64,000 bases of DNA, taken from positions 4,526,001-4,590,000 of the forward strand of contig NZ_CP118158.1 of the NCBI RefSeq assembly GCF_028747785.1, read 5' to 3'. The stretch's first letter is position 1. Each line of letters starts with the position of its first letter. Of this stretch, positions 1 through 64,000 are shown piece by piece. The translations under genes were made by a program, and so were the position numbers. The notes below the pieces were generated by a model. That model did not search any database, had not been told where the DNA came from, and worked only from the letters and a program-made list of their open reading frames with translations. Source of the DNA: Halosimplex aquaticum (GTDB taxonomy: Archaea > Halobacteriota > Halobacteria > Halobacteriales > Haloarculaceae).

Positions 1-782
1 GAGAGCGTCCCGACGCGCTGGGCGGTGTAGCCGAACACGTCCTCGTAGCCGTAGGCCGACAGCAGGACGGGGTGGAAGTCGGTGTCGGCGATCACGGCCT
101 CGCCGTCGGCGGCCGCGACCTTCTCGCCCGCGAGGACTTCTTCGAAGTTGTCGACGAACACCTCGTACGTCTCGGCGTCGACCTTCGGCACGGGGTCCCC
201 TAACCTGAAGACGGGGAGGTCGGTCTGGTGGGGCGTCTGTTCGTCGGCGAGCGCGCCGGTCGCGGCGAGGAACTCGCGGGTGACCTGCCGGGCGTTGCGC
301 GCCGCCTGCTCGGAGCCCTGGTAGCCGCACTCGACCTCGATGGTGTCGGGCGCCACCTCGAAGATCCGCCCCTCGGCGTGGCCCGTCTCGACCACCGCGT
401 CGACCGACAGCCGCGGGCAGATGTCGCGGGCGAGGTCGCGGATCTCGTCGACGAGCGCGAACATCCCCTCGTACGAGTGGGTGGTGTGCAGCGCCAGCGT
501 CACGCAGTCGCCGACCTCCTCGCCGAGGGCGTGAGCGAGCCTGATCTCGTGGCTCTGCCCGTCTGCGCGGCCGGGGAACGAGCGGTTCAGGTCCGCCTCG
601 ACGTAGCGGTCGCCGCGCTCGATGGCCTCCTCGTTCGCGATCACCAGCTTCACCGGTCTCGCGACGTCCGGTCGCGTCTCCATGAAGTGTTCGACCGCCT
701 CGACGCCGGCAGGCTCGTCGCCGTGGATCCCACCGACGACGGCGATCTCGGGCTCTCCGTCGCCCAGCGTCTCGATTCGCAT
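1..782 (-). CDS. Succinylglutamate desuccinylase/aspartoacylase family protein, 3' end cut by window
   Basis: This reads leftward from an ATG at 780-782 and runs off the window, so the C-terminus is missing. The N-terminus carries the M14-like zinc motif [10 protein letters not shown] (H and E as metal ligands), then an LNRSFPG arginine region and a later ALHTTHS histidine ligand. This is the ligand order of aspartoacylase and succinylglutamate desuccinylase, zinc carboxypeptidase-fold enzymes that hydrolyse N-acyl amino acids. The exact substrate cannot be read from sequence. No signal peptide is visible, so it is probably cytoplasmic. It diverges from the archaellin gene to its right, with about 260 bases between them. 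Confidence 0.85.
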
Positions 783-941
783 CGATCCGTGGTACCGGTT
801 TGGCCCCTATAGATGGACCGCTTTCTCCCGTGACTGGCACGTTCCGGGACGCGTCGGCCGCCGACTCCTCCCTTTTTGCGACGTCGATCTCGGCCGGCCA
901 CGGACGCCGGCGGACTCACCGTTGATAACCGCTCGAACACG

Positions 942-949
942 TTTATTAG
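942..949 (+). promoter_or_regulatory. TATA-like box upstream of the archaellin gene
   Basis: An AT-rich TTTATTAG stretch stands in an otherwise GC-rich 260-base divergent spacer. It lies about 93 bases before the archaellin ATG, so the transcript would have a leader of roughly 65-70 bases. The assignment rests on composition and position only. Confidence 0.4.
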
Positions 950-1041
950 GCAGTTCTCGAAAGCACGGGTACCAACGAGGGGTTCGCCGGACACGTCGAT
1001 CGAGCGGCAGGCGGGCCACCGTTTCGGAACGTGACTCACAG

Positions 1042-1683
1042 ATGTTCGTACGCAGATCTGACGGCAAAGCACAGGTCGGTATCGGAACGCTCATCGTCTT
1101 CATCGCGATGGTCCTGGTGGCGGCGATCGCGGCCGGTGTCCTGATCAACACCGCAGGGTTCCTCCAGACGAAGTCCGCGCAGACGGGCCAGGCCTCCAGC
1201 GACCAGGTGACTGACCGGATAGACGTCGCGCCGAAGTCGGGCGCGGTCGGGATGGTCGGCGGCGAGGAGGTCATCGGGCGCGTGAACGTCACCGTCCAGG
1301 CGAACCCGGGCGCGGGGAACGTCGACCTCCAGAACGTCACCGTCCAGTGGATCGACCCGAGCGGCGTCTACAAGCTCACCCACTACCGGGTCGACGCGGG
1401 CGACGCCGACTTCGCGGCGACGGCGCTGAAGGACGCGGACGACTCGCTCCCAGTTCTCAACGACGCCGACGACAGGTTCATCCTGACGTTCGACACCGGC
1501 GAGGCCCCGACGAACGTGACGCTGGAGACGAGCGACGGCACGGTCAACGTCGACGAGACCGACGAACCGCTCCGGGAGGGCAGCACCGTCCGGATCAAGC
1601 TGACGACGAAGTCCGGTGCCACCACCCAGACCACCGTCACCGTCCCGGAGACCCTGAGCGGATACGAGGCCGTAGAGCTCTGA
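1042..1683 (+). CDS. Archaellin (FlaB/FlgA-type archaellum filament protein)
   Basis: A 213-residue filament subunit of the archaellum. It begins with a short charged class III signal peptide ([10 protein letters not shown]), which prepilin peptidase PibD/FlaK would cut just before [10 protein letters not shown]. That segment starts the conserved hydrophobic helix (about residues 11-45) forming the filament core. The remainder is a beta-rich outer domain, rich in Asp and Thr, with several NVT sequons that could be N-glycosylated. The ATG at 1042 was chosen because it places the signal peptide correctly; the open frame upstream lacks that structure. No other archaellum or chemotaxis gene is present here, so this is a solitary filament gene. 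Confidence 0.95.
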
Positions 1684-1712
1684 TCCGACCGAGCGCTCCG
1701 CCCTGGCGGTCG

Positions 1713-2210
1713 TCAGTGTTCCAGCGACTCGGCGTACGCGAAGTCCCGGTCGTCGGCGACCGGTCGCTCGCCGTCCAGGGGGATCTGCCACTCACGGAGG
1801 ACAGACGGGTCGTCGAGGGCGTCGGCGAGCGTGTTCCTGACCTCGTGGAGGTCGACGCCGTAGTAGTCGTCGGGGACTCCCTGGAGGTACTGCAGGGCCG
1901 TGCGGAAGAGCGAGCGCATCCCGTCGTCGTTCTCGAAGTCGAAGTGCTTGTACGCGCCGGCGGCGACCTGGACCATCCCGTGGAGGAACTTGCTCTCGGT
2001 CGACCCGCGCCCGTAGTTGTACCACTCGTCCTCGAAGCAGTCGTGCGATTCGTGGTACTCGCCCGCGTTGAAGAGGGCGACGCCGTGGACGACCGCGCGC
2101 CGGAGAGTCCCGTGCTCCCACCCGTTGGACGCGCCGCGATCGGCCCGCCAGCCGGCGGGATCACCGGACGTCGGGGGCCCGACGTCGTAGTCCCGGGTGT
2201 GTTCGTCCAT
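1713..2210 (-). CDS. DUF309 domain protein
   Basis: A 165-residue protein with the DUF309 signature: [17 protein letters not shown] near residues 40-60, then [16 protein letters not shown]. The family is a small helical bundle with conserved His, Glu and Trp, found in many bacteria and archaea; its activity is unknown. The ATG at 2210 gives a normal family length. A much longer open frame exists upstream on this strand, but it only mirrors the thioesterase gene and is not coding. The gene converges with the archaellin gene, leaving a 29-base gap. Confidence 0.85.
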
Positions 2211-2339
2211 CACTCGTCCCTCGGGGCGCCCGACGTGTAATCCCGTCGGTGGGGGCGGCAGAACAGGGCCCGCGGGCCAGCGGCGGCTCCCGGGCGCAGT
2301 TCCGCGGCTGTTAACACCGGGCGCGTCCACACCGGAGCT

Positions 2340-2747
2340 ATGGACGCAGCGTTCGAACACGAAGTCGACGTCCGCTACCGGGACCTCGACACGTTCGGCC
2401 ACGTCAACAACGTCGTCTACGGGACCTACTGCGAGCAGGCGCGGGTCGCGTACATCGAGGAGGTGCTCGGGCTCGACGACATCAACGAGTTCTCCGCCGT
2501 CGTCGTCTCGCTGAACATCGACTTCCGGTCGTCGGTCACGGAACTGTCGACCGTCGACGTGGGCGTCGCGGTCACCCGCCTCGGCGAGTCGAGTTTCACC
2601 ACGGCCTACGAACTGCGCCAGGACGGCGAACTCGTCGCCGAGGCCGAGACGACGCAGGTGTTCGTCGACCCGGAGACGCGCGAATCGCGGCCGATCCCTC
2701 CCGAACTGCGCGAGCGGATCGCCGAGTTCGAGGACCTGGACGACTGA
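2340..2747 (+). CDS. Acyl-CoA thioesterase, 4HBT hotdog family
   Basis: A single-domain hotdog-fold protein of 135 residues, the usual length for 4-hydroxybenzoyl-CoA thioesterase-like enzymes. The N-terminal motif [16 protein letters not shown] carries the Asp that is catalytic in this family, and YIEEVLGL follows in the central helix. It probably hydrolyses acyl-CoA thioesters in the cytoplasm; the acyl specificity cannot be read. Transcription likely begins in the 130-base spacer shared with the divergent DUF309 gene. It converges with the next gene, with a 14-base gap. Confidence 0.9.
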
Positions 2748-2761
2748 GGTCCCCAGCGGTC

Positions 2762-3169
2762 TCAGACCGGGTCGTCGGGCTCGTAGGCGTCGGCCATCCG
2801 CGCGGCCTCGGCGGCGTACCGGTCTCGCTCCTCGGGGTCCTCGACCGTTCCGAGGTTGCTCGGTGAGACGTCGACGGCGGCGGTCGTCTCGCGGATATCG
2901 CTCGTGAAGCTCGTCAGCGCCCGCTCTTTGCGGAAGTAGCGCTCGCCGTCGAGCGTCGCGTACACGAGGATGATGATGTTCTGCTCGTCGTCGGAGTACG
3001 TGCGCTCGACGAGCCACACCCGGACCGTCTCGTCGGCTTCGTCGGCCTCGTCGGTTCCGTCGGCTTGGTCCGACGCTTCGGCGTCCTCTGTCTCGCCGCC
3101 TCCGTCCGTATCAATCGAGGAGTCGAGCCGGTCCGTCGACGAGCGTGATTCGTCCGCGTCGCTGTCCAT
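2762..3169 (-). CDS. Uncharacterised haloarchaeal acidic protein
   Basis: A 135-residue protein with a very acidic, Asp/Glu/Ser-rich first third (about residues 1-45), probably disordered. A compact domain follows, beginning [16 protein letters not shown] and containing [21 protein letters not shown], which reads as alternating beta strands. I do not recognise the family and see no catalytic motif or membrane segment. Codon use and GC content match the neighbouring core genes, so it is likely real. The ATG at 3169 is the first in frame after the spacer. Function unknown. Confidence 0.7.
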
Positions 3170-3262
3170 ACGCGGATCTACGGCCGCGTCGAAGATAGGT
3201 GTTCGCCGACGGGTTCGGGCGTGGCGGACCGCACCGCGAGGACCGCAGGTTCCCTGCGGCTT

Positions 3263-4432
3263 TCAGGTGCCCTGCGGCTCCGGCCGCTCGCCGATGGTTA
3301 CGTCGATCTGCTGGACTTCACCGTCGCGGAGGACGGTCATGTTGACGGTCTCGCCGGGTTCCGTGTTGAGGACGAGGTAGGTACCCAGGTCCTCGCCGGT
3401 CTCGATCTGCGTGCCGTTGACCGACAGGATCACGTCGCCGCCGATCGGGATCTGTTGTCCGTTTCGCACCTCGGCGCCGGTGGCGCCCTGGAGCACGCCG
3501 CTGGCCGGTCCGCCTTCGACAGTGGAGACGACCATGATGCCGCCGGATCGGTTGATGTCGTTCGCTTCGGCGACCGCGGGCGTGACGGGCGTCGTCTGCA
3601 CGCCGAGGTAGGGGTACTCGAACTCGCCTTCGGCGAGGAGCTCGGGGACGACGCGTTCGATCACCGACGCGGAGACCGCGAAGCCGATGTTCTCCGCGCG
3701 CTGGCTGGAGATCCCCGCGGTGTTGACGCCGACGACGGTGCCGTCACAGGCCACCAGCGGGCCGCCGGAGTTACCGGGGCTGATGGGTGCGTCCGTCTGG
3801 ATGACGTTGGGGATAGAGAAGCCGCGGTCGGTCGGCAGCGACCGGTTCACCCCGCTGACGATGCCGTGGGTGATGGTCTCTTCGAGGCCGAGCGGGTTCC
3901 CGAGCGCGGCGACTTTCTCACCGTGGTCGGGGTCCGTGGCGGCGACTTCGAGCCCCTCCACGTAGTCGGGCGCGTCGTCGACGCTCACGACGGCCAGGTC
4001 GGCGTAGGTGCTCCGGCCGACGACTTCGCCGGTCCGGTACTCGCCGGCTTCGAACTGGATCTCCACGGTGTCCGCGCCGCTGACGACGTGCGCGTTGGTC
4101 ACGATGTAAGTCTCACCGGTCGCGTTCGCGCCGTCCGTGGCGTTCGCGGTGTCGGTCGCGTTCGCCCCGCCGGTGGCGTTCGCGACCTGGTAGACGAAGC
4201 CCGACCCCTGGCCAGAGGCCGTCTGCACGGAGACGACCGAGCCGATGGACTGGTCGAACAGCGACTGGTAGTCACAGGAGCTCTGTTGCTGGGCGGCCTG
4301 TTGCTGGGCCGCCTGTGGCTGATCGCTCTGCGGTGCTATATCGCCGGCGGGCGCGCCGAGCGCCATCGCGCCACCGACGCTCGTCACGGTGAGTAGCGCG
4401 GTCAGTACTACCGCTATAGTTGTCCGTTGCAT
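3263..4432 (-). CDS. HtrA/DegP-type serine protease with C-terminal PDZ domain, exported
   Basis: A 389-residue trypsin-fold protease. An N-terminal hydrophobic signal segment (about residues 5-25) is followed by a Gln/Ala-rich linker. The catalytic triad is visible: His115 in TNAHVVSG, Asp145 in YADLAVV and Ser222 in PGNSGGPL. A single PDZ domain occupies about residues 290-385. HtrA proteins degrade or refold damaged envelope proteins, so this one probably acts outside the membrane. A loop before the catalytic His has several NAT sequons in near-tandem, which is unusual. The ATG at 4432 sets the signal peptide. The gene faces the tRNA-Leu remnant and marks the end of the core segment left of the island. 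Confidence 0.93.
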   Translation of the reverse strand: MQRTTIAVVLTALLTVTSVGGAMALGAPAGDIAPQSDQPQAAQQQAAQQQSSCDYQSLFDQSIGSVVSVQTASGQGSGFVYQVANATGGANATDTANATDGANATGETYIVTNAHVVSGADTVEIQFEAGEYRTGEVVGRSTYADLAVVSVDDAPDYVEGLEVAATDPDHGEKVAALGNPLGLEETITHGIVSGVNRSLPTDRGFSIPNVIQTDAPISPGNSGGPLVACDGTVVGVNTAGISSQRAENIGFAVSASVIERVVPELLAEGEFEYPYLGVQTTPVTPAVAEANDINRSGGIMVVSTVEGGPASGVLQGATGAEVRNGQQIPIGGDVILSVNGTQIETGEDLGTYLVLNTEPGETVNMTVLRDGEVQQIDVTIGERPEPQGT

Positions 4433-4642
4433 CGCCTCGGTGTTGCCGCCGTGGACGGAAGAGTCCGACAACAGTTTAGTTGGTTTTACGCGGTCAAACG
4501 TCCGTGGCGGAACTTTTCGGCGGTGGCTACCCGCAGTAACCTGACGGCGAGATTCGATAAGGCCGGCGTACCGCAGTAGGCGGCGGAGTCGGCGACGAGA
4601 CCGTAGCCTATTCAAACGCCTCAACCGAACGAACCTGTGCGT

Positions 4643-4682
4643 GCGAGGGTAGCCAAGCCTGGAAACGGCGGCGGACTCAAGA
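4643..4682 (+). pseudogene. 5' half of tRNA-Leu(CAA), truncated at the anticodon loop
   Basis: Acceptor strand GCGAGGG (4643-4649), TA, D-stem GCC/GGC, anticodon stem GCGGA and loop CTCAAGA with anticodon CAA at 4678-4680 match the 5' half of a haloarchaeal tRNA-Leu. The loop should be followed by TCCGC; instead GACTG follows. No variable arm, T-arm or CCCTCGC acceptor strand is found in the next few hundred bases. The integrase begins about 80 bases later. The break therefore looks like the left junction of an integrated element, with the 3' half lost. Confidence 0.7.
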
Positions 4683-4764
4683 GACTGGCAAAACGTCCAC
4701 TCCGTTTCCGGTTTCGGACCCGCGCCGTATTGCGATTTTGGGACCCGTTACGGTGAACGAACGA

Positions 4765-5904
4765 ATGAACGGGTCCAATCACAAAACCAGTACTCAGCCC
4801 GGAGAAATCGAGATTCCCTTCCGGGCAGTGGCACCGGAGACAGAAGACTGCTTGAACGACAAACAGCTATTCGACCATCGGACGAAGGCCGAGGAGTTCG
4901 CTCGCTGGATGCTGGTCTTTGGTAAGAACCCCGACCAGGTCGAGGGCTACGCCAAACACACAGCATCCCGAACGATGCACCGCATTGGATACTTCCACCG
5001 ATGGGTCTGGGAGCAAGAAGACGAGTACGTTGCGTTCCCGACGCAGGACCACGCGGAGTCCTATCTCCAAGAACTCGCATACGACGACTACAGTGCCGGT
5101 CACAAGGCCAAATGCCAGCAGGCGTTGAAACGGTACTTCCGCTGGCGGGAGTGCGAATACGACCACGACGAGTGGGAGCCAGAGTACACGTTCTCGACGA
5201 ACAACTCGAACCAGCCCCGCGACTTCCTCTCGATTCAGGAACGACGGCTGATTCGAGAGGCGGCTCTTGAGTACCGTGACATGCCGTACTACCAGAATTA
5301 CTCATCGGAGGAGCGTGAGCGGATGAAGCCGTATATCGCCAAGCGATTGGACAAGCCAGTCGATACGCTGTCGCGGGACGACTGGAACGAGTTGAGTAGC
5401 TGGAAGTTCACCTCTCTGGTCTGGACCTCCCTGGACACGGGTCTCAGACCGATTGAGGTGACACGAGCATCCACGAACTGGGTGGACACCGAGAACGCGG
5501 TACTTCGCATCCCTGCCGACGAATCGTCGAAGAACCGGGATAATTGGGTTGTGAGCCTACGCGACGACACAGCGGAGGCCCTGGAGAACTGGCTCGAAGA
5601 ACGGTCTTACATCCCGATGTACGACGATACGGATGCATTGTGGCTGACGCAGAAGGGAGGTCGATACAAGTCTCAGTCTCTCGGTCGTCTTCTTCGACGC
5701 CTCTGTGACCGCGTAGGAATAGAGCACGAGAACCGAAAGATGAGTTGGTACAGTATACGACACTCTGTCGGCACCTGGATGACCCGCGAGGAGGACCTCG
5801 CAGCAGCGCAGGCTCAGTTGCGGCATAAGACGCCAGAGACGACGATGAAATACGACGCAGCACCGCCCGACGACCGACGAGACGCTCTCGACAAGATGGG
5901 ATGA
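4765..5904 (+). CDS. Tyrosine recombinase/integrase of the island
   Basis: A phage-type integrase of about 379 residues. The N-terminal SAM-like core-binding domain (about residues 35-145) is followed by a catalytic domain. The first catalytic Arg is in DTGLRPIEV, the second in YSIRHS, the later His in QLRHKTPETT and the nucleophilic Tyr in MKYD. The His of the usual HxxR box is Tyr here, a change seen in other haloarchaeal integrases. It should insert and excise the element by site-specific strand exchange at a tRNA gene. The ATG at 4765 was preferred; GTG and TTG codons lie 12 and 27 bases upstream in frame. Its position right at the broken tRNA-Leu is the classic attL arrangement. Confidence 0.92.
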   Translation: MNGSNHKTSTQPGEIEIPFRAVAPETEDCLNDKQLFDHRTKAEEFARWMLVFGKNPDQVEGYAKHTASRTMHRIGYFHRWVWEQEDEYVAFPTQDHAESYLQELAYDDYSAGHKAKCQQALKRYFRWRECEYDHDEWEPEYTFSTNNSNQPRDFLSIQERRLIREAALEYRDMPYYQNYSSEERERMKPYIAKRLDKPVDTLSRDDWNELSSWKFTSLVWTSLDTGLRPIEVTRASTNWVDTENAVLRIPADESSKNRDNWVVSLRDDTAEALENWLEERSYIPMYDDTDALWLTQKGGRYKSQSLGRLLRRLCDRVGIEHENRKMSWYSIRHSVGTWMTREEDLAAAQAQLRHKTPETTMKYDAAPPDDRRDALDKMG

Positions 5905-5998
5905 CCCGTAGGCGGTAAGAGTAGTTTCAGCCGCCTCAGAAGTCCCTATCACCCTCTCTACCCTATTATTAATCGGGTTTCCAGGCCCCTGAAGACTG

Positions 5999-6853
5999 AT
6001 GAGTGGCGACCACAACCAATTCCGGTTCAGCGACGACGGCGGACTTAAAGAACCGGACGACGAAGAGGAGGAACAGACCAAGACCAACGACCTCGGCGAG
6101 GAGATGCCATACTGGCAAACAGCGGGCGGATTCAGACGTGATGTTATCGTCTCGGCCCTTCAATCTGCAATTCGCCGTTCCGACGAGGAGGTAGCTTCGT
6201 TCTGCGCCTTTGAATTAGTGCGTTCGGGACCCGGTTATGAGACTCAAATGTGGAACCGGCTTGCCCTGATTTGCGTCGAGGACCTCGTCGCAGGCAACGA
6301 GGCGATAGAACACGTCCTGCGATATGAAGACCTCGCCAAGAACAGATGGGAAGACAGCGAGTGGCAACGGCGGCTCTGTGCGATTGCCGCCACTCTCGTA
6401 GCCGCGAGGGCCAGGTCGAGTCGAGCCACGACCCACGCGAATGGGTACTTCTCGAACACGATGGAGGACAGGGCGCGGGCGAAGCAGGACGACGACCACG
6501 AGCCGCTGTACGAGCCACCGGTCACCGAAGACGACCTATCGAAAGGAGGACGGTACGACGTGGTGCTCGACAAGCATACCCGACCGGGCGCAGGCCACCA
6601 CAATCGCGGGTGGGAGCATTTCAGAGTCCACGGTGCGAGGATTGGACCCGAGCCAGAGACCGACCACGGCGAAAAGTGGTGGCGGCGAGTGCTGGAATAC
6701 GACCACCCCGACTACGCTTATCGGGAGCCGGAGCAAGCGTTCACCGACGAGGAAATAGACCATGCTGTGGAACCGACTCCAAAGGACGACCCGTGGCGGT
6801 GTGGCTTCGACGAAGACGCGGACCTCGACGAGTTCGACGCCCAAGGAGAGTGA
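5999..6853 (+). CDS. Island protein resembling the C-terminal domain of RarA/MgsA
   Basis: A 284-residue protein. An acidic start is followed by a helical domain reading DVIVSALQSAIRRSD, then LALICVEDL, AIAATLVAARARSS and later KHTRPGAGHHNRGWEHF. This order resembles the C-terminal region of RarA/MgsA clamp-loader-like ATPases (ALxKSIRGSD, ASEDIG, APKSN, then a His/Tyr-rich end), but no ATPase domain or Walker motif is present. If the match holds, it could interact with replication forks or clamps. A TATA-like stretch at 5963-5972 lies about 30 bases before the ATG, suggesting a leaderless transcript. It directly follows the integrase. The function is inference; the gene itself is well supported. 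Confidence 0.75.
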   Translation: MSGDHNQFRFSDDGGLKEPDDEEEEQTKTNDLGEEMPYWQTAGGFRRDVIVSALQSAIRRSDEEVASFCAFELVRSGPGYETQMWNRLALICVEDLVAGNEAIEHVLRYEDLAKNRWEDSEWQRRLCAIAATLVAARARSSRATTHANGYFSNTMEDRARAKQDDDHEPLYEPPVTEDDLSKGGRYDVVLDKHTRPGAGHHNRGWEHFRVHGARIGPEPETDHGEKWWRRVLEYDHPDYAYREPEQAFTDEEIDHAVEPTPKDDPWRCGFDEDADLDEFDAQGE

Positions 6854-7147
6854 GACAAAGCCACCAGCCAGCCCACCCCCGATATTAAGCCCTTCCAAGG
6901 CCGGTTTCACCCTCTCCACCCCCTCTCGGGCTCACTCACTACCCGGGCCTGTTTCAGCGGTCGGTACAGGGTTATGACGCGGCTGGGTCTGTCGTTGCTG
7001 GTAGCAGTCAAGGGTGTATTTCCACCGGAAACCCCCCATCATTTCGGATTGAGTTCCACACGCCATCTTGTGGTTTTACTTCAATAATTCCACTTTCACC
7101 ACGCTGTTCCTAGATTTAATACAGACGAAGGCGTGCGTTAGACTACA

Positions 7148-8365
7148 GTGACGGACCTGAAAATCACCACCGTCAATGACTTCGACCAGAACGGTATCTT
7201 TCCTCTGCGGAATATCCGCGTGGAAGGGAAAAAGATAGAGACGCCGACAGCAGCCACGATTCCGGGTAAACTCCGCGAGCACGAAGAGTTCCATCCCGAT
7301 AGTGGTGGCGTGAGTGAGTTGTATAGGACCGTGGGGGGAGACGACCTCGACGAAGCGATGCGCGACCCTGACGGGGCTCAGCTCAATGACGACCTCGAAA
7401 GCCAGTATTCGAGCGCACCCGACGACTCGCTGAAAATCACCTTCACGAAGTACACCGAAGCGAGTACCCTCGGTGTAGCCCACGCTCAGTACCTGGCGGA
7501 CCTCCACGCCGCCTATTCGGACATACTCACCGTCCCTCTAATGCCGAAGCTGGTGAGAAACGTCGAAGACGGCCTCAACGACCCCTCCTATCGGTCGTTC
7601 AAAAAGAGCGTAGTGGCGTTCCTGAATCAGGTCGAAGAACGTCATCCCGACGCTCCAGTCATGGGTCTGATTCCACGCTTGGGGTGGGAGTTCATCGACG
7701 ACCTGCTGGAGGTGTATGAGGCTCACGGCGTGACGACCTACGCCTTCGACTTCGACCGCTGTAAAGTGACCACCGGCACGCAGTTGTCGATGGTCGAGCC
7801 GCTGATGCAAAGCATAGCCAACCGAGGCATCGAAGAACACACGCTGTTCTACGCAATTAACCCCTCGCCCGGAACGAGACAGCAGGCAATTGGTGCCCGA
7901 CCAGCTTCTGACATCGCCTCCCTTGGACTCGGCTTCGACATCATTGGCGGATGCCATGTGTCGCCCCGGATGCCCGAAGAGGCCTTCGAGGAGATGGAAG
8001 CAGAACAGGGCGAAGACGGCGAGCCCGAGTTCCGTCTGTTCGACAAGACCGACTGGGTCTACCGCGATATCCCGGTAAGTGACCTACCGGATGCGTTCCC
8101 CAAACGAACTGCCTTCGACGCGGAAGGTATCGCTGCTCGCGTTCGCCGTTCTCCCAACAACGCAAAGTACCGCTTGCAGAAGTTGGTCAACGGCGAGCAG
8201 AAAGCCTTGGCTGCCAAGGACCTCAGAGATACGTTGGCATCCGACCAAGCTTATCCGCAGGTCATCGAAAAGCTCGGCGTCACTGACCAGACGAAGTCGG
8301 CGTACGAACAAACACGAGAGAGTTTCGACGAAGAGCGGTTCCAATCGGGCGTCGGCGACTTCTGA
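7148..8365 (+). CDS. Island protein of unknown function, possibly a TGT-like barrel
   Basis: A 405-residue protein starting at a GTG, with TTTAATAC about 30 bases upstream as a likely TATA box. It has no signal peptide or membrane segment. The middle reads as alternating strands and helices typical of a TIM barrel, for example VMGLIPRLGWEFIDDLLE, GVTTYAFDFD and SLGLGFDIIGG. The N-terminal GKKIETPTAATIPG and the overall strand order recall tRNA-guanine transglycosylase relatives, which in some haloviruses insert deazaguanine into DNA. I see neither the zinc-site cysteines nor partner preQ0 genes, so that link is weak. It converges with the zinc-ribbon gene, leaving five bases between stops. 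Confidence 0.6.
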   Translation: MTDLKITTVNDFDQNGIFPLRNIRVEGKKIETPTAATIPGKLREHEEFHPDSGGVSELYRTVGGDDLDEAMRDPDGAQLNDDLESQYSSAPDDSLKITFTKYTEASTLGVAHAQYLADLHAAYSDILTVPLMPKLVRNVEDGLNDPSYRSFKKSVVAFLNQVEERHPDAPVMGLIPRLGWEFIDDLLEVYEAHGVTTYAFDFDRCKVTTGTQLSMVEPLMQSIANRGIEEHTLFYAINPSPGTRQQAIGARPASDIASLGLGFDIIGGCHVSPRMPEEAFEEMEAEQGEDGEPEFRLFDKTDWVYRDIPVSDLPDAFPKRTAFDAEGIAARVRRSPNNAKYRLQKLVNGEQKALAAKDLRDTLASDQAYPQVIEKLGVTDQTKSAYEQTRESFDEERFQSGVGDF

Positions 8366-8370
8366 GATAA

Positions 8371-8850
8371 CTACCGGGTGTCCGGACCTGGACACCGTCC
8401 AACAGCCGCTTTGCGTTCGTGCTCTATCGTCTGCATCGGCTGGCCGCATTCCGGACAGAGGTCGTACTGTGGTTGGTCATCAGCGAACTGTGCGGTGACT
8501 TCTGCCAGTTTCTCCCATCCGTATCGTTCGCCGTCATCCAGATAGTGACCGGCCCAGAGTAGAAGCTGGGTGTCTGGTCCCGGCGCAGTCAGTAGATAGC
8601 TTTCATCGTCCGCGGCCAGAACCAGTTTGGGCCCAAAATATGGAGTTGTTCGCTTGATGACCGTGGTCTCTGACGGAACGTCGCCATCCTGTGTTAGGCG
8701 AGTCACCACATCGACAATCTGTACGTTGTCACCGCGTTCGGCCCTAAGCATCACCATTTTCGAATCGTACTCGGTTGCTGGTGGACCGGGTTCTGCCTCC
8801 CGCTCAACCAACGGCTGGTGTGCTGCCTTGTTTGTGGATGTCCCCTGCAT
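8371..8850 (-). CDS. Uncharacterised protein with C-terminal zinc ribbon
   Basis: A 159-residue protein. An extended, probably flexible N-terminus is followed by a beta-rich domain (about residues 35-110, with VMLRAERGDNVQIVDVV and PKLVLAADDESYLL). The end has CPECGQPM and a later GRCPG, a CxxC...C arrangement suggesting a metal-binding ribbon, although the fourth ligand is not obvious. The reverse complement of the upstream bases holds TATTTTAA about 25-30 bases before the ATG, consistent with a leaderless promoter. Function unknown. It lies within the island's early gene block and is transcribed against it. Confidence 0.65.
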   Translation of the reverse strand: MQGTSTNKAAHQPLVEREAEPGPPATEYDSKMVMLRAERGDNVQIVDVVTRLTQDGDVPSETTVIKRTTPYFGPKLVLAADDESYLLTAPGPDTQLLLWAGHYLDDGERYGWEKLAEVTAQFADDQPQYDLCPECGQPMQTIEHERKAAVGRCPGPDTR

Positions 8851-9337
8851 GAGTGGGTCTAAATTCGATGGAGGGTTAAAATAGTGGTCAACGTCAATTG
8901 TAGGGGACTATCTACAAGGCCATAGTTACAGACCAACTTCGTCGCTGATAGCAGGGTCCGCCTATCTTTTCTCAATTTTCCTTCCGTTTCGCCGCCAGCT
9001 TGGCTTCCGAGAATAAGTGTTGGTAATACTCCGGCAGAGCAACTGACAACCGCCTTTCACCTGAGCCTGTCATAACTCAGACAACGGAAGCTGTCGAGAA
9101 AGTAAATAGTTACACTAATATCTGACATGGGTCTTTAAATACCGATGAGCGTCCCCGGATGCGGGTGGGATTATTTAAGTAATTTCAGGTATGTCGATAT
9201 CCGGGTGAATCCGGCAAACACACCATTTGGGACACCGCCGTGGGCTCACATTTCCTGGCTGGTTGGTCATCAGTGGCCACCTCCAGGGGTGAAAACTGGT
9301 ATTAAGGGACTATCCCGACAATTAATACAGAAAACCG
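8851..9337. other. AT-rich intergenic region ahead of the helicase block
   Basis: This 487-base region is more AT-rich than its neighbours and holds no convincing gene. It carries the promoter of the leftward zinc-ribbon gene near 8875, TATA-like boxes at 9134-9141 (TTTAAATA) and near 9172 (TTTAAGTA), and a copy of GCTGATAGCAGG at 8944-8955 that recurs twice downstream of the helicase gene. It could hold control sequences or an origin for the element, but no long iteron array is visible. Confidence 0.4.
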
Positions 9338-9469
9338 ATGGACATCACGACTGTTAGCTTAGATAAATCGACGCGGGATGGCCTCCGCGCAATTAAAGAG
9401 GAGCAGGGGTTTGAACACTACGACGCCACTGTTTCATGGCTCATGGAGGAGGTGGAGTGCAGTAACTAA
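9338..9469 (+). CDS. 43-residue ribbon-helix-helix-like protein
   Basis: A short gene from ATG 9338 to TAA 9467-9469. The product starts MDITTVSLDKSTRDGLRAI and continues as a charged helix (KEEQGFEHYDATVSWLMEEVE). The pattern of one beta strand, a helix, a short turn and a second helix is that of small haloarchaeal ribbon-helix-helix or antitoxin-like DNA-binding proteins. It ends 147 bases before the helicase gene and may regulate it. The start ATG lies below an AT-rich stretch (TTAAGGG, TTAATAC). Length and sequence pattern argue for a true gene; its target is unknown. Confidence 0.6.
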   Translation: MDITTVSLDKSTRDGLRAIKEEQGFEHYDATVSWLMEEVECSN

Positions 9470-9616
9470 CGGTGGGTGAGGAGTGCCGAGCAAAAGGGGC
9501 CTGCTCGGCGATGGAAGCCGTCGGATGGGCCGGGCCTTCCGTGTACTCATTGCGCGCGGGTTCGCATGGCTCTTTCGCTCCGATGGTAGCCCACCGCAGA
9601 CGCCCTTGTAGGATAC

Positions 9617-12439
9617 ATGACCGAGAACCTACCACCATCGAACGACCGCACGCGAACGTACCCGGTAGTGTCGGATTTAACGCTCGCTGTTACACCGGAT
9701 GCTGATACCGGCGAAGTGACGCTCCGAATCTTCCGTAACGACGAGGAGCTATACACGGAATCCACGAAAGTGACCACTTTGTACAGCGGCAACTGGTGGT
9801 CGGAGGGCAATCCTGAGCGAATCACCAAACGGGTCGCCGAAGCTGCATCCGATGTAGACGTATCTACGCTACGAACCGGAATCCGTGGGACGTTCTTCGA
9901 AGTGGGTGTAGACCGACTCGCTACCAAGGAAATCCCCTGGACTGGCGGCCCTCGTTCCCAGGCAGACGGGGAGTTCCCGATTAAGGAGTGCGTTCCTCCA
10001 GAGCGCGAAGCGGAGTCGATTGATGTAGAGCAACGACGAAATGAGATACAGAACAAACGGTACGACGAGTGGCAAAACGGTGACCGGTTAGAAGCGTGGG
10101 TAGACGACCCAGGGATAGGAAAAACGACGACCGCTGCAAGGGCCGCGTCTGAGCATAACCACCCTCACGTCTTCTATCTCCCGTCACACGAAAACGCGCA
10201 TGAGTTCACAAACGACTCTGCCAAGCCCGATGGGTACCACCATCTCAAGGGACCCTCCCAACCCCGTGAAGACTGTTGTATGGACGCTAAGATGAATGAC
10301 GAGCCATGTGACACTCACGGCGACCCCGAGGACTGGCCCCGAATGTGCCCAGCTTTCCAGCGCGACGAGAATGACCCCATACGCCAACATTATGAGGCGA
10401 CTGCGGCTGAAATCGGTCCACGAAAAGCTCATCGAGAGCTTGCCCTGCATAGCGAACACGAGCACGAGTGGCACGGAGAGCGATGCGCCTGGGAGGAACA
10501 ATTCGACGACTTAGAAGACGAAGAGCGTATCGTCACCGTTCAGAACTACCTGGCGGTCCCCTCTGTTCAGTCGGCTGGGTTTGCCATCGTAGACGACATC
10601 CAGAATCTGCTGGAAGATGACGAAAAGATGGTCGCCCGTGAATTGGAGTACATTGTTCGGACGCTCGACACCCTCGCTGATGAGAGTTCAATGCAAGCGC
10701 AGTATCAAGCGTTAAGCCATTTTGCAGCTGATGTTGTTGGGCAACTCTACGAACCGGACCCAGACTCGCTGAGTGACCTCAAACCCCCAGATATCGAGGT
10801 ACCGAATCGTCTCCAAGACCGCATCGATGATGAACAGGATGCCCTCGCTGAGACGTTAGCATGGCTACAGCACGGGTACGACGAGAAGGTTCGCAGCGAC
10901 ATCTCACGCGGTGAGTGGGACGGTACACCGCTGGGGATGAACATACTCTTTGGGGCCTGTGCAGAAGCAGGACTGACCGGAGAATCTGCCAGACGTGCGA
11001 TTGCTACATCTCCTGGCATAGACGCCTGTCCGAGCTGTAATCGGGTTGAACAGTTTGGGAAGCAGGAGGGTAAACATCAGTGTGACTGGTGTGGATGGCA
11101 CGAAGATGAAGATACGCTAACGAGTTCTCAATCAGAGATAGCTCGGGCAACCGCATGGCTTGATGTTCCCTCGCCAGAACGCGATGACGACCCAGCTCTC
11201 AAGTACAGAGAGATTCCGCGAGTGAGTGACCTCCCTACCCCGAGTCAAACGCTAATTCTAGACGCAACCCCCTCGCCAGAGCTCTACGCGTATCTGTTCG
11301 GGATAGACCCGGACGAGGTGAAATTGGCTGGTGACACACCAGCAAAATTAAACGCTCATATCACCCAGGTTACCGACGGTCAGTACCATCGGAGTACGAT
11401 TGTGCGTGATGATGAAGCAGGTGAGCGACTACGCGACCGGTTCCAACGCATCATCAAATACCGCTGCGACTACCACGACCGAGTGCTGGTGGTCGGCCAC
11501 AAGAAGAACGAGGGGTACTTCGACATTCCAGAAAACGCCGAGTGGATGCACTTCTACGCGGGTCGAGGGCTCAACCGCCAGGAGAGTGATGCAGTGGTCG
11601 TTCTTGGAGCACCCCATGCCAACATAGATGACCTCAAGCGGACGGCTGGGCTGCTCGCTGTCGGTCGAGAAGATGTGCGAGTCGGGGGCGTCGAACAGAC
11701 ATCGCGCCGTGATGAAGATGGTAACCCTGTCAGCTTACCTCCAGTCTACAGAAAACTCTACTACGACGATGGAACAGGCGTCGGGAGGGCTATCCCGACG
11801 AAAAGCTACACCGGCTTGGTCGGGACGCTCTTCCGCGATACCCGCGAGTCGGAACTCGTTCAACTCGCCCATCGAGTGCGTCCCGTCACGGCGACTAAGA
11901 CGAAACATCTCGACCTGCTAACGAACGTTCCGACACCGCTTCCCATCGACACGCTGGCGACTCTGACCGAACTGAGCGACCCAGCTATCGCACAAACCGA
12001 CCTAACGAATAGAGCCCTCCGCTTCATGCGGTACGTCCTCGGCGTCATTCACCGGGGCGGCCCCGATGGATTTGACCCAGATGCGGTATTTGAATCGCGC
12101 GACGAGGAACAGGTCATTGGCACGGTCAGCGCGTTTCACGAGTTGTCACAAAGTGACCGTTGTGACTTCGACGTGACGGGGGACACTATTCGAAATTGGC
12201 TGAACGAGTTAGCGGAGTACGGCCTCGTTGAGAAGGGCGAGTACAAGCAACGCGAGGGGCGGCTCTACACAGCTACTGGTTCTACTTTGGAAAAGGCGTT
12301 ATTACTATTATCTAATAATTGGGTTTCAAAAGTAGACGCTGTCCGTCGATTAACCGAAAAAATGGATGAGGCAGACGGCTCATTGCAATGGCTGGAGTGG
12401 GCCGACGAAGTGTTCGAGTTACCGGAAGCATCTCTGTAA
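9617..12439 (+). CDS. Large helicase-like ATPase with zinc ribbon and winged-helix tail
   Basis: A 940-residue protein. The P-loop DPGIGKTT lies near residues 164-171 and a Walker B-like FAIVDDIQNLL near residue 320. TLILDATPSPELY resembles helicase motif III, and a late HRVRPV resembles the motif VI arginine segment. A four-Cys ribbon (CPSC...CDWCGW) sits between the two ATPase halves, and the last 100 residues read as a winged helix (DTIRNWLNELAEYGLVEKG). This is the architecture of plasmid or virus replication helicases of superfamily 1 or 2, so it is likely the element's main replication or transfer enzyme; the exact role is inference. The ATG at 9617 follows the small RHH-like gene. Confidence 0.75.
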   Translation: MTENLPPSNDRTRTYPVVSDLTLAVTPDADTGEVTLRIFRNDEELYTESTKVTTLYSGNWWSEGNPERITKRVAEAASDVDVSTLRTGIRGTFFEVGVDRLATKEIPWTGGPRSQADGEFPIKECVPPEREAESIDVEQRRNEIQNKRYDEWQNGDRLEAWVDDPGIGKTTTAARAASEHNHPHVFYLPSHENAHEFTNDSAKPDGYHHLKGPSQPREDCCMDAKMNDEPCDTHGDPEDWPRMCPAFQRDENDPIRQHYEATAAEIGPRKAHRELALHSEHEHEWHGERCAWEEQFDDLEDEERIVTVQNYLAVPSVQSAGFAIVDDIQNLLEDDEKMVARELEYIVRTLDTLADESSMQAQYQALSHFAADVVGQLYEPDPDSLSDLKPPDIEVPNRLQDRIDDEQDALAETLAWLQHGYDEKVRSDISRGEWDGTPLGMNILFGACAEAGLTGESARRAIATSPGIDACPSCNRVEQFGKQEGKHQCDWCGWHEDEDTLTSSQSEIARATAWLDVPSPERDDDPALKYREIPRVSDLPTPSQTLILDATPSPELYAYLFGIDPDEVKLAGDTPAKLNAHITQVTDGQYHRSTIVRDDEAGERLRDRFQRIIKYRCDYHDRVLVVGHKKNEGYFDIPENAEWMHFYAGRGLNRQESDAVVVLGAPHANIDDLKRTAGLLAVGREDVRVGGVEQTSRRDEDGNPVSLPPVYRKLYYDDGTGVGRAIPTKSYTGLVGTLFRDTRESELVQLAHRVRPVTATKTKHLDLLTNVPTPLPIDTLATLTELSDPAIAQTDLTNRALRFMRYVLGVIHRGGPDGFDPDAVFESRDEEQVIGTVSAFHELSQSDRCDFDVTGDTIRNWLNELAEYGLVEKGEYKQREGRLYTATGSTLEKALLLLSNNWVSKVDAVRRLTEKMDEADGSLQWLEWADEVFELPEASL

Positions 12440-12497
12440 GAGCGGAACTCTCTTGGCTGACGTTGTGGAGAGATTGACGCCACCGTTTCACCTGACC

Positions 12498-12560
12498 ACC
12501 TGCTATCAGCAACGACCGCCCGGTAGGTCGGCAGCGAGTTTGACGATGCTGATAGCAGGT
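12498..12560. repeat. Perfect 14-base inverted repeat behind the helicase gene
   Basis: ACCTGCTATCAGCA at 12498-12511 and its exact complement TGCTGATAGCAGGT at 12547-12560 are separated by 35 bases. The core GCTGATAGCAGG also occurs at 8944-8955, before the helicase gene. The site lies 58 bases after the helicase stop and overlaps the start of a small open frame. It could be a transcription terminator, a protein-binding site or part of a replication origin; no T-run follows, which argues against a simple terminator. Confidence 0.6.
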
Positions 12561-12716
12561 AGCGACGGGGAGAAATATTCCAGCGACTCTATCACTACTC
12601 CGCTTATAGCCCAGTGTATGAGGGCCGTTCGGAACGACGAGTCGGGACTGTGGCACCTAATAGAGGTGCGAGGATGCGGTGCCGAACCCGAGAGTGAAAC
12701 CATCGAAGGGAACTAA
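12546..12716 (+). CDS. Possible 56-residue protein
   Basis: An open frame from ATG 12546 encodes a 56-residue protein of moderate acidity (MLIAGSDGEKYSSDS at the start, NDESGLWHLIEVRGCG in the middle). The reading is clean, but I recognise no domain, and the start codon lies inside the right arm of the inverted repeat. It could be a small accessory gene or chance. I keep it because the spacing to both neighbours is normal and the composition looks protein-like. Confidence 0.3.
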   Translation: MLIAGSDGEKYSSDSITTPLIAQCMRAVRNDESGLWHLIEVRGCGAEPESETIEGN

Positions 12717-12741
12717 GCCGAGATGTAGGCCGACCGGTGAA

Positions 12742-13350
12742 TCAACACGTTGTGGTACAAGTCTTCTCTCTCTGGGACCTGCTTCCTCCATGCGACTCTG
12801 GATTGCAACGACTCCCTGACGCCACACTATTAGACAGAGGACACCTTTGAATCATTTCTCCCCAGTGCTCATCCGGAACCGAGCGAGGACGCTGTCCGGC
12901 TTCGTAGACCGTGTATGCCTCGGTTTCTGACATCATCTCCAACCAGTCTACTGCGGTCCGTTCGGTCAGCGCACCTCTCCCCCGCCACAGTGCAGCGCCA
13001 CTCAACCAGAATTTTGTCTCTCCTTCGGCTGCTTCAATACCGTCGCGCCAGTCACCATCAAGAAAGACGTATGAGTCGAATTTCAATGCGCCTGCTTTTG
13101 TCTGCTCAACTGGCATTATGGACCGTACTACTCTCGGAGCGTTCGATTTGGCGTCCTTGGGGAATACGATATCGAACAGTACATCCCCTGCCTCGGCGCG
13201 TTCTCGGATTGGCTGATGGCAGGCGGAACAGTCTCCGCGTTCCCACCCGGGGTCGCATGGATGTTCTTCCATGTCGCGCATCCGCCAGCGTAGATTAGCG
13301 CCCCCGTATGTCTTATCCCGGGCGTAAACCGCAGCCCAGTATTCAGTCAT
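12742..13350 (-). CDS. Uncharacterised island protein with cysteine cluster
   Basis: A 202-residue protein beginning MTEYWAAVYARDKTYGG. An early cluster CDPGWERGDCSACH could bind zinc. The middle reads as a beta-rich domain with FDIVFPKDAKSNAPRVV and KFDSYVFLDGDW. The last 40 residues are polar and less structured. The ATG overlaps the stop of an upstream gene by four bases (ATGA), the mark of an operon; that upstream gene is cut by the insertion sequence at 13404. I do not recognise the family. Loss of the operon's front by the insertion may have silenced it. Confidence 0.6.
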   Translation of the reverse strand: MTEYWAAVYARDKTYGGANLRWRMRDMEEHPCDPGWERGDCSACHQPIRERAEAGDVLFDIVFPKDAKSNAPRVVRSIMPVEQTKAGALKFDSYVFLDGDWRDGIEAAEGETKFWLSGAALWRGRGALTERTAVDWLEMMSETEAYTVYEAGQRPRSVPDEHWGEMIQRCPLSNSVASGSRCNPESHGGSRSQREKTCTTTC

Positions 13351-13403
13351 TCGTGGCCACCCCCGAGTGCCTTTTCAAGTTCCTCAATACCACCAGCTTC
13401 CTC
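13347..13403 (-). pseudogene. C-terminal stub of a gene cut by the insertion sequence
   Basis: Reading leftward from the edge of the insertion sequence gives an open stub ending EELEKALGGGHE and a stop whose TGA overlaps the ATG of the next gene. The 18 residues and the ATGA overlap indicate the tail of a translated upstream cistron. No continuation of this frame appears on the far side of the element, so the rest of the gene is lost. Confidence 0.5.
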
Positions 13404-14472
13404 GAGGGTGTCATAGAATCCATCTCATACCGTGATGACGGTGCTTCCCGGATTGTCACCTCGTTCGTAGTTGGTGACGGCGACGACGAGTCGAACGCAG
13501 AGCGCAAGGAACACCTGCGCTCGGGCGTGGACGCGGCCTCGGGCGCGTAGCGTCCCGAGGCCGCAGTCCTTGACCGCATCGTTCGTTCGCTCGACCTGAC
13601 TCCGGCGGTTGTACGTCTCGTCTAGGATCGACTGTTTGAGCTGAATCTCGTCACTGTGTTTCTCGATGCGGTCTTCGACTCTGTACTTGATATTGAGCGG
13701 ATCGTCGGTGTTTCGCGGGTTGTACGGGGCGATTGGCACGACTCCTGCGGTCAGCAGGAGGTCGTGCCAGTCGAGCGTGTCGTAGGCGCTGTCACCGAGC
13801 ATCCAGATCGGCTGGGCGACGGCGAGCGCGTCACGGGTGACGCGCATCGCCGTCTCTTCTGCGGCTTGTTTGCTCTCGGTGAACTCGGCTGCAATCGGGA
13901 TCTTTGCGCCGGTTGAGACGATCGTACAGCCGTAGCCGTAATAGTACTCCTCAGCGGTTGGGTCGTAGTTCTTCGACGCATCTGGGTCGGATGGCATCGC
14001 TCGCACGTCCGTCGAATCGATTCGGTAGGTCATGTCGAGCAGGCCGCGGGCGGCGGCCTGCTCGACGAGGTGGTCGAAGACTTCGTCGACGACGTGTTCG
14101 AGGTCGGTGAGGAAGCGATCGACCGCGTCTCTTGAGGGCGGTCGATCGAAGCCACAGCTGAGCCAGACGACCGTGTTCTGGAGTTCTCGTGTGACCGGGC
14201 GAATGCCGTAGATGTCCTTGTAGTAGCAGTGGAGGAACGCTCGGAAGAGTTCTGGTGGGTGGTGGTCTCGTGTTCGCCCCCGGCGAGCGGGGGCGAACAC
14301 GTCGAACTCGCTGAAAAAGTCGAACTCAAGATGCTCGAACAACGCGAGCGTCTCGGTAGCCACGACATTGAAGAACTCGTCGATAGAACCCTCTTCTTGC
14401 AGGGTGCTGGCGCTCGTAGACACAGTTCCAACACCCTGCGTCCTCGTGTGTGAGGCTTTCTATGACACCCTC
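13404..14472 (-). mobile_element. IS5-family insertion sequence (ISH11-like), copy 1
   Basis: A 1069-base element bounded by 15-base inverted repeats, GAGGGTGTCATAGAA at the left and its complement at the right. It holds one leftward transposase gene. Length, repeat size and transposase match the description of Halobacterium ISH11. The flanks (CTTCCTC left, CCACACA right) share no target duplication, so this copy has probably taken part in a later recombination or deletion. It differs from copy 2 by one base that I can find, at 14282. Confidence 0.9.
13425..14423 (-). CDS. IS5-family transposase, copy 1
   Basis: A 332-residue DDE transposase. The first catalytic Asp is in MTYRIDSTDVRAMP, the second in WMLGDSAYDT and the Glu in the NRRSQVERTND helix. 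The N-terminal part (HHPPELFRAFLHCYYKDIYG) is the usual IS5/IS4-type helical region. It spans nearly the whole element and appears intact. It differs from copy 2 at one residue, Arg here and Gly there, in the APAR(R/G)GRTRD loop. It should catalyse cut-and-paste movement of both copies. Confidence 0.92.
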   Translation of the reverse strand: MSTSASTLQEEGSIDEFFNVVATETLALFEHLEFDFFSEFDVFAPARRGRTRDHHPPELFRAFLHCYYKDIYGIRPVTRELQNTVVWLSCGFDRPPSRDAVDRFLTDLEHVVDEVFDHLVEQAAARGLLDMTYRIDSTDVRAMPSDPDASKNYDPTAEEYYYGYGCTIVSTGAKIPIAAEFTESKQAAEETAMRVTRDALAVAQPIWMLGDSAYDTLDWHDLLLTAGVVPIAPYNPRNTDDPLNIKYRVEDRIEKHSDEIQLKQSILDETYNRRSQVERTNDAVKDCGLGTLRARGRVHARAQVFLALCVRLVVAVTNYERGDNPGSTVITV

Positions 14473-14557
14473 CCACACAATTTGTTGTTCTCAGTCGTGA
14501 GATAACGCCAATACATGGATTCCACCCCTCGTATCTGTTATCGACTATCGGACAGCA

Positions 14558-16309
14558 TCAGCTGTCCTCACGCCACCGGTTTCCGCATTCGGTACAAGAC
14601 AAGAACCTGGTCGGAGGTTCGTCGATGGAGCGTAACTGAACGAGTCGATAGTGAGCCCGGTGGTGAGAACATCTTGGACAGATTGTACTCGTCGACGGCA
14701 GGCTGAGATCTGAATCGGATGTAGCACTGGGGTCGGTTATCGAGCTCGATCCAGCGATGCCGATGAGTGTATCGTCTGCATCGACACAACTCTCCTCCGC
14801 AGGCGATTCTGCCAGCGCTGTTCCGAAGCGGTCCTCGTCACGAATGAGTGCCCAGAGTCGGCGTTTTCCATTGGGAATCGGAATTTGGACCGCCGGCTTC
14901 TCCTCGTTGCTTGAATCGAGGGAAGTGTTGGAGACTGTCTCCTCGATTGCTTCGTTGATCGTCGACTGATCGGCCTCGTTGTCGACGACGACCGAGACAA
15001 CGGTATCCTGGTTTCGCCACCATTCCGGGAGCGGGACAGCGCCGTCCTCCTCGTATATCTCGGTGGATTTCAGCCAGTGATTCGCTTCGAAATTCTCACT
15101 CTGAGATCCGTCAAGACGATCAACAGGCGCGTGAACTGGCCGGGAGACTTTCTCCACACCTGGTGTTCCAGGGGCAGGGATCGCGCACGGTTTGTGGACT
15201 TGATTGGGCTCTTCAGTGTCTTCAGCAGCGGATGACGTGCCCGTCTCTTCCTGAAAGACTCTCGCGATGTCTCCACGCGGTGCAGGGCCATCTCCACGAT
15301 CGACGACCGTGATTCGGGTTTCCGAATCCGCTGCTAACGTTGCCTGGCCGTTGTATTTTCCGACTTTTCCACCGACGATACGAACGCGATCACCTTCGTG
15401 GAGGATGACGCTCTGATTTGACCGTGTCCAGACGGTGAATTTGATCGTTCCTGTATCGTCGGTAATGAGTCCCACCTGCTGTTGATTGCTGGATTTCGGG
15501 TACCAGAGCCTCGTCACCTCTCCCTGGATGTCTGCTTCGACGTTGTACTTCGAGGGGATGACCGGGACTGTCGAGATCCGCTGGATGACCCCTGTTTCCT
15601 GGTAGAACTGTTCCTGGACGTTCGAGAGTGCTGCATGGACGGTCTGACCGCGTGCGACCTTCCGGCCGATAGCGTTCTCGATAACCTCGACACCGGGACC
15701 CGAAACGAAGTGATCGGCGAGACGGACGGCTGCATCGCGAACACGCTCGGCTGTTTCGGCGTCGACACCCTCAAGCGGATCGTGATGGGTGATCCCCCGC
15801 GGGCCGACTAATCTGTCGTCGTGTTCGTGGCGCTGCTCGCGACGGTCGCCAACGACGTCCTCGCGAGTGCGAGACTCCCGGTCAACGCCGACGACAGATG
15901 CGGCCAACGCCTTCTCTCGCTGGCGCTTGCGCTCGTTGCGGAGCCCGTGGAGCCGTTCCTGGGATTCGAGCGGGAGTCCAGTGAGATCCTCATCACTCAG
16001 GTCGATCGGATCGACATCTCGTGCTTGAGTGGTTCGGAGACTTGCGTTCACCCAGTATGAGTCGATCTCCTGCCCGCGGGTGCCCTCGACTTCGAGGCCG
16101 AACTCGTCGTATTCCGGTTCTGTACGCGCAGCAATCATTAGCTCGCCGGCGTTGTCGAGGCGGGTACCGAGACAGTCGCTCTCGAGGTGCGGGCTTTCGT
16201 AGAGCCCGCGAAGCGTGAGTTCGTCGAACCGGCGACCCTGTTCGATGTCGGTATTCTTGAGTCGGTGCTGTCCGTTCTGGTAGTAGGAAGCCATCGGTGT
16301 CAACTCCAC
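14558..16309 (-). CDS. OB-fold protein fused to a TFIIS-type zinc ribbon
   Basis: A 583-residue protein. A long helical, charged N-terminal part (residues 1-240) is followed by an RPA-like OB fold (about 245-345; QVGLITDDTGTIKFTVWTR, then GDRVRIVGGKVGKYNGQ), typical of single-strand DNA-binding proteins. After a flexible linker, the last 40 residues form a zinc ribbon: C544, C547, C572 and C575, with QLRSIDEP between them. That segment matches TFIIS/TFS ribbons, whose Asp-Glu tip enters the RNA polymerase active site to trigger transcript cleavage. The combination suggests a protein linking replication or DNA repair to RNA polymerase. It starts at ATG 16309, with a second candidate at 16294. 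Confidence 0.8.
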   Translation of the reverse strand: MELTPMASYYQNGQHRLKNTDIEQGRRFDELTLRGLYESPHLESDCLGTRLDNAGELMIAARTEPEYDEFGLEVEGTRGQEIDSYWVNASLRTTQARDVDPIDLSDEDLTGLPLESQERLHGLRNERKRQREKALAASVVGVDRESRTREDVVGDRREQRHEHDDRLVGPRGITHHDPLEGVDAETAERVRDAAVRLADHFVSGPGVEVIENAIGRKVARGQTVHAALSNVQEQFYQETGVIQRISTVPVIPSKYNVEADIQGEVTRLWYPKSSNQQQVGLITDDTGTIKFTVWTRSNQSVILHEGDRVRIVGGKVGKYNGQATLAADSETRITVVDRGDGPAPRGDIARVFQEETGTSSAAEDTEEPNQVHKPCAIPAPGTPGVEKVSRPVHAPVDRLDGSQSENFEANHWLKSTEIYEEDGAVPLPEWWRNQDTVVSVVVDNEADQSTINEAIEETVSNTSLDSSNEEKPAVQIPIPNGKRRLWALIRDEDRFGTALAESPAEESCVDADDTLIGIAGSSSITDPSATSDSDLSLPSTSTICPRCSHHRAHYRLVQLRSIDEPPTRFLSCTECGNRWREDS

Positions 16310-16570
16310 GTGGGAGCTACGGCGAGTGGGCAGCCTGCTTCCCCACTTCCGAACTCCCTCACCCCCTTCGGGGACAAATACAAGCGATTGGTATCGAACG
16401 GACTTCGGATTCCGTCATGCTCTCCTGGCGTGGCCCTATATGAATATCATCACCTCTGCTTCTTCGGTGAACACGGACTTGCCGGCGACGCTACAACATC
16501 TCTCATAGTCAGGCATCGCGACAGATCTGGTCGAGGTCGTTCTCAGCTCGAAGCGACGGAGGGCCACCGC

Positions 16571-17980
16571 TCAATCCGAGAGGGCTCGAACTACGTCGTT
16601 GACGCTAAACAGCCGGATGTCATCGCGCTCCTCGGCGGATTCCTTGAGGCTTCGATTGAATCCGCTCCGACTGAACAGCGCATAACGGTACTTTGGTTCC
16701 CCACCGCTATCTGGCACCCAATCTACGAGTGGCGCCTCGTTCTCGAGTTGGTTGAGGACATCGTATCCAACCGGCTGCTGACGAAATTTCGCTTCACCGA
16801 CCACGAGTGTGTCTTCATCTGTTGGGGCCACGATATCGATCTCTTGGCCGTTCCCATTCCACCAGTTGCTCGGCTCCTCCACGAAGCGGTACTGATCACC
16901 GTATTCGTACAGAATGGCCTCCTGACATAATCGTTCGAAGGTACCACTAACGAAGTCAGGAAGTTCTGGCTCGACGAGGTCCGCGTACGCATCGTTGCCA
17001 TACACTTCGTACCGAGCTGTCCGCCCGTACACGAACCGGAACCAGAATCTGAACAACGGGTCACTCGTCCGGTATCGCCCTTTTCGACTTCGGTCCGGGT
17101 CAACAGTAGCCGGATAGTGCTGCTCGATGATCCGGAGGTCACGAAGTCGACTGAGGTAGTAGCCGACACTCCCACTGGTGATACCTGCCCCTTGTGCGAT
17201 CTCGTTGGGTGTCCGATTCCCCTCGGCCATCGACTTCAATACCGCAAAGTAACGGTCGACCTCGTCGACCTCGCGATGGAGCACATTCTCTGGTTCTTCG
17301 TGGAGACTCCCGTCCCGCCGGAGTAACGTCCGAGTGACGTTCTCGTCGAGAGATTCGTCGTCGCGAACCGCTCTAAGATATTCGGGAGTCCCACCGAAGA
17401 CCCCATAGGTCATCACCTGCTCGGCGGGGGTATACGCCGGAAAGAATGACAAAGCCGCCTCGAATGGGAGTGGTCCCACATCAAGTCGTCCGTTCGGATC
17501 TTTCGCCACCCGCCCATAGAGCGGGCCCGAGCCGTCGAGTGTGTACTCATACATCATTCCGATCGCCGACCCTGTAAGGACGAAGGTCGTCGCTGTCTCC
17601 GATGCCGTGTGATCCCAGACCCGCTGGAGAATTGACGGCAGTTCGTCCGTTTGTTCGACGAGGTATGGGAACTCGTCAATGACTACGACTGCATCTTCCT
17701 CCGCGAGATACCCGAAGAGTGACTCCCAGTCCTCGCGAATCCGTGTGATGCCTGGGTACACCGCTGCGGCATCACTCACGAATGACTCGATCTGTTGTTC
17801 GGCACTCCCTCGGGTCGCCTGGTAGTACACTGCGTCTTCCCGGCCTTTGATCGACTCGAGGACGAGCGTGGTCTTGCCCATTCGTCGACGTCCGTACACA
17901 ACTGCGAGCGTTGCGTCGTCTGTCTCGTAGAGTGCTTGCAACCGTTCGAGTTCCCGTTCCCTGTCGACGAATCGAGCCAT
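16571..17980 (-). CDS. Archaeal AAA ATPase with DUF234 nuclease-like tail
   Basis: A 469-residue member of the archaeal ATPase/DUF234 family. The N-terminal P-loop is GRRRMGKTTLV (residues 30-40) and Walker B is AVVVIDEFPYL. A winged helix follows (NEIAQGAGITSGSVGYYLSRL). The C-terminal DUF234 region has EIDIVAPT then VVGEAKF, the D...ExK pattern of restriction-endonuclease-like folds. These proteins are common on archaeal mobile elements; proposed roles include DNA processing and stress or toxin-like functions, none firmly shown. A palindrome at 18023-18038 lies just upstream of a TATA-like stretch, suggesting control, perhaps by itself. The ATG at 17980 gives a standard start. Confidence 0.88.
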   Translation of the reverse strand: MARFVDRERELERLQALYETDDATLAVVYGRRRMGKTTLVLESIKGREDAVYYQATRGSAEQQIESFVSDAAAVYPGITRIREDWESLFGYLAEEDAVVVIDEFPYLVEQTDELPSILQRVWDHTASETATTFVLTGSAIGMMYEYTLDGSGPLYGRVAKDPNGRLDVGPLPFEAALSFFPAYTPAEQVMTYGVFGGTPEYLRAVRDDESLDENVTRTLLRRDGSLHEEPENVLHREVDEVDRYFAVLKSMAEGNRTPNEIAQGAGITSGSVGYYLSRLRDLRIIEQHYPATVDPDRSRKGRYRTSDPLFRFWFRFVYGRTARYEVYGNDAYADLVEPELPDFVSGTFERLCQEAILYEYGDQYRFVEEPSNWWNGNGQEIDIVAPTDEDTLVVGEAKFRQQPVGYDVLNQLENEAPLVDWVPDSGGEPKYRYALFSRSGFNRSLKESAEERDDIRLFSVNDVVRALSD

Positions 17981-18022
17981 ATCTCACTTACCATCGGAGC
18001 ACTCAAAAGTAGTTCGGCCTAT

Positions 18023-18038
18023 CTTAGTCGAGACTAAG
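18023..18038. promoter_or_regulatory. Palindromic candidate operator of the DUF234 ATPase gene
   Basis: CTTAGTCGAGACTAAG is a dyad of two 7-base arms around GA. It lies 43-58 bases before the ATPase start and just upstream of a TATA-like stretch (near 18003-18010), where a bound protein could control assembly of the initiation complex. Assignment is by symmetry and position only. Confidence 0.45.
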
Positions 18039-18125
18039 GTAGTTGGGGCTAACCAATCTCAAAGCACCCAAACCAGAGCACACGATTTCGCCATTGCCAA
18101 AGGTCGAAGGGAAAGAGACAGAGAA

Positions 18126-18602
18126 AGGTGGTACGTTAGAGTCGAGAAGGCCAGAAACTCTAATGTTCATGGACTACAGAACCGCGTTGAAAACAAAGCG
18201 CGGGAGGCCGGTATCCCGGTCGAGTACGTCCGACCGGAGTACACCAGCCAGACGTGCCACGAGTGCGGCTACATCGGGAACAGAGCCGCTCAAGCCACAT
18301 TCCGGTGTACTAACGATGAGTGCCACAGCACGGAGTTTCAGGGAGACATAAACGGCGCAATCAACGTTGCACACCGGGCTGACCCGTGGGGAGAGAGCGT
18401 GCCGCTGAAACCGGCAGCAATGACTCGCCTCGGGATGGGAGTGCTGTGACAGCACCACAACCCACTGTGAGACGAGCGAGAAACACTCGCAAATGACTCT
18501 CTCGGCGTTCCACGGGTCGGAACCCTCTGCCAGCAACAGCGGCACTTCGCTGGTATTCCCCATGCGTGGGAAGCCGCGCCGTTCACGGCGCGGAGGATGT
18601 CA
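18126..18602 (+). pseudogene. C-terminal remnant of an IS200/IS605 TnpB
   Basis: The frame ending at 18449 reads LQNRVENKAREAGIPVEYV, then EYTSQTCHECGYIGN, FRCTNDECHSTEFQGD and INGAINVAHR. These are the zinc-finger and last RuvC segments of TnpB, the RNA-guided nuclease of IS605-type elements. The N-terminal two thirds are missing. Past about 18417 and 18444 the usual C-terminal tail (HSQMTLSAFHGSEPS, then MRGKPRRSRRGGCH) is found only in shifted frames, so two single-base losses can be inferred. The gene is dead, but its right-end hairpins survive. Confidence 0.8.
18561..18602 (+). ncRNA. Right-end hairpins of the TnpB element (candidate guide RNA region)
   Basis: CATGCGTGGG forms a short stem with the preceding CCC. 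CCGCGCCG (18574-18581) then pairs perfectly with CGGCGCGG (18586-18593) around TTCA, followed by GAGGATGTCA. In haloarchaeal IS200/IS605 elements this region overlaps the tnpB 3' end and is transcribed as the sense-overlapping RNA, now known as the guide RNA of TnpB. The fold is seen directly; transcription is inferred. Confidence 0.5.
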
Positions 18603-18668
18603 CCCAGACAATGGCTGTCCTGGTGGGACGGACCTCCTCGGCCATATAAGACGAGGTAGCATATACGT

Positions 18669-19747
18669 ATAAAGAGGGTGTCATAGAATCCATCTCATAC
18701 CGTGATGACGGTGCTTCCCGGATTGTCACCTCGTTCGTAGTTGGTGACGGCGACGACGAGTCGAACGCAGAGCGCAAGGAACACCTGCGCTCGGGCGTGG
18801 ACGCGGCCTCGGGCGCGTAGCGTCCCGAGGCCGCAGTCCTTGACCGCATCGTTCGTTCGCTCGACCTGACTCCGGCGGTTGTACGTCTCGTCTAGGATCG
18901 ACTGTTTGAGCTGAATCTCGTCACTGTGTTTCTCGATGCGGTCTTCGACTCTGTACTTGATATTGAGCGGATCGTCGGTGTTTCGCGGGTTGTACGGGGC
19001 GATTGGCACGACTCCTGCGGTCAGCAGGAGGTCGTGCCAGTCGAGCGTGTCGTAGGCGCTGTCACCGAGCATCCAGATCGGCTGGGCGACGGCGAGCGCG
19101 TCACGGGTGACGCGCATCGCCGTCTCTTCTGCGGCTTGTTTGCTCTCGGTGAACTCGGCTGCAATCGGGATCTTTGCGCCGGTTGAGACGATCGTACAGC
19201 CGTAGCCGTAATAGTACTCCTCAGCGGTTGGGTCGTAGTTCTTCGACGCATCTGGGTCGGATGGCATCGCTCGCACGTCCGTCGAATCGATTCGGTAGGT
19301 CATGTCGAGCAGGCCGCGGGCGGCGGCCTGCTCGACGAGGTGGTCGAAGACTTCGTCGACGACGTGTTCGAGGTCGGTGAGGAAGCGATCGACCGCGTCT
19401 CTTGAGGGCGGTCGATCGAAGCCACAGCTGAGCCAGACGACCGTGTTCTGGAGTTCTCGTGTGACCGGGCGAATGCCGTAGATGTCCTTGTAGTAGCAGT
19501 GGAGGAACGCTCGGAAGAGTTCTGGTGGGTGGTGGTCTCGTGTTCGCCCCCCGCGAGCGGGGGCGAACACGTCGAACTCGCTGAAAAAGTCGAACTCAAG
19601 ATGCTCGAACAACGCGAGCGTCTCGGTAGCCACGACATTGAAGAACTCGTCGATAGAACCCTCTTCTTGCAGGGTGCTGGCGCTCGTAGACACAGTTCCA
19701 ACACCCTGCGTCCTCGTGTGTGAGGCTTTCTATGACACCCTCATAAA
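18669..19747 (-). mobile_element. IS5-family insertion sequence (ISH11-like), copy 2, with ATAAA duplication
   Basis: The element occupies 18674-19742, 1069 bases, with the same 15-base terminal inverted repeats and orientation as copy 1, offset by exactly 5270 bases. It is flanked by the direct repeat ATAAA (18669-18673 and 19743-19747), a plausible target duplication. This copy is thus a simple insertion. It landed just upstream of the nucleotidyltransferase pseudogene, whose TATA-like TTTAAG box begins right after the duplication. Confidence 0.92.
18695..19693 (-). CDS. IS5-family transposase, copy 2
   Basis: A 332-residue transposase identical to copy 1 except for Gly in place of Arg in the APARGGRTRD loop (base 19552 is C where 14282 is G). 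The three acidic residues are present: Asp in RIDSTDVRAMP, Asp in LGDSAYDT and Glu in SQVERTND. It appears intact. Near-identity of the copies means recent duplication or gene conversion, and it provides 1 kb of homology for recombination that could delete the 4.2 kb between them. Confidence 0.92.
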   Translation of the reverse strand: MSTSASTLQEEGSIDEFFNVVATETLALFEHLEFDFFSEFDVFAPARGGRTRDHHPPELFRAFLHCYYKDIYGIRPVTRELQNTVVWLSCGFDRPPSRDAVDRFLTDLEHVVDEVFDHLVEQAAARGLLDMTYRIDSTDVRAMPSDPDASKNYDPTAEEYYYGYGCTIVSTGAKIPIAAEFTESKQAAEETAMRVTRDALAVAQPIWMLGDSAYDTLDWHDLLLTAGVVPIAPYNPRNTDDPLNIKYRVEDRIEKHSDEIQLKQSILDETYNRRSQVERTNDAVKDCGLGTLRARGRVHARAQVFLALCVRLVVAVTNYERGDNPGSTVITV

Positions 19748-19779
19748 GTTTAAGTAGAATGGGGTGGCTCTAGTTATGC

Positions 19780-20473
19780 ATGCAAAGGAGCGCGAATACC
19801 AACTTGGGGTCGGGACCGCGAATATCACTCGACGTACCGGCGAAGGACGCAGATTTGTACAGGAGTCAGGCGGTCCACGACCTCCTCTATTTTTTTAAGT
19901 CGGTATCACACCGACGAGTTCTCGATTACGGAACTCACTGACGCCGTCGAGTATTCTCAGCCCAGTATTTCGAAAGCCCTCGACATCCTCGTCGCGAACG
20001 ACCTCGTAATCGAAAAGCGCGAGGGGAACACGCGGAACGTCCGTATCAACAGTGGGCGGCTCTCCCGACCGGACGACCCGGTTCTCGAAGTCCCGCAAGC
20101 CGAGTTCCAGCCTCCTGTCCGAGCTGCTGTCGAAGCACTCTGCGAGGACCTCGATGGCGTCCTCGGCGTCGTTCTGTTCGGGAGCGTGGCGCGAGGTGAG
20201 GCTGACAGACGCAGTGACATCGACCTGTGGGTACTCGTGGAAGAAGACCGGATGACGAACCAGTGAACTGCGAACCGTATTCGGCAAGACCTCAAAGAGC
20301 GGGAGTTCGACACTGGTCGGTATGCGTACGAGATCGACGTCGAGACGCTGCCAGCCGTCCCGAACCACGTTGACGAACTCCGAGAGATTCTGGGCGACGG
20401 TATAGTCCTCTCCGACTCGGAGAAATTTGAGACCGTCCAACAGATGGTCTTCCAGGGTGATCTCGATGGGTGA
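19780..20473 (+). pseudogene. wHTH-nucleotidyltransferase gene with frameshift and internal stop
   Basis: From ATG 19780 the frame reads MQRSANTNLGSGPRISLDV and SQAVHDLLYF, then shifts at a run of seven T (19890-19896). Dropping one T continues into a winged helix (YHTDEFSITELTDAVEYS) and an MNT-type nucleotidyltransferase core, GSVARGEADRRSDIDLWV. An in-frame TGA at 20264-20266 follows DRMTNQ, where a one-base change from CGA (Arg) would explain it; the frame then continues to a final stop at 20471-20473. Total length minus one base is exactly 231 codons. Intact relatives act as antitoxin-like or regulatory adenylyltransferases. The gene is doubly inactive. Confidence 0.8.
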
Positions 20474-20502
20474 CTCGAGAGGGCACCGGAATTCTAAAGT
20501 TC

Positions 20503-21237
20503 ATGAACTTCGAACAAGTGGGTATGACCACGCCTTGGGACCGGAACGATCTACGCACCGACGGGGGAAGCGGGGCGGTAGACCCTCCACCGGTCGATGC
20601 ATTGAACGAGGGTTCGCTCGACCCAGCAACACTCGCGCGAAACGCCCCACGATTAGAGACGGTCGTCGAACTCCTCAATCAGCCATCGCTGGCTCGCGTC
20701 TATACCTATATCTGTTACTGGGGGCCGGTCGGCCCACCATCGGTCATGGACCGGCTCGACCTCTCGAGGTCGACGACGTACGAGTACATCGACCGATTAG
20801 TCAATCTCGGTCTCGTCGATCGGGATGAGTCAGTGCGACCACAACAGTTGACTGCAGACCCTGTTATCGTCGTGGAACAGCACGTCCCGATTGTTATCAC
20901 GCCGACAGTCCTCCACGCGCTTGCACTGCAGGAGGTCGATGAGGACATCGCCGTGTTCGTTGATCGTCACGGTGTCGGAAAACTCGTCGCTGCACTTCGA
21001 GGCGCTGGGCTCCACGCTGCCGGGAAGACTACCTATCGAATGGTCGCTAGCGACATCGACGTACGGGAGTCCGAGGCGATGATGATCGTCAACTCGCTCG
21101 AACCAGCCCTCGTGGTGGGTCGCGAACACGATCCGTACTTCGGACACCTCTTCCCGGATGTGGGCGACGAGATGGAACTTCCTGATAGTACCGCACTCGA
21201 CGGTGCGCCCGAACGAGAGCAACGGACAGACGAGTGA
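20503..21237 (+). CDS. Winged-helix transcriptional regulator paired with a PIN protein
   Basis: About 244 residues. The central winged helix reads PPSVMDRLDLSRSTTYEYID, then RLVNLGLVDRDE, a typical recognition helix and wing. The C-terminal half is a mixed alpha/beta domain (EDIAVFVDRHGVGKLVAAL), perhaps for dimerisation or partner binding. It ends nine bases before the PIN-domain gene, so the two are almost surely co-transcribed, and the pair looks like an antitoxin-regulator with its nuclease. The ATG at 20503 was chosen; 20524 and a GTG at 20470 are alternatives. Confidence 0.72.
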   Translation: MNFEQVGMTTPWDRNDLRTDGGSGAVDPPPVDALNEGSLDPATLARNAPRLETVVELLNQPSLARVYTYICYWGPVGPPSVMDRLDLSRSTTYEYIDRLVNLGLVDRDESVRPQQLTADPVIVVEQHVPIVITPTVLHALALQEVDEDIAVFVDRHGVGKLVAALRGAGLHAAGKTTYRMVASDIDVRESEAMMIVNSLEPALVVGREHDPYFGHLFPDVGDEMELPDSTALDGAPEREQRTDE

Positions 21238-21246
21238 GTAGCGTCG

Positions 21247-21777
21247 ATGGTAGATGAGTCTCCTCTCGTCGGTGAGAACGAAGTTATCGTAGATGCGAAC
21301 GTCTTTTTCGCGATCGGTCGACCGTCGAACCAGAAGTACGACCGATTCCGTCAGGAAGTCGAACGGGCAAATACGGTTCTGAAACTCCCACGACGGGTCG
21401 TCGGCGAACTCGGAGGATCAGAAACGGAACCGGTCCAAACAGCCCTTGACGAAGGATGGGCCGAGATCGTTGACGCACCCGATGTGGAAGATGGCGATGC
21501 ACTCGCTGCAAGCGACACCGCTCGACGCACCATCGCGAACGAAACTGACCGTCCAGAACACGAAGTAGAGAAAGCTGATGCAGTTCTCGCGGGTCTCGCG
21601 ATCCAGTATCTTCGGGATCGCTCGATTGGGAGTATCGTGATCTTGACCGACGATGGGCCGGCGAGAAAGGGAATTAGGAATGCGGCTGAGAACCAGGGGT
21701 ACGCGGATGCAGTGTCGGTATACGGCGTTCGTGATCTAATTGGTGACGACCCTGATGACTCGATGACGTTAATCTAG
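21247..21777 (+). CDS. PIN-domain ribonuclease-like protein (candidate toxin)
   Basis: A 176-residue PIN-fold protein with the conserved acidic residues in order: Asp in VIVDANVFFAIG, Glu in RRVVGELGG, Asp in EKADAVLAGLA and Asp in VILTDDGPARKG. PIN proteins are metal-dependent RNases, often the toxin of a toxin-antitoxin pair. The gene starts nine bases after the winged-helix gene, which supports a two-gene cassette. The order, regulator first, fits a self-regulated pair. All catalytic positions are present, so it may be active. RNA target unknown. Confidence 0.8.
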   Translation: MVDESPLVGENEVIVDANVFFAIGRPSNQKYDRFRQEVERANTVLKLPRRVVGELGGSETEPVQTALDEGWAEIVDAPDVEDGDALAASDTARRTIANETDRPEHEVEKADAVLAGLAIQYLRDRSIGSIVILTDDGPARKGIRNAAENQGYADAVSVYGVRDLIGDDPDDSMTLI

Positions 21778-22260
21778 ATCTTCGTAAACCGACCCTCCAG
21801 AACGCGTTATTGCCGTAGAAGCGGACGTTATCAGAACGTAGGCCACTACCCCACGTTCCTGTCCGAAGCAGTCCCGAGGGTTCGACCCAGTGGGCCTGCT
21901 CCGCATCCTCATTTACAGTAAGTCTACTCTCCCAAAAATGCCTTTCTCAAACGCTCCTGTGTAAATTTTTCCGATACAGTTATCTCTGCCAAAGGTGTAC
22001 ACAGAGGTGGATCTTGAACGATCCAGCATTACACAATGGAAAGGCAAACCTCGCCTTTCCCTCCTACGCGCCGTGAACGGGCAGTTTGAGATTTTGTCAC
22101 CATGGCGAAGTTTGGTGGCTGTCACCTCAACTGTAAATGGGTAGATTATGTGTGTATATTCCGGTAAACCGCGTGTCTACACGGTACTAAGCACGATACA
22201 GTTATACTGATCACACGTGTCTTAGACGTCGGAAAGCAATCGGTTTGCTTCCATTGTGTA
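21778..22260. other. Non-coding AT-rich region with inverted repeats
   Basis: No gene is seen in these 483 bases. A long imperfect inverted repeat joins 22027-22050 (CATTACACAATGGAA then GCAAACC, with AG inserted) to 22242-22263 (GGTTTGC then TTCCATTGTGTAATG). Its right arm contains the start codon of the OB-fold gene. GATACAGTTAT occurs twice, at about 21973 and 22196. CATTTACAGT near 21909 and ACTGTAAATG near 22129 form a further inverted pair. The density of symmetric motifs suggests regulator binding, an origin, or remains of a small transposon. Confidence 0.45.
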
Positions 22261-24087
22261 ATGCCTAGCGACGACGACAGTGGCCGCTCTACGGAGTGCG
22301 ACCACAACACGATCAGTAGTACCGACAACGACGATGCAACCCAGTCCCGTCTCACCCGCACGGCCAATTGGGTGTCCGATACGATTCGTGGCGTCGCCGG
22401 ACCGTCCGTCGACGATTCCACCGTCAGCGACGACGATCTCCCACGATCGCCCTACGTCCGCCGCTACCTGGGTCTCGATTCCCCAGACAGCGTCGACGAC
22501 GACACCCCTCCAGAGTGGTTCGCGGACAGGCTGGAGACTGGAACGAATCCCGAGGAATGCTACGGGTGGTTCGACGGGCAACCGATGGAACCGTCCCGGA
22601 GCGACGAACGGAGAGTTAGCGTGAATCAGACTGGTATGCCGGCGGATTCCCTCTCGGAACCCGACCAGGTTCAGTCTGCGAGCGACTACATCATCGAGAG
22701 TGCAGCGAAGCTCACCGACTCGACTGGCGATCAGTTAGTCGGCGTTGCTTCCAGTGCGGACGATTCCATCTCCGACGGACGACTGGAATCCCGTATTCAG
22801 CACTATTCTCCGCTCGTGCCACTCGAGACACTGGATAGCCGCACGCGCCGTCTACGCGAGATGAAGCTCATCCCGGACGATGAACAGATTCTGTGCGAAG
22901 CTGAGGGACTGGAAACCCGCGACCTCGAGGTGACGTTTCCCGATGGGACCAGCGTCCCTCTGAGTCACGTAGTTTCAGACCCTGGCGCGTACTCTCGCTC
23001 TTCGATTCCTGGAATCGAGAACCGCCTTGCGCTCGAAGCCGAGATCAAGAAGGTTTCCGAGAGTATCAACGGCCCCGGCTACACCACTGGCGCAGCAGCA
23101 GTCATAGATCGGCACATGGACTCTCTCGCAGTGTTCCGCATGGCTCACGAGACATCACTTCCTGAACGGCGGGAAGCGAAGCTCGAGGAGACCAAGCAGA
23201 AGACGATGCAGCGAGTTCGTGACCGAGCTGAACCGCTTCGGACGCTACACGAGTGGTTCCCCGACAAAGTTGATCCCGTCTGTAAGCTAGCGCGGCGAAT
23301 CCTCTCAGACGAGTTTCCCCACGCTCACGAGATCAACAAGAGTCGTGTAACGATCGCTGCGCAGCTCGCCGAGTGTGTGCTCGACGGACAGTCCCTCGAT
23401 AGCGCACTCTTCACGGTAGCTGACCAGGAGAAACACGACCCGACGAACGTCCTCAAAATCGGGAACATCACGTACACGAATACGGAAACGACGAACGGAT
23501 ACGTCACCACTCAAGGTCGAGTGAAACGCGTGTATTATCCGGATAATCCGAAGATCAAATTCGGATTCATACTGGAGGATGATTCCGGCTGGGCGTACGT
23601 CGCGATCTGGAACCCCAGCGAGAGAGAAATCACTCGCTCGACGTCGGATCCAAACGACGTCGACGGTGAGGTCGTAGTCTCGAGAAAGTGCTTCATGGAA
23701 CCCAATGAAGGCGATCTGGTTCGTCTGACTGACTTCCGGAAGACCGCTTTCCAGGACCGACCATCGCTGAACTCACGCTGGGAGAGCGAGATTCACATCC
23801 TCGAATCTGCTGAATCGTCGACGGAGACCAATCCCCGTCCTGCAACGCCACAGCGTGTTGGACGGTCGAGCAGCACTGCGAAGGATGGGGCGCCCATTCC
23901 ACGTAGTCCGGCTGCGAATTACTCAGGAGAAATTTCGACCCGCTGGCCTGCCCCGTCTCAAATGGAGCAGATCATCGCGACCGAACTCTCCGACGTCGCC
24001 GATCAAAACGAGATTCGAGAGGCCACGGAATCGAGCCATCAGAACCAAGCCCGCGACAGCGAGCCTTTGGAGATGATTCGCACGTGA
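22261..24087 (+). CDS. Large OB-fold protein, relative of the 14558-16309 product
   Basis: A 608-residue acidic protein. Long, probably disordered regions flank a helical middle and an OB fold (about residues 410-515; VTTQGRVKRVYYP, FGFILEDDSGWAYVAIWNP, EGDLVRLTDFRKTA). The OB fold and the helical segment before it align in order with the other large OB protein of the island, but the TFIIS ribbon is absent; the C-terminus is a polar tail. It likely binds single-stranded nucleic acid, as RPA-like proteins do. The start ATG lies within an inverted repeat, so expression may be autoregulated. A hairpin with a T-run lies 76 bases after the stop. Confidence 0.68.
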   Translation: MPSDDDSGRSTECDHNTISSTDNDDATQSRLTRTANWVSDTIRGVAGPSVDDSTVSDDDLPRSPYVRRYLGLDSPDSVDDDTPPEWFADRLETGTNPEECYGWFDGQPMEPSRSDERRVSVNQTGMPADSLSEPDQVQSASDYIIESAAKLTDSTGDQLVGVASSADDSISDGRLESRIQHYSPLVPLETLDSRTRRLREMKLIPDDEQILCEAEGLETRDLEVTFPDGTSVPLSHVVSDPGAYSRSSIPGIENRLALEAEIKKVSESINGPGYTTGAAAVIDRHMDSLAVFRMAHETSLPERREAKLEETKQKTMQRVRDRAEPLRTLHEWFPDKVDPVCKLARRILSDEFPHAHEINKSRVTIAAQLAECVLDGQSLDSALFTVADQEKHDPTNVLKIGNITYTNTETTNGYVTTQGRVKRVYYPDNPKIKFGFILEDDSGWAYVAIWNPSEREITRSTSDPNDVDGEVVVSRKCFMEPNEGDLVRLTDFRKTAFQDRPSLNSRWESEIHILESAESSTETNPRPATPQRVGRSSSTAKDGAPIPRSPAANYSGEISTRWPAPSQMEQIIATELSDVADQNEIREATESSHQNQARDSEPLEMIRT

Positions 24088-24163
24088 CCGTGGTCGCATC
24101 AGCAGCGTTGACGGTACTGCCTGTACTGTCACCCCCGAACAATATCGAACCCTAACAACCCCC

Positions 24164-24195
24164 GAGTTCACCGCGAACTCAGAATCCTATTTTTC
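24164..24195 (+). terminator. Hairpin and T-run after the OB-fold gene; rest of gap empty
   Basis: GAGTTC (24164-24169) pairs with GAACTC (24175-24180) across ACCGC, followed by a T-run around 24190-24195. It lies 76 bases past the stop of the 608-residue gene. The rest of the 411-base gap up to 24498 shows a small palindrome (TGCAACAGTTGCA near 24245) and no gene that I can support. Confidence 0.5.
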
Positions 24196-24498
24196 CGTTT
24201 CTACCCCACCAGCGAAGCGCCACTCCGTATAGTGGCCCTGGACTTGCAACAGTTGCATGGATTCCAATGCTGGAACAACAATATCGCTCTTCGACGTACA
24301 GTGGATACAGGGCTGAAGAGGAGAGTCAATCTCTCGTCCGTCCCGGATGGTAGGACCTCGAAACGCGGCTCGAAGAACCCTATTCCAGCCTCTGTGGATT
24401 CACCGTTCCCTCCAATCACATGAAAACGAACCCCAATACGACGATCTGGCACTGTGGACAGACGCTACTGGTACGACGAGCCGGAGGTGTAGACTGAA

Positions 24499-24939
24499 GT
24501 GAACCCTGATGCAGCGAGCTCGAAGGACTGGTATCAGGTCCGACTGACGGTTCCGTGGGTCGTACCAGGAGCACCGGGCGTTCAGGACGCGATCAACATC
24601 AGCGTCGCCGAGGTCGGAAAACGAGCATCCGCCTCGAACGTCCGCTCGTGCGATATCGAAGTTCAGGATCTTGCCTGTCCGGGATGCGGATACGAAATGG
24701 AAGCCGCACTCTGTACGACGGGTTACGGGATGGTCGTCCTGGACGTCACTGTCGAGGTGACGGCTCGATCACTCGAGGATAGTCGAACGGTAGCAAAGCG
24801 GGAGCTGGGCTCGCGGATGAAAGACATCCCGCTGACCGTAATCGAGGCCGCCCCATTGGAGACTGGAGACACTCAGGCCCCGGGACGAGCAGACCTTGGT
24901 GCGCCATCTACACAGCACCGAGAATCGAATCGGATGTGA
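24499..24939 (+). CDS. UPF0212 family protein, island copy
   Basis: A 146-residue protein starting at GTG 24499. The pattern WYQVRLTVPWVV, then AINISVAEVGKR, LACPGCGYEMEAALC and AKRELGSRMKDIPLTVIE follows the small archaeal UPF0212 (DUF555) family across its length. That family is usually a single-copy core gene with a CxxC pair; its function is unknown. An extra copy inside a mobile island is unusual. The last 30 residues are polar and exceed the family core. No promoter motif is obvious. Confidence 0.6.
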   Translation: MNPDAASSKDWYQVRLTVPWVVPGAPGVQDAINISVAEVGKRASASNVRSCDIEVQDLACPGCGYEMEAALCTTGYGMVVLDVTVEVTARSLEDSRTVAKRELGSRMKDIPLTVIEAAPLETGDTQAPGRADLGAPSTQHRESNRM

Positions 24940-25056
24940 ACGAGGTGAGTGCATCTCACTGTCGAGATCCGGCAGGAACTCTTCGTTGATATCGGGCTCG
25001 TCTCCGAAAACTCAAGCAGTGTTGAGGAACATTTATACTCTTCTGCGAGGCGAATA

Positions 25057-25078
25057 CCCCGACCCACCGTGGTCGGGG
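25057..25078. other. Perfect 8-bp hairpin, possible IS200/IS605 end
   Basis: CCCCGACC (25057-25064) pairs with GGTCGGGG (25071-25078) around CACCGT, followed by GATGAAGCCGGC. It lies 63 bases before the TnpB N-terminal fragment. A subterminal hairpin in this place fits an end of an IS1341-type element, where single-strand transposition recognises hairpins. It could alternatively be the right end of a neighbouring lost element. Confidence 0.4.
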
Positions 25079-25140
25079 ATGAAGCCGGCAACTCGTGATA
25101 CAAACCATTAAGTCAACACATTCCTAATCAAGAGACAGCG

Positions 25141-25573
25141 ATGGAATACAGTCACCGCTACCACGCCTACCCGACAGAAGAGGTAGCGGAAGAACTGGAA
25201 CACCATCTTGACGTTCATCGCCAACTCTACAACCACGTCCGATGGGACTACGAACAAGCCCCAGAAGACGACAAACCGTCCGAGTACGACCAGAACGATA
25301 AACTCCCCGAGTGGAAGCGCAAGTGGCCGCTATTCAGCGAGCTACACTCGAAAGCCGCACAAGCCACCGTCGCACGCTTCCACCGCAACCTCTCGAACCT
25401 TCGCAAAAAGAAAGAGAAAGGGTACAACGTCGGTCGTCTCAAGCGGCAAGCACCCAGCGACTATCGGAGCGTGACGTACAACCAGTCCGGTTTCGACCTC
25501 GATGAAAAGAGGGGCCACGACAAATACGCATACGTCCGCTTCAGCAAAATCGGGTGGGTGAAAATCCGATCGC
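25141..25573 (+). pseudogene. N-terminal fragment of an IS1341-type TnpB
   Basis: From ATG 25141 the frame reads MEYSHRYHAYPTEEVAEELE, then HHLDVHRQLYNHVRWDYE and later FHRNLSNLRKKKEKGYNVG, the N-terminal helical part of haloarchaeal TnpB. It stops at VRFSKIGWVKIRS, where the adjoining IS1595-type element begins; the last two residues and the stop come from that element. The RuvC catalytic core is missing, so no active nuclease can be made. The remaining two thirds are not found beyond the element, so they were deleted. Confidence 0.8.
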
Positions 25574-26566
25574 TCTTGTGAAGCACGTTGTTGATTTTCA
25601 GAGGGCAGCGTCGAGCGCATGTTTGAGCGCTTCGTCACCTGGTTTTCTGTAGAGTTCGCACCGGAGCTGGAATGCTCTGAGATACGGCGTTAGCTTGTCT
25701 TTCGAGACGCCTCGGTGGGGCGAGAGCCACCGTCGCGTCAGCGACGCGTGGCTCTCGCAACCGTTGACGTGTACGTCGCCATCAGCGTATTCACCGTCGC
25801 CGTGGACGACGTATTCGCGGGTGAATGCGTCATCGTCCTCTAGCGGGTCGTACGCCCGAAATCCGTCGGTGTAGACGGTCAGCGACTCCTGTGTGCGGTT
25901 GCCGAGCAGGAGTCGCACGGTCGATTCTTCGGCGGATTTCGCTGGCACGACGTACCGCTCGTCCGAGCCGCGATCGACCAGCGTGAACACCGGCGGTTTG
26001 TCGCCGTCGTACGAGCCTCGCCCACGCGTGGACAGGCCACGCGAGCGCGACTCCTGGTCGCGCTCGCGGCCTTTCAGCCCCGCAGACACGTACACTTCGT
26101 CGATTTCGACCGGCCCGGACAGCGTCATCGAAGGCGCGTCGAGCGATCTGGCGAAGCGCTCGACGCGCCGTCTCACCGTTCTGTACGAAAGATCGAGCTC
26201 TGCCTCGATCTGGCGAATGCTCGTGTTGAACCGTAAGAAGACGTAGATCGTGAAGTACCACTCTTTCAGCGAGAGCTTCGAGTGAGCGAAGATCGTGCCG
26301 GTCTTGTCGTTGAACGTCCGACCGCAATTCTTACACAGATACCGCTGGTACTCCCGATAGCTGCCGTTTCTGACCGTCAGGTCAGAACGGCAGCGGGGGC
26401 ACTCGACGCCATCACGCCAGCGAACCTGTTGGAGCAGGTTCGCGGCAGCCGATTCAGACACGAACCGGCGTATTGGGAACATATCGGGCACCGCTGGCGC
26501 GGTGCCCTTGCCCTCTTCGACTTCCAGCCGCAGCTCTCGCTATCAACAATCTACTTCGCAAGAGCG
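25571..26566 (-). mobile_element. IS1595-family insertion sequence (ISH4-like)
   Basis: An element of about 996 bases with imperfect inverted ends: CGCTCTTGTGAAGCACGTTG at the left, and at the right the complement of CGCTCTTGCGAAGTAGATTG. It contains one leftward transposase gene. The flanks (AATCCGAT left, TAGGAGAT right) show no target duplication, and they belong to unrelated genes: TnpB on the left and the AAA ATPase on the right. The insertion was therefore followed by a deletion, or two copies recombined. Confidence 0.82.
25598..26491 (-). CDS. IS1595-family transposase
   Basis: A 297-residue ISXO2-like transposase. An N-terminal zinc ribbon (CPRC...CKNCGRTF, about residues 34-61) precedes a winged-helix segment (NTSIRQIEAELDLSYRTVRR). 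The catalytic core follows, with Asp in VEIDEVYVS, Asp in VYTDGFRAYD and a final HVNGCESHASLTRRW segment. The zinc ribbon, helix-turn-helix and DDE order is diagnostic. The gene looks intact. Its 5' side lies toward the ATPase gene, so its promoter end replaced the start of that gene. Confidence 0.9.
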   Translation of the reverse strand: MPDMFPIRRFVSESAAANLLQQVRWRDGVECPRCRSDLTVRNGSYREYQRYLCKNCGRTFNDKTGTIFAHSKLSLKEWYFTIYVFLRFNTSIRQIEAELDLSYRTVRRRVERFARSLDAPSMTLSGPVEIDEVYVSAGLKGRERDQESRSRGLSTRGRGSYDGDKPPVFTLVDRGSDERYVVPAKSAEESTVRLLLGNRTQESLTVYTDGFRAYDPLEDDDAFTREYVVHGDGEYADGDVHVNGCESHASLTRRWLSPHRGVSKDKLTPYLRAFQLRCELYRKPGDEALKHALDAAL

Positions 26567-28542
26567 TAGGAGATATTATTCTGAATTTGCTATCAGCCAT
26601 TGATAGAACGAAATTAGATTCTCTTGACAAACACCGATATGATTATCTCATCGATGAATTCGTTAGGAAATATATCGTTGAGGAAGACCCCACAAAGGGG
26701 GAGTATGTTCGTTCCCCACGAGAACTACAGTCTCTACTTAGAGACTGCAAATCAAGGGCAAAGGAACGAATGGATGACGAACCTCTGGCCGAGTTGGAAA
26801 GTCCATTCGAATATTTGAGCTGTGAACAAATGGGAGATTCATATAAACTTATAGAGCGGCTCTACTCCAGAGATTTCCCCGGTTATGACCAATTACATAG
26901 CCGAACAAACACGATCCTGACTGGTCCAAGGGGATGTGGGAAGACGACTATTTTGAGGAATATGAGTATAGAGACAAAGTTGAAGACTGAGCAGATCACG
27001 TCTGCTAGTGATATTGACTATATAGGTATTTTCTATCACTGTCGAGATCTATATTTTGCATTCCATTATATGGATGACAAAAATCCGAACTCATTCAATC
27101 AGGATTTATTAATCCACTATTTTTCACTTTCCCTGCTCAAGAAGTTTATAAACCGGATAAAACTACTCCGGGATGAATTTGGGAATAATGTCTCTGAAGA
27201 AGCAGTAGACCTGCTTGAAGACAAAATATCTAGGAATCTACAGACCTACTCTAGTCCTCCTACTGGTACTGACATGCTTGACCACATTACCTCTGTTCTA
27301 GAAAAGGAGAAGAGGAAAGTTGATGACACTCTAAGGCGTGGTAACGCTGGTTTCAGCAATCAGGCTAATTTAATGGGAATCGACAGTCTTCCTAAGACTT
27401 GCAGGAACTTTGTAGATTCCATTGATTGGTTGGAAAACACTCCTGTTTTTCTCTTGGTAGATGACTACTCTCTTCCGAAGATCACAGAAGGAATGCAGAG
27501 TACGTTAAATGATTTGACGATGGAACGGTGGGAACAGGTCTACTTTAAAATCTCTACAGAAAGTATTGCATCATTCCATCCCTATGACCGTTCTGGTAAG
27601 CTGCTTGAGGAATCAAGGGAATTTGAGGTTGTTGACCTTGCAAATCACTTCATCAGCGACAGAGAGAAACGAAACAAATTCTTGATGGAGGTTCTGAACA
27701 CACGGTTAGAAACTACCAAGGGAATTCATTCCAAATATTCTGATATTACGGATATTCTCGGAGAGAGACCCTACGAATCATATAACGACCTCGCCCGAAA
27801 GATACGGAGTGATTCTGATGTTAACTATGCTGGATTCGAAACTTTGAGGGACTTATTCTCGGGTGACATCTCCGAGATGCTTCGACTTGTAAGGGGGATG
27901 TTTGAAGAAGCTGGCCGGTATGAGGACTGGGAAGAAGGAGCCATCGACTTGCCAATTCCTCCAGAAAAACAAAATGAAGTTATAAAGCGATATGGGGGAA
28001 GCTTCTTAAATAAGATCGAGTCTATACCGGAGACTGGTGAACGATTGAGGGAGTTTGCTGAAGTTTTCGGTAGGAATTCAAATAAACTCCTAATGGAGAA
28101 AAACAGTAAAAATCAGACTGGTAATCCTCCTCACCAAGCGTTCCGAATTGAGATTCGAGACTCGTTTTCGTTTGAATCGGGTCAACATCTTAATGAAGTC
28201 CTCACCGTTCTACGTAGAGACACTTCACGCCGGCCCGACAAAGAGGAGATAGCAGAAGAGGCACAGTCGATCTACGATGACCTGCTCCAGTATGGAATTT
28301 TGTTACTTGATACACGTGGGAAAAGTATCCGAGGTGGAGCGGTTCCTCGGCTATATTTGCGGAGATTATTGCTTCCAAAGTTCAATCTCACCCCAAGCCA
28401 GCGAGATAATGTCTCAATGGAACCTGCCGAGTTCGTTTATATGTTGATCAACCCAGAAGGCTACAATGAATCAGACTTCGAACGACCGGAAAGTGAAAGT
28501 CTCTCCAAATATTACAATGATACAGACGAGAGTTCGGAGTAA
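26567..28542 (+). CDS. AAA-type ATPase of an AT-rich two-gene module, N-terminus lost
   Basis: An open frame of about 658 residues that begins at the edge of the IS1595-type element with no ATG until RMDDEPL, so the natural start is lost or replaced. Walker A is ILTGPRGCGKTTILRNM and Walker B is PVFLLVDDYSLP; an Orc/Cdc6-like AAA core is plausible. A long helical C-terminal region ends in a segment resembling a winged helix (DLLQYGILLLDTRGKSIRGG). Codon use is AT-rich, unlike both the chromosome and the rest of the island. The partner gene starts 11 bases after its stop, so they form an operon. Function unknown; context suggests a defence ATPase. Confidence 0.72.
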
Positions 28543-29074
28543 GTGAGTTCGATATGGATTTGCCAGAGATAACTAAGTTTGATAATGTTGAAATTGATTC
28601 CCCGACATCGATAGTTGCTGTTGCAGGTTTCGAGGACAGGGCCAGAGCAGTATTTGAAGAATTTACCACTCGCAGGGACAAAGAACTGATTCGCAGCGGT
28701 GCTGGGATCCGTTATCAACCCTTCAATAATCGGAACGATGTAGAGGCATTGGATAGTGGGATGGCCTCGCTCGGTCTGTCTGACGATTCAACCTATAGTC
28801 TCGTTTTCGATCGATATGACCCAGATTCGTTTGAACCCATCTTTGAGAATTTCTTGGATTCAGTCTCTGAGGACCACGTTCTTCTCGACATTTCTGGAAT
28901 GTCAAAATTGCTGATTATGATTGCATTGAATGTCCTAGCAGATAAGGACTATTCCGTGACGATATTTTATGCTGAAGCAGAAGAATATACTCCTACAAAA
29001 GAGGAATACACCACAACTCTTCAATCAAGAGAAGATTCAGATAGGACACCAGCCTTCCTTACCGATGGGATCTA

Positions 29075-30674
29075 CGATATTGGTACGTGTTTACCCCGAG
29101 GACTCAACGGCCGGCACAGCCTGATCTCGTGAAATCATCTCGTTGTTCCGGGAGACTCGCTTGAGCTCGTCGTATGGATTGCGTCCCTGCTGGCGCCATG
29201 TCGCCAGCAGGGACAGCACCGTCTCATGAACGAACATCCCGCGGTCATTGCGGAGCGTTCCGATCAGTTTCCGGAGAACCACCGGCTCACGAAGCGCGTT
29301 TTCGGCGGCATTGTTCGTCGGAGAGACCGCTGGCTCACCGACGAAGGTGAGCCAGTGGTCGAGGCCACCTTCGATCTTTCCGAGTAGTGTTGCCACTGGT
29401 CCGTCGGGAACTGACCGTTCAATCAGTGATTCAAGCTCTCTCCGCGCCACACGCTGGAGCTCTGCTCGCTCACGAATGGTCAAGTCGCTCTCCAGCCGGG
29501 TCTGGAGAGCGACGTACAACTGTTTGAGAGAGTCGTAGATCGGTTCGCCTTCCGGTTGCTTCTCAGCGGCATCTTCAGCCTCTCGCAAAATATGAGCCCA
29601 ACACCGCTGGAGATTGTCGCTGAAGGCTGGATAGGCTGTCCACCCATCACAAATGACCGTTCCCGCGAAGTCCTCGCCGAGGACTTCCGCGGGAACATCG
29701 CTTCCACGACTCTCTCTAACCGCGTAGAGCGTGTGGTTCTCGGTGGTGAACGTCCAGATCCATGCTTGCTCACCATCTCGCTTGATGCCTGTTTCATCGA
29801 TGTGGACAACGTCGGCTTGCTGGATCTGGCGACGGATCTGTTCGTATTCACAGCGACCGGCGCGCGCAGCGCGCTCGGTCGCGTGCCACGCAGTCGCACC
29901 TGACAACTCCAGTCCGTGTAGCTGCTCGAAACGGTCTGCAATCTTCCGATAGGGAAGGCGGTAATCGTACCGCGATAGTGCTGATTGGGCGATAACGTTC
30001 ACCCCGAACTGCCCCTCATCGGGGCAGTCGGGGTGTGTAGCGACTGTCTCGGTTCCACAGGAGTCGCATCGGTAGCAGTGGCGGTTGTACTGCGTGAGTT
30101 CTGGTGGTTGTGGATCTGGTATCTTCTCGACGAGTCGGGGGCTGACGCCCACCGACTCGTCGAAGTGTTGGCCACACTCTGGACAGCAGTCACGGGTGAC
30201 CTCAACTTCTTCGTCCAGATCAGCGGTAGAGCGCCACTCTGGCTCGTGACCGTCTTTTCGTCCGGGAGTGCCGCCGTCAGTTCTGACATCGTCGTCTTCG
30301 TCATCTTGCGAGGTCGGGGACTCGTCAGTCCCCGACCGTCGCTTACTCGGTGGTGTATGTGGATTCTCGTATTTGCGAAGCCGTGTTTCGAGTTCTTCGA
30401 TCCGTTCGTCTTTCTCCTGAAGCTTCTCCTCAAGATCGTTGATTCGTTCTTCCATCTGGAGAAACCGCGAGAGAAGTTCGTCTTTGCTGAGGTCATCTCG
30501 ATCCACTATGACCACCTCAGCGGTCCCTCAGCAGGGTCACCGGGATGGTCTCCGAGCGGAGACCATCCCTGGAGAAGTTCAATTAGCCCTTGCTGAGGGT
30601 TCATATACCCCCGGTTGGTCGCCTGCTACGAGACAGTGGCGAAATTCATTGGGGCTAAACACGTACCGATATTG
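29075..30674 (-). mobile_element. IS66-family insertion sequence with 8-bp target duplication
   Basis: The element spans 29083-30666 (1584 bases) with inverted ends, GTACGTGTTTACCCC at the left and the complement of GTACGTGTTTAGCCCC at the right. It is flanked by perfect CGATATTG repeats at 29075-29082 and 30667-30674, the 8-base duplication typical of IS66. It carries a single transposase gene; the tnpA/tnpB helper genes of bacterial IS66 are absent, as is common in archaea. Confidence 0.93.
29091..30515 (-). CDS. IS66-family transposase
   Basis: A 474-residue transposase. An N-terminal coiled coil (about residues 8-50, ERINDLEEKLQEKDERIEE) and a proline/acid linker lead to a zinc-binding motif (CCPECGQHF ... 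CYRCDSC). The DDE core has Asp in VVHIDETGIK, Asp in VICDGWTAYP and Glu in TNNAAENALR. Gene order within the element and all motifs fit IS66. It appears intact and GC-rich, in sharp contrast to the AT-rich gene it interrupts, so it is a later arrival. Confidence 0.93.
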   Translation of the reverse strand: MVIVDRDDLSKDELLSRFLQMEERINDLEEKLQEKDERIEELETRLRKYENPHTPPSKRRSGTDESPTSQDDEDDDVRTDGGTPGRKDGHEPEWRSTADLDEEVEVTRDCCPECGQHFDESVGVSPRLVEKIPDPQPPELTQYNRHCYRCDSCGTETVATHPDCPDEGQFGVNVIAQSALSRYDYRLPYRKIADRFEQLHGLELSGATAWHATERAARAGRCEYEQIRRQIQQADVVHIDETGIKRDGEQAWIWTFTTENHTLYAVRESRGSDVPAEVLGEDFAGTVICDGWTAYPAFSDNLQRCWAHILREAEDAAEKQPEGEPIYDSLKQLYVALQTRLESDLTIRERAELQRVARRELESLIERSVPDGPVATLLGKIEGGLDHWLTFVGEPAVSPTNNAAENALREPVVLRKLIGTLRNDRGMFVHETVLSLLATWRQQGRNPYDELKRVSRNNEMISRDQAVPAVESSG

Positions 30675-31513
30675 TAACTAGTAGAGGTTTATCTTCAGCG
30701 GTAGGGGGTGACCAGCCGATGATTGTGGTAGCTTTTCCGACATTCAACCATCAGGAACTGATGGCCCTAAGCGAGTGAGCTATCCCCCACTCTCATGGTT
30801 TCAATCGAAGGAATTCCTCGGCTTGATGCGGATGAATGGCGGAGAGAGAGCATTCATGACCTTAACGAGGGTGTAGAATCACACATTAGTGTTGACTGGC
30901 GAGAGACTAGTACCTTTGACTATGAAGAGACGGCGAACTTATTGAATAATATTCATGATGAATATGGTGATAAGTATCGGGTAGTTCTGGCACCAACAGG
31001 AAGTAAACTACAAACCGTAAGTTGCCTGTTATTCAGGCGCCAGCATCAAGACGTACAAGTAATATATCCGGTGACAAGAGATTATTCGGAAACTTATTCG
31101 AAGGGCTGGAAAGCCACATGGGGGATTGAACTGGGGCACATTGATGATACAATTACTACTGAACAAGAAGAATATCAAGATAAGATCTCTAAGTTACGAG
31201 CAAAAATTGAGAAGATGAATAATAGTAGTTAAAGGTAACTAATTTCCCGGCTCTTGAATAGCTTATCTGAAACCATGCTCGGGCCTTTTAACAACAGTCT
31301 GTTCAAAGGGAATCCATTCCAGATAGAAGAATTCCCATTTTGAGCTGAGGCTCGCCAGGGACTGATTAGAGACTTGGGCAGGGGAAAGAACTAGAACCCC
31401 TTACCACCATACTACAGGCGAACCGCAGGATGGCAACTACCTACCGACATGCCGTATATGACTACAAATCCGGGACGCAAAAATCGACCGAGATCCCAAT
31501 TCCTTAGACGGCC

Positions 31514-31690
31514 TTAGCGCCCTCCAGAGACCTGATAGTCGGCGTTCCAATCGGTGGAGTTGTCCTGCGGGTCATAGCCCAGGACCTCGCGGGCGCGCTC
31601 CAGCGAGTAGTAAATGTGGTCGTTATAGAACTTACTCAGCCGATGCAACCAACCCCAGATTTTTTCAATTGAGTTGGTGATTGTATTGTC
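31514..31690 (-). pseudogene. C-terminal remnant of an NAD-dependent sugar dehydrogenase
   Basis: Reading leftward, the frame contains FYNDHIYYSLERAREVLGYD, then PQDNSTDWNADYQV and a stop at 31514-31516. The segment YYSLERAREVLGYDPQDNS closely matches the end of haloarchaeal NAD-dependent glucose-6-phosphate dehydrogenase (Azf-type, extended SDR family). Homology starts around 31636, and an in-frame stop lies upstream at 31691-31693. Everything N-terminal is missing. The stretch between 31233 and 31513 shows no gene that I can support. Confidence 0.65.
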
Positions 31691-31746
31691 TTACCGAACC
31701 GCCTGTTTTATCCCTATGGGTAAACCAAGATGGCAGTAGAAGGTCC

Positions 31747-31831
31747 AAGATCGCTGATTTACACGGGGAATCGAGTCCGTGAAGACACCTGCTCTCAAGG
31801 CAGGCGCGTTAGGCCACTTCGCTATCCCACC
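31747..31831 (-). pseudogene. tRNA-Ser(UGA)-like gene with lost 3' end
   Basis: On the minus strand from 31831 there is a 7-base acceptor strand (GGTGGGA), TA, a D-arm closed by GCG/CGC, an anticodon arm CCTGC-CTTGAGA-GCAGG (anticodon TGA at 31795-31797) and a variable arm TGTC...GACTC, as in class II tRNA-Ser. Beyond 31771 no T-arm with TTCRANY and no acceptor strand matching TCCCACC is found. The 5' part is conserved and the 3' part is foreign. It lies exactly at the right edge of the island. Confidence 0.6.
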
Positions 31832-31875
31832 GCGTCTGTCTATTCCGCTCGTCCATTCTAAGACCTGTCGATCGT

Positions 31876-32634
31876 TCAGTCTCGGCCGACGGCGAGGCTG
31901 TCGTCCACCGCTTCCGCGCGCAACCCGAGGTCGTCGAGGACGGCGCTCGTGCGGGGCGGGATCCGGAGCCCGGCGCGTTGCCGGGCTCGGATGTGCGATA
32001 GCAGCGTTGCGAACCCGCTGGGCGACTCGGCGACGGGGACCATCTCGATGAAGTCCACGTCCAGTCCGCCGTCGCAGGCCCGGTCGGTCACGGTTTCGAC
32101 CTCCGGCGGGGCGAACGCGTCCTCGAAGTCGATGGGGTCGGTGAACCCCGCGTAGGCGACGCCGCCGTCCGTCGCGGGGGCGAGGACGACCTCCGACTGA
32201 CGGAGCTTCATCGCCGCGCTGTCGACGTGGCGGCGTTCGAGCAGCGCGGCCGTCGGACGCACCACGGCGGCGCTTTTGACCTCCTCGCGTTCGAGGAGGT
32301 GCGTGACCGTGTTGCCGGCGCGAGCGGAGAACGAGGTGCCGACCTGCACCTCGTAGCGGGCGCTCCCCGGGTCAGAGAGCGCCTCGTCGACGACGTCGCG
32401 GACGGCCGCCAGCGACTCATCGTCTTCCACGGGACCGGTCGGGTCGTCGGCGTTGACCGGTCGGTAGTTGACGAGCAGCTCGCCGCCGCTGGCCTCGACG
32501 GCGGCGCAGACGTCGCGGACCATCGCGGCGTAGAGGTCTGCCGCCTCGGCGGCGGTCACCGCTCCGGTATCGACGCAGCTTTCCAGAACGGTCCCGGGCT
32601 CCGGCGGCCGGACGAACACGGCGACGGTGGTCAT
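31876..32634 (-). CDS. DUF2064 (GT-A fold glycosyltransferase-like) protein
   Basis: A 252-residue protein of the DUF2064 group (relatives of TIGR04282): MTTVAVFVRPPEPGTVLE at the start, then a central region and VVLAPATDGGVAYAGFTDPI, corresponding to the family's DGGY box. The fold is that of nucleotide-sugar transferases, but a biochemical role is not established. It may modify lipid or sugar acceptors. No signal peptide is seen. It is the first intact core gene right of the island, close to the tRNA-Ser remnant. Confidence 0.75.
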   Translation of the reverse strand: MTTVAVFVRPPEPGTVLESCVDTGAVTAAEAADLYAAMVRDVCAAVEASGGELLVNYRPVNADDPTGPVEDDESLAAVRDVVDEALSDPGSARYEVQVGTSFSARAGNTVTHLLEREEVKSAAVVRPTAALLERRHVDSAAMKLRQSEVVLAPATDGGVAYAGFTDPIDFEDAFAPPEVETVTDRACDGGLDVDFIEMVPVAESPSGFATLLSHIRARQRAGLRIPPRTSAVLDDLGLRAEAVDDSLAVGRD

Positions 32635-32713
32635 ACTCGAACAACCGAGCGACGACGCCTTGAAAGCGCCGTTCCGCTCCTCGCAGGGTCCGCGCGGGGC
32701 CCGTCGATCCCCG

Positions 32714-34282
32714 CTACGATCCCACCGACGCGTGAACAGCCACTGATTCGCCGGCCGTCGCGTTCGCGACGGGAGGCGCCGAGTACGGGTCGGTCGGGTC
32801 GCTCCCGATGCGTAGTTCGGGCCCGTCGTCGACGCCGTCGCCGTCGGTGTCGGCGGCGAAGGGGTGGGTCCCGTTGTCGCGTTCGGCCGCGGCGGTCAGT
32901 CCGTCGTCGTCGGCGTCGTGTTCGCCGCCGGGGACCGTGTACACGTACGGGGACTCCGGCGGCGTCGCCTGCCGACCGTTGCGGACGTGGTCGTCTAGCC
33001 AGGCGCGCTGTGACTCGCCGCTGACGTTGGCGACGACGCCCGCGAACACGTCGTAGGTCACCAGTCCGTCCCGGCGGTTGAGCCGGCGGAAGACGTCCTG
33101 GAGCGCCCGTGATCCGTCGCTCGCGTTGCGGATCCGGCCATCGAGTGCGGCGAGCACGCGCGCTCCTTTCGCGTAGGGCACGTACGTCGACGACCACGAC
33201 GAACGGTCGGCCAGCGTCGCGTTCGCGCCGTCGTCGCGCCGGAGTCGCTCGACGAAGCGGTCGAACGCCGCCGGCCGACCGGCGGACGTCCGGAGCGAGC
33301 AGACGGCGGCGTAGTAACTCGCGCTCGCCTCGCGGAACCACGTCATCTCGGAGCCGAGGACGAACGACTGGCGGGTGTGGACGTACTCGTGGATCCAGAT
33401 GCTGGGCGGCGTTCCCGCGTCCGCCCGCGCCGACGCCCAGAAGTCCTGTCGACCGCCCACCCCGGCCGTGGTGGTCCCCCCGTAGCGAAGGGGAGCGGGG
33501 CCGGCGAACGCGTTTACCACGTCGTCGCGTTCCCCCACGCGGAGCTGCCGCGACGCCTCGCCGAGCACGTCGAGAATCCGATCGGGGTCGTCGGCGAGTG
33601 CGGCGGTCTCCGGTCGGACGAGCCGGAGCGTCTGATTCGTCGCGTTCGCGCTGTAGGTCTCGTACGGGCCGAGGTAGACGACGGACGACCCCGCGAACCC
33701 GGCGTGGTCGGGGGCGACGCGGGCCCGCTGGTCGATCAGCGGCGTCTCCTCCCAGGAGTAGACCCATCGGCTCCGGTTGCGGTCGCGGTAGGCGAACTCG
33801 GTCCGCGGGTTGGCGAGCGACCAGTTGCCCGCGTCGACCCACCGCAACCCGCTGAAGTGTCGACTCGACCGGTTGACGCTGACGCTGACGGTCAGGTTCG
33901 GGCGGCTCGTCGTCCCGTTCCAGAGCCACCGGCCGTTCGCTCGCCGGGCGAAGCCCGCGGCGTCGGTCACGTTCGAACTCTCGTAGCCGTAGACGACGAG
34001 CGCCGACACGTTGCCCCTGACGCGGTAGCGATGCGTCGCACTGATCCTCCCCGTCTCGTCGGGCGTCGGGTGATACGTGACGGTCTGGACGACCGCCGGC
34101 GCGCTCCCGTTCGCGTCGCCTACCGGGCCGACGGAACCCACCGCCGACGCCGCTCCGAACCCGACGGACGCGGCGTCCCCGCCGACGCGTGGACTGGCGG
34201 ACGTGCCACCCGCCAGTCCCGGGGCCGCCCCCGCGAGGACGAGCAGCAGCGCCGCGCCCGCGACCGTTCGGGGAGATGACAC
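32714..34282 (-). CDS. Exported gluzincin metallopeptidase-like protein with calcium-binding repeats
   Basis: About 522 residues. A signal segment ([20 protein letters not shown]) is followed by many NxS/T sequons, as expected of an exported glycoprotein. The zinc motif HEYVH lies before an EASASYY segment that matches the third ligand region of M1/M61 aminopeptidases. Near the C-terminus DADDDGL and [10 protein letters not shown] form thrombospondin type 3-like calcium sites. It is probably a cell-surface peptidase. A GTG start at 34282 is preferred because a TATA-like TTTTATGC lies 25-32 bases upstream; an in-frame ATG at 34327 would put that box inside the gene. Confidence 0.72.
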
Positions 34283-34366
34283 GCTAGAGACGTGTGTCAC
34301 AAAGTCGCATAAAACTGCTGGCGGCACCTGACGGCCGCGGACGCCGGTTTCGATATCCGGACCGTC

Positions 34367-34993
34367 TCAGGCGCCGAACTCGGACTCGGTGACCCGTTCG
34401 ACGACCGTCTCCTCGACGTCGCGCAGGTCGTACTCGGGCAGGTCGTCCCCGGTCCGCGTCACGAACATCGGTTCGACGAGTCGCTTCGGTTCGTCCGTCC
34501 GGCCGCGTCGCGGGCCGGGACCGTCCGGCGGATCGGCGTCCGAGTCCGCCGCGGCGGCGTCGTCGTTCGCTCCGTCTCCCGACGCGGCGTCGCCCGGTCG
34601 GTCGGGCGCGGGCGAGTTGTCCGGTCGCTCATCCGTGCCGGATTCGTCCGGCTCGACGGCGGGTTCGAGACCGTAGATCTTGAGGAAGCGAGCGGCCTCG
34701 TCGGGGCCGACCTCGTCGTCGCGGATGGCGGCCGCGAGGTCCCGGGAGAGCCACTCCTCGTCGCTGACGCTCGGTTCGAGGACCATCGCCTCGTCGACGA
34801 AGCGGACGAGATACCAGTTGAGGTCGTTGAGGAGCGCGACCGCGGCGCCGAGGCTGACGGTCTCGAGGCCGACCGCGTTCTCGAACGGTTCGCGCAGGTC
34901 GTAGGTCGCCAGCGCGTCGCGGGCCGTCTCGCGGGAGAGCAACTCGTAGCGCAGGTTCACGTCGTCGGAGCCGACCAGACACACCCGCGTCAT
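34367..34993 (-). CDS. DUF5804 family protein
   Basis: A 208-residue haloarchaeal protein. The N-terminal 115 residues form a compact domain (MTRVCLVGSDDVNLRYELL, AVALLNDLNWYLVRFVDEA, AARFLKIYGLEP). A long acidic, Pro/Asp-rich linker (about 120-170) follows, then a short conserved tail with LVEPMFVTRTGDDLPEYDL. The pattern matches the haloarchaea-specific DUF5804. Function unknown. It lies immediately before thiI on the same strand, with a 25-base gap, so they may share a transcript. Confidence 0.75.
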   Translation of the reverse strand: MTRVCLVGSDDVNLRYELLSRETARDALATYDLREPFENAVGLETVSLGAAVALLNDLNWYLVRFVDEAMVLEPSVSDEEWLSRDLAAAIRDDEVGPDEAARFLKIYGLEPAVEPDESGTDERPDNSPAPDRPGDAASGDGANDDAAAADSDADPPDGPGPRRGRTDEPKRLVEPMFVTRTGDDLPEYDLRDVEETVVERVTESEFGA

Positions 34994-35017
34994 GGAGGGT
35001 ACGTGAACGGGCCGCCC

Positions 35018-36235
35018 CTAAGCGGTTTCGCCTTCCTCGGGGTCGACCGCCGCGGACTCGGCGACCGGTTCGACGGCCGCGGCGACCGCCCGCGCTCGCT
35101 CGCGGAGGTCGTCTGGCTCCCGCTCCTCGATGTCGGCCAGACGGGCGCGGGTCTCGGGGTACTCCGGCGCCAGGCGGTCACAGCCCGCCGGGATCGTCGA
35201 CTCGTGGAAGGTGCCGATGTCGTCGGCCCGGTGGGTGATGTCGGTCTTGTCGACGGTCACCAGCGGGCGGTGGACCGGCAGGTCGACGGCCGCGCTCGTC
35301 ACCGCGAGGTTCGCGCTCGTCTGGCTGGACTTCTGGCCGATCGACTCGCCCGTCACGATGCCGACGGCGCCGCGCGCCTCGGCGACGGCCTCCGCGACCA
35401 TGAACATGAACCGCCGGAGGACGAGCATCCGCCCGACTTCGACGGCGTCTGCGATGTCCGCGACCGCGTCGCCCCCCGGCGCGATCCGGAGGCGCACGTC
35501 GCGGTCCGGCGCGTAGCCCGCCAGCGTCTCCGTCGTCGAGACCGCCCGAGCCCGGTTGTCGACGCCGCCGTAGTCGCCGAGCGCGACGTACAGCGGGATC
35601 ACCGGCACGCCGCGTTTCATGACTTCCCACGCGGCGACCGGCGAGTCGATGCCGCCGCTCATCAGGGCGATCATCGGGTCCTGCGTCCCCAGCGGGAGGC
35701 CCCCGGGGCCAGAGCGCTTCTCCAGAAAGAGGAACGCCTCCTCGGCGCGGCAGTCGACGAAGAACTCCGTGTCGGGGTCGTCGAGGTCGACCTCCGGTTC
35801 GATCCCGGCCGCTTCGGCGGCCTCCCACACCGCGCTCCCGCCCTCGCGCTCGATGTCCGTACTGGCGAACGGGTGGGCCGACTCCTCGCCGGCGCGCCGC
35901 GCGGAGACGGCGAAAGTCCCGCCGTCGTAGTGCTCGCGAGCGGCCTCGCGCAGTCCCTCGGCGATGGCGTCGAGAGTCGGTTCGACGCGGCTGGCCGGGC
36001 TGGCCGAGACGACGCCGAAGGTGTCCGCGGCGGCGGCGGTCGCGCCCTCGGGGTCGTCGGTGTGGACGAGCAGGCGCAGGCGGCGCTGTTCGACCTCGCC
36101 GTCGACGCCCCGGTCGGCCAGCATCGACGCGAGGTTCTCGCGGAGCTGGCGCTCCATCTTCGTCCCCACGTGGTTGCTCTTGGTCCCTATCTCACCGTGG
36201 CGGACCACGACGACGTCGGCGCCGGGCGGCTGCAT
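35018..36235 (-). CDS. thiI: tRNA 4-thiouridine sulfurtransferase ThiI
   Basis: A 405-residue enzyme. The N-terminal ferredoxin-like and THUMP domains (about residues 1-170, beginning VVVVRHGEIGTKS) bind tRNA, and the PP-loop ATPase domain has SGGIDSPVAAW near residue 193. It adenylates and thiolates uridine 8 of tRNA and can supply sulfur to thiamin synthesis. The C-terminal rhodanese domain of E. coli ThiI is absent, as usual in archaea. An acidic tail of about 20 residues is a halophilic feature. The gene lies between the SAM synthetase and DUF5804 genes on the same strand. Confidence 0.93.
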   Translation of the reverse strand: MQPPGADVVVVRHGEIGTKSNHVGTKMERQLRENLASMLADRGVDGEVEQRRLRLLVHTDDPEGATAAAADTFGVVSASPASRVEPTLDAIAEGLREAAREHYDGGTFAVSARRAGEESAHPFASTDIEREGGSAVWEAAEAAGIEPEVDLDDPDTEFFVDCRAEEAFLFLEKRSGPGGLPLGTQDPMIALMSGGIDSPVAAWEVMKRGVPVIPLYVALGDYGGVDNRARAVSTTETLAGYAPDRDVRLRIAPGGDAVADIADAVEVGRMLVLRRFMFMVAEAVAEARGAVGIVTGESIGQKSSQTSANLAVTSAAVDLPVHRPLVTVDKTDITHRADDIGTFHESTIPAGCDRLAPEYPETRARLADIEEREPDDLRERARAVAAAVEPVAESAAVDPEEGETA

Positions 36236-36333
36236 GGCTACCAGTTGCCGACGGGGCGTATAAACAGGCTTCGTCAGCGAACGCGGTCGCTGCGTCCAGC
36301 CGAGCCACTGAGAGAGAACGGGCGGCAGACTGA

Positions 36334-37536
36334 TCAGAACGTGGAGAGCTCGCCGTCGATGACGCGGCGAGTGATGTCGGTGACGTCGGCGAGTTCCGCG
36401 TCGATGGCGGCCTCGACCTCGTCCTCGATGTCCGACACCGAGACGCCGTCCTCGGTGACGACGGTCGCGTCGGCGACGTGGGGCTCGTCGATGGGGCTGC
36501 CGATCTGGCTCAGCAGGCGGATCTGGAGCTGGCGGATGCCGTCGACGTCGGCGACGACGGACTGGGCGATCTCCGTCGAGAGGAGGTTGTAGATCTTCCC
36601 GATGTGGTTGACGGGGTTCTTGCCGCTCGTGGCCTCCATGCTCATCGGCCGGTTCGGGGTGATGAGCCCGTTCGCGCGGTTGCCGCGGCCGACCGAGCCG
36701 TCGTCGCCCTGTTCGGCGGACGTGCCGGTCGTGGTGAGGTAGATGGCGCCGTCGTCGTAGTCGTCGGCGGTGTTGACGTGGACGGTCACCTCGCGGTCGG
36801 TGTACTCGCGGGCGACGCCCTCGGCGTACTCGCGGACGTCGGCGACCGCGTCGCGGTACTCGTCGAGGTTGGCGACGTACTCGTCGACGGCGGCGGCGGC
36901 GACGGTCACGTCGATCTGGTCGCCCTCGCGCTTGCCCATGACCTTGATGTCCTGCCCGACGACCGGGTTCTCGTCGCTGTACTCGCCGTTGAGCCGGCGC
37001 TCGACGTTCAGGACGATCTGCTCGGTCTCCGTCAGCGGCGCGTGGCCGACGCCGTAGCTCGTGTCGTTGGCCATCGGGACGGAGCCCTCCTCGCCGAAGA
37101 CGGTCTGGAGGTCGCCGCTCCCCTCGCCGAGTCGCACGTCGACGACCACGTCCGTCCCCACGTCGAGGTGCGGGAAGTTCTCCTCCAGGTACTCGCGCGC
37201 GGCCTCCAGCGCGATGGTCTCGGCGGGGATCTTCGTCCCCTCGTACTCCTTGGTCGCCCGACCGACGATGAGCAGGTAGATGGGTTCCTGCACCTCGCCG
37301 CCGCCGTAGGCCGGCGCGGCGTCACCGGCCACGAGCTGCGTCTCGTCGGTGTTGTAGTGCAGCACCGTTCCCACCCGGTCGAGGTAGGTCTGTGCGAGCG
37401 CCTGCGAGACGCTCTCGGCGATGCCGTCGCAGATCGAGTCCGGATGCCCCAGCCCCTTCCGCTCGACGATCTCCACTTCCTGGTCCTCGACGGCGCGTCC
37501 CGCCGCCGGTTGGACGTTGACGTTCCTGTTCGTCAT
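36334..37536 (-). CDS. mat: Archaeal S-adenosylmethionine synthetase
   Basis: A 400-residue archaeal-type methionine adenosyltransferase, making S-adenosylmethionine from methionine and ATP. Visible family motifs are [41 protein letters not shown] and [19 protein letters not shown]. The archaeal family is very divergent from bacterial MetK but conserves these. The ATG at 37536 is preferred over an in-frame GTG at 37554 because a TATA-like TTATACG lies about 30 bases before it, which suggests a leaderless transcript. Confidence 0.95.
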
Positions 37537-37596
37537 TACCTCGGCGTTGGACACCCCTACTCGTATAACTTGCGGAAACCAGAACGGCGGTTTCGA

Positions 37597-38190
37597 TTAC
37601 TGCTGTGCATCCGATTCGAGCAACAGCCCGAGGTACGAGGTCCGGATCTGGGCGTCGGGGTCGAGCCCGAGCGAGTCGAGGACGGCCAGCGCGCCGTCGC
37701 GCGCCGCTTCGATGCCGTCGTCGTCCGTCTCGGTCTCGACCTCGACGAACTCGCCGAGGCCGTCGACGCTGTCCAGCGTCACCGTGTAGCCGTCCAGGCG
37801 GTAGTGCGCCCGCTCCTTCCGAACGGTGGCCGCCGGCTCGAACCCGAGGCCGTCGAAGACGCCCACCGCGGCGTCGGCGTCCGCGACGGCGGTCTCGTGT
37901 TCCTCCCGGGACTTCGACTCGGCCTCCAGGAGGGGTCCCTTGTAGGTGATCCGCGTCTCGGTCGGCGATCCCGATTGACCGTCGGAGACGGCGTCGCCGT
38001 CGTCGGCTTCCCCGGGCTTCCACTCGCGCCGGATCCGCAGCGCCTCGTCGGTCTCGGCGAAGTCCCGGTGGGGAGCGTCGTAGTAGGTGTCCTCCTGGAC
38101 GACCGCGTCGACGCGCGTCGCGCCCGCCTCGTCCAGTGCGGTCTCGACGGCGGCGTGGTCCGCGCGGACCTTGACTTCGACCTCGTACAT
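37597..38190 (-). CDS. CYTH-domain protein (class IV adenylate cyclase/thiamin triphosphatase-like)
   Basis: A 197-residue CYTH protein with the signature ExExK at the start (MYEVEVKVRAD) and charged strands lining a tunnel (EALRIRREW, TRITYKGP, RAHYRLDGYTVTLDSV, FVEVETE). CYTH enzymes bind triphosphate groups; archaeal members are called CyaB-like, but their substrate is uncertain and cyclic AMP synthesis is doubtful. ATG 38190 puts the signature at residue 3-7, as in relatives; an upstream GTG would add nine residues. Confidence 0.88.
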   Translation of the reverse strand: MYEVEVKVRADHAAVETALDEAGATRVDAVVQEDTYYDAPHRDFAETDEALRIRREWKPGEADDGDAVSDGQSGSPTETRITYKGPLLEAESKSREEHETAVADADAAVGVFDGLGFEPAATVRKERAHYRLDGYTVTLDSVDGLGEFVEVETETDDDGIEAARDGALAVLDSLGLDPDAQIRTSYLGLLLESDAQQ

Positions 38191-38242
38191 GGGCGGGCGA
38201 ACGCGCGTCTGCGGCAAAAGCCCGACGTTCCCGCCGAGGGCG

Positions 38243-39265
38243 TCAGTCCGTCAGGAGCGACCGCAGTCGGGAGCCGATACCGTCGGCGATGGCTTCCATC
38301 CCGGCGTCGCCCGGGTGCAAGAGGTCCGTCGACAGCCCCGTCGCGGCCGTCAGTTCGCTCCCATCTACGAGCGCGACGTTCTCGGCCGGACAGTCCGCGA
38401 CGACGCTCTCCAGTGCCTCGCGGTAGGCCCGCGCGCGCTCGCGGTCGCCTCCCGTCCGCAGGTCCGCGTGGTACGGAAAGAGCGTGACACAGGCGACCGG
38501 GCTGTCGGGATGTGCCTCGGCCACCGTCGAGAGGAGCGCCGCGGCGCGCTCGCGGAACTGCTCGACCGTGAACCCGCGGTTGGCCATGTTGACCGAGAGC
38601 GCGAGCGTCGCGACGTCCCAGTCGTCGCGGGCGGCGATGTAGCGGGCGGCGGCGGGTTCGCAGTACGCGGACCCGGACATCCCGAGGTTCACCGGGTCCA
38701 GGCCGAGGTCGCGCGCCACGCGCGAGACGTAGGTCAGGTGGGTCGCCGAGGCCGCCGCCCCCTCGGTGATCGAGGTGCCGTAGGCCAGGTAGCGGGTCGC
38801 GGGGACTGCCCCCGGTTCGGGCGGCCGGCAGTCGCCGCGAACGCCGTGGAGGGCGACGGGCGCCCAGGGTTCGAATCGCAAGCGGCACACGCGCGGGTCG
38901 AACCCGTCGGCGGCGTCGGGGGCGGCCTCCGAGTCGAGGTCGGCCAACGCGTCCGGCATCGAGAGTTCCAGCGTCACCGGGTCCGGGCCGAGTTCGTGAA
39001 CGTCCGCGTCCTGAAACGACCCCCAGAACTCGCGGACCGCCGTCTCGCCGCCCGCGGAGAGGGTCACGCGGACGGTCTCGCCCCGGTCGGGGACGAACCG
39101 GATCTCGCTCCCGGCGGGATGGCGGACGCGGTCGCGCGCCGCGACGTTGAGTTCGTCGGCGACCGCGGCGGGGACCCGGCGGAGTTCGGTGCCCTCGTCG
39201 GTCCACTCGGGGCCGGCCAGTTCGGCGACGTTGTGGAGCGTCACCGCGGGATACTGGTCGTGCAT
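38243..39265 (-). CDS. SGNH/GDSL-family hydrolase
   Basis: A 340-residue protein with a beta-rich N-terminal domain (residues 1-165, likely carbohydrate-binding-like) and a SGNH hydrolase domain. Block I reads YGTSITEG with the catalytic Ser, block II has NLGMSGSAYCE, block III SVNMANRG and block V DLLHPGDAG with catalytic Asp and His. Such enzymes remove acyl groups from sugars or lipids. No signal peptide is seen. ATG 39265 gives a clean N-terminus; longer in-frame starts lack conserved features. It is divergent from the CAP-domain gene. Confidence 0.85.
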   Translation of the reverse strand: MHDQYPAVTLHNVAELAGPEWTDEGTELRRVPAAVADELNVAARDRVRHPAGSEIRFVPDRGETVRVTLSAGGETAVREFWGSFQDADVHELGPDPVTLELSMPDALADLDSEAAPDAADGFDPRVCRLRFEPWAPVALHGVRGDCRPPEPGAVPATRYLAYGTSITEGAAASATHLTYVSRVARDLGLDPVNLGMSGSAYCEPAAARYIAARDDWDVATLALSVNMANRGFTVEQFRERAAALLSTVAEAHPDSPVACVTLFPYHADLRTGGDRERARAYREALESVVADCPAENVALVDGSELTAATGLSTDLLHPGDAGMEAIADGIGSRLRSLLTD

Positions 39266-39384
39266 GGCGGAGGCGCTCGTGCGAGACGTGTGCGCATCGG
39301 CCACCTTACCGTTCCGGTCTCGACCTGTCGCTGAGATCTGAGGTTTTGCCAAGTTTTAAGTCCCGAGTCCGGTTCCGAGACAAC

Positions 39385-40254
39385 ATGGTTGACCGGAAGG
39401 TCGTAGTCGTCGTCGCCGTCGCCGTCGGCGTGGTTCTGATCGGGGGCATCGCGGGAGCCATGCTGCTCGGCGGCGGTGGCGGCGGAGGTGGTACCGACGA
39501 CGGCGGATCCGACGGAGCGGACGACGGCGGGGGCGGATCGGCGGCCACACCGACGCAGGCACCGACGACCGGTGCGGCCGGAACGGGCACGGCCGGTACC
39601 GGGACCCCCACCGAGACGGCGTTCCCGACGCTGACGCCCACGTCCGTCCCGACGCCGACGGGGACGCCGACCGTCGCGCCGACGCCGACGGACGTCCCGA
39701 CGCGGACGCCGATGCTGACCCGGCGGTTCAGCGAGGAGAAGATCGAGATCGAACTCCGCCGGATGCTGAACGACTGGCGCGACCGCAAGGGCCTCCAGCC
39801 GTTCACGAACGCGAACGGGAGCCTGGTGACCCAGATCGACCGGATGGCGACGAACCACAGCGTGGCCATGTCCGAGATGGGCAAACTGGTCCACGAGTCG
39901 AACAACCTCTCGACCGGCGAGCGCTACCAGGCCTTCGACCTCGCCGAGCGCTGTAAGTTCAAGAAGCAGGACGCGCAGTACATCGTCCACCCGAACAACG
40001 ACGCCTACCAGTTCGAAGTGCTGCACAAGACCTACGCCGGGCGGAACTACGAGGACGGCGGCGAGACGGTGTACCACGAGAACGAGACCGCGGTCGCCCG
40101 CGACATCTTCGAGAAGTGGACCTCGAACTACGTCTACCGCGACGTGCTCGACTACCCCGAGATCAACCGGATCGGGATCGGGATCGAGATCACCGAGGAC
40201 AACGAGGTGTGGGTGACCGGAAACATCTGCGAGTCCGGCAAGACGAACGAGTAA
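39385..40254 (+). CDS. Membrane-anchored CAP-domain protein
   Basis: A 289-residue protein. One N-terminal transmembrane helix (VVVVVAVAVGVVLIGGIAGA), a Gly/Asp run and a long Thr/Pro linker (about residues 45-110) lead to a CAP (SCP/PR1-like) domain outside the cell: LNDWRDRKGLQPF, then IDRMATNHSVAMSEMG, KLVHES, and a closing GIGIEITEDNEVWVTGNIC. The Thr-rich linker is a typical site for O-glycosylation in haloarchaeal surface proteins. CAP domains in microbes have no agreed activity. The ATG at 39385 begins directly at the membrane helix. Confidence 0.8.
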   Translation: MVDRKVVVVVAVAVGVVLIGGIAGAMLLGGGGGGGGTDDGGSDGADDGGGGSAATPTQAPTTGAAGTGTAGTGTPTETAFPTLTPTSVPTPTGTPTVAPTPTDVPTRTPMLTRRFSEEKIEIELRRMLNDWRDRKGLQPFTNANGSLVTQIDRMATNHSVAMSEMGKLVHESNNLSTGERYQAFDLAERCKFKKQDAQYIVHPNNDAYQFEVLHKTYAGRNYEDGGETVYHENETAVARDIFEKWTSNYVYRDVLDYPEINRIGIGIEITEDNEVWVTGNICESGKTNE

Positions 40255-40327
40255 CCGGCGCTCTCTCCTTCGCCGCCACCTTCCGCGATCGGAACGACGA
40301 TTACGGTGACGCGTGCAACTGTCGACC

Positions 40328-41293
40328 ATGGTCGAGTTATCGCTGGTGCTCCCTCGCCGGCCGGACGAACGCTGGCAACTCGCGAAGCAGTTGGGCGTGA
40401 CCGACGCCGTCATCCACCCGCTGGAAGTCGGTGACGGCAAGACCCGGTGGTCGTACGACGACTTGCTGGGGACGAAAAACTGGCTCGAAGACGCCGGCCT
40501 GCACTTCTCCGTCCTCGAAGGGAGCGTCCCGCTGACCGATCGCATCCGCCTCGGGCGGGACGGTCGCGACAAGGACATCGCCGAGTTCAAGCAGTTCCTC
40601 CGTGACTGCGGCGACCTGGGGATCCCCGTGGTCTGTTACGACTGGATGGCCGGCGTCCGGTGGGCCCGGACGGAAGCACACGTCGAGTCACGCGGCGGCT
40701 CCGTCACGACGGGCTACGACGACGCGAAGATGCGAGGCGGCCCCGAACCCGCGGCCGAAGACGTGACCCGCGACCAGCTCTGGGAGGCCATCGAGTACTT
40801 CCTGACCGAGGTCGTCCCCGTGGCCGAGGAAGCCGGCGTCAGACTCGGGCTACACCCGGACGACCCGCCGCGCGACGACGTCCGGGGGATCCCTCGCATC
40901 GCCAACAGCGTCGAGAACTACGACCGCATCCTCGACGTCTACGACAGCGAGTACAACGGCGTGACGTTCTGCCAGGGCAACTTCACCGCGATGGGCGTCG
41001 ACGTGCCCGAGACGATCCGGCACTTCGGCGAGAAGATCAACTTCGCGCACTTCCGCGACGTCGAGGGCGACGCCGACCGCTTCGTCGAGACCTGGCACGA
41101 CGACGGGCCGACGGACATGCAGGCGGCGATGGACGCGTTCGTCGACGTCGGCTTCGACGGGCCGATGCGTCCCGACCACGTCCCGACGATGGCCGGCGAG
41201 GACAACTCGAACCCCGGCTACCACACCAAGGGACGACTGTTCGCCATCGGATACATGCGCGGACTGCTCGAATCAGCCGAGGGAGGTACCTGA
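40328..41293 (+). CDS. uxuA: Mannonate dehydratase family protein
   Basis: A 321-residue TIM-barrel enzyme related to D-mannonate dehydratase (UxuA), which dehydrates mannonate to 2-keto-3-deoxygluconate. Metal-site segments are visible: RLGLHPDDPPRDDVRG, NGVTFCQGNF, INFAHFRDVEGD and MRPDHVPTM. Length and order of motifs follow the family. The SMP-30 lactonase gene starts three bases after its stop, so the pair forms a sugar-acid catabolic unit. The ATG at 40328 was chosen over an in-frame GTG at 40313. Confidence 0.88.
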   Translation: MVELSLVLPRRPDERWQLAKQLGVTDAVIHPLEVGDGKTRWSYDDLLGTKNWLEDAGLHFSVLEGSVPLTDRIRLGRDGRDKDIAEFKQFLRDCGDLGIPVVCYDWMAGVRWARTEAHVESRGGSVTTGYDDAKMRGGPEPAAEDVTRDQLWEAIEYFLTEVVPVAEEAGVRLGLHPDDPPRDDVRGIPRIANSVENYDRILDVYDSEYNGVTFCQGNFTAMGVDVPETIRHFGEKINFAHFRDVEGDADRFVETWHDDGPTDMQAAMDAFVDVGFDGPMRPDHVPTMAGEDNSNPGYHTKGRLFAIGYMRGLLESAEGGT

Positions 41294-41296
41294 ACG

Positions 41297-42226
41297 ATGA
41301 CAGACGAAAACAGCGAAGACGAGATCCGACGAATCGCCGACACCCACTGCCACACGGGCGAGGGGCCGATCTACCACCCGGACGAGGAGGCCCTCTACTG
41401 GCTGGACATCCCAGCGGGCGACTTGTTCCGGTACGAGGGCGGGTCCGCCGCGGGAGAGTCCGGGGTCGGCGAGTACGAGCGCGTCCTCGACTACGACGGC
41501 AAGGTCGGCGGCTACACGATCCAGGAGTCCGGCGACCTCCTGCTGTTCTGCGACCGCGGGACGATCCGCCCGTGGAGCCCCGATTCGGGGCTCGGCGATC
41601 CGGTCGTCGACGAGATCACCGAGGTGCGCGAGTCGCGCTTCAACGACGTCATCGCCGACCCCGAGGGCCGGGTCTACTGCGGGACGATGCCGACCGAGGA
41701 CGAGGGCGGTCGGCTCTACCGGCTCGACACCGACGGGTCGCTGACGACGCTGGAGACCGACGTGCAGATCCCCAACGGGATGGGATTCACGCCCGACGGC
41801 GAGGGCCTGTACTTCACCGAGACCGAGGCCGAGGCGATCTACCGGTACCGCTACGACCCGGCGACGGGCGACCTCTCCGACCGCGAGACGGTCGTCGACG
41901 CGCGCGACGTCGAGGGCTTCCCCGACGGGATGACCGTCGACGCCGAGGGACACGTCTGGTCCGCGTTCTGGGACGGCGGCCGGATCGCCCGCTACGCGCC
42001 CAACGGGACGGAGGAACGGCGAGTCGAGTTCCCGGCGAAGAAGGTGTCGGCCGTCACCTTCGGCGGCCCCGATTGCGAGACGGCGTACGTCACGACGGCG
42101 CTCGGCCCCGGTGAGGGTCCCGCTGGCACGCGCGACGAGGAAGGCGACGGCGCCGGCGCGCTCTTCGAAGTCGATCTGGGCGTCGGTGGCGTCCCCGAGT
42201 TCCGGTCGGCGGTCGACACCTCGTAG
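41297..42226 (+). CDS. SMP-30/gluconolactonase-family protein
   Basis: A 309-residue six-bladed beta-propeller of the SMP-30/regucalcin/gluconolactonase group. The blade motifs GEGPIYHPDEEALYWLDI, RFNDVIADPEGRVYCGTM, QIPNGMGFTPDGEGLYFTET and FPDGMTVDAEGHVWSA contain the metal-binding Glu, Asn and Asp residues in the expected order. It should open a sugar lactone to the acid. It is three bases downstream of the mannonate dehydratase gene, which suggests lactone hydrolysis followed by dehydration in one pathway. Confidence 0.9.
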   Translation: MTDENSEDEIRRIADTHCHTGEGPIYHPDEEALYWLDIPAGDLFRYEGGSAAGESGVGEYERVLDYDGKVGGYTIQESGDLLLFCDRGTIRPWSPDSGLGDPVVDEITEVRESRFNDVIADPEGRVYCGTMPTEDEGGRLYRLDTDGSLTTLETDVQIPNGMGFTPDGEGLYFTETEAEAIYRYRYDPATGDLSDRETVVDARDVEGFPDGMTVDAEGHVWSAFWDGGRIARYAPNGTEERRVEFPAKKVSAVTFGGPDCETAYVTTALGPGEGPAGTRDEEGDGAGALFEVDLGVGGVPEFRSAVDTS

Positions 42227-42293
42227 TCCGTCGACGCCCGCATCTGTTCGCTGAACAGAAGGTACTTATCGGGGGTCCGAGCAACGGCACTAC

Positions 42294-43043
42294 ATGGCAC
42301 GACAGGCGCTGTTCGGGATTCTCCTCTGTCTCGTCGTCGCGGGTTGCATCGGGGGACCGGGTCCGTCGACGCCGGCGAGTGGGACGGAGACGCCAGCGGG
42401 CGGGGTCACGCCGACGGCCGAGACGGGCGACGGGGCGGGGAGCGGCGTCGATACGCCGACGCCCACCCCCGGGTCCGAAACGTCCCATCGATCGACTCCG
42501 GCGGAGTCGACGACAAGTGACGGCAGATCCGGGACCCCGACCGCTGCTGGGAACGTCTCTGTCGAGTACCTGGTTCGAGTCGACTCGCTACCCGACCACG
42601 TGGCGAACGTCACGATCGAGTTCGGGAGCGCGTACTTCTCCGAGGTCCCCGACGACCTCCGGTCGTGTTCCGGCGTGGAACCGCTCATGGACAACCGATA
42701 CGACCCGACGCCGACGCCGCTTCCGACGCCCGCCGCGTCCTGCTGGGAAGCCGACGCGCCGAGCGTCACGCTGGCACCGGGCGACGGGACGCGCTCGCTC
42801 GGCCGGTTCACGGCCTCCGAACGGTACAGCGGCGGTCACATGCTCGTCGTCCGCGACGTGGTCGTGACCCTGGAGAACGGCACCGCCGCGACGCAGATAT
42901 ACGACACCGACTTCCGGGCCGTCTACCGGACGGAACCCGCGGCCGGGAGGCACGGCGTCGGATTCACCGTCGACTACGACCCGACGCCGGGCGAGAGGCG
43001 CGACTACGTCATCGACGTCGACTGGTTCGAGCCGACAGACTGA
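42294..43043 (+). CDS. Putative lipoprotein of unknown function
   Basis: A 249-residue secreted protein. The lipobox VAGC ends an N-terminal hydrophobic segment (LFGILLCLVVAGC), so the Cys at about residue 18 is probably lipidated. A Thr/Pro/Gly-rich linker extends to about residue 85, then a beta-sandwich-like domain (SVEYLVRVDSLPDHVANVTI, MLVVRDVVVTLENG). A second Pro-rich stretch (DPTPTPLPTPAASC) interrupts the domain. Function unknown; it is likely a surface lipoprotein. It lies apart from the sugar-acid genes. Confidence 0.75.
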   Translation: MARQALFGILLCLVVAGCIGGPGPSTPASGTETPAGGVTPTAETGDGAGSGVDTPTPTPGSETSHRSTPAESTTSDGRSGTPTAAGNVSVEYLVRVDSLPDHVANVTIEFGSAYFSEVPDDLRSCSGVEPLMDNRYDPTPTPLPTPAASCWEADAPSVTLAPGDGTRSLGRFTASERYSGGHMLVVRDVVVTLENGTAATQIYDTDFRAVYRTEPAAGRHGVGFTVDYDPTPGERRDYVIDVDWFEPTD

Positions 43044-43139
43044 GTCTGTCGGGACTGGCCGCGAAAGGTGCTGAAATCTCCGAGGGGATCCGGATTCGGT
43101 GGGCGATGGTCGCTCTGAGACGCATATCTGAACGCGCAC

Positions 43140-44147
43140 TCATTCGAACGACGGCGCGATTTCGCGCTCGAACGCGTCGCAGAAGGCGTCCTGGTCCGGG
43201 CTCGAACTCTGGAAGACCACCTCGTCGAAGCCGGCGTCGACGTAGCCGGCGGCCGCGTCGACGAGGTCCTGCGGATCGGTCGTGACGACGAACGCCTCGC
43301 GGAGTTCCTCCTCGCCCACGTCCTCGCCGTGCTCCTGGAGTTCCCGCGGATCGGCCAGGTCCTCTGCGAACACCTCCGGCCGCAGGGTCAGCCGCCAGGG
43401 GAGACAGGGGCGAAGCGCCGCCTCCTCGCTGTCGGCGTAGGAGACGTGCAGGTGGACGGTCTTGTGCACGTCCGCGAGCGAGCCGTTGCGGTCGGACTTC
43501 TCGACGCCGCGCTCGACGGCCGGGAACAGTTCGTTCGCGGCCGAGTCCGGCGACTCGTAGACGGTGACGAAGCCGTCGCCGAGGTCGCCGGCCATCCGCG
43601 CGGCGGTCGCGCCGCTGCCCGCGACGTGGATCGGCGGCGCCTCGTCGGGGCCGGTGTAGAGGTTCGCGCCGTCGAGCGTCCAGAAGTCGCCGTCGTGGTC
43701 GACGAACTCCTCGGCGAACAGCCGGCGGACGATCCGGATCGCCTCGGCGGTGCGCCCGGCGCGCTCGCCGTAGTCGGGCCACTCGAAGCCGAGCGGGCTC
43801 TCGTTGAGCGCTTCGCCGGTGCCGAGGCCGAGGAACACGCGGTCGGGGTAGAGTTCGGCGAGTGTCGCGAGGCGGTGGGCGACGTTGGCCGGGTGGTAGC
43901 GGTTGATCACGGAGGTCACGCCGGTGCCGACGCGGATCTCGTCGGTGCGTTCGAGCGCGGCGGGCAGCCACTCCCAGCAGTTGCCGCCGTTCGCGGGCGA
44001 GCCGTCGGCGAGCCGGTCGAACCACGGGTGGAAGTGGTCGTTCACCCAGGCGCTGTCGAAGCCCGCGCGCTCGGCGCGCTCGACCTGTTCGAGACAGGAG
44101 GCTGGCGAGAACTCCTCCAGCGACGCGAAGTAGCCGAACTCGACCAT
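43140..44147 (-). CDS. F420-dependent LLM-class oxidoreductase
   Basis: A 335-residue luciferase-like TIM-barrel protein. AGFDSAWVNDHFHPWFDR, TGVTSVINRYHPANVAH, PDRVFLGLGTGEALNE and PPIHVAGSGATAARMAG are the conserved segments of the F420-dependent glucose-6-phosphate dehydrogenase-like group. These enzymes transfer hydride between a substrate and coenzyme F420, which haloarchaea make. Substrate unknown. The gene is divergent from the FKBP gene, and the 90-base spacer holds promoters for both. Confidence 0.9.
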   Translation of the reverse strand: MVEFGYFASLEEFSPASCLEQVERAERAGFDSAWVNDHFHPWFDRLADGSPANGGNCWEWLPAALERTDEIRVGTGVTSVINRYHPANVAHRLATLAELYPDRVFLGLGTGEALNESPLGFEWPDYGERAGRTAEAIRIVRRLFAEEFVDHDGDFWTLDGANLYTGPDEAPPIHVAGSGATAARMAGDLGDGFVTVYESPDSAANELFPAVERGVEKSDRNGSLADVHKTVHLHVSYADSEEAALRPCLPWRLTLRPEVFAEDLADPRELQEHGEDVGEEELREAFVVTTDPQDLVDAAAGYVDAGFDEVVFQSSSPDQDAFCDAFEREIAPSFE

Positions 44148-44237
44148 ACGGGAGGTGGAACCGTCGACGGCTTAACCGCTCGGGCCGTCCGCGGCCGAAA
44201 CGTTGTTCTTAAGAGTGCAACGCCAGTCGTTGATTGT

Positions 44238-45224
44238 ATGAGTAACGAGTCCGAGGCCGACGAGGCCGAGCAGGACGCAGCCGACGAGACAGCCGCGGAC
44301 GTCGACGAGACGCCCGACGCCGACGAGGCCGAGGAAGCGACCGGTCTCCAGAACGGCGACTTCATCGAACTCGATTACACCGCGCGCACCGTCGAGGGCG
44401 GCGACCTGGTGGACACGACCGACCCCGAGGTCGCGGAGGAAGAGGGCGTCGGCGAGGACCAGGAGTTCTCCCCGCGCACCATCGTCCTCGGCGAGGGCCA
44501 CGTCTTCGGCGCCGTCGAAGAGGACATCATCGGGAGCGAGGTCGGCGACTCGGGCACCGTGACCGTCCCCGCCGAGGAGGCGTTCGGCGAGTTCGACGAC
44601 GACCAGGTCCGGACGATCAGCGCCGACCGCATCCCCGAGGACGACCGCTACCCCGGCGCGCACGTCGACATCGACGGCGAGCACGGCCACGTCAACACGA
44701 TCATCGGCGGCCGCGCCCGCGTCGACTTCAACCACCCCCTCGCCGGCGAGGACATCGAGTACGAGTGGGAAGTCCTCGACGAGGTCACCGACCGCGAGGA
44801 GCGCGCCGGCGCGCTGCTCGACGTCTTCCTCGACATGGATCTCGAGGTCTGGTTCGAGACCGACACCGTCGAGGAAGAGCAGCTCGTCGAGTCCGACGAG
44901 GACGACGAAGACGACGAGGAGAGCGAACCCGAGTACGAGACCGTCGAGGTCGAGAAGGAGACGCTCTACATCGAGGCGACGCCTCAGCTGACGATGAACC
45001 AGCAGTGGATGATGGGCAAACAGCAGATCGCCCAGCAGCTCACCAACCTGCTCGACATCGACCGCATCATCGTCCAGGAAGAGCTCGGCGGCGGCATGGG
45101 CATGATGGGCGGCATGGGCGGCATGATGGGCGGTATGGGCGGCGGCGACATCGAGGAAGCCCTCGAAGACGAGGACATCGACGCCGAGGAGATCGTCGAA
45201 GAACTCGAAGGCGCCGAGGAGTAA
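44238..45224 (+). CDS. FKBP-type peptidyl-prolyl isomerase (SlyD-like)
   Basis: A 328-residue isomerase. After a very acidic N-terminal extension (1-35) an FKBP domain begins with GDFIELDYTARTVEGGDLVD; the insert-in-flap domain covers about residues 115-165 and returns at ARVDFNHPLAGEDIEYEWEV. A further C-terminal domain follows, and the end has a Met/Gly-rich tract (GGGMGMMGGMGGMMGG). SlyD-type proteins catalyse proline isomerisation and act as chaperones; the Met/Gly tail could bind hydrophobic or metal ligands. ATG 44238 lies about 30 bases after TTCTTAAGA, fitting a leaderless transcript. Confidence 0.92.
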   Translation: MSNESEADEAEQDAADETAADVDETPDADEAEEATGLQNGDFIELDYTARTVEGGDLVDTTDPEVAEEEGVGEDQEFSPRTIVLGEGHVFGAVEEDIIGSEVGDSGTVTVPAEEAFGEFDDDQVRTISADRIPEDDRYPGAHVDIDGEHGHVNTIIGGRARVDFNHPLAGEDIEYEWEVLDEVTDREERAGALLDVFLDMDLEVWFETDTVEEEQLVESDEDDEDDEESEPEYETVEVEKETLYIEATPQLTMNQQWMMGKQQIAQQLTNLLDIDRIIVQEELGGGMGMMGGMGGMMGGMGGGDIEEALEDEDIDAEEIVEELEGAEE

Positions 45225-45246
45225 GTCGCGCCCTTCTCCGCGGTTT

Positions 45247-45645
45247 TCAGTCGTTCGAGCCGTCGGCTCCTCCGCGCTCGTCCAGCACCGCGTTACAGCT
45301 GTTGACGAACTGGCCGAGCGCCTGTGCCACGTCGCGGTCGAGCGAGACGAGGATCCCCTCGGTCGGCGCTTCGCGGAAGTGAAGCAGGACCGCGCGGTCG
45401 TGGAGCTCGACGGCCGCCTGGGTCTCGCCGAGGCGGTCGTACGCCTCGTCGGGGACGATAGATTCGGCCGCCCGGGCCCGGCCGACGATAGTGTCCAGCG
45501 AGTCGCGGAGGCGTTCGGTCGCGACGTCGTCGCGGAGGTAGAGGACAGACCAGTCGTCGGCGTAGTACCGGATCGCGCCCCGGAACGCGTCGCCGGCCCG
45601 GCTGTGGACCAACTGGAGGAGGGGCTGATAGCGGTTCGCGGGCAT
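45247..45645 (-). CDS. Uncharacterised haloarchaeal protein
   Basis: A 132-residue single-domain protein: RYQPLLQLVHSRAGDAFRGA, then IRYYADDWSVLYLRDDVATE and LHDRAVLLHFREAPTEGILV. The mixture of helices and strands suggests a small sensor-like fold, possibly ligand-binding, and a conserved haloarchaea-only family. No catalytic motif, metal site or membrane segment is seen. It converges with the FKBP gene, leaving a 22-base gap. Confidence 0.7.
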   Translation of the reverse strand: MPANRYQPLLQLVHSRAGDAFRGAIRYYADDWSVLYLRDDVATERLRDSLDTIVGRARAAESIVPDEAYDRLGETQAAVELHDRAVLLHFREAPTEGILVSLDRDVAQALGQFVNSCNAVLDERGGADGSND

Positions 45646-45770
45646 ACCCCCTCCATCGGGATAGGTGCGTTTAGGCGTGTTGGCATCTCGACCGCGGCAA
45701 CTACCCGCGTCGCGGCCCCTCCTGTCACCGAACGCGAGCGTATTTGTCGGATCGCCGGCAACGCTCCCCT

Positions 45771-46289
45771 ATGCAGGTGACGGACCCGCGCGAGCGGAGT
45801 GGCGACCTCTACGTCTCGGAGAGCAGCGCGCCGCTCCCGCCGGACGACTTCGCGGAGGCTGCCGAGTCCGAGGCGGTGACGGCCGGCTGGGTGGTCACGG
45901 CCTTCGCGTTCGACGACGACGGCCGGGTACTGCTCATCGAACAGCCCTGGGCGGACGGCTGGATCTGCCCGGGTGGCGCCCTCAAACCGGACGAATCGCT
46001 CGCCGAGGGCGCCACCAGGGAACTCCGTGAGGAGACCGGCGTCAACATCGATCCGATCGCCCCCCGCGGCGTGGACGAGTTCTCGTTCGTGAACGAGGAG
46101 ACGGGGGAGACGATCGGCTGGACGCTGGTCGTCTTCGAAGCAGTCGCCGAGTCGGCCGAACTGGGCGACGACCTCGGGCTCGACGGCGAGGAGATAACCG
46201 ACGCGAGGTGGTTCGACGGACTTCCGGACGACGTGTACAACCCCGACCTGTTCGAACCGGTGTACGAGCGGTGCGAGAACAGCAGGTGA
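45771..46289 (+). CDS. Nudix hydrolase
   Basis: A 172-residue Nudix enzyme. The box GGALKPDESLAEGATRELRE followed by ETGV fits the GX5EX7REUXEEXGU consensus, so it should cleave a nucleoside diphosphate linked to another group using Mg. The rest of the fold (WVVTAFAFDDDGRVLLIEQ before the box, ITDARWFDGLP after it) is normal. ATG 45771 follows a plausible promoter; an upstream GTG would add nine residues. Substrate unknown. Two large hairpins lie after its stop. Confidence 0.9.
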   Translation: MQVTDPRERSGDLYVSESSAPLPPDDFAEAAESEAVTAGWVVTAFAFDDDGRVLLIEQPWADGWICPGGALKPDESLAEGATRELREETGVNIDPIAPRGVDEFSFVNEETGETIGWTLVVFEAVAESAELGDDLGLDGEEITDARWFDGLPDDVYNPDLFEPVYERCENSR

Positions 46290-46406
46290 AACCCTGGCAG
46301 TGTGATTGATTCGGCCATTTTACTTCGTCCGCTGTGGCGAACTGTCTGCTCGATCCGTGTGCGAACTGACTACTGGCATTCGCGCGAGCGGAGCGAGCGC
46401 GATTCA

Positions 46407-46503
46407 CTGAATCCGAGCGAAGCGAGGATTCAGCCTTTTTCACCCATGTTTTTGCCGGTCGGGTTCCCGCAGCGCGCCGCAGGCGCGCGAGGAAACCCGG
46501 CCG
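46407..46503. terminator. Two strong hairpins between convergent genes
   Basis: CTGAATCC (46407-46414) pairs with GGATTCAG (46426-46433), followed by CCTTTTT. A larger stem joins CCGGTCGGGTT (about 46455) to AACCCGGCCGG (about 46494-46504), followed by GAAAAAG, which is a T-run on the other strand. They lie between the Nudix gene and the leftward RecA-fold gene, a good place for a bidirectional terminator. The stems consist of the gagcg-type short repeats frequent in haloarchaeal spacers. Confidence 0.5.
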
Positions 46504-46515
46504 GGAAAAAGATGG

Positions 46516-47145
46516 CTAGGCAATATCCCGGCTCGTGTCGATAGAGACCTGTTCGACGAGGTCGAGTTTGATGATGTCGGTGGGGGCGCGGCCGCCACGG
46601 AACTTGGGGATGGCGAGGCGGTTCTCGACCTCGTCGTTCGTCGTGGTGGTCTCGAGCTGGAAGATGACGTCGGCGAAGTGCTCGGTCGTGTCGCGCAGGG
46701 GCGGCACCGAGCGGCCGTCGAGGCAGTGGACGATACCGAGGCTGCCGGTGTTGACGATGTGGTTCTGGAGGTCGTTCATGAACGACCGGAACCGCGACGG
46801 GGGTTCCTGGGCTTCGAGGACGTCGAGCGGGTCGACGATGAGGTTGGAGGTCTCCGGGAGGGCGCTGACGAGCTTGCCGGCGTTGTCGAGCGGGGCCTCG
46901 CCGGAGATGTGGCGGACCGTCGGGTCGCCGGTGGTCGCCGGCGACTGCTCGATGCTGGAGGTGACCGACTGGGCGGTGCGGTCGAGCGAGAGGTAGAGCG
47001 TGCCGCGGGTAGCGGTGAGTTCGTAGAGGAACAGCTCCGCCTGGCTGGCCGGCTGTGCGCTGAGGGCGACGATGCTTCCCTCCGGGATCCCGCCCCCGAG
47101 CTTCCGGTCGAGGACGTCGATGCCCGTATGTAGCCGGTTGACCAT
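46516..47145 (-). CDS. RecA-fold HTR-like protein with degenerate P-loop
   Basis: A 209-residue protein of the RecA/KaiC superfamily as seen in haloarchaea (HTR-like). It starts with VNRLHTGIDVLDRKLGGGIP, the usual lead-in to Walker A, but the P-loop position reads VALSAQPASQAELFLYEL with no GKT/S. The Walker B-like strand TSNLIVDPLDVLE and later strands (GSLGIVHCLDG, ADVIFQLE) are kept. It probably does not hydrolyse ATP and may act as a signalling or scaffold protein. It follows the MinD-like gene, 28 bases away, so they likely share an operon. Confidence 0.78.
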   Translation of the reverse strand: MVNRLHTGIDVLDRKLGGGIPEGSIVALSAQPASQAELFLYELTATRGTLYLSLDRTAQSVTSSIEQSPATTGDPTVRHISGEAPLDNAGKLVSALPETSNLIVDPLDVLEAQEPPSRFRSFMNDLQNHIVNTGSLGIVHCLDGRSVPPLRDTTEHFADVIFQLETTTTNDEVENRLAIPKFRGGRAPTDIIKLDLVEQVSIDTSRDIA

Positions 47146-47173
47146 CGTAGCGTGGTCTTTTGCACCCACCAGA

Positions 47174-47818
47174 TTAAAGATTCCGCCTGGCTAGCGCCGT
47201 TGCGAGCCGATCGTAGGACGTGCGTCCGATCCGACTGCGGAGGACGGCGCCGTCCGTCGGTGGGACGGTCGTGAGGACCGGTTCGAGGGCGCGAGCCGCG
47301 TCGGTGTCCGGCGCGAGCGGCGACTGCGACGGCGACCGCGTTATCGCGCTGCCGAGGACGGCGGTATCGAGCGCGTCCGCCATCCGCGCGGTCTTGACGG
47401 CGTCGGACAGGCTCGCGCGGTCGGGCGTCGAGACGACGAGCGCGGCGTCGGCGCGGCGCAGCGGTGCGGCGGTCGCGTCGGTCGCGCCCGCCGGACAGTC
47501 GAGGATCACCTGCTGGGGTGCGCGGGTGAGCCGGCGCAGTGCCGTCTCCCCGATCGGACCCGACGCGCTGCCGGCCGGGAGCACGTCGACGCCGGGGACG
47601 ACGTCCGAACGGTGCGTCGCGCGGGCGACGGAGTCCCCTCGGTCGACGGCGTCGACCCCAGGGTGACGAGCGACCTCGGCCATGGTGTGGAGGTTCGGCA
47701 TGTCGCAGTCGGCGTCGGCGACGAGCGGTCGCCGTCCGTCGCGAGCGAGCGCGGCCGCGAGGCCGAGCGCGGTCGTCGTCTTCCCACAGCCTCCCTTGCC
47801 ACCGGCGATAGCGAGCAT
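47174..47818 (-). CDS. MinD/ParA-like ATPase
   Basis: A 214-residue deviant-Walker ATPase: AGGKGGCGKTTTALGLA at the N-terminus, switch-like VADADCDMPNLH, then QVILDCPAGATDATAAPLRR and ALVVSTPDRASLSDA. These match MinD/ParA proteins that position cell components by nucleotide-dependent membrane or DNA binding. The usual amphipathic C-terminal helix is not obvious, so the partner or target may differ. It precedes the RecA-fold gene and diverges from pyrB. Confidence 0.85.
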   Translation of the reverse strand: MLAIAGGKGGCGKTTTALGLAAALARDGRRPLVADADCDMPNLHTMAEVARHPGVDAVDRGDSVARATHRSDVVPGVDVLPAGSASGPIGETALRRLTRAPQQVILDCPAGATDATAAPLRRADAALVVSTPDRASLSDAVKTARMADALDTAVLGSAITRSPSQSPLAPDTDAARALEPVLTTVPPTDGAVLRSRIGRTSYDRLATALARRNL

Positions 47819-47944
47819 GGGCAGGCGTGGTCGCGTTCTCGCACTTGAATCTTCGCCGGCCGCCCGAGGCGAGTCCGTCGCGCAGGGGCCGCGGACGGTC
47901 CCGTGTCGGGAGATTCAAGACAGTCGAGGGCGCGACTCTATTCG

Positions 47945-48859
47945 ATGCGTCACGACCACATTATCAGTGCGAAACAACTCTCGCGGGCGGACATCGAGGA
48001 GGTGTTAGACCGGGCCGCGGAGGTGGCCGCGGACCCGGAGGCCTTCGCCGACCGCCACGAGAACGCCCTGCTCGGGCTGCTCTTCTTCGAGCCGAGCACG
48101 CGGACGAAGATGAGCTTCACCGCCGCCGCCAAGCGGCTGGGCGGCGACGTGGTGGACATGGGCACGGTCGAGTCTTCCAGCGTCAAGAAGGGCGAGAGCC
48201 TCGCCGACACGGTCCGGGTGGTCGAGGGCTACGCCGACGCGCTGGTGCTTCGCCACCCCAGCGAGGGGTCGGCCCAGATGGCGAGCGAGTTCGTCGACGT
48301 GCCGCTCATCAACGCCGGCGACGGGGCCGGCCAGCACCCGACCCAGACGCTGCTCGATCTGTACACGATCCGCGAGTCGGCCGGCTTCGACGACCTCACC
48401 ATCGGCATCATGGGCGATCTGAAGTACGGGCGGACGGTCCACTCGCTGGCGCACGCGCTGACGACCGTCGACGCCGACCAGCACTTCATCAGCCCGGAGA
48501 GCCTGCAGCTCCCGCGGAGCGTCCGCTACGACCTGCACGAGGAGGGCGCGACGATCCGCGAGCACACCGAGCTCGAACCGGTGCTCCCCGAGCTCGACGT
48601 GCTCTACGTCACGCGGATCCAGGCCGAGCGGTTCCCCGACGAGAGCGAGTACCGCGCCGTCGCCGGCGAGTACCAGATCGACGCCGAGACGCTCGAAGCG
48701 GCCCGCGACGACCTGACCGTCATGCACCCGCTCCCGCGCGTCGACGAGATCGCCCACGACATCGACGACACCGACTACGCCCACTACTTCCAGCAGGCCC
48801 ACAACGGCGTGCCCGTCAGGATGGCACTGCTGGACCTCGTTCTGGAGGGTCAACGATGA
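47945..48859 (+). CDS. pyrB: Aspartate carbamoyltransferase catalytic chain
   Basis: A 304-residue catalytic chain that joins carbamoyl phosphate and aspartate, an early step of pyrimidine synthesis. The carbamoyl-phosphate loop [12 protein letters not shown], the 80s-like loop SSSVKKGES and [14 protein letters not shown] are present, as is the aspartate-binding region with [11 protein letters not shown] 47945 gives the standard N-terminus. The stop overlaps the pyrI start (ATGA), so both chains are made together. Confidence 0.96.
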
Positions 48860-49317
48860 GCGACCGCGAACTCCGCGTCTCCAAGATCCGCAACGGCACC
48901 GTCGTCGACCACATCACGGCGGGACAGGCGCTGAACGTCCTCGCCATTCTCGGCATCGACGCCGACAGCGGCGAGACCGTCAGCGTCGGGATGCGCGTCC
49001 CCAGCGACCGCCTCGGCTCGAAGGACATCGTCAAGGTCGAGGGCCGGGAACTGAGCCAGGACGAGGTAGACGTGCTCTCGCTCATCGCCCCCGCCGCGAC
49101 GATCAACATCGTCCGCGAGTTCGACGTCGTCGAGAAACACCGCGTCGAGCGCCCCACGGAGGTCGTCGGCGTCCTCTCGTGTCCGAACCGCCACTGCATC
49201 ACGACGGAAGACGAGCCCGTCGAGTCGCGGTTCGACGTGCTCGACGACGGCATCCGCTGTGCGTACTGCGACACCATCGTCCGCGACAGCATCCCCGAGC
49301 AGATCGACGTCGCGTGA
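48856..49317 (+). CDS. pyrI: Aspartate carbamoyltransferase regulatory chain
   Basis: A 153-residue regulatory chain that binds nucleotides and couples to PyrB. The allosteric domain has [20 protein letters not shown] and the C-terminal zinc domain carries C-x4-C (SCPNRHC) and CxxC (RCAYCD), which hold the catalytic-regulatory interface. Its ATG overlaps the pyrB stop by four bases. Length is normal. CTP/ATP control is expected from the family. Confidence 0.96.
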
Positions 49318-49430
49318 ACGTGTCCGCTTTTGCGTGCCCATCCCCGTCTCGAACGCGAGCCGTCGGTCAGACCGGTCGCCGCGACTACCCACCAGAAATA
49401 CTTTATTCTATTGCCACGAACGATCGATCG

Positions 49431-49508
49431 ATGCCCAAGAAATCAGTGCTCCTGCTGGTCGCCCTGCTCGCAATCGCCGTGGTCTACAAGACGGCTCTCG
49501 GCGAGTAA
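49431..49508 (+). CDS. 25-residue membrane microprotein
   Basis: A tiny frame, MPKKSVLLLVALLAIAVVYK then TALGE, reads as one transmembrane helix with a positively charged N-terminus. A TATA-like CTTTATTC lies at 49401-49408, about 25-30 bases before the ATG, as for leaderless haloarchaeal genes. Codons are GC-rich like the neighbours. This spacing argues for a true gene, although it is short enough to be chance. It would sit in the membrane; function unknown. Confidence 0.5.
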   Translation: MPKKSVLLLVALLAIAVVYKTALGE

Positions 49509-49633
49509 CGCCGGCAGCGGCGACCGCTCGGGTCCCGTCGGTCGCCGGGTCCGACGCCGGTGACAGGGGGTGAGGTATCGGCTTCCGACCGCTTTTTCGA
49601 ACGACTTACACCGCCGGGCGCGTAGGCACGGGT

Positions 49634-50461
49634 ATGTACGGCGTCGTGACGCGGAACGAGCCGGAGCTGGAGTGGGCCGAGTTCGACCGCGGGTTCTACG
49701 AGGTCAAGGACGTGACCGGCCGCGCGGCCGAGCCGGTCGACAACGCCGTCAACATGATATCCTGTTTCGGCGACAACAAGGCGGCCGCCGACAACCCCGA
49801 CCTCGTCCCCGTCAGCGACGAGGGCGAGCCGGCGACCCGTGATCGGCCGTACTTCGACTGGGCCTACGTCTGCCCCACGCACGAGCGCTACCGGGAGGGC
49901 CTGCTGGAGATCATCGAGGACGCCGCCGAGGTGAACCCGGACGTGCGACTCGACGACGTGGGCTTTCCCCGCGAAGAGTACTGTCACTGCGACCGCTGCG
50001 AGGCCGCCTTCGCCGACAGCGAGTTCGACGACTGGGGCGCCTGGCGCGCGAACGTCATCACCGAGTTCGTCGCCGAGGCCCGCGAGCGCGTCCCCGGCGA
50101 CCTCCTCCTGACGCTCTACCCCGACCCGTACCCCGGCCACGTCTACGACCGCGCGGGCACCGATCCCGAGGCGCTCGCCGAGTACGTCGACGAGTTCGTC
50201 GTCCCCATCTACGACATGGCCTACACGACGACCTACTGGCTGGAGATCATCGCACGCGGGTTCGTCGACGCGCTGGAGACGCCGTTCAGCGTCGAACTCT
50301 ACGCCGTCGACGTCGACATCGACAACCTCGTCCACGCGACGGAGGTCGCCGACGAGTACGCCGAGTCGGTGCTGTTCGGCTACGACGCCAGCAACGCCCG
50401 CGCGACGGTCCGCCGGATGCAGGCCGACGCCCGAGAGGGCGAGCAGTTCGGGCCGGAGTGA
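49634..50461 (+). CDS. Uncharacterised haloarchaeal protein, possibly glycoside-hydrolase-like barrel
   Basis: A 275-residue protein. RYREGLLEIIEDAAEVNPDV, then RLDDVGFPREEYCHCDRCEA and a run of strand-helix repeats (LLLTLYPDPYPGHVYD, EFVVPIYDMAYTTTYW) suggest a TIM barrel. The CHCDRC motif resembles the YCyCerC segment of putative glycoside hydrolase families where it may bind metal. The substrate cannot be deduced and the family is mainly haloarchaeal. No signal peptide is seen. Confidence 0.7.
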   Translation: MYGVVTRNEPELEWAEFDRGFYEVKDVTGRAAEPVDNAVNMISCFGDNKAAADNPDLVPVSDEGEPATRDRPYFDWAYVCPTHERYREGLLEIIEDAAEVNPDVRLDDVGFPREEYCHCDRCEAAFADSEFDDWGAWRANVITEFVAEARERVPGDLLLTLYPDPYPGHVYDRAGTDPEALAEYVDEFVVPIYDMAYTTTYWLEIIARGFVDALETPFSVELYAVDVDIDNLVHATEVADEYAESVLFGYDASNARATVRRMQADAREGEQFGPE

Positions 50462-50491
50462 GCGGACCGGGTGCCGTCCTCCGTCTCCGGA

Positions 50492-51055
50492 CTACTCCCC
50501 GAACCGGTCGCTGCGCCACTCTTGCAGGACGGCCCGGTCCCGGGCGTTCTCCGGTAGTTCTTCGAACCACCGCGCCTCGGTGATCTCGTCGTCGGGGTCA
50601 CGTACTTCGAGGTCAGTCGAGTCCGCTTCCCCCTCGAAGACGGGGAGGACGCCCCACGCCTCGTGGCCGTCGCTCAGGAACCGCACCTCACCGAGGATGC
50701 CGAGGCCGTCGTATGTCACGTCGATCCCCGCTTCCTCGCCGAGTTCGCGGCGTGCGCCCTCGCGGACGGACTCGTCGGGCTCGACCTCCCCGCCCGGGAG
50801 CACCCAGGTGTCGATGGCCTCCTGCTTGACGAGGAGCAACTCGCCCGACGGGCGATAGGCGAGCGTGTGGGCGCCGTAAGGGAGCCCCTGGGCCTCGATC
50901 CGTTCGGCGACCGTCCGGAAGCGGTCGCGCGAGACCGTCCGGGTGGTCTGGAACTCGACGTAATCCTCGTGTTCGTCGGCGAGGCGGTGGTACACCTGTT
51001 CGGCCTCCTGGCGGGCCTCGCTCGCGAGGTACCAGAGGTTGTCGACGGCGGTCAT
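50492..51055 (-). CDS. Nudix hydrolase with N-terminal helical domain
   Basis: A 187-residue Nudix protein. A 60-residue helical N-terminal part (DNLWYLASEARQEAEQVYHR) precedes the Nudix fold with the box GGEVEPDESVREGARRELGE then EAGI, which keeps the metal-binding Glu residues. Similar haloarchaeal proteins are annotated only as Nudix hydrolases. It converges with the preceding gene. The upstream 325 bases hold its promoter (CTTATGCC on the minus strand, near 51150). Confidence 0.88.
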   Translation of the reverse strand: MTAVDNLWYLASEARQEAEQVYHRLADEHEDYVEFQTTRTVSRDRFRTVAERIEAQGLPYGAHTLAYRPSGELLLVKQEAIDTWVLPGGEVEPDESVREGARRELGEEAGIDVTYDGLGILGEVRFLSDGHEAWGVLPVFEGEADSTDLEVRDPDDEITEARWFEELPENARDRAVLQEWRSDRFGE

Positions 51056-51381
51056 CTGGTCGCTCGACCCGGTCGACTGGCTGTCCGTCTGTGCGAGGAC
51101 GCCGCGCTGCGAGTGAGATCGATCATGGCCCCCTGTTGGCGGGACTGCGGCATAAGTTTTCGACCTTTCACACCCCCTGGACCGGCGAACGCAAGCCGGC
51201 CGTCTGACGCTGCGGCGTTGACGGTCGGTGGACAGTCCGAGGCGGCACCGATCGGCGGTCGGTCGACGGTCGGTCGTCCGCCGGTCGTCGGCTGCGATCC
51301 GGAGACGGCGGGGCGCGCGGCGAACGACGGCGAGTAAGACGGATCAGTCCCTTTTTGTTCGGGCATCGAGTACCGCCGCCC
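51056..51381. other. Intergenic spacer with short GGTCGGT-type repeats
   Basis: No gene that I can support. The right half contains repeated GGTCGGT, CGGTCG and GGCGG words (51220-51290), low-complexity sequence common in haloarchaeal spacers. The left end should contain the promoter of the leftward Nudix gene and the right end that of the small SH3-like gene, where the bases before 51382 include CTTTTTGTT. Confidence 0.3.
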
Positions 51382-51564
51382 ATGGCATTCGAAGAGGACG
51401 ACCGCGTCATCCTCCGCGACGAGCACAGCGAGTACGACGGCGAAGAAGGCACGATCACGCAGGTCGTCGAGACGATGTTCGGCGACGAGAACTACACGGT
51501 CTCCTTCGAGGACGGCCAGGAAGCCGGCATCTCCGAGGACAACCTCGAAGCCGCCGAGGAGTAG
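51382..51564 (+). CDS. Small SH3/KOW-like acidic protein
   Basis: A 60-residue protein, MAFEEDDRVILRDEHSEYDG then EEGTITQVVETMFGDENYTV and a closing EDNLEAAEE. The pattern of five short beta strands with the G-x-I-x-V turn is that of KOW/SH3-like barrels such as DUF1918. Such small domains often bind RNA or protein partners. It precedes the RNA-binding protein of the RNase P cluster by 11 bases, so it may be co-transcribed. Confidence 0.7.
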   Translation: MAFEEDDRVILRDEHSEYDGEEGTITQVVETMFGDENYTVSFEDGQEAGISEDNLEAAEE

Positions 51565-51575
51565 CGACTGGTCCG

Positions 51576-52001
51576 ATGGCGTCCGTCCCGCTCCACTACG
51601 TCGATCTGCGCGCGTTCTGCTACGCCACCGAGGACGAGGAGCGCGTCGAGCGCGCGCTGCGGACGTACCTCCCGGAGGACTTCGAGACAGAGCGGGCCGT
51701 CTCTGAGGGTCACCACGGCGACCGCATCGTCGTCCTCTCGGCGCGCGTCGAGCGGGCGGACGAGATCCGCCACGTCCTCGACCGCCTGGGCGAACTCGAC
51801 GACCTCGACGCCGTCGTCGAGGAACTCGACGAGCGGGTGGACGACAACTGCGCCTTCTACCTGACGCTGGACAAGCAGGCGGCCTTCTCCGGCGCGGTCC
51901 GGCGCGGGGACGGGATCACTTTCCGCTCCAAGGTCGAGGCGTACCCGGCGAAGAAACACAAGGCCGTCGAGAACGCCCGCGAGGTCTTCGAGGCGCTCTG
52001 A
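51576..52001 (+). CDS. RNA-binding protein of the COG1325 exosome-associated type
   Basis: A 141-residue protein starting MASVPLHYVDLRAFCYATED, with a central VSEGHHGDRIVVLSARVERA and a C-terminal FYLTLDKQAAFSGAVRRGDG then ITFRSKVEAYPAKK. It matches the archaeal RNA-binding family (COG1325) that is encoded beside RNase P and exosome genes. It probably binds structured RNA. It sits upstream of rnp3 and its position in the cluster is conserved in archaea. Confidence 0.8.
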   Translation: MASVPLHYVDLRAFCYATEDEERVERALRTYLPEDFETERAVSEGHHGDRIVVLSARVERADEIRHVLDRLGELDDLDAVVEELDERVDDNCAFYLTLDKQAAFSGAVRRGDGITFRSKVEAYPAKKHKAVENAREVFEAL

Positions 52002-52028
52002 CTGCCGTGACCGACAGTTCTCCGAGCG

Positions 52029-52736
52029 ATGTTTGAAGCCGTCCACGCCGACCCCGACGGCGACGCGTCCGTCGAGCGGTACGCGGAGACGGCCGCCGAG
52101 TACGGGTTCGACGGGATCGTCGTCCGCAACCACGGGGACGCGCTCGCAGAATTCGACGCCGAGAGCCTCTCCGAGAAACACGGCGTCGACGTCGTCGAGG
52201 GCGTCGAGGTGCGCGCCGACGACCCCTCGCGGGCGAGCGGGTTCGTCGGCAACCACCGCCAGACGAAGACCATCGTCGCCGTCCACGGCGGGACGCCGGC
52301 GATCAACCGCTTCGCCGTCGAACAGCCAGCGGTCGACGTGCTCGCCCATCCCATGGTCGGCGACGGGGACGTGAATCACGTGCTCGCGAACGCCGCCGCG
52401 GACAACGGCGTCCGCCTCGAATTCTCCTTCCGACGGGTGCTCCGCGCCGACGGCGGACAGCGCGTCCGGGCGATCCGGGGGCTCCGGAAGCTCCGCGAGT
52501 TAGTCGAGGCCTGCGACGCGCCGTACGTCGTCAGCGCCGACCCGCGGAGCGACCTCCACCTGCGGGCGCCCCGCGAACTCGTGGCCGTCGGCGAGGTCAT
52601 CGGGTTCGACGCCGAGCAGGTCGAGGCCGGCCTCGCGGAGTGGGGACGACTCGTCGAGCGCAACCGGCGCCTCCAGAGCGACGCGTTCGTGGAGCCCGGC
52701 GTCTACCGGGGGACCGTCGACGACGCGGACCGCTAG
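52029..52736 (+). CDS. rnp3: RNase P protein component 3 (p30)
   Basis: A 235-residue TIM-barrel-like subunit of archaeal RNase P, the ribonucleoprotein that cuts the 5' leader from pre-tRNA. MFEAVHADPDGDASVERYAE at the start, then VEGVEVRADDPSRASGFVGN, IVAVHGGTPAINRFAVEQPA and DAPYVVSADPRSDLHLRAPR follow the Rpp30 family. In the complex it pairs with Pop5 (rnp2), which is encoded one gene downstream. Confidence 0.93.
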   Translation: MFEAVHADPDGDASVERYAETAAEYGFDGIVVRNHGDALAEFDAESLSEKHGVDVVEGVEVRADDPSRASGFVGNHRQTKTIVAVHGGTPAINRFAVEQPAVDVLAHPMVGDGDVNHVLANAAADNGVRLEFSFRRVLRADGGQRVRAIRGLRKLRELVEACDAPYVVSADPRSDLHLRAPRELVAVGEVIGFDAEQVEAGLAEWGRLVERNRRLQSDAFVEPGVYRGTVDDADR

Positions 52737-52775
52737 AGCGGGGCGTTCTTTGCCCCGCGGTTCGGATCGAGGTCC

Positions 52776-53471
52776 ATGAAGCAGTCGCTCGAGGACCACG
52801 CCGCCCGCTTCGACGAGAAGGCGGGCGACTACGACGAGTCGAAGAGCGAGGAGTACCGCGCCTGCGCGTCGCTGGTCGTCGACCACGCGGCGCCCGATCC
52901 GGACGACACGGTCCTCGACCTGGGGACCGGAACCGGCGCCATCGCTCTCCCGCTGGCCGAGGACGCCGCCCGGGTGATCGGCCGGGACATCAGCGAGGGG
53001 ATGCTCGAACAGGCCCGCGAGAAGGCCGCCGAGCGCGGGCTGGAACCCGTCGAGTTCGGCGAGGGACGTTTCCGTGAGCCGGCCGTTCCCGACGACGCCG
53101 ACGTGGACGTGGTGACGAGCAACTTCGCGATGCACCACCTCTCGGACGCCGAGAAGCGCGAGGCGATCGACGTGATCGCGGATCTCGAACCGGACCGGAT
53201 CGTCCTCGGTGACGTGATGCTGTTCGGGGAGGCCGACCCCGAGGAACCGTTCTACAGCCCCGAGGTCGACGACCCCGCGACGGTGGGCGTCCTCGCGGAC
53301 GCGTTCACCGACGCCGGCTACGCGCTGACGGCCGTCGAGCTGGTCCACGACCAGGTCGGCGTGCTCGTCGCCGAGCGGTCCGGCGCCCGCGCTGCCGATA
53401 GCGCGGCGGACGCCAGCGGAGGGAGCGAGCCCGACGGAGACGACGAGTCGAGCGGGGCGGACGAGCCGTGA
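52776..53471 (+). CDS. Class I SAM-dependent methyltransferase
   Basis: A 231-residue methyltransferase. Motif I is TVLDLGTGTGAIALPLAED, then VIGRDISEGMLEQAREKAAE binds the ribose and VDVVTSNFAMHHLSDAEK is motif IV. The Asp/Glu/Ser-rich last 30 residues are a halophilic tail. It sits between the two RNase P genes, which suggests an RNA-linked substrate, though many relatives methylate small molecules. The stop overlaps the GTG start of rnp2. Confidence 0.85.
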   Translation: MKQSLEDHAARFDEKAGDYDESKSEEYRACASLVVDHAAPDPDDTVLDLGTGTGAIALPLAEDAARVIGRDISEGMLEQAREKAAERGLEPVEFGEGRFREPAVPDDADVDVVTSNFAMHHLSDAEKREAIDVIADLEPDRIVLGDVMLFGEADPEEPFYSPEVDDPATVGVLADAFTDAGYALTAVELVHDQVGVLVAERSGARAADSAADASGGSEPDGDDESSGADEP

Positions 53472-53827
53472 AGCACCTGCCGAAACACCTGCAGCCGCGC
53501 TGGCGCTACCTCGCGGTCGAACTCCGGGGGCCTCCGGGCGCGGAGTTCGGCCGGAGCACCTTCCAGCGGGAGGTGTGGTTCGCCGCGCAGAACCTGGTCG
53601 GCGACGCCGGGAGCGCGGAAGCGGACCTGTCGGTGCTGCGCTTCGAGTTCAGCGACGGCAGCGGCCACGCGGTCGTTCGCGTCCGTCGCGGCGAGGTGAG
53701 CCGGGGCCGGGCGGTGCTGGCCTGTATCGCCGACGTCGACGGCGACGACCTCGGCCTCCGCGTTCGGGGGACGAGCGGGACCGTCCGCGCCTGCGTCGAG
53801 GACCACCTCGGCGGACTCGCCGGCTGA
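53468..53827 (+). CDS. rnp2: RNase P protein component 2 (Pop5/Rpp14)
   Basis: A 119-residue subunit beginning with GTG: MKHLPKHLQPRWRYLAVELR, a typical Pop5 start. It continues with AAQNLVGDAGSAEADLSVLR and GHAVVRVRRGEVSRGRAVLA, the ferredoxin-like fold that dimerises with Rpp30 and supports the catalytic RNA. The start overlaps the methyltransferase stop by four bases, so translation is coupled. Confidence 0.9.
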   Translation: MKHLPKHLQPRWRYLAVELRGPPGAEFGRSTFQREVWFAAQNLVGDAGSAEADLSVLRFEFSDGSGHAVVRVRRGEVSRGRAVLACIADVDGDDLGLRVRGTSGTVRACVEDHLGGLAG

Positions 53828-54055
53828 GCGGGACCCGGAGTCGAGATCTCCCCCTGTCGAGTTCGTCGTTGGCCCGGCATCTGCGGGACCCGCGGGACCA
53901 CGACAAGAAAAGTATATAGGACGCCGACCGGAACCAACTGACCAGAGAAACGTCGTCACCGAGGGGACCGAGCGGCGAGGCGTCCTCCGTGCGACTGGCG
54001 TCGGCGTGCCGGCCGGTCGGGATGTCTTCGGGGCGACCGAACTCGGACTATAAAT

Positions 54056-54823
54056 ATGCAGGGACAATCGCAACAGCAGGCGTACGACCGCGGGATAACC
54101 ATCTTCTCGCCGGACGGCCGGCTCTACCAGGTCGAGTACGCCCGCGAAGCCGTCAAGCGCGGCACGGCGAGCATCGGTGTACGAACGAGCGACGGCGTCG
54201 TCCTCGCCGTGGACAAGCGCATCCGCTCGCCGCTGATGGAGCGGTCCAGCGTCGAGAAGATCCACAAGGCCGACGACCACATCGGCATCGCGAGCGCCGG
54301 CCACGTCGCCGACGCGCGCCAGCTCATCGACTTCGCCCGCCGCCAGGCGCAGGTCAACCAGCTGCGCTACGGCGAGCCCATCGGCGTCGAGACGCTCACC
54401 AAGGCGGTCACCGACCACATCCAGCAGTACACGCAGGTCGGCGGCGCACGCCCGTTCGGCGTCGCGCTCATCATCGGCGGCATCGCCAACGGCGAGCCCC
54501 GCCTCTACGAGACCGACCCGTCGGGCACGCCCTACGAGTGGAAGGCGCTCGCCGTCGGCGCGGACCGCGGCGACATCCGCGAGTACCTCGAAGAGAACTA
54601 CACGGAGGAGATGGACCTGGACGGCGGCGTCGGCCTCGCGCTCGAAGCCCTGGCGTCCGTCAACGACGGCCAGCTCTCCCCGGAGGGGATCGGCATCGCC
54701 ACCATCAGCGTCGACGACGAGCTGTTCACCGAGATGAGCGACGCCGAGAAGGAGTCCCACCTCGACGAGCTCGGCCTGCTCGAGACCGAGGACGACGAAG
54801 ACGACGAAGAGACCGAGGAGTAA
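54056..54823 (+). CDS. psmA: Proteasome subunit alpha
   Basis: A 255-residue alpha subunit. The N-terminal H0 helix region is QQQAYDRGITIFSPDGRLYQ followed by VEYAREAVKRGTASIGVR, the alpha-type signature; RPFGVALIIGGI and TPYEWKALAVGADRGD are conserved core segments. Seven of these cap each side of the 20S core and gate entry for PAN-type ATPases. An acidic tail (ETEDDEDDEETEE) is typical for halophiles. TATA-like CTATAAAT adjoins the start. Confidence 0.96.
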   Translation: MQGQSQQQAYDRGITIFSPDGRLYQVEYAREAVKRGTASIGVRTSDGVVLAVDKRIRSPLMERSSVEKIHKADDHIGIASAGHVADARQLIDFARRQAQVNQLRYGEPIGVETLTKAVTDHIQQYTQVGGARPFGVALIIGGIANGEPRLYETDPSGTPYEWKALAVGADRGDIREYLEENYTEEMDLDGGVGLALEALASVNDGQLSPEGIGIATISVDDELFTEMSDAEKESHLDELGLLETEDDEDDEETEE

Positions 54824-54908
54824 TCCCCCGGTCGCCGGGAGCGGCCCGCGGGACGCCGCGGCCGTCGACGCCATACACCTTTTTACCCGCCCGGTGTAAC
54901 CTCAGAGT

Positions 54909-55634
54909 ATGATATCGCTCGACGAGGCAGTGACGGCGCGCCTCGAATCTCACGGGGAACGGTTCGAGGTGCTCGTCGACCCCGACGCCGCGCTCGCGAT
55001 GAAACGCGGCGAGTTCGAGGGCGACCTGGAGGACGTGATCGCCGCCGAAGACGTCTTCGAGAACGCGTCCCGGGGCGACCGCCCGCCCGAGAACGCGCTC
55101 GAAGAGGTGTTCGGGACCACTGACCCGCTGGAGATCATCCCCGAGGTCGTCGAACGCGGGGAGATCCAGATCACGGCCGAACAGCGCAAGGAGATGCAGG
55201 AGCGCAAGCACAAGGACTTGGTCAACCGGATCACGCGTAACGCGGTCAACCCGCAGATGGACGACGCGCCCCACCCGCCCGACCGCATCGAGAGCGCGCT
55301 CGAAGAGGCCGACTTCAAGATCGACCCGATGGAACCGGTCGAGCGGCAGGTCGACGAGGCCCTCGACGCGCTCCGCCCGGTGATCCCCATCCGCTTCGAC
55401 ACGGTGAAAGTCGCCGCGCAGCTCTCGCCCGACTACGCCGGCAGCGGCCAGGCACAGATCCGCGAGTTCGGCGACCTGGAGCGCGAGGAGTGGCAGCCCG
55501 ACGGGTCGTGGGTCGGCGTCGTCGAGTTCCCCGCCGGGATGCAAAACGAGTTCTACGAACTGGTCAACGAGGTATCCAGCGGCGAGGCCGAGACCCGGAT
55601 CCTCAAAGAGGAAGACGACATCGACACCCGGTAG
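54909..55634 (+). CDS. Ribosome maturation factor SBDS
   Basis: A 241-residue SBDS/Sdo1 protein, which helps release a factor from the nascent large ribosomal subunit. The N-terminal FYSH domain reads ISLDEAVTARLESHGERFEV then DAALAMKRGEFEGDLEDVIA; the middle helices carry QITAEQRKEMQERKHKDLVN and the C-terminal ferredoxin-like domain ends VVEFPAGMQNEFYELVNEV. It follows psmA, the usual archaeal order. TATA-like CTTTTTAC precedes the start. Confidence 0.94.
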   Translation: MISLDEAVTARLESHGERFEVLVDPDAALAMKRGEFEGDLEDVIAAEDVFENASRGDRPPENALEEVFGTTDPLEIIPEVVERGEIQITAEQRKEMQERKHKDLVNRITRNAVNPQMDDAPHPPDRIESALEEADFKIDPMEPVERQVDEALDALRPVIPIRFDTVKVAAQLSPDYAGSGQAQIREFGDLEREEWQPDGSWVGVVEFPAGMQNEFYELVNEVSSGEAETRILKEEDDIDTR

Positions 55635-55774
55635 GGTGCGATTGGCCGCCGAGCCGTCGGGCGTTCGTCAGTGATTACCCGCCGCCGTCTTGCGATTCGT
55701 ATTTTTCCGGGATCGGTACTCGCAGCCGTGAACGTTCCGGTGTTGATATATGGGGCGATTCCGAACCTCCGAAT

Positions 55775-56014
55775 ATGACCCACATTTGCCGGAACTGCAA
55801 ACGTACGTTCAGTACTGAACTCGAACTGGAACTCCACCTGGATACGTGCACGCAGGGCGACCTGTTCTGCGACGAGTGCGGCGAGCGCTTCGCGGAACGC
55901 ACGGCCACGGAAGACGGCTGGCACTATCGATGTCCGAACGACGACTGCGACGGCGAGGGGATGGGCGAGGACATCCACAAGGTCAGCAACGTACGACTGG
56001 AAAAGTCCGTCTGA
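55775..56014 (+). CDS. Small protein with two zinc fingers
   Basis: A 79-residue protein. The first finger is MTHICRNCKRTFSTELELEL then HLDTC, a C2HC-type finger; the second is FCDECGERFAERTATEDGWH then YRCPNDDC, a zinc ribbon of four Cys. Both are compact and the rest is short, so it could bind nucleic acid or act as an adaptor. ATG 55775 lies below TTGATATATG, a good TATA box at about 30 bases. The longer upstream frame is not coding. Function unknown; it is likely monocistronic. Confidence 0.72.
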   Translation: MTHICRNCKRTFSTELELELHLDTCTQGDLFCDECGERFAERTATEDGWHYRCPNDDCDGEGMGEDIHKVSNVRLEKSV

Positions 56015-56084
56015 GCCGCACGACTCCGTCGCGACCGCCGTCCCGTCTTTCTCTCTGCGTCTCTCCAGTCGTCGACCCCGGGCG

Positions 56085-56732
56085 TCAGGGGATCGCTTCG
56101 ACCGCTCGGCGCAGCCCGGACCTGTCTTCCCACGTCACGACGCGTTCGCCGGCCGCCCGTTCGAGAGCGGCGAGGTGGGAAGCGGCCATCCCGTTGTCGT
56201 AGTGTTCGCGTTCGGTGGCCTCGTCCCCGTAGACTCGTTTGAGCAGCCACAGGATATCGCGGACGCGGCTCTGCTGGTGGTAGAGGTAGCCGAGTTCCCA
56301 GACGTGGCCGCCGTCGTAGTCTTCGAGGACCCCGACGACGTGGGTCGCCTGCGCGCAGAGGATCTCGAACGCGGGCGCCCAGAGGTCGATCTCGTCGCCA
56401 GAGAGCCCGAAGTCTTCGAGCATGAACCCCGTCGCCTCGCGCCGCTCGTCCAGCAGGTCCCGAACGAGTGTGCGGCGGCGGCCGGGACCGTCGTCCCCGC
56501 CGCGGCCGACGACGAGGTACCGCCGGTCGCTGTACTTGATGTCGTCGAGCCGGTCGCCGTGGAGGTGGTCTTTCAGTCGCTCGTGCTGGGCTGGCGTCAG
56601 CGAGAGCGCGTCCGGACTCGCGTCGACGAGTTGCTCTCCGTCGACGCCGTTTAGATACGCTTGTTCGTCGCGCCCCTGTCCCCCGTCTCCGCCTCCGCCG
56701 TCGCTCGGCGCCCCCTCGTCGCTGTCGTCCAT
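56085..56732 (-). CDS. Uncharacterised haloarchaeal protein
   Basis: About 215 residues from ATG 56732. An acidic and Gly-rich start is followed by a conserved domain with LSLTPAQHERLKDHLHGDRL, then RTLVRDLLDERREATGFMLE, LWAPAFEILCAQATHVVGVL and GHVWELGYLYHQQSRVRDIL. The pattern of nucleotide-like loops and helices (VVGVLEDYDGGHVWELG) recalls proteins that bind nucleoside ligands, but I cannot name a family with certainty. It converges with the zinc-finger gene. Confidence 0.65.
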   Translation of the reverse strand: MDDSDEGAPSDGGGGDGGQGRDEQAYLNGVDGEQLVDASPDALSLTPAQHERLKDHLHGDRLDDIKYSDRRYLVVGRGGDDGPGRRRTLVRDLLDERREATGFMLEDFGLSGDEIDLWAPAFEILCAQATHVVGVLEDYDGGHVWELGYLYHQQSRVRDILWLLKRVYGDEATEREHYDNGMAASHLAALERAAGERVVTWEDRSGLRRAVEAIP

Positions 56733-56869
56733 GTCGGCGGCGACTCCCGGATCCGTTATGTGTCTTCTGACCGCTCTTGGATCATTCCGGAGACCGTTGT
56801 GGAAACAGTCGAGAACCACTCGCACTCAGCGTCCAAGTGTTTATGACGGTGGGGCGACTACAGACGCGT

Positions 56870-57292
56870 ATGAGACCCGAGACGGCCGAGAGCGGCGGGG
56901 AAGGGGCGACCGACAGGTTCGACGCCTGGCTCGCGCTCCAGCGGGTCACCGACTCGACGCGAGCGAACATCGTCGCGGACGTGGTCGGCCACCCGGAGGG
57001 CGCGCCCAGCGTCGACGAACTCGACTACATGAACCCGAGCCTGGAAGCCGACACCATCCGGAACCACCTGAAGGTGCTCCGCGAGGCGGGCGTCGTCGAG
57101 GAGCTGACGGTCCCGGCCGGCGAGCGCACGCGGGGGTACCCCTACAAGTTCTACCGCGTGACCGACGCGGCGCGCGACCTGTTCGACCGCAACGGGTTGT
57201 TCCCCGAGGAGGCGTGGCGACGGCAGTACGAGCGCGTCGAGAAGACCGCCGAGATCCGCGAACTCGAAGCGATGCCGCGACCCGAGGAGTGA
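56870..57292 (+). CDS. Winged-helix transcriptional regulator (DUF7342-like)
   Basis: A 140-residue ArsR-like regulator. TRANIVADVVGHPEGAPSVD, then NPSLEADTIRNHLKVLREAG form the helix-turn-helix and the wing follows (VEELTVPAGERTRGYPYKFY). The C-terminal helix (FPEEAWRRQYERVEKTAEIR) likely dimerises. ATG 56870 lies 26-32 bases after TTTATGAC, a probable TATA box, so the transcript is likely leaderless; a start at 56843 would overlap that box. Target unknown. Confidence 0.78.
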   Translation: MRPETAESGGEGATDRFDAWLALQRVTDSTRANIVADVVGHPEGAPSVDELDYMNPSLEADTIRNHLKVLREAGVVEELTVPAGERTRGYPYKFYRVTDAARDLFDRNGLFPEEAWRRQYERVEKTAEIRELEAMPRPEE

Positions 57293-57618
57293 GTCTCGTC
57301 TCGACCGCAGCCGATGCTCGGCGTTGAAAGCCCTCGGCCCGCTCGCTCACGAGGACGGCGCGACCGCGCCTCGCCCTTTCATTCCACCAGGGACAGCACC
57401 GCCACGCACGACACCGCAGACGGCCTCACACCTCCCCAGCCGATTCGCTCGCTGCGCTCGCTCATCCCTCGCACGGCTACTGTCACGCGACAAGACGCGC
57501 GACAGCGCGCGCCACCGCGGTCCGTTCACTGAGACCCTCCTGAACGCCTCGTCCCGATACTAACGTGCGATAACCGGAGACGAACCTATACAACCCCCGC
57601 CCCGCAAGCATCGGCCGA
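57293..57618. other. Intergenic spacer with gct-cgc repeats before the ABC operon
   Basis: No gene that I can support in these 326 bases. Short inverted words (GCTCGCTGCGCTCGCTC near 57450, GACAAGACGCGCGACAGCGCGCG near 57490) give stem-forming sequence, common in haloarchaeal spacers, perhaps a terminator for the regulator gene. A TATA-like CTATACAA at about 57587 lies about 30 bases before the ABC gene start. Confidence 0.4.
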
Positions 57619-58518
57619 ATGATCACGGCCCGCGACCTGCGCAAGGAGTACGGAGGGTTCGTCGCGGTGGAGGGCAGCACGTTCACGGTGGAGGAGGGCG
57701 AGGTCTTCGGCATCATCGGTCCGAACGGGGCCGGCAAGACGACGACGCTGAAGATGCTCGCCGGCCTCGTCGAACCGACCGACGGCGACGTCTCCGTCGC
57801 CGGTTTCGACGCCGGCGAACCGGAGATGCGCCGGCGCCTCGGCTTCCTCCCCGAGGAGTCGCCCCTCTACGAGGAGATGACGCCGCTGTCGTATCTACAC
57901 TTCTTCGCCGACCTGTATGACGTGCCCGACGGCGTCGCCGACCGGCGGATCCACGACACGCTCGAACGGCTGGACCTCGACCACCGCGAGCGGCCGCTCG
58001 GCGACATGTCCAAGGGAATGAAGCGGAAGGTCGCCATCGCTCGCTCGCTCATCAACGACCCGGACGTCCTCATCTACGACGAACCGGGGAGCGGCCTCGA
58101 TCCGCTCACGACGAACTACATCATCGACTTCACGCGCGAACTCGGCGAGCAGGGCAAGACCATCGTCTTCAGCGCGCACAACCTCTACCACGTCGAGAGC
58201 ATCTGCGACCGCGTGGCGATCATGAACGAGGGGAAGATCGTCGCCGAGGGCGACCTGGACGAACTCCAGGCCGAACACGGCCGGACTGAGTACCACGTCT
58301 ACACGACCGTCGAGGTACCGGGGAGCGCTCGCGAGAACGGCCACCATCGGCGTATCGTCGAGAGCATGGACGACGTCGACGAGACCCGGGAGGCGGCGCA
58401 GGCCGCGGGCGGCGAGGTCGTCGACATCCGGACCGAGGAGTCCAGCCTCGAAGAGGTGTTCCTCAACGTCGCCGAGTCGGACTCCGGGGCCGAACGCGGC
58501 TCCGGAGCGCAGCCGTGA
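57619..58518 (+). CDS. ABC transporter ATP-binding protein
   Basis: A 299-residue ATPase. Walker A is GIIGPNGAGKTTTLKMLAG, the Q-loop is FLPEESPLYEEMTPLSYL, the signature is GDMSKGMKRKVAIARSL and Walker B is DVLIYDEPGSGLDPLTTN, with the switch His in VFSAHNLYHVE. The type matches exporters of the ABC-2/Nat class. A C-terminal extension of about 70 residues is probably regulatory. The first permease gene overlaps its stop by four bases, then a second follows, so the three form one exporter operon. Confidence 0.93.
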   Translation: MITARDLRKEYGGFVAVEGSTFTVEEGEVFGIIGPNGAGKTTTLKMLAGLVEPTDGDVSVAGFDAGEPEMRRRLGFLPEESPLYEEMTPLSYLHFFADLYDVPDGVADRRIHDTLERLDLDHRERPLGDMSKGMKRKVAIARSLINDPDVLIYDEPGSGLDPLTTNYIIDFTRELGEQGKTIVFSAHNLYHVESICDRVAIMNEGKIVAEGDLDELQAEHGRTEYHVYTTVEVPGSARENGHHRRIVESMDDVDETREAAQAAGGEVVDIRTEESSLEEVFLNVAESDSGAERGSGAQP

Positions 58519-60509
58519 ACGGCGGCCGACCGCCGTCGACCGGCGGGTCGGACGCCGACGGCCCCCGCTCCTCGGTCGTTCAGCGACTCGGCCACTGGGT
58601 CCGCACGCGGGCGGAGAACGTCGCCCGGATCGCCCGCTGGGAAGTGACGAAGAACGCCGGCGGCGTCGACCGGCGGACGATCGCCATCGCGCTGCTGGCG
58701 GTTCTGGGACTCGGCGCGATGGCACCGATGGCGGTCAGCCAGGGCGTCGCGCTCGACCAGGGGATCTACCGGGTCGGCGTGGTCGAAGAGGACCCCTACT
58801 ACGACCCGGTCTACCTCGACCCGACGTTCCGCGTGCAGGAACCGAGTTCCGCCGCGGTCGAGGCGGGGTACCAGGAGATCAGGATCGTCGGGCCGCAGGT
58901 CCGCGAGTACGCGAACTCGACGAAGGGTCGCGCGGCCGTCGACGAGTTGCGGTCGTCGACGATGCGGTACAACGACGGGATCATGGACCTGGAGGACAAC
59001 CAGTCGGCGGCGTTCCCGGTGACGGTGAATCTCACGTACGTGGAACGCGACGCCAGCCGCGTCGTCGCGCCGAGCCAACAGGCGATCACGATCCAGAGCG
59101 GAGAGGGCGACGGCGGAGACGGCGGTCCCGGAGACGGATCGGCAGGCGACGGTGACGGCGGCTCCGACGCCGGATCGGACGACGACACTGGCGCGTCCGG
59201 GGGCGACGGCGGTGACGGCTCCAGCGGCGGGACCTCGGGCGGTGACGGCGACAGCGACGTGACGCGGCCGAGCGACGGGTCCAACGTCGGCGCGTCGTCG
59301 ATCAGCGCGCGCCTGACCGGCGGGTCCTCCTCGGGGGCGCCGTCGGACATCACGCCGCCGTTCCCGTTCCGGTCGCTCGTCCTCGCGTTCGTGTTCGTCC
59401 TGCCGCTGAACTTCGTCATCCAGGCCTACGGGTCGACGATCCTCAGCGAGCGGATCAACCGACGCGGGGAACTCCTGCTGGTCGCGCCCGTCTCCCGCGG
59501 CGACATCATCGTCGGGAAGACCCTGCCGTACTTCGCGGCCGCGCTGAGCGTCGCGACGGTGATCACGCTTCTGTTGCAGGGGTCCGTGGTCTCGGTGCTG
59601 GCGATGGTCCCGCTCGCGCTCCTGTTCCTCGCCGCGACGTTCCTCGGCGCGATGTTCGCCCGGTCGTTCAAGGAGCTGACCTTCGTGACGGTCACCATCA
59701 CGGTGACGCTGACGTCCTACGCGTTCGTCCCGGCGATCTTCACGGACGTGACCCCGATCGCGCTCATCTCGCCGCTGACGCTCGTCGTCCGGGACCTCCA
59801 GGGACAGGCCATCGGCCTCGGACAGTTCGCGTTCTCGAAGCTGCCGCCGACGCTGACCGCGCTCGTCTGCTTCGGTCTCGGCGCCGGGCTGTACCGCGAG
59901 GAGGACATGTTCACCCAGCGGCCCATCCCGTACAAGGTGCTCGACGCGCTGGCCGGACCGATCAAGCGCCGCCGGAGCGTCGCGCTCGTCACGGCCGTGC
60001 TCTTGCCGTTCGTCCTCGTCGGCGAACTGGTCCTGGTCGCGTTCCTCTACCCGCTCAGCCAGGCGGTGAGCATGGAGGTGGTCCTCGTCGTCGCGTTCGT
60101 CGGCATCGCCACGATCGAGGAACTCGCCAAGAGCTTGCACGTCTACGCGGGGTACGCGCACTCGCGGTTCGACGACGGCCTGCGGACGGCCCTGGTCGTC
60201 GGCGCGTTCAGCGGCCTCGGCTTCTTCGTCGCCGAGAAGTTCACGCTCATCGTCCGACTGGCAGACCTCCAGAGCCTGCCCATCGGGCAGGCCCAGATGG
60301 GAAGCCAGGCGGCGCTCTCGTCCGGGCTGCCGCTGCCGGTCGTCCTGGGTGCGCTCTTGCTGGCGCCGCTCGCGCTCCACGTCGTCACGGCGTCGATCTC
60401 CGCCATCGGCGCCCGTCGCAATCGCCGCTCGTACGTGACGGCGATGGCGATAGCCGTCGGCGTCCACGTCGCGTACAACCTAACGGTGGTGAGCGCCCTT
60501 GTCGGGTGA
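58515..60509 (+). CDS. ABC-2-type permease fused to a PrsW-type intramembrane protease
   Basis: A 664-residue protein starting at GTG, overlapping the ATPase stop. The first half is an ABC-2 permease: a membrane helix (about 60-80), an extracellular region with a Gly/Ser/Asp linker (about 195-260) and a group of helices starting VLAFVFVLPLNFVIQAYGST. The last third reads as a PrsW protease: EELAKS (EExxK), FFVAE (FxxxE) and HVAYN (HxxxN) in successive membrane helices. PrsW-like metalloproteases cleave membrane proteins such as anti-sigma factors. The fusion suggests an exporter that also processes or monitors its substrate. The next gene overlaps its end. Confidence 0.82.
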   Translation: MNGGRPPSTGGSDADGPRSSVVQRLGHWVRTRAENVARIARWEVTKNAGGVDRRTIAIALLAVLGLGAMAPMAVSQGVALDQGIYRVGVVEEDPYYDPVYLDPTFRVQEPSSAAVEAGYQEIRIVGPQVREYANSTKGRAAVDELRSSTMRYNDGIMDLEDNQSAAFPVTVNLTYVERDASRVVAPSQQAITIQSGEGDGGDGGPGDGSAGDGDGGSDAGSDDDTGASGGDGGDGSSGGTSGGDGDSDVTRPSDGSNVGASSISARLTGGSSSGAPSDITPPFPFRSLVLAFVFVLPLNFVIQAYGSTILSERINRRGELLLVAPVSRGDIIVGKTLPYFAAALSVATVITLLLQGSVVSVLAMVPLALLFLAATFLGAMFARSFKELTFVTVTITVTLTSYAFVPAIFTDVTPIALISPLTLVVRDLQGQAIGLGQFAFSKLPPTLTALVCFGLGAGLYREEDMFTQRPIPYKVLDALAGPIKRRRSVALVTAVLLPFVLVGELVLVAFLYPLSQAVSMEVVLVVAFVGIATIEELAKSLHVYAGYAHSRFDDGLRTALVVGAFSGLGFFVAEKFTLIVRLADLQSLPIGQAQMGSQAALSSGLPLPVVLGALLLAPLALHVVTASISAIGARRNRRSYVTAMAIAVGVHVAYNLTVVSALVG

Positions 60510-61623
60510 GTCGCCGCCCGTCGAGCCGTCCGCCGCGGCGTCTGGCTCGGAGGATTCGACGGACCGGTCGCTGCTGTCGGACGCGAGACTCACCATCGCG
60601 AAGCGGGACCTCTCGTCGCTCAGCCGCGAGAAGACCATCGTCCTCGCGCTGCTCATCCAGCTGTTCGTCGCGGCGTTCTCGTCGTTCCTCGTCGTCGGGT
60701 TGACCTCGCTGTACAGCCCGGGGTCGGTCTCGGCCGGCGAGGTCGTCGTCGGCGTCGCAGGCGAACACGACGACGCGCTCGTCCAGGCCGCGAACGACCA
60801 GGACGGCCTCCGCGCGATAACCTACCCCTCCGCGGACGAGGCACGCGAGGCCTACCAAGACGGGAACGTCCACGCCGTCGTGATAGCCGGCGACTCGGGC
60901 GAGCGGATCGACGTGACGGTGATCGCGCCCCAGGAGAGCATCGAGACGACGCTGATCGTCGATCAGGTGCGGACGCTGCTCGAACGGGTCGAGCGGAACG
61001 AGCGGATCGTCCGCGCCGAGCACCTCGATCGCTCGCCGGTCCCCGTCCCCGACGAGGTCGACGCGAGCCCCTACTACGGGTTCACCTACACGGTACTCGT
61101 GCCGCTGCTCCTGTTCCTCCCGCCCTTTATCAGCGGGTCCGTCGCCGTCGACTCGCTGACCGAGGAGATCGAACGCGGCACGCTCGAACTCCTCCGCGTC
61201 GCGCCGCTCTCGCTCGTCGACATCGTCGACGGGAAGGCGCTGGCCATGACGCTGATCGCGCCGCTGCAGGCGCTCCTGTGGATCGGGCTACTCGGGTTCA
61301 ACGGCATCGCCGTCGCGAACGTCGGGCAGTTGCTGGTCGTCGTGACCGCACTGACGACGCTGGTCGTGACCCTCGGACTCTCGCTGGGCGTCCTGACGGC
61401 CAGGCGCCGGCAGGCGCAACTGCTGTACTCCGTCCTCGTGATCTTCGGGTTCGGCGCGCTCACGTTCGCGCCAGAACACCCCGCGACGACCGTCGCGAAA
61501 CTCGCGGTGGATAGCCCGACGACCGCCACGACCGTCCACGTCGTCGCCTACGCGGCCGCCGCGGTCGTCGTGTTCGCGCTCGCTCGCGGCCTCGTGGCGC
61601 GGACCGACCCCGAAGGGCTCTGA
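60499..61623 (+). CDS. ABC-2-type permease
   Basis: A 374-residue permease starting with TTG and overlapping the previous stop by 11 bases. One N-terminal helix (IVLALLIQLFVAAFSSFLVV), a large extracellular loop and a cluster of five or six helices beginning PLLLFLPPFISGSVAVDSL match the ABC-2 fold; the segment EEIERGTLELLRVAPLSLVD is the conserved coupling region. It should pair with the fused permease/PrsW protein and the ATPase. The substrate is unknown. Confidence 0.9.
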   Translation: MSGESPPVEPSAAASGSEDSTDRSLLSDARLTIAKRDLSSLSREKTIVLALLIQLFVAAFSSFLVVGLTSLYSPGSVSAGEVVVGVAGEHDDALVQAANDQDGLRAITYPSADEAREAYQDGNVHAVVIAGDSGERIDVTVIAPQESIETTLIVDQVRTLLERVERNERIVRAEHLDRSPVPVPDEVDASPYYGFTYTVLVPLLLFLPPFISGSVAVDSLTEEIERGTLELLRVAPLSLVDIVDGKALAMTLIAPLQALLWIGLLGFNGIAVANVGQLLVVVTALTTLVVTLGLSLGVLTARRRQAQLLYSVLVIFGFGALTFAPEHPATTVAKLAVDSPTTATTVHVVAYAAAAVVVFALARGLVARTDPEGL

Positions 61624-61733
61624 CCGCGCGGGGCGGTTCTTCCCCGGCGCAGACGCACGCCGCTCCCTCCCGCTATCGGCGACGGCGACCGCGAAACCCA
61701 CCTTTTTGCGCCGCTGGCACCAATCGCTCGTCC

Positions 61734-62708
61734 ATGGAGTACACCACACTCGGTTCGACCGGCGTCGAGGTCAGCCGCATCTGCCTCGGCTGTATGAGCT
61801 TCGGCGACAGCGACTGGCGCGAGTGGGTTCTCGACGAGGAGGAGGGCATCGAACTCGTCGAACGCGCCCGCGACCTAGGCATCAACTTCTTCGATACCGC
61901 GAACATGTACTCCCGGGGCGAGTCCGAGCGCGTCCTCGGGAAGGCCCTGGAGGGCCACCGCGAGGAGAGCGTCGTCGCGACGAAGGGGTTCTTCCAGATG
62001 GACGACGAGGACCCCAACTCCGGCGGGCTCTCGCGGAAGGCCATCGAGCAGGAACTCGACAACTCCCTCGAACGGCTGGGCATGGACACTATCGACCTCT
62101 ACCAGATCCACCGCTGGGACGACGACACGCCGATCGAGGAGACCCTGCGCGCGCTGGACGACGCCGTCCGCCGCGAGAAGGTCCGGTACATCGGCGCCTC
62201 CTCGATGTGGACCTACCAGTTCGCCGACGCCCTGCAGACGAGCGATCGCCTCGGGCTGGAGCGGTTCGCCACGATGCAGAACCACTACAACCTGCTCTAC
62301 CGCGAGGAGGAGCGAGAGATGCTCCCCTACTGCCAGCAGGAGGGGGTCGGCGTCATCCCGTGGTCGCCGCTGGCCCGCGGGTACCTCACCCGACCGCACG
62401 AGGAGTACGACGCGACGACCCGCGGCGAGACCGACGACTACGCCCGCGAGCACCCCTACTTCGAGGGCGGCGGCCGCGAGATCAACGAGCGGTGCGAGGA
62501 GTTGGCCGACGAGCACGGCGTCACGATGGCCCAGATCGGGCTGGCGTGGCTGCTCGACCAGGAGTGGGTCGACGCGCCCATCGTCGGCACCACGAGCGTC
62601 GAGCACCTCGAACAGGCCGTCGAGGCGCTGGACATCTCGCTGTCGGACTCCGACGCCGAGTACCTCGAAGAACCGTACGAGCCGGTGCGGGTCTCCGGCC
62701 ACGAGTGA
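61734..62708 (+). CDS. Aldo/keto reductase
   Basis: A 324-residue TIM-barrel reductase. The catalytic tetrad is present: Asp and Tyr in INFFDTANMYSRGESE, Lys in VVATKGFF and His in YQIHRWDDD. The cofactor segment near the C-terminus (APIVGTTSVEHLEQAVEALD) resembles NADPH-binding types. This group is close to sugar-related AKRs (YajO-like). It should reduce an aldehyde or ketone; the substrate is unknown. An isolated gene, with its promoter before 61734. Confidence 0.92.
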   Translation: MEYTTLGSTGVEVSRICLGCMSFGDSDWREWVLDEEEGIELVERARDLGINFFDTANMYSRGESERVLGKALEGHREESVVATKGFFQMDDEDPNSGGLSRKAIEQELDNSLERLGMDTIDLYQIHRWDDDTPIEETLRALDDAVRREKVRYIGASSMWTYQFADALQTSDRLGLERFATMQNHYNLLYREEEREMLPYCQQEGVGVIPWSPLARGYLTRPHEEYDATTRGETDDYAREHPYFEGGGREINERCEELADEHGVTMAQIGLAWLLDQEWVDAPIVGTTSVEHLEQAVEALDISLSDSDAEYLEEPYEPVRVSGHE

Positions 62709-62751
62709 GCCGTCGGTACGACTTTACCGAGGCCGGCCCACGGACGAATCA

Positions 62752-63492
62752 ATGACAGATCCCCGCGACGACGGCGACGGCTCGAATCCGCCGCCAGACG
62801 GCGTGACGGCCGACGAATCCGAGACGGCCGAGCCGGAGGCCGCGAACCCGCGGCCCACGGATTCGACGGCAGACGGGAGGGACGCAGCAAGCACCCGACC
62901 GGCCGACGAGACGGTGTCGGCGGACGCGGATTCGACTCGGTCGTCGACGGAGTCACCCACCGGTCGCGCCGGCGGCGTCGAGTCCGTCGAGACGCCGGGC
63001 GAACCGCGGACGCTCGACCCGACGGTTCGCTACGAGTGGATCGTCGGGCCGCTGATCGGCACCGCAATCATGGCGCTGATCGTCGGAGCGGGGACGTGGG
63101 CAGTCGCTCACGAGTTCCTCCCGCTCGGGCGACTCGAGAGCGCCGCCGCGGTCGCTGTCGGGGTGTTCGTCGTCTTCACGCTCTACGGGATCGTTCGGTC
63201 GATCCTCCTCTACCGCTCCTGGCGCTACGTCGTCCGCGAGGAGTCGCTGTACCTGACCCGCGGCGTCTTCACCACGGTCCAGACGGTCGTCCCCTACGTG
63301 CGGGTCCAGCACATCGACACCCGCCGCTCGGCCTTCGAGCGGGTGCTCGGCCTCTCGACGCTGGTGGTCTACACCGCCGGTTCGCGCGGTGCGGACGTGA
63401 CGATCCCCGGTCTGCAGCCCGACACCGCCGAGGACCTGCAGTCCAGGCTCGAACGACTCGCGATCGCCTCCGAGGACGAAGACGCCGTATGA
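62752..63492 (+). CDS. PH-domain membrane protein (YdbS-like)
   Basis: A 246-residue protein. A long acidic disordered N-terminus (1-85) is followed by two transmembrane helices (IVGPLIGTAIMALIVGAGTW, AAAVAVGVFVVFTLYGIVRS) and a bacterial PH-like domain (YRSWRYVVREESLYLTRGVF, VVPYVRVQHIDTRRSAFER, VVYTAGSRGADVTIPGL). The family (YdbS/DUF304) functions with YdbT in membrane or stress processes, still poorly defined. Its stop overlaps the start of the next gene by four bases. Confidence 0.85.
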   Translation: MTDPRDDGDGSNPPPDGVTADESETAEPEAANPRPTDSTADGRDAASTRPADETVSADADSTRSSTESPTGRAGGVESVETPGEPRTLDPTVRYEWIVGPLIGTAIMALIVGAGTWAVAHEFLPLGRLESAAAVAVGVFVVFTLYGIVRSILLYRSWRYVVREESLYLTRGVFTTVQTVVPYVRVQHIDTRRSAFERVLGLSTLVVYTAGSRGADVTIPGLQPDTAEDLQSRLERLAIASEDEDAV

Positions 63493-64000
63493 GCGAAGAC
63501 GACCGTCCGGCCGACGACGCCGCGACCGACGCGCCGAACGGCAGTCCTCCGACCGGCGACCCGCCCGCCGACGGGACCGGGCGCGAGACGGTCAGCGAGG
63601 CCGCGGCCGAGGAAGCCGAGAGCGCCGGTCCCTCGCCGGCTACGCCGCGGATCGAGGGGCCGCAGAAGCTCCACCTGTTGACCGTCCCTTACCAGATCGC
63701 CCAGCAGGGTATCAGCATCGCCGTCGCGCTGTTCGTCTTCGGCGGGGGCGGCGTCACGGCGCTTTTCAGTTCGGGCCAAAGCCTGCTGGCGATCGGTGCC
63801 GCGGTCGCCGTCTTGCTCGGGATCGGGGCGTTCGTCGGCTACTTCGTCGCCCGCTACCGCCGCTTCGAGTACGAACTCACCGCCGACACCTTCGACATCC
63901 GGTCGGGCGTGCTCTCGCGGCGCAAACGCGAGATCCCGCTGCGGCGCATCCAGAACGTCGACATCAGCCAGAACGTCGTCCAGCGGGCCCTCGGTATCGC
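63489..64000 (+). CDS. PH-domain membrane protein (YdbT-like), cut by window end
   Basis: A second bPH2 protein, incomplete at the right edge. ATG 63489 overlaps the preceding stop. An acidic N-terminus (1-55) precedes two membrane helices and the start of the PH domain (RYRRFEYELTADTFDIRSGV, LSRRKREIPLRRIQNVDIS). YdbT proteins usually have more than one PH domain and additional helices, which lie beyond the window. The two genes form an operon. Confidence 0.85.
   Translation, partial: MSEDDRPADDAATDAPNGSPPTGDPPADGTGRETVSEAAAEEAESAGPSPATPRIEGPQKLHLLTVPYQIAQQGISIAVALFVFGGGGVTALFSSGQSLLAIGAAVAVLLGIGAFVGYFVARYRRFEYELTADTFDIRSGVLSRRKREIPLRRIQNVDISQNVVQRALGI

Follow-up and report, generated by a model that had tools for sequence, protein, structure and literature searches.

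An operon remnant in a low-GC island

The 64-kb stretch of DNA analysed here (the window) carries an ORC-CDC6-like ATPase gene and a partner gene that we interpret, with a probability of about 60%, as the decayed remains of an operon for methylation-coupled defence gained by horizontal transfer, in which a CARF protein would gate an ATPase ring that turns a kinase on. The imported operon was probably antiviral, and its effector was most likely a kinase joined to the ATPase and since lost from the window. With the kinase core gone and the partner broken, the copy in the window cannot function as a system; for this host it offers the ordinary lesson of an imported operon taken apart by insertion sequences. 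The wreck also leads to directly testable, intact operons, one in Natrinema zhouii and others in bacteria.

The 2-kb intervals with the lowest GC of the whole stretch (0.42–0.43) lie at 26.5–29 kb, compared with 0.55–0.58 in the surrounding island and 0.67–0.73 in the chromosome. The ATPase and partner genes themselves have a GC of 0.41–0.43 and a GC3 of 0.36–0.42, and neighbouring island genes and insertion sequences range from 0.56 to 0.62. All three haloarchaeal copies, i.e., those of the window, G198 and Natrinema zhouii, have the same foreign GC of 0.42–0.43. The island spans about 4.6 to 31.8 kb and encodes a tyrosine integrase near its left edge (4738–5904, + strand; PF00589, 3.7e-20). 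Inspection by eye revealed what look like broken-off 5' halves of tRNA genes at both edges, tRNA-Leu(CAA)-like on the left (4637–4685, +) and tRNA-Ser(TGA)-like on the right (31757–31832, −); neither was called by ARAGORN or Rfam, and a search for an attachment repeat shared by the two ends of the island found none. An ATPase_2/DUF234 ATPase and a TFIIS/OB-fold ORF lie between two nearly identical copies of an insertion sequence (13425–14423 and 18695–19693, −), which are directly oriented and 5270 bp apart, in a composite-transposon-like arrangement. The island also encodes a DUF555 protein (24499–24939, +; PF04475, 1.9e-36), usually the product of a core archaeal gene.

The truncated ATPase and the decay of the window copy

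The ATPase gene (26566–28542, +) is the 5'-truncated rest of a Ser/Thr-kinase::ORC-CDC6 fusion. Although the reading frame is already open at 26473, homology starts only at 26566, and the product corresponds to residues ~190–847 of an 847-residue intact fusion. Identity is 78% to residues 190–847 of the G198 fusion (locus L012) and 73% to the ATPase part from Natrinema zhouii (L052). The protein matches the Pfam ORC-CDC6-like family PF24389 (3.4e-42, 145 bits versus a curated cut-off of 27) and the PADLOC model CARF6--CARF_STK_AAA (9e-21); the window's genome has no second PF24389 gene. Both Walker motifs, A (GPRGCGKT) and B (VDDYS), are present in the window and do not vary in any of the 64 relatives compared. 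Foldseek comparison of its AlphaFold (AF2) model (pLDDT 88.8) gave archaeal Cdc6/Orc1 on DNA as the best match (probability 1.00), along with CED-4 and the RdrA ring; as judged from this predicted structure, the ATPase has the ORC/Cdc6 fold. ATPases of this type have roles in transposition and replication too.

The truncation is due to a 996-bp IS1595-family element (25571–26566, −; transposase 25598–26491, NF033547, 6.7e-44) with terminal inverted repeats CGCTCTTG... at either end, four copies of which exist in the genome. Homology to the fusion begins at the last base of the element, its right end. No target duplication was found at this element, so the sequence on its left is not the original flank; a TnpB-like N-terminal fragment, recognised by eye (25141–25581, +), abuts the left end, consistent with rearrangement there. 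Neither the kinase core nor the methyltransferase of the operon was found anywhere in the window's genome and both were therefore lost, most simply through a deletion at the IS edge. A second element, of the IS66 family (1586 bp, 29082–30667, −; transposase 29091–30515, NF033517, 3.6e-96), interrupts the partner gene; it has terminal inverted repeats and is flanked by a 6-bp direct repeat, GATATT, at 29076–29081 and 30668–30673.

A preliminary description of this DNA had reported an AT-rich pair separated by 11 bases, an AAA-type ATPase with intact Walker motifs and a suggested Orc/Cdc6 link, and a partner that was split and shifted by one base at 30776, the whole being imported and later disabled. 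These claims hold: the gap between 28542 and 28554 is real, the split is the work of the IS66-type element, and comparison with the L012 partner places the frame switch at about 30771. What had been missed is the truncation of the ATPase itself, whose homology begins at residue 190 of 847.

A predicted tandem-CARF partner

The partner gene survives as an N-terminal piece with the first CARF-like domain (28554–29081, +; 74% identity to the L012 partner; PADLOC CARF6, 1e-6) and a C-terminal piece with the second (30668–31232, +; 91% and 75% identity in two frames to the same protein; CARF6, 8.6e-11). The pieces were searched separately, and structure prediction was performed on the intact Natrinema zhouii homologue (L052), which matches CARF6 at 3e-23. 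The model (pLDDT 94.4) consists of two Rossmann-like domains, for which Foldseek returned the CARF proteins Csm6, Cam1, Can2, Csa3 and Card1 at probability 1.00; these matches cover single domains with modest TM-scores, the best about 0.57 (target-normalised). Since cation-chloride transporter tails and other proteins also score, at lower probability, the CARF call leans on profile and fold jointly. On these two grounds, we assign the partner to the PADLOC CARF6 class, as a protein with a predicted tandem CARF fold. The two halves had no significant match in Pfam, a partner profile found no relative among PDB sequences, and the matches in a library of viral structures were weak and scattered. 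The partner was also considered as a phosphoribosyltransferase or metabolic enzyme, which was dropped as profiles and fold point to CARF.

Ligand-binding sites of CARF proteins are formed by the loops after strands 1 and 4. The conserved residues of the L052 partner, G25-F-E-x-R29, D112-x-S-x-M-S117 and P283-x-G-S-K287, lie in these loops, and D112, G285 and K287 are invariant in 52 of 52 relatives. The motifs DISGMSK and PTGSK singled out from the window sequence are thus largely borne out, except that the lysine of the first varies. Such strong conservation suggests a bound ligand, and the predicted fold points to nucleotide sensing. An earlier proposal that the partner is nucleotide-related fits this picture in so far as the protein looks sensor-like; it does not look like the effector that had been proposed.

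The intact operon, its gene order and its distribution

Two haloarchaea, G198 and Natrinema zhouii (L052, on the same contig as G740), have an intact three-gene operon consisting of a DNA methyltransferase, a Ser/Thr-kinase::ORC-CDC6 fusion and the partner, with ATPase parts 73–78% identical to that of the window. In G198 the genes are located at 7290–8390, 8392–10935 and 10946–12037, respectively; in Natrinema zhouii the operon occupies about 2768.3–2773.1 kb of NZ_CP059154. The notion of an ATPase-plus-effector pair thus gives way to a three-gene operon in which the kinase is fused to the ATPase. A toxin-antitoxin pair was likewise dropped in view of the methyltransferase and kinase. The kinase residues K51, E65, H144, D146, N151 and D171 and both Walker motifs are conserved in 62–64 of 64 relatives, so that both activities of the intact fusions are probably used.

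Direct protein searches found no close homologue in 97 relatives or in phages, nor did a single-sequence search of genome contigs; an alignment-based search succeeded. Among sampled genomes, PF24389 genes are present in 4 of 392 from the class and in 15 of 393 from the phylum. An alignment search with the ATPase alone, from which the adjacency counts derive, revealed 70 bacterial and archaeal loci, in groups as diverse as Lachnospiraceae, Planctomycetes, Acidobacteria, Verrucomicrobia, Gammaproteobacteria and ANME archaea, and a further 3 on viral contigs. The partner lies directly downstream of the ATPase in all 60 of the 60 loci whose sequence extends far enough, with a median overlap of 4 bases. 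An N6/N4 methyltransferase is located directly upstream in 54 of 69 loci. In a sister clade, set apart with a support of 1.00, DruA (PF14236, down to 7e-117) takes the place of the methyltransferase. We take DUF4338 to be the former name of the DruA family. A published survey annotates DUF4338 as an acetyltransferase-like domain (PMC10853773). DruA was observed beside kinase::ORC-CDC6 and CARF genes in L103, L104, L107, L109, L110 and L111, outside Druantia proper.

The frequent methyltransferase allows for another reading, namely a methylation-guided restriction-like system of the BREX/Pgl or MADS kind, in which the ORC-CDC6 ring would read DNA methylation, the kinase would act downstream, and the CARF protein would be structural or regulatory and bind no second messenger. 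The kinase, methyltransferase and ATPase do match MADS models (mad6, 7e-22; mad2, 1e-10; mad8, 4.5e-5), a ring around DNA has been proposed for ATPases of the ORC/Cdc6 clade in Ssp systems (PMC10853773), and the operon has no cyclase, with Cas10 rare among carriers. However, the strongly conserved CARF loop residues suggest a bound ligand, and the DruA clade and a type with a SIR2 effector have no adjacent methyltransferase; we consider this reading rather unlikely.

Exchangeable effectors and defence neighbourhoods

Other effectors stand before the ATPase-partner core, or are fused to it, in archaea and plasmids, often together with a DNA methyltransferase. These include HD-CE (L013 and L014), an HD-CE-like gene (L011), PRTase-CE (L038), TIR (L039), SIR2 (L043) and a metallophosphatase (L041), and those partners from such loci that were tested also matched CARF6 models. 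The occurrence of other effectors on the same core suggests that ATPase and partner together are a switch and the rest an output; we infer a sensor-switch with the kinase as one exchangeable output. Directly downstream of an ATPase-CARF core with a C5-methyltransferase, L038 has an HhH-GPD base-excision glycosylase-like gene (6981–7622, by Pfam), and L040 has a gene similar to it by eye (11718–12536) in the same position.

The defence-like character proposed in the preliminary description agrees with the neighbourhoods. For 119 neighbours of bacterial and archaeal loci, 286 PADLOC models were matched at 1e-15, compared with 8 for 119 controls drawn from arbitrary parts of carrier archaeal genomes, a qualitative comparison given that the control is archaeal only and that redundant models, not genes, were counted. 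Matches near the loci include type I and III restriction, Gabija, Hma and MADS-like proteins. No laboratory test of the intact operon was found in the literature. It is very improbable that the genes encode a transposon-like or housekeeping regulator devoid of a defence role: ORC/Cdc6-type ATPases do act in transposition and replication as well (PMC10853773) and the window copy lies in an IS-rich island, but the patchy distribution within the class, the foreign GC, the defence-rich neighbourhoods and the swaps to TIR, SIR2, HD-CE and PRTase-CE effectors argue for defence.

Proposed mechanism and the source of the signal

For methylation-coupled defence with a CARF-gated kinase, the following sequence of events can be envisaged. 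The methyltransferase would mark self DNA or be otherwise coupled to target recognition, and the ORC-CDC6/STAND-type ATPase domain would form a ring that probably sits on DNA. The two CARF domains, on a single chain, would bind a nucleotide or oligonucleotide signal and gate the ring; activation would then turn on the fused kinase, and phosphorylation of host or virus proteins would stop the infection. Signalling would thus run from CARF to ring ATPase to kinase.

The conserved three-gene core contains no CD-NTase, cyclase or messenger synthase. Weak SMODS matches in some genomes fall in frames of ~460 residues that are probably tRNA nucleotidyltransferases. The Cas10 palm domain was detected in a single one of 16 carrier genomes and not in the window's genome; a role as type III CRISPR accessory was dropped on account of its absence from 15 of them. 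With no synthase in the operon and Cas10 this rare, candidates for the CARF ligand are an unknown messenger, a phage-derived nucleotide or RNA ends. In a variant that otherwise keeps the preferred scheme, the partner would sense RNA ends or other damage products, e.g., 2',3'-cyclic-phosphate RNA fragments, instead of a dedicated cyclic oligoadenylate. Such sensing has been proposed for cyclase-less CARF proteins in CoCoNuT and RtcR systems (PMC11090510) and would suit carriers that lack Cas10, but the operon has no RNA-processing enzyme, and we regard the variant as unlikely.

If intact operons protect, the CARF-gated kinase would represent a CARF-dependent immunity that does without Cas10, has a kinase as its output and probably marks self by DNA methylation, and the effector swaps on one core would show how such switches get re-tooled. 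A wider and only tentative proposal, held with less than even confidence, is a widespread Cas10-independent CARF signalling immunity built on a fixed ORC-CDC6 and tandem-CARF switch, tied to a methyltransferase or DruA, with swappable outputs, the kinase being that of this clade.

Comparison with known systems

The partner shares its CARF fold, by structure prediction, with the type III CRISPR effectors Csm6, Can2, Card1, Cam1 and Csa3; unlike them, it is a tandem CARF on one chain without an effector domain, and Cas10 is missing from nearly all carriers (15/16). The operon has no CD-NTase of the kind found in CBASS. Druantia combines DruA with a DruE-type helicase, a combination that was not found; DruA occurs beside the sister clade only and is lacking in the window. 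BREX type 2/Pgl and MADS also bring together a methyltransferase, a kinase and an ORC/Cdc6-type ATPase. However, the present core comprises methyltransferase, kinase-ATPase and CARF partner only, without the PglZ, PglX, PglW and helicase set or further conserved genes, and out of mad1–mad8 there are domain-level matches to mad2, mad6 and mad8 alone.

PF24389 systems with HD-CE or PRTase-CE, reportedly covered by Nicastro et al. in their 2023 survey of nucleotide-targeting effectors, have an ATPase of the same family, a CARF-like partner of the same kind after it and a DNA methyltransferase in the vicinity; the effector here, in contrast, was a Ser/Thr kinase and not a nucleotide-degrading enzyme. 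The CARF6 class is said to figure in the CARF classification of Makarova et al. from 2020. Its PADLOC models (CARF6--CARF_STK_AAA and CARF6--CARF_CARF_CARF) are matched by the ATPase, the partner halves and the intact homologues, with the same kinase-AAA-CARF domain set; the Ser/Thr kinase that this class has in its protein or operon occurs in the intact relatives and is deleted in the window. Unlike the PADLOC model, a single polypeptide of 1187 positions, the window and most relatives have CARF as a separate gene; the relatives mostly have a DNA methyltransferase in front, and the window copy is broken. The ATPase and partner families are already catalogued in Pfam and PADLOC, the window pair being a degraded member, and published surveys probably mention parts of the operon. 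The present analysis shows the order of the three genes, how widely the operon occurs, the clade with DruA and the exchange of effectors, all of which may have been published before.
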